Assembly (NCBI GenBank): GCA_025937035.1
Contig: JAICSG010000062.1
Span: forward strand, 1 to 11,649
DNA: 11,649 nucleotides
Reading direction: 5' to 3'
From: Thermoanaerobaculia bacterium
GTDB lineage: Bacteria > Acidobacteriota > Thermoanaerobaculia > Multivoradales > UBA5704
Shown here: positions 1 to 11,649 of the stretch, piece after piece
Numbering within the stretch: the stretch's first letter is position 1
Layout: each line of letters begins with the position of its first letter
Notes under the pieces: model-generated
Seen by the model: only the letters and a program-made list of their open reading frames with translations
Databases searched by the model: none
What the model was told of the DNA's origin: nothing
Made by a program: the position numbers and the translations under genes

Positions 1-1086
1 CAGGCGGTCCGGAGCGGCGATCTCCATCTTCAGATCCTTGGCGGTCAGGAGGGGCTCGTGGCTCTCGGCCACGGTGCGCACCAGGGCGTCGATCTCCACC
101 GGCTCCATCTCGGGCCTCTCGCGGCGGTTCTCCAGCCGGGCCAGCTCCAGCATGCGGTCCACGATGCGGGCGATCCGCTCGGCCTCGGTGCGGATGTTGG
201 CGAGGAAGCGGGCCTGCTGCTCGCGGGGCATCCCCTCCTGGAGGAGCTCCGCCGCGCCGCGGATGGCCGAGAGCGGGCTCTTCAATTCGTGGGTGAGGGT
301 CTGGACGTACTCCTCCGCGTATTGCCGCCCCTCCAGCGCCTCCTGCATGCGGCGCAGCGCCAGCCCCAGATCGGCGATCTCGGTGCTCCCGAGCCGGGGG
401 AAGGGCGGGTGCTTGCCGAGCCGGATGCCGTCCGCGTAGCGCGCCAGGCGGTCGATGGGACGGGTCAGCAGGTAGGACAGGATCAGGCTCAGCAGCGCCA
501 CGGCGCCGATGGTGAGGAGCCCCGCGCGGACGAAGGCCGGCCGGGCGAGCTGCAGGAAGGCGTCGATGCTGGCGGTGGGCTCGACCACGGTGAGGGCGCC
601 GACCACGCGGCCGTTCTGGCGGATCGGCGCGGCGACGTAGAGCGCGGTCGAGAACGGATCGTTGGGGTTCTGCACGGTGGCGCGGGCGCCATACTTTCCT
701 TCCAGGGTGTTCTTGACGTCATGGAACCGGCTGTAGTCCTGGCCCACCGCGCTGGGATGGCGCGTGTCGAGCACCACCTTTCCATTGGCGTCGGTGATGT
801 AGAGGTTGAGGTCCACGGCCGGTTTTTTGAGATCGTAGATCTGGGCGGACAGCTGCCGGGCATAGGCGCGGTCGAGCATCGCGTCGAGGCTGGCGTAGGT
901 GAAATCCGGCCGCGCCATCTGCTGCTCGACGAGGGTCGCGAGGAGGTTGGAGGAGTCGACCAGCGGCTCTTCCACGCTCTCCAGATAGCGTGTGCGGAGG
1001 GTCGTCCAGATCCAGTCGGTGGTGAAGTAGAGGCAGACCGCGAAGATGGTGAGGTAGAAGAGGAAGATGCGGAGGCCGAGCTTCAT
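1..1086 (-). CDS. creC: CreC-type sensor histidine kinase (3' end beyond left edge)
   Basis: This is an inner-membrane sensor kinase, expected to phosphorylate the CreB-type regulator encoded just before it. The first 362 residues are visible. They comprise a membrane segment (about 5-27), a periplasmic sensor domain, a second membrane segment (about 187-210), a HAMP-like linker and the dimerisation/phosphoacceptor helix with the H-box THELKSPL, phosphoacceptor His266. The periplasmic domain carries the run VGQDYSR followed by YGAR, QNP and YVAAPI, and the H-box continues into AIRGAAELL. These closely follow E. coli CreC as I remember it, so the subfamily call is firm. The ATP-binding domain should lie past the left edge (E. 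coli CreC is about 474 aa). The ATG start is five bases after the creB stop, so the two are almost certainly co-transcribed. In E. coli the next gene is creD, an inner-membrane protein; whether it follows here cannot be seen. Confidence 0.93.
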   Translation of the reverse strand, partial: MKLGLRIFLFYLTIFAVCLYFTTDWIWTTLRTRYLESVEEPLVDSSNLLATLVEQQMARPDFTYASLDAMLDRAYARQLSAQIYDLKKPAVDLNLYITDANGKVVLDTRHPSAVGQDYSRFHDVKNTLEGKYGARATVQNPNDPFSTALYVAAPIRQNGRVVGALTVVEPTASIDAFLQLARPAFVRAGLLTIGAVALLSLILSYLLTRPIDRLARYADGIRLGKHPPFPRLGSTEIADLGLALRRMQEALEGRQYAEEYVQTLTHELKSPLSAIRGAAELLQEGMPREQQARFLANIRTEAERIARIVDRMLELARLENRRERPEMEPVEIDALVRTVAESHEPLLTAKDLKMEIAAPDRL

Positions 1087-1091
1087 GGTCT

Positions 1092-1780
<689 letters not shown>

Positions 1781-1781
<1 letters not shown>

Positions 1782-2461
1782 CAAGGGTCTCCTGCTCGTC
1801 TCACCCTGAGCACCGCCCACCAGCCTCCCAGGAACAGCGCTGTGATCAGGGATACCATCATGGCATGCTCCGCGTACCGCGCGCCCGGGTGGCCGGTCAG
1901 GAGCGGCACCAGCAGGGTCATGCCGAGGTAGGCGCCGGCCACCAGAAGGCCTCCGGCGCGCCGGCCTCCGGTGAGCCGGTCGAGCAGGGTGTAGAGCCCC
2001 CAGAGGGCGCCCAGATAGATCAGGATGCCCAGGAGACGGTGCGCCTGGGCCGGGGTGAGGCCGGCGACGGGGCCGAGGCGGTAGAGCTCCACCGCGGCCA
2101 CGATGCGCAGGGTGTTGACGGCGAGGGTGGCGAGGTAGGCCCCGGCCAGCGAGCCCAGCCACCAGCCGAGCCGCGCCCGGGGGGAGCGCAGCCGGTGGAC
2201 GAAGCCGAGCACGGAGATGGTCAGCACCAGGATCAGGAAGTTCACCCCCGCGCAGGCCGGAGCGATGACGTACGAGCCGTCCGGCGACACCCAGCCGGCG
2301 GCGGAGTGGAAGGTGAGCGTCTCGCCGCGCAGCCAGCCCACGGCGCGGGCCGTCGGCGCGAGGATCCAGGAGAGATCCGCGGCCGAGGCCCGGCTGTAGG
2401 CCAGCTTCAGACCGTAGGCGGCGGCGAGCGCCGCCGCCCAGGAGATCCAGGGACGCCTCAT
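1781..2461 (-). CDS. short exosortase (XrtK-like?), transpeptidase-like membrane protease
   Basis: This is a 226-aa multi-pass inner-membrane protein of the exosortase/archaeosortase family, which cleaves C-terminal PEP-CTERM-type sorting signals after export. The three expected catalytic residues are present, each in or beside a membrane segment: Cys70 in PACAGVNF, Arg119 in NTLRIV and His141 in AHRLLGIL (counted from the ATG). There are about six or seven hydrophobic segments. It lacks the EpsI-like C-terminal domain of the long exosortases. The ATG start overlaps the stop of the VIT/VWA gene (TGATG), and a GTG one codon earlier is possible. It is most likely dedicated to the upstream gene's product, which carries a VPEP-type C-terminal signal. 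I suspect one of the small single-substrate subfamilies such as XrtK, but cannot assign the subfamily without a profile search. The family call itself is firm because of the triad and topology. Confidence 0.88.
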
Positions 2462-4485
2462 CACCGGCTCGCGCGCCGCGTCCGCATCCGCATCCGCGCC
2501 ACGGCGGCCAGGCCGAGGATCAGGGTGCCGAGGGCGATCAGCACCGGCAGCTCCGGCTCGGGGACGCCCACGGCGCTGTTCTCGACCCCCCGCGGCAGGG
2601 GCAGCGGCTGGTCGACGTTTTTCGCGTCGCCTTCCTGGTTCCGCACCTTCTCGTGGACCGCGATGAAGGAGGTGTAGGCGGTCAACAGCTCATATTTAAG
2701 CCCGAGCCCGGTCACCGCCTGACGGTTGGCCTCGTCGCGCTCCGCGCCGTAATCCGAGAGGCGGGCCACCCGCGCCCGCGCCCAGAGATAACGGAGCGCC
2801 TGGTTCTCCGCGGACGGCTTGGCGTCGGCGACGTCGAAAACCTTTTCAAATTTCCCGTCGCCGCCCATGCCGGTGACGCGGATCGTGCCGGAAGGCTTGC
2901 CCTTCCATTTGCCGAAGATCACCAGCGGACGGTCGGCGAACAGATCGGGGACCGACAGCGGCTCGACGTCGGAGGTCTGGAAATCCTCGGTCTCGACCCC
3001 CACGTGGGTGAGCACGGGGGATCTCACATAGTCCCGGAAACGCTTCGCCATCTCCCTGGCCTCGCCCGGCTCGATGACGATGAACGGCTCGCCCTGGCCG
3101 GCGTGGGCCATCCCTTCGATCAGGCCGCGGTTGACGGAAGACCCGATGCCGAAGGCGAACAGGTTGGAGCGGTTGAGCCGGGTGCGGATCTGCTCGCAAA
3201 TGCTGGCCTCCGCCTCCACGAAGCCGTCGGTGATCACGATCATCGTGCGCGAGACGCCCGCCGTCTCCGGCAGCGCCATGGCGCGGTCGAGGGCCGCGCC
3301 GAGCTCGGTCTCGCCGCCCCCCTGGGCGCTCTCGACCTCCGCGATCACCTGCGGGACGTTCTCCGGCGTGGCGGGCAGCGATTGCGGAGCGATCAATTTC
3401 GAGGCGCCGGAGAAGAGGAGCACGTTGAAGCGGTCGGTCGGCCTGAGGTTGCCGATCAGCTCGGTCATCAGCGTCTTCGCCGTATCGAGCGGGAAGCCGT
3501 GCATGGAGCCGGAGACGTCGAGCACGAAGATATATTCACGCTGCGGGATCTGGGCCGGCGCCACGCGCCTGGGCGGCTGCACCATCAACAGAAAGAAATT
3601 CTCGTCCTGGCCCGGCTGACCGGGCTGACCCGGATAGAGCAGAAGGCCGGTCTGCACCTGCTGCCCGGCCAGGCGGTAGCGCAGGATGTAGTCCCGGTTG
3701 CCGCCGTCCGTTTCGCGGGGATCGAGGCGGACCCTGGCCGTAGTGCCGTCCTCCCAGTCCACGTGCGTCTGGTGGGACGGAGTGAGGATCTCGTCGATGG
3801 GCATGCCGGCGGCGATGCGGGTCTCGATATTGAATTCATAGGCTGGCTTCTCCTTTTCGTGCAGGTAGGGGCTCTTCACCCAGCCGCTGCTCTCTTCCGC
3901 TTTCGATTCCGGCGCGTTCGAATAGCGGGGGCCGGCCACGGTGGGGTAGACGAATTCATAGATGCCCTCGGTGGGTACGAGGAGCTCGCTGTAGTGGAGC
4001 TCGACGCGGATCTCGTCCTGCGGCATGACGTTGGCCACGCTCATGCTGAAGACGTTGGCCCGCTGCTGCTCCAGCAGGGCCGCGCTCTTGCCCTCCGCCT
4101 TGGCAGCCTCGAATTCCTGTTTCGCCTGCTGCTTCTCGCGGATTTTGGCGCGGATGCGCTCGTTGCCCACCTGCAGAGTCATGCCGTGGACGGCGGCGCG
4201 GGTAGAGGCGGGAAAGACGTACCGCGCGTTCAGGGGGCGGCTCCCCTCGTTGCGATAGACCTGAGTGACGACCACGTCGGCGATCACGCCCGCGATGTGG
4301 ACGTCGGCCCTGGTCTCCTTGAGCGGGAGCTTGTCGACGGCGGGGTCACCATTCTCGACGAAGAAATACGGCGAAAGGGTGCGGTCCTGATCCTTGCCCT
4401 GGGCCGCGCGAGCGGGAGCTCCCGGGAGCGCGACCAGGAGCGCCAGCCCGAGAAACAGGAAACCTATCTTCCATGACCGTTTCAT
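2461..4485 (-). CDS. VIT and VWA domain protein with PEP-CTERM-like sorting signal
   Basis: This is a 674-aa exported protein. It has a Sec signal peptide (residues 1-27; basic MKR start, hydrophobic core, Ala-rich cleavage region ending ARA), a VIT domain (about 35-175, containing YFFVENGD, VYRNEG and ANVMPQDEI), and a VWA domain (about 317-490) with an intact MIDAS start D323-x-S-x-S and a later ITDGF. The C-terminus has a three-part signal: VPEPE at 641-645, a hydrophobic stretch (about 646-663) and an Arg-rich tail (RMRMRTRRASR). VIT plus VWA resembles inter-alpha-trypsin-inhibitor heavy chains and bacterial surface proteins thought to bind partners through metal-dependent adhesion; its ligand is unknown. 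The signal should be recognised by the exosortase encoded immediately downstream. The start is chosen because AAGGAGG lies five bases before this ATG and a signal peptide begins right there; the frame stays open 48 codons further up but that part looks non-coding. Confidence 0.92.
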   Translation of the reverse strand: MKRSWKIGFLFLGLALLVALPGAPARAAQGKDQDRTLSPYFFVENGDPAVDKLPLKETRADVHIAGVIADVVVTQVYRNEGSRPLNARYVFPASTRAAVHGMTLQVGNERIRAKIREKQQAKQEFEAAKAEGKSAALLEQQRANVFSMSVANVMPQDEIRVELHYSELLVPTEGIYEFVYPTVAGPRYSNAPESKAEESSGWVKSPYLHEKEKPAYEFNIETRIAAGMPIDEILTPSHQTHVDWEDGTTARVRLDPRETDGGNRDYILRYRLAGQQVQTGLLLYPGQPGQPGQDENFFLLMVQPPRRVAPAQIPQREYIFVLDVSGSMHGFPLDTAKTLMTELIGNLRPTDRFNVLLFSGASKLIAPQSLPATPENVPQVIAEVESAQGGGETELGAALDRAMALPETAGVSRTMIVITDGFVEAEASICEQIRTRLNRSNLFAFGIGSSVNRGLIEGMAHAGQGEPFIVIEPGEAREMAKRFRDYVRSPVLTHVGVETEDFQTSDVEPLSVPDLFADRPLVIFGKWKGKPSGTIRVTGMGGDGKFEKVFDVADAKPSAENQALRYLWARARVARLSDYGAERDEANRQAVTGLGLKYELLTAYTSFIAVHEKVRNQEGDAKNVDQPLPLPRGVENSAVGVPEPELPVLIALGTLILGLAAVARMRMRTRRASR

Positions 4486-4490
4486 TTCAT

Positions 4491-4497
4491 CCTCCTT
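4491..4497 (-). promoter_or_regulatory. strong ribosome binding site of the VIT/VWA gene
   Basis: AAGGAGG on the minus strand is followed by five bases and the ATG at 4485. It is the clearest Shine-Dalgarno sequence among the minus-strand genes here and decides the start of the VIT/VWA gene against an upstream extension. Confidence 0.85.
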
Positions 4498-4552
4498 GGC
4501 GGGCGGTGCGCCTCGCCATGGAGGGAGTCTGCGGGTCACAGAAGAAGGGTGT

Positions 4553-4568
4553 ATGAACGGGTCGTGAA
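4553..4568 (-). promoter_or_regulatory. candidate CreB binding site (cre tag)
   Basis: The minus strand reads TTCAC, six bases (GACCCG), then TTCAT. The E. coli CreB site is TTCAC-N6-TTCAC, so this is a match in nine of ten fixed positions with the correct spacing. It lies 67 bases upstream of the VIT/VWA start codon, at the head of the operon that also encodes CreB and CreC. I do not see a convincing -10 element at the expected distance. A near match to ten fixed bases can arise by chance, so the call leans on its position. Confidence 0.5.
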
Positions 4569-4600
4569 GAATCGGGGAAAGATTGTGGCGGAGGAGCTCA

Positions 4601-4640
4601 CACGGGCTGACATGGACGGGCACGGACACGCAAGGACGGG
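4601..4640 (+). repeat. degenerate 10-bp tandem repeat (four units)
   Basis: Four consecutive decamers start at 4601, 4611, 4621 and 4631: cacgggctga, catggacggg, cacggacacg, caaggacggg. The shared core is CANGG at exact 10-bp phase, with GGAC in three units. It lies in the 195-bp spacer between the orphan kinase gene and the VIT/VWA operon. Function unknown. Confidence 0.5.
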
Positions 4641-4653
4641 AACGCGTGTCCGT
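4622..4653. repeat. perfect 10-bp inverted repeat, possible hairpin
   Basis: acggacacgc (4622-4631) is the exact reverse complement of gcgtgtccgt (4644-4653), with a 12-base loop. In the minus-strand transcript the hairpin would form 28 bases after the stop of the MEDS kinase gene. There is no U-run behind it on either strand, so it is not a standard intrinsic terminator; it could be an mRNA 3'-end stabiliser, an imperfect terminator or a protein-binding palindrome. Confidence 0.5.
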
Positions 4654-4680
4654 CCCTGGTGGTCCGTGATTCGTCTGGGC

Positions 4681-6465
4681 TCAGACCAGCACCGAGTCGC
4701 TCGGCACAGTTTCCAGGGATGCGGGGGCCGCCTGGAGCAGCGGCAGCCGGACCACGAATTCGCTGCCGCACCCCGGGCCGTCGCTGTGGGCCTCGATGCT
4801 GCCGCCGTGCAGGTCGACGAGGGTGCGGACCAGCGTCAGGCCGATGCCGAGGCCGCCCCGGGCCTGCTCCCGGGAGTCTGGGGCCTGGATGAAGGGCTCG
4901 AAGATCCGCTCGCGCAGCTCCGGCGTCAACCCCACGCCGTCGTCGCGCACGCTCAGCCACAGGTCCGTCCCCTCCACGCGCGCGCTGAGTGAGATGTTGC
5001 CGTCGGGCCGGGTGTACTTGGCGGCATTGTGCAGGAGGTTGCCCACCACCTGCACCAGGCGCGTGGAATCGCCGGTCAGGGTGGTGGGCCCGGCGGGCAG
5101 GTCGAGGGTCAGGCGGTGTCCCCGTTCTTCGATCAGCGGGCGGACGAGCTCGACCGCCTGCTCGACGAGCGTGCCGAGCTCGACCACCGTGGTCTTGATC
5201 TCGATCTTCCCCTGGTTGATGCGGGCGATATCGAGCAGGTCGTCGACGAGCCGCGACATCCGCGCCGACTGGCGAGCCACGATCTCGCGCGTGCGGGGCA
5301 GGTACGCGGGGTCGTAATTGCTCAGGCGTATCAGCTCCGCTGCATTCACGATCGCCGCCAGCGGGTTGCGGAGCTCATGCCCGAGCATCGCCAGGAACTC
5401 GTTCTTGCGGCGGTCGATCTCGGCGAGCTGCTCGAGCCTCTGCTGGCGCTCCGCTTCCAGGCGCACCCGGTCGGTGACGTCGCGCGTGAAGCACCGGGTA
5501 TGGATGAACTTGCCGTTCTCGAACAGGACGTTGGAGTGGATCTGCACGTGCTTGAGCGAGCCGTCCCGACAGCGCAGCGTGGCCGTACAGTCGTAGAGCG
5601 CCTCGCCGCTCTTCAGCGTCTCCAGGATCCGTTGGATGGCTTCGCGGTCGGCGTGGAACTCGATGATGCTGTGGCCGATGTACTCTTCAGGCGAATAGCC
5701 GAGCATGTCGAGCTCGGCCTTGTTCGCCCACAGGATCGTGCCGTCGGCGCCGACCTTGTGCAGACCCTCGACGGCGTTCTCCAGAAAATCCGACAGCTCC
5801 CGCTCTCGTTCGCGCAGCGCCTGCTCGACCTGCCGGCGCCGGGCGACCTCGGTCTCCAGGGCGGCCGCCTTCTGCTGGAGCCTGGCGATCTGGCGCTGGA
5901 GCTCGTCCGGAATGGCGGTCCCGATGAAGCTCTCCGCGGGCCGCACCCCGGAGTGGACATCGCAGACCTGAAAGAAGAGGGGGCCCTGCTCCTCCTGGCC
6001 GAAATTCCGCATCGGGTAGGCGCACAGCAGGGAAAACGAGTGGGCTCGGAGAAGGCCGTTCCACAGCTCCTCCAGGTGAAGGGCGGCCTCCTGCTTGCCG
6101 TCCTCCCATAGCAGGGCCACCATCTCGCCGAAGGCGCGCATCGGCCGGTTCCCGTTCTGCGCCCGCTGGAGGAGATCCTCGATGATGGCGGTGAAGCGTT
6201 GCTCATCGGGCCAACCATCGACCATGAACCGCGAGAGCGTCTCGGCCGCGTCCAGGGCGATGCACTGTCCGTCGCACATTTCCAGCCGCTGTGCGAGCTC
6301 GTCGAGATGGGGCCGGGTCGCAATGACGATCCCAGCCTCTCCAGCCCGCAGGCCCACGCCAATGAATTCGGCCACCTGATCGATGAGGAAGGCGTCGTTT
6401 TCGTAGAGCTGGACCAGATGCTCGTGAGCCGAGGGGGAGCGCTGCATAGCAGAAGTGTAAGACAT
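4681..6465 (-). CDS. orphan soluble histidine kinase, MEDS-PAS-HisKA-HATPase
   Basis: This is a 594-aa predicted cytoplasmic sensor kinase with no membrane segment. An N-terminal MEDS-type domain (about 13-185, with HLVQLYEND and GEAGIVIATRPHL; the domain known from the DcmR regulator of methylotrophs) is followed by a coiled coil (about 187-225) and a PAS domain (about 225-335, with ILWANKAELDMLGYSPEEY). The kinase core has phosphoacceptor His363 in GHELRNPL, the N-box around Asn480, the G1 box DDGVG (508-512) and the G2 box GGLGIGL (537-543). All catalytic boxes are intact. No receiver domain or adjacent regulator is present, so its partner is unknown; PhoB and CreB, encoded on either side, are candidates by position only. 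The start is uncertain: no Shine-Dalgarno precedes this ATG, and the ATG at 6447 (six residues shorter) fits a possible promoter better. It begins 43 bases after the phoR stop. Confidence 0.9.
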   Translation of the reverse strand: MSYTSAMQRSPSAHEHLVQLYENDAFLIDQVAEFIGVGLRAGEAGIVIATRPHLDELAQRLEMCDGQCIALDAAETLSRFMVDGWPDEQRFTAIIEDLLQRAQNGNRPMRAFGEMVALLWEDGKQEAALHLEELWNGLLRAHSFSLLCAYPMRNFGQEEQGPLFFQVCDVHSGVRPAESFIGTAIPDELQRQIARLQQKAAALETEVARRRQVEQALRERERELSDFLENAVEGLHKVGADGTILWANKAELDMLGYSPEEYIGHSIIEFHADREAIQRILETLKSGEALYDCTATLRCRDGSLKHVQIHSNVLFENGKFIHTRCFTRDVTDRVRLEAERQQRLEQLAEIDRRKNEFLAMLGHELRNPLAAIVNAAELIRLSNYDPAYLPRTREIVARQSARMSRLVDDLLDIARINQGKIEIKTTVVELGTLVEQAVELVRPLIEERGHRLTLDLPAGPTTLTGDSTRLVQVVGNLLHNAAKYTRPDGNISLSARVEGTDLWLSVRDDGVGLTPELRERIFEPFIQAPDSREQARGGLGIGLTLVRTLVDLHGGSIEAHSDGPGCGSEFVVRLPLLQAAPASLETVPSDSVLV

Positions 6466-6482
6466 GAATCGGCATGCAGCAA
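6454..6482 (-). promoter_or_regulatory. possible sigma70-type promoter for the MEDS kinase
   Basis: The minus strand has TTGCTG (6482-6477), a 17-base spacer and TACACT (6459-6454). A transcript would start near 6447, where an in-frame ATG lies, giving a leaderless or nearly leaderless message. The hexamer matches are moderate (three and four of six), so this is a weak call. Confidence 0.25.
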
Positions 6483-6508
6483 AAAATGTGCCGAATGGTA
6501 CCCACGTT

Positions 6509-8269
<1,761 letters not shown>

Positions 8270-8274
8270 CGGCT

Positions 8275-8958
8275 TCAGGGCCTCAGACGGTAGCCGACGC
8301 CGATCACCGTCTCGACGCGGTCGGCCTCGGGACCCAGCTTGCGGCGCAGCCGCCGGATGTGGGTGTCCACGGTGCGGCTGTCGATGTCCTCGGCGTAGCC
8401 CCAGACGTCGGAGAGGAGGGTGCCGCGCGTCTGCACCCGGCCGGCCCGCTCCATGAGCAGCCGCAGCAGCCGGAGCTCGGTGGCGGTCAGCGCCACTTCC
8501 TTGCCACGCACCCGGAGCTGGTGGGCGGCCACGTCGAGCTGGATGCCGCCGATCTCCAGCTTGTCGCTGGGGACCTCCTCGGGCTGGAGGCGGCGCAGCA
8601 CCGCCTTGACCCGCAGCACCACCTCGCGGGGGCTGAACGGCTTGCTGATATAGTCGTCGGCCCCGAGCTCCAGACCCACGATGCGGTCCACCTCCTCGCC
8701 GCGAGCGGTGAGCATCACGATCGGGATCCGCGAGGTGGCGGCGTCCCGTTTGAGCAGCCGGGTCAGCTCCAGGCCGTCGACCCCGGGGAGCATGAGGTCG
8801 AGCAGGATCAGATCGGGGGCCTGCCGCCGCAGGGACTCGAGACCGCTGTCCCCGCGGTGGGCGACCTCCACGTCGAAGCCCTCCTTCTCCAGGTTGTACT
8901 CCAGCACCTCGGCGATGTCGGGCTCGTCCTCGATGAGCAGAATTCGTTCGCGTGCCAT
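8275..8958 (-). CDS. phoB: PhoB-type phosphate regulon response regulator
   Basis: This 227-aa OmpR/PhoB-family transcription factor has a receiver (about 1-122) with Glu10/Asp11, phosphoacceptor Asp54 in LLDLMLPG, Thr84 and Lys106 in KPFSPRE, and a winged-helix effector (about 132-226) with LTATELRLL, WGYAEDIDSRTVDTHIRRLRRKLG and the ending GVGYRL. The motifs SRTVDTHIRRLR and GVGYR fit PhoB well, and the neighbours phoR, ppx and ppk support the call. It would activate phosphate-starvation genes by binding Pho boxes, and two such boxes lie upstream of it. No Shine-Dalgarno sequence precedes the ATG (the preceding minus-strand bases are TTTTTGTCAC), and the leader would be about 240 bases if transcription starts next to the boxes. 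Confidence 0.93.
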   Translation of the reverse strand: MARERILLIEDEPDIAEVLEYNLEKEGFDVEVAHRGDSGLESLRRQAPDLILLDLMLPGVDGLELTRLLKRDAATSRIPIVMLTARGEEVDRIVGLELGADDYISKPFSPREVVLRVKAVLRRLQPEEVPSDKLEIGGIQLDVAAHQLRVRGKEVALTATELRLLRLLMERAGRVQTRGTLLSDVWGYAEDIDSRTVDTHIRRLRRKLGPEADRVETVIGVGYRLRP

Positions 8959-9006
8959 GTGACAAAAAGGCTACCACGCGTCTTCCACATCCAATGCGGA
9001 AAAACC

Positions 9007-9015
9007 TGTGGAAAA
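9007..9015 (-). promoter_or_regulatory. DnaA-box-like nonamer
   Basis: The minus strand reads TTTTCCACA, which fits the relaxed DnaA box TTWTNCACA. The same nonamer occurs on the plus strand at 9168-9176, and a one-mismatch version (TCTTCCACA) at 8981-8989. It is part of a 9-bp direct repeat, GGAAAAACC, at 8998-9006 and 9010-9018. Binding is not established. Confidence 0.25.
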
Positions 9016-9026
9016 ACCCCCTGAAA

Positions 9027-9057
9027 CCGGGACCAAAGGCCTGATTCCCGGGCCTTT
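9027..9057. repeat. overlapping alternative hairpins in the phoB leader
   Basis: AAAGGCC (9035-9041) pairs with GGCCTTT (9051-9057), giving a perfect 7-bp stem with a 9-base loop. CCGGGA (9027-9032) pairs with TCCCGG (9046-9051). The stems share position 9051 and interleave, so the two full stems cannot form together as a simple nested structure. They lie in the predicted 5' untranslated region of phoBR. No U-run follows directly. Confidence 0.4.
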
Positions 9058-9167
9058 CCACGCTTTGACCAGAGTCATGTGCAATGGCGCGTAAACGACT
9101 GATTTCATTGTACTTTCGCCTGGGTTTCTCCTCGCCGGCGGACGCTTGACGGATCATCCATGGCGTG

Positions 9168-9176
9168 TTTTCCACA
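9168..9176 (+). promoter_or_regulatory. DnaA-box-like nonamer
   Basis: TTTTCCACA on the plus strand, identical to the minus-strand nonamer at 9007-9015 and in inverted orientation to it. It fits TTWTNCACA. The call is by pattern only. Confidence 0.25.
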
Positions 9177-9206
9177 GATTCGGAGTGAAATCCCTGCAAA
9201 AGTCTT

Positions 9207-9247
9207 GTTAAGTCTTTGTGACGGAGGATGTTACTGGAGTGTGACAG
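9207..9247 (-). promoter_or_regulatory. two tandem Pho boxes upstream of phoBR
   Basis: Read on the minus strand, box 1 is CTGTCAC, ACTC, CAGTAAC (9247-9230) and box 2 is CCGTCAC, AAAG, ACTTAAC (9224-9207), with five bases between. Each is two heptamers 11 bp apart, the geometry of the PhoB site (CTGTCAT, four bases, CTGTCAC-like). The first heptamer is one base off consensus and the others are progressively weaker. They lie about 250 bases upstream of phoB and point toward it. PhoB autoregulation is normal for this family. I cannot place a convincing -10 downstream of box 2. Confidence 0.65.
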
Positions 9248-9269
9248 CGGTTGTCAGAGGTGCTTTTGC

Positions 9270-9296
9270 GTAAGAAGTTCTTACAAGGGGTTGTAA
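9270..9296. repeat. two overlapping small inverted repeats after ppx
   Basis: GTAAGAA (9270-9276) and TTCTTAC (9278-9284) form a perfect 15-bp odd palindrome. TTACAA (9281-9286) and TTGTAA (9291-9296) form a second stem with a GGGG loop; the two share 9281-9284. They lie 21 to 48 bases after the ppx stop. No U-run follows in the ppx direction, so a terminator role is not supported; an operator or 3'-end structure is possible. Confidence 0.4.
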
Positions 9297-9317
9297 AAAG
9301 GACAGACATTTCCGGAC

Positions 9318-10868
9318 TTACTCCGCCACCTCCAACCCCTGGCGCAGGCGCAGGTCGCGGTCGAAGACCTTGGCGAAGAGGCGGGAGTGCTCGCGGGCGG
9401 CTTCGAGCTCCAGGTCGACCGAGTAGCGGGAGAGGACCTCCAGGGTGGCCTTGCGGCCGCGGATGGCGCAGTAGATCTCCTCGACGCGCGAGGCGTGGGT
9501 GCGGTCGAGGGCGTCGGCCACGCGCAGCAGGGCGGCGAGCTTGCGGATGGTGCGCTGCTGCCAGGGCTTGAGGAGGGCCATGTTGGGGTGGCTCGCCTTG
9601 GGGGCCGAGCCGCGGTGATAGCGGGCGACGTTGGCGATGATCTCGATCTCCCGCTGGTCGAAGGCGTCGAGCACCGCGTTGGTGATCAGGTAGTAAGCGT
9701 GCTTGTGGTGCCCCTTGTAGTGGATGGAGTAGCCGATGTCGTGGAGCAGGGCGGCGTACTCCAGCCATTCGCGCTCGCGGGCCCCCAGGCCGTGGAGGGA
9801 GGCGGTGAGGTCGAACAGGCGCAGGGCCAGGCGGGCGGTCTGCTGGTTGTGCCGGTAGACCGTCTCAGAGCGGCCGGCGAGCTGCAGCACCTGGCGGCGG
9901 CGCAGATCCTCGGGCTCGGCCGCCGGGGGGATCGGCTGGCCCAGGGCGGCCAGCACCAGCCCCTCGCGCAGGGCGCGGTCGGAGACCTGGAAGCGGTCCA
10001 CCCCGGCGTGGGCCACCAGGGCCTGGAGGAGCACGGCGCCGGCCAGCAGGCTGTCGGAGCGCGGGCCGCCCACGGGCGGAAGGTCGGCGATCTGCCGCCG
10101 CTTGAGGGGGCGGAGCCGCTCGACCAGGGCCGCCAGATCGCGGGTCCGCACCTCGCGGGCGCCGGAGACCTCCTTCCAGGGGCGGTCGGCGAAGTAGTCG
10201 ATCAGGTCGGCGCAGCAGACGGCGGTGCCGGAGGTGGCGACCAGCCGCTCGACTGGCCCCTTGGGCACCCGCTCGGCGAGCTTCCTGTCGATCCTCCGGC
10301 GGAGCTTGTCGAGAGACGCGGGGCTCGCCGGATCGCCCGCGAGATCGGCGGCGCAGCGCAGGGAGCCGAGGGTTCGGCTCACCACCTGGCCGAGCTCGCC
10401 GGCCTGACTGGTGATCCACTCGGTGCTCCCCCCGCCCACGTCGACGATCACGGCGGTGTCCGGCCCCAGGTCGACCACCTCGCGCACGGCGCGGAAGATG
10501 AGCTGCCCCTCCTCGACGCCGGTGAGAAGGCGGACGTCGAGGCCGGTCAGGGCCTTGACCCGGGCCAGGAAGTCGGCGCCGTTGGCCGATTCGCGCACCG
10601 CGCTGGTGGCGACCGCCACCACCCGCTCGGCGCCGCGGAGGCGGGCGATGGTGGTCATCTTGGCCAGCGCCTCCAGGCCGTCCTGCATCGCCTCCTCGGA
10701 GAGGGCGCCGTCGCTTAAGGACGGCTTGCCCAGGCGGACCATCTCGCGCTCGCGTCCCAGCAGCCGGTAGCCCCCGTTGGGCGCCGCCTCGGCCACCACC
10801 ATATGGATGGAGTTCGAGCCGATGTCGATCGCCGCCAGGCGCGCGGTGTCCTCCACGGTAGCGCTCAC
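9318..10868 (-). CDS. ppx: exopolyphosphatase / guanosine pentaphosphate phosphohydrolase
   Basis: This 516-aa protein of the Ppx/GppA family removes terminal phosphate from polyphosphate and, in some members, converts pppGpp to ppGpp; sequence alone does not separate the two. An N-terminal ASKHA-fold phosphatase domain (about 10-310) has AIDIGSNSIHMVV (phosphate-binding loop), the catalytic acidic pair Glu119/Glu120 in GVEEGQLI and the second loop VDVGGGSTEW (142-151). A C-terminal HD-type domain (about 325-510) has HD at 376-377 in LLHDIGYSIHYKGHHKH. The length fits the long Ppx class (E. coli Ppx 513 aa). The GTG start at 10868 begins MSATVEDTARLAAIDIGS; there is no clear Shine-Dalgarno, and a second GTG lies four codons on. 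It is divergent from ppk, whereas enterobacterial ppk and ppx are co-directional. Confidence 0.93.
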   Translation of the reverse strand: MSATVEDTARLAAIDIGSNSIHMVVAEAAPNGGYRLLGREREMVRLGKPSLSDGALSEEAMQDGLEALAKMTTIARLRGAERVVAVATSAVRESANGADFLARVKALTGLDVRLLTGVEEGQLIFRAVREVVDLGPDTAVIVDVGGGSTEWITSQAGELGQVVSRTLGSLRCAADLAGDPASPASLDKLRRRIDRKLAERVPKGPVERLVATSGTAVCCADLIDYFADRPWKEVSGAREVRTRDLAALVERLRPLKRRQIADLPPVGGPRSDSLLAGAVLLQALVAHAGVDRFQVSDRALREGLVLAALGQPIPPAAEPEDLRRRQVLQLAGRSETVYRHNQQTARLALRLFDLTASLHGLGAREREWLEYAALLHDIGYSIHYKGHHKHAYYLITNAVLDAFDQREIEIIANVARYHRGSAPKASHPNMALLKPWQQRTIRKLAALLRVADALDRTHASRVEEIYCAIRGRKATLEVLSRYSVDLELEAAREHSRLFAKVFDRDLRLRQGLEVAE

Positions 10869-10874
10869 GGGGTC

Positions 10875-10880
10875 ATTCTA
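10875..10880 (-). promoter_or_regulatory. possible -10 element of ppx
   Basis: The minus strand reads TAGAAT, one base from TATAAT, six bases before the ppx GTG. It would give a leaderless message, consistent with the missing Shine-Dalgarno. No good -35 is seen at 16-18 bp. Confidence 0.25.
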
Positions 10881-10887
10881 GACGGTA

Positions 10888-10900
10888 CCCGCCCGGCGGG
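10888..10900. repeat. GC-only inverted repeat between ppx and ppk
   Basis: CCCGCC and GGCGGG flank a single C, a perfect 13-bp odd palindrome in the divergent ppx-ppk promoter region. It could be an operator, but in such GC-rich DNA a palindrome of this length may be chance. Confidence 0.3.
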
Positions 10901-10917
10901 ACGGGAAACCGGGGGAG

Positions 10918-10935
10918 CTGTCACACCGCGGTCAC
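10918..10935 (+). promoter_or_regulatory. Pho box upstream of ppk
   Basis: The plus strand reads CTGTCAC, ACCG, CGGTCAC: two heptamers 11 bp apart, facing ppk. The first matches the PhoB half site at six or seven positions and the second is CTGTCAC with one or two differences. CAAGAT at 10947-10952 lies 11 bases past the box, about where a PhoB-dependent -10 would sit, but it matches TATAAT at only three of six. Transcription would then start near 10959. Confidence 0.6.
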
Positions 10936-10988
10936 GCGAGATGTGGCAAGATTTCGCCCGTGGCCGAGCCGAATCGAGTCGAGACGCT

Positions 10989-10994
10989 GGAGAG
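10989..10994 (+). promoter_or_regulatory. ribosome binding site favouring the second ppk start
   Basis: GGAGAG lies four bases before the GTG at 10999. The earlier in-frame GTG at 10960 has no comparable sequence. Confidence 0.5.
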
Positions 10995-10998
10995 ACCC

Positions 10999-11649
10999 GT
11001 GGCCGAGGGGGAGCCGCTCTTCCTCAACCGGGAGCTCTCCTGGCTGGAGTTCAACGCGCGGGTGCTGCACGAGGCGGAGGACCCCGACAACCCGCTGCTC
11101 GAGCGGCTGAAGTTCATCGCCATCTTCGACTCCAACCTCGACGAGTTCTTCATGAAGCGGGTGGGGGGCCTGAAGCAGCAGATCGCCAGCAACGTGCGCG
11201 ACCTCGGCGCGGACGGCGAGGGGACCCCCCGCCAGCAGCTCGCCCAGATCAACGCCTCCGTGCGGCCGACGGTGGCCCGCCAGCGCCGGCTGCTCAATCA
11301 GGAGCTGCTCCCTCAGCTGCGCGAGCACGGTCTGGAGATCCTCTCCTGGGACGAGCTAAGGACAAGCGAGCGCCGCCACCTCTGCGAGGAATTCGACCGC
11401 CTCATCTTCCCCGTGCTGACGCCGCTGGCGGTCGATCCGGCCCATCCGTTCCCGTTCATCTCGAACGTCAGCCTGTCGCTGGCGGTGGCGGTGCGGGCGC
11501 CGGGGGAAGGGCAGCTCCCGCGCTTCGCCCGGGTCAAGGCGCCGCACATCCTGCCGCGCTGGGTGCAGGTGCCCAAGACCCTGCGCTACGTGCCCCTGGA
11601 GGAGCTGATCGCCCACAACCTCGACCGGCTCTTCCCCGGCATGGAGATC
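10999..11649 (+). CDS. ppk: polyphosphate kinase, 5' part (runs off right edge)
   Basis: This enzyme reversibly makes inorganic polyphosphate from the gamma phosphate of ATP. The first 217 residues are visible: the N-terminal domain (LFLNRELSWLEFNARVLHEA, then ERLKFIAIFDSNLDEFFMKRV) and the beginning of the head domain (IFPVLTPLAVDPAHPFPFISN). These are hallmark Ppk1 segments. The phosphorylated histidine and catalytic domains lie past the edge (Ppk1 is usually about 690-720 aa). Start: GTG at 10999 has a good Shine-Dalgarno and gives the usual short lead before LFLNREL; GTG at 10960, in frame and in the same 12-base context, would add 13 residues. The upstream Pho box suggests induction by phosphate starvation through PhoB, encoded nearby. 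Confidence 0.95.
   Translation, partial: MAEGEPLFLNRELSWLEFNARVLHEAEDPDNPLLERLKFIAIFDSNLDEFFMKRVGGLKQQIASNVRDLGADGEGTPRQQLAQINASVRPTVARQRRLLNQELLPQLREHGLEILSWDELRTSERRHLCEEFDRLIFPVLTPLAVDPAHPFPFISNVSLSLAVAVRAPGEGQLPRFARVKAPHILPRWVQVPKTLRYVPLEELIAHNLDRLFPGMEI

Follow-up and report, generated by a model that had tools for sequence, protein, structure and literature searches.

A one-substrate exosortase K operon with creBC genes and a putative CreB operator in Acidobacteriota

Proteins of one vault/VWA family can end in different sorting tails. GlyGly-CTERM, LPXTG and PEP-CTERM tails were described within this family in 2011, and the LPXTG and PEP-CTERM forms occur with their cognate sortase or exosortase, as set out in excerpts of PMC3237569. 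The same excerpts use the term dedicated system for an enzyme with a single target and state that exosortases often serve many substrates. For the CreBC two-component system, a CreB site with the consensus TTCAC-N6-TTCAC is placed upstream of creD in passages of PMC4689548. The locus analysed here brings a VIT/VWA gene, an exosortase gene and creBC together in one window, by which we mean the whole stretch of DNA that was analysed (11,649 nucleotides, the entire contig C645). The host is a soil acidobacterium represented by a MAG of 5.69 Mb in 1254 contigs that is 93.75% complete.

Open reading frames and profile scans placed four genes on the minus strand in the transcription order VIT/VWA, exosortase (assigned below to exosortase K, XrtK), CreB and CreC (Table 1). 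The first-pass annotation had proposed a four-gene unit whose members overlap twice as TGATG and are once set apart by five bases, and all of its genes and junctions were present: the overlaps join the VIT/VWA gene to the exosortase gene, whose ATG 2461 is the start that overlaps the VIT/VWA stop, and the exosortase gene to the CreB gene, and the gap separates CreB from CreC. The order XrtK-CreB-CreC was also found at a contig start in the same genus, on contig L002, which evidently duplicates the record L032 of genome G454 (class survey); the order is therefore no one-off assembly artefact. On L002 CreC is full length (476 aa) and no creD follows creC, and the window's own stretch past creC is lost at the contig end. 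Three protein searches, with the best 120 matches of each list considered, shared contigs of identical length, which suggests that nine metagenome contigs carry XrtK, VIT/VWA and CreC jointly; the one named relative among the XrtK scan matches was an Acidobacteria gp7 AA5 MAG.

Table 1. Positions of the genes and sequence elements of the exosortase K-CreBC locus in the window.
Feature	Position	Strand	Remarks
VIT/VWA surface protein	2461..4485	-	674 aa; by eye, a signal peptide and a DxSGS...T...D metal site; C-terminal VPEPEL-helix-Arg tail
Sorting tail	2464..2565	-	EPE in all 21 tails of the alignment, then a hydrophobic stretch and basic residues
Exosortase K (XrtK)	1781..2464 from GTG or 1781..2461 from ATG	-	226 aa from ATG 2461
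CreB response regulator	1092..1781	-	NF008296 match
CreC sensor kinase	1..1086	-	NF008312 match; cut by contig start
Putative CreB operator	4553..4579	-	TTCCC-N6-TTCAC-N6-TTCAT, three half-sites with 11-bp phasing; 68-94 bp before the start of the VIT/VWA gene

Profiling against exosortase subfamilies, which had been proposed as a check, gave the enzyme a named family: it belongs to exosortase K (TIGR04287; 110 bits, cut-off 55), and close relatives of it are already annotated as exosortase K in public records. The enzyme also scored over the cut-off of TIGR04178 (30.7 bits, cut-off 23) and stayed under that of the general Pfam exosortase model (20.6, cut-off 25.7). Exosortases have a conserved Cys, Arg and His, and residues C71, R120 and H142 (numbered from GTG 2464) were invariant in two alignments, of 15 and of 30 XrtK sequences. 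The structure model of XrtK was helical with a mean pLDDT of 84; as it gave no fold match to solved structures at E 0.001 or better, the predicted Cys-Arg-His active site rests on conservation. A plasmid search returned no match for XrtK. The two regulators are likewise members of their families, CreB of NF008296 (328 bits, cut-off 273) and CreC, despite its truncation by the contig end, of NF008312 (394 bits, cut-off 356); CreC of the loci L026 and L077, which are discussed below, scored 589 and 566 against the latter.

A profile scan detected VIT (PF08487) and VWA domains in the product of the first gene. Its VPEPEL tail has the PEP-CTERM-like features of a motif, a hydrophobic helix and a basic C-terminus, as judged from an alignment of 21 tails, and [PS]EPE stood near the C-terminus in 115 of the 120 homologues listed, the other five having PEPG or PEPD. 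The tail had been called a VPEP signal. The motif is indeed there, but the general PEP-CTERM model TIGR02595 did not pick up the tail when its own genome was scanned: six matches were obtained at E up to 10, with none over the cut-off and none in the window.

To place the enzyme and its neighbour in the phylum, TIGR04287 was searched in 396 genomes, giving 15 matches at E 0.001, 10 of them over the cut-off; in the class, 2 of 148 genomes had a match. At all ten over-cut-off loci (L018-L026 and the window) a VIT/VWA gene lies directly upstream of XrtK, with products 51-58% identical to the window's, and the tail is kept at every one of them. A profile built from the 21 tails found one convincing protein in each of the ten XrtK genomes, namely the XrtK neighbour (E 8e-12 to 3e-8), and the next-best match anywhere in these genomes had only E 0.045; G454 was outside this set, and in G291 the search scored 150 of 224 candidates. 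Other VPEP-type C-termini in the window's own genome had been suggested as a further check, and here too only the neighbour of XrtK was convincing. An exosortase serving many substrates was rejected for this genome on the grounds of a single exosortase match, no PEP-CTERM protein over the cut-off and one tail-bearing protein. Among the five matches below the TIGR04287 cut-off, L027, L029, L030 and L031 were discarded as XrtK, no VIT/VWA or CreBC neighbour having been matched there; in L028 the contig ends within XrtK, leaving a fragment of it next to CreBC. The proposal of a self-contained exosortase with one substrate was thus borne out: one enzyme and one substrate are well supported for XrtK, and XrtK probably processes the VIT/VWA protein.

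VIT/VWA proteins sharing 50% identity or more with that of the window were present in 41 of the 396 genomes, of which 30 were inspected, the remaining 11 being all of one genus (g55). The 30 comprised 11 XrtK-linked forms (including G137, counted although XrtK and VIT/VWA lie there at the ends of two contigs), three with a TPEPETW tail, one outer-membrane barrel fusion, 13 tail-less forms, whose extra C-terminal stretch was judged by eye, and two cut by contig ends. The Pfam PEP-CTERM model matched the TPEPETW tail in L078, the one of the three that was scanned, and the exosortase behind the three TPEPETW-tailed genes is related to XrtQ (154-163 bits, cut-off 270). A Bacteroidota plasmid protein has the same kind of barrel fusion. 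By eye, barrel and tail-less ends are attached after the same QPLPLPxGVxDxAVG-like hinge, and in a midpoint-rooted tree the XrtK-linked VIT/VWA rows (n=15) made up a single supported group (100/99).

The variety of C-terminal ends bears on an alternative in which XrtK would be a simple releasing protease, or the partner of a membrane-anchored VIT/VWA protein, and the VIT/VWA protein itself would be the sensor input for CreC. Proteins encoded beside sensor kinases are often their inputs, and homologues of the same subfamily that lack the tail (13 whose C-terminal end is complete) or have an outer-membrane barrel fused to them (L090, L040) point to flexible anchoring. Yet the retention of the tail wherever XrtK exceeds its cut-off (10/10 loci) is what a sorting substrate would show, and we consider this alternative very improbable.

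CreC was rare in the phylum, occurring in 19 of 396 genomes. In six of these 19 it stood with a VIT/VWA-exosortase cluster, the exosortase being XrtK in the window's own genome (G000), G092 and G137 and XrtQ-like in G030, G043 and G068. Counted from the side of the enzyme, CreBC adjoins two of the ten over-cut-off XrtK loci (the window and L026), plus two contig-cut loci. L023 was not accepted as CreBC-linked; its CreB-like regulator (44%) lies some 11 kb away from XrtK, and its genome gave no CreC match. The lock to a dedicated sensor that had been claimed for the module is accordingly only partly right: eight of the ten loci (L018-L025) have no CreBC beside XrtK, and CreBC also stands beside a related VIT/VWA protein that has an XrtQ-like exosortase. 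Because most XrtK loci are without CreBC and the XrtQ-like VIT/VWA loci have it, CreBC follows VIT/VWA and not XrtK, and it was rejected as XrtK's own regulator. The CreC tree placed XrtK-linked and XrtQ-linked sequences in separate groups within a supported set of nine, to which two CreD-linked sequences also belong, so that the link between CreBC and VIT/VWA may have arisen once or twice.

The eight XrtK loci lacking CreBC would also fit a passenger role, in which CreBC was inherited beside the XrtK-VIT/VWA pair in a few lineages and exerts no regulation, and the CreB-site-like sequence described next arose by chance. The TGATG overlap and the five-base gap, which suggest a shared transcription unit, argue against such a role, as does the recurrence of CreBC beside VIT/VWA with two different exosortases.

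As listed in Table 1, the 196-bp gap before the VIT/VWA gene contains three phased half-sites, which amount to two overlapping matches to the CreB site with one mismatch each; the window holds no further match with at most one mismatch. Genome-wide, such matches numbered 73 in 5.69 Mb versus 23 for a reversed control pattern, and no other pair in this list lies 11 bp apart. The expected number in the 196-bp gap is approximately 0.0025, a chance low enough to speak against a passenger CreBC. A looser scan of the window, with up to two mismatches, was unremarkable (7 matches vs. 3.5 expected; 13 of 200 shuffles reached 7). Perfect sites in a second lineage also tell against chance: in each of L077, L078 and L079 the stretch from creC to VIT/VWA contains one perfect CreB site plus another with a single mismatch, although these three loci are of one genus and so are no independent cases. 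Across 30 VIT/VWA promoters, sites with at most one mismatch were found in four of the six CreBC-linked ones (the window and L077-L079) vs. one of the 24 others, where the site is on the opposite strand and 259 bp away. L026, with XrtK and CreBC, is the exception and favours the passenger role; it has a two-mismatch site only, and such sites occur also upstream of unlinked VIT/VWA genes. Phased half-site triples, a measure picked after the window and L077 had been seen, numbered six in 894 kb of strand over the 30 loci. Three of them lie in CreBC-linked VIT/VWA promoters (the window, L077 and, in degenerate form, G137) and three elsewhere, one of these at window position 9104.

In E. coli K-12, used as a positive control, a perfect CreB site was found before creD. 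The 13 CreC loci of the phylum apart from the six VIT/VWA-linked ones consist of 11 in which creD follows creC at a distance of up to about 1.2 kb, one with a divergent CreD-like gene and one cut by a contig end. At the acidobacterial creC-creD loci a CreB site lies between the two genes in 8 of 11 cases, seven of them perfect, and three have no site. Since the site precedes creD at 8 of these 11 ordinary loci and precedes VIT/VWA here, VIT/VWA seems to have taken creD's place in the CreBC wiring. The own genome gave no CreD match, nor did G092 and G137; for the own genome, a 93.75%-complete MAG, this absence is no proof. CreD is kept on another contig in the same-genus G454. A divergent CreD-like gene (31-35 bits, cut-off 23), likewise on another contig, occurs in each of the three XrtQ-like genomes. 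An unlinked gene of this kind, in G454 and in the three XrtQ-like genomes, could be the real target of CreB if CreBC were a passenger; taken together with the operator matches, we regard the passenger role as rather unlikely.

Control by CreBC had been claimed in the first-pass annotation from gene position alone. The CreB-site matches now lend it independent support, with the two mismatches at L026 as the weak point, and, judged by the matching DNA control site, CreBC probably switches on the VIT/VWA operon. The reading we favour with reasonable confidence is that of a dedicated XrtK-VIT/VWA system under direct CreB control, with VIT/VWA in creD's place. A wider reading, in which a conserved operator wires CreBC directly to VIT/VWA in creD's place and the sorting enzyme is exchangeable (XrtK or XrtQ-like), stands only slightly on the probable side of even.

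In a dedicated system under direct CreB control, the VIT/VWA protein would be exported, and its EPE-helix-Arg tail would hold it in the inner membrane. XrtK, acting through its predicted site, would cut the protein there, and the product would either be set free or become attached to a more outward part of the envelope. The membrane sensor CreC would activate CreB, and phosphorylated CreB would bind the phased TTCAC array before the VIT/VWA gene, raising expression of the whole operon, creB and creC included. The envelope signal proposed in the first-pass annotation agrees with part of the published work on CreBC. It is also conceivable that CreBC is mainly metabolic here and that carbon status, not envelope stress, drives the VIT/VWA operon as an output for biofilm formation or adhesion, which is compatible with the wiring we favour. 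Passages of PMC3962086 describe E. coli CreBC as responsive to carbon source and oxygen, in line with a metabolic role, but according to passages of PMC4689548 and PMC2654508 CreBC of Pseudomonas and Aeromonas responds to loss of a penicillin-binding protein, and we consider a mainly metabolic CreBC somewhat unlikely.

Searches of open-licence papers turned up none in which CreBC is connected to exosortases, PEP-CTERM or VIT/VWA, none that describes an exosortase under a sensor and none on XrtK; the two co-mentions of CreC and PEP-CTERM there were due to an author name in a reference list. The enzyme family is already named, dedicated systems are an established idea and tail exchange in the VIT/VWA family is in print, so that what is new is the operator link to CreBC and the apparent replacement of creD. 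If the wider reading is true, the sorting of a surface protein would be an output of the CreBC envelope or metabolic sensor in Acidobacteriota. An operon with one enzyme, one substrate and a recognisable operator also offers a small system for testing substrate, enzyme and control together. We know of no settled function for creD, the output of CreBC, and the locus suggests that CreBC is tied to a surface protein in some bacteria, which hints at an envelope job of creD and CreBC.

Among described systems, the proteobacterial dedicated sortase system (TIGR03784 and TIGR03788) resembles this locus in that a VIT/VWA target of the same superfamily directly precedes the enzyme dedicated to it; in Novosphingobium (L042) the target and sortase genes overlap by four bases. 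NCBIfam also names a two-component pair for that system (TIGR03785/TIGR03787), a likeness to CreBC here. The adjacent enzyme there is a class GN sortase, as seen behind the VIT/VWA gene in the two proteobacterial relatives examined, whereas here it is an unrelated exosortase. The window's CreB scored 138 against TIGR03787, far under the cut-off of 335.7, and CreC scored 58.6 against TIGR03785 in its truncated form and 130 in L026 (cut-off 612). Membership in the proteobacterial system was rejected, as the target stays under the TIGR03788 cut-off (404 bits, cut-off 551.65) and the enzyme class differs. Within exosortase K, the window's enzyme scores twice the family cut-off, and linkage to CreBC is confined to some members. 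The excerpts of PMC3237569 on the vault/VWA family contain no CreBC, operator or XrtK, and the relatives described here add barrel fusions and tail-less forms. With canonical creBCD of E. coli, Pseudomonas and Stenotrophomonas the locus has in common both regulator families, CreB and CreC, as well as the TTCAC-N6-TTCAC site; behind that site stands creD there, and the VIT/VWA-exosortase unit here.

The E199-H200 pair of the exosortase XrtK lies outside the region matched by the family model TIGR04287, and is nearly invariant in the set of 15 aligned XrtK proteins and invariant in that of 30. The pair could form a second functional site. At the CreBC-linked comparison locus L077, the small gene 3′ of the XrtQ-like exosortase gene had no NCBIfam match; its product is possibly an exosortase partner protein.

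In the barrel-fused VIT/VWA proteins of L040 and L090, the barrel follows the QPLPLP/QPLAMP hinge, as the sorting tails do. VIT/VWA C-termini among L073-L089 carry an additional stretch beyond the hinge, without a tail; no Pfam match to it was found in L074 and L081, the two examples scanned.

The MEDS/PAS histidine kinase gene is the immediate upstream neighbour of the operon and shares its strand. In the phosphate/polyphosphate cluster, a divergent polyphosphate kinase and a Ppx/GppA phosphatase are accompanied by a PAS histidine kinase with an OmpR-type regulator; by eye, the kinase-regulator pair is PhoR/PhoB-like. Within the cluster lies the second phased triple of the window, a degenerate one (TTCAT-N6-TTCGC-N6-TTCTC) that may be a chance occurrence.

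Coordinates of features in the window and comparison loci
Feature	Position	Strand	Setting
E199-H200 pair of XrtK	window, gene at 1781-2464		
Histidine kinase, MEDS sensory and PAS domains	window 4681-6465	-	adjoins operon
Phosphate/polyphosphate cluster	window 6509-11649		beside operon
Degenerate phased triple	window 9104-9130	+	gap before OmpR-type regulator gene
VIT/VWA-outer-membrane barrel fusion, SusC/RagA type	L040:5932-10626		Bacteroidota plasmid
VIT/VWA-outer-membrane barrel fusion, OMP barrel	L090:3428-8383		acidobacterium
Small gene	L077:9186-9695		3′ of XrtQ-like exosortase gene
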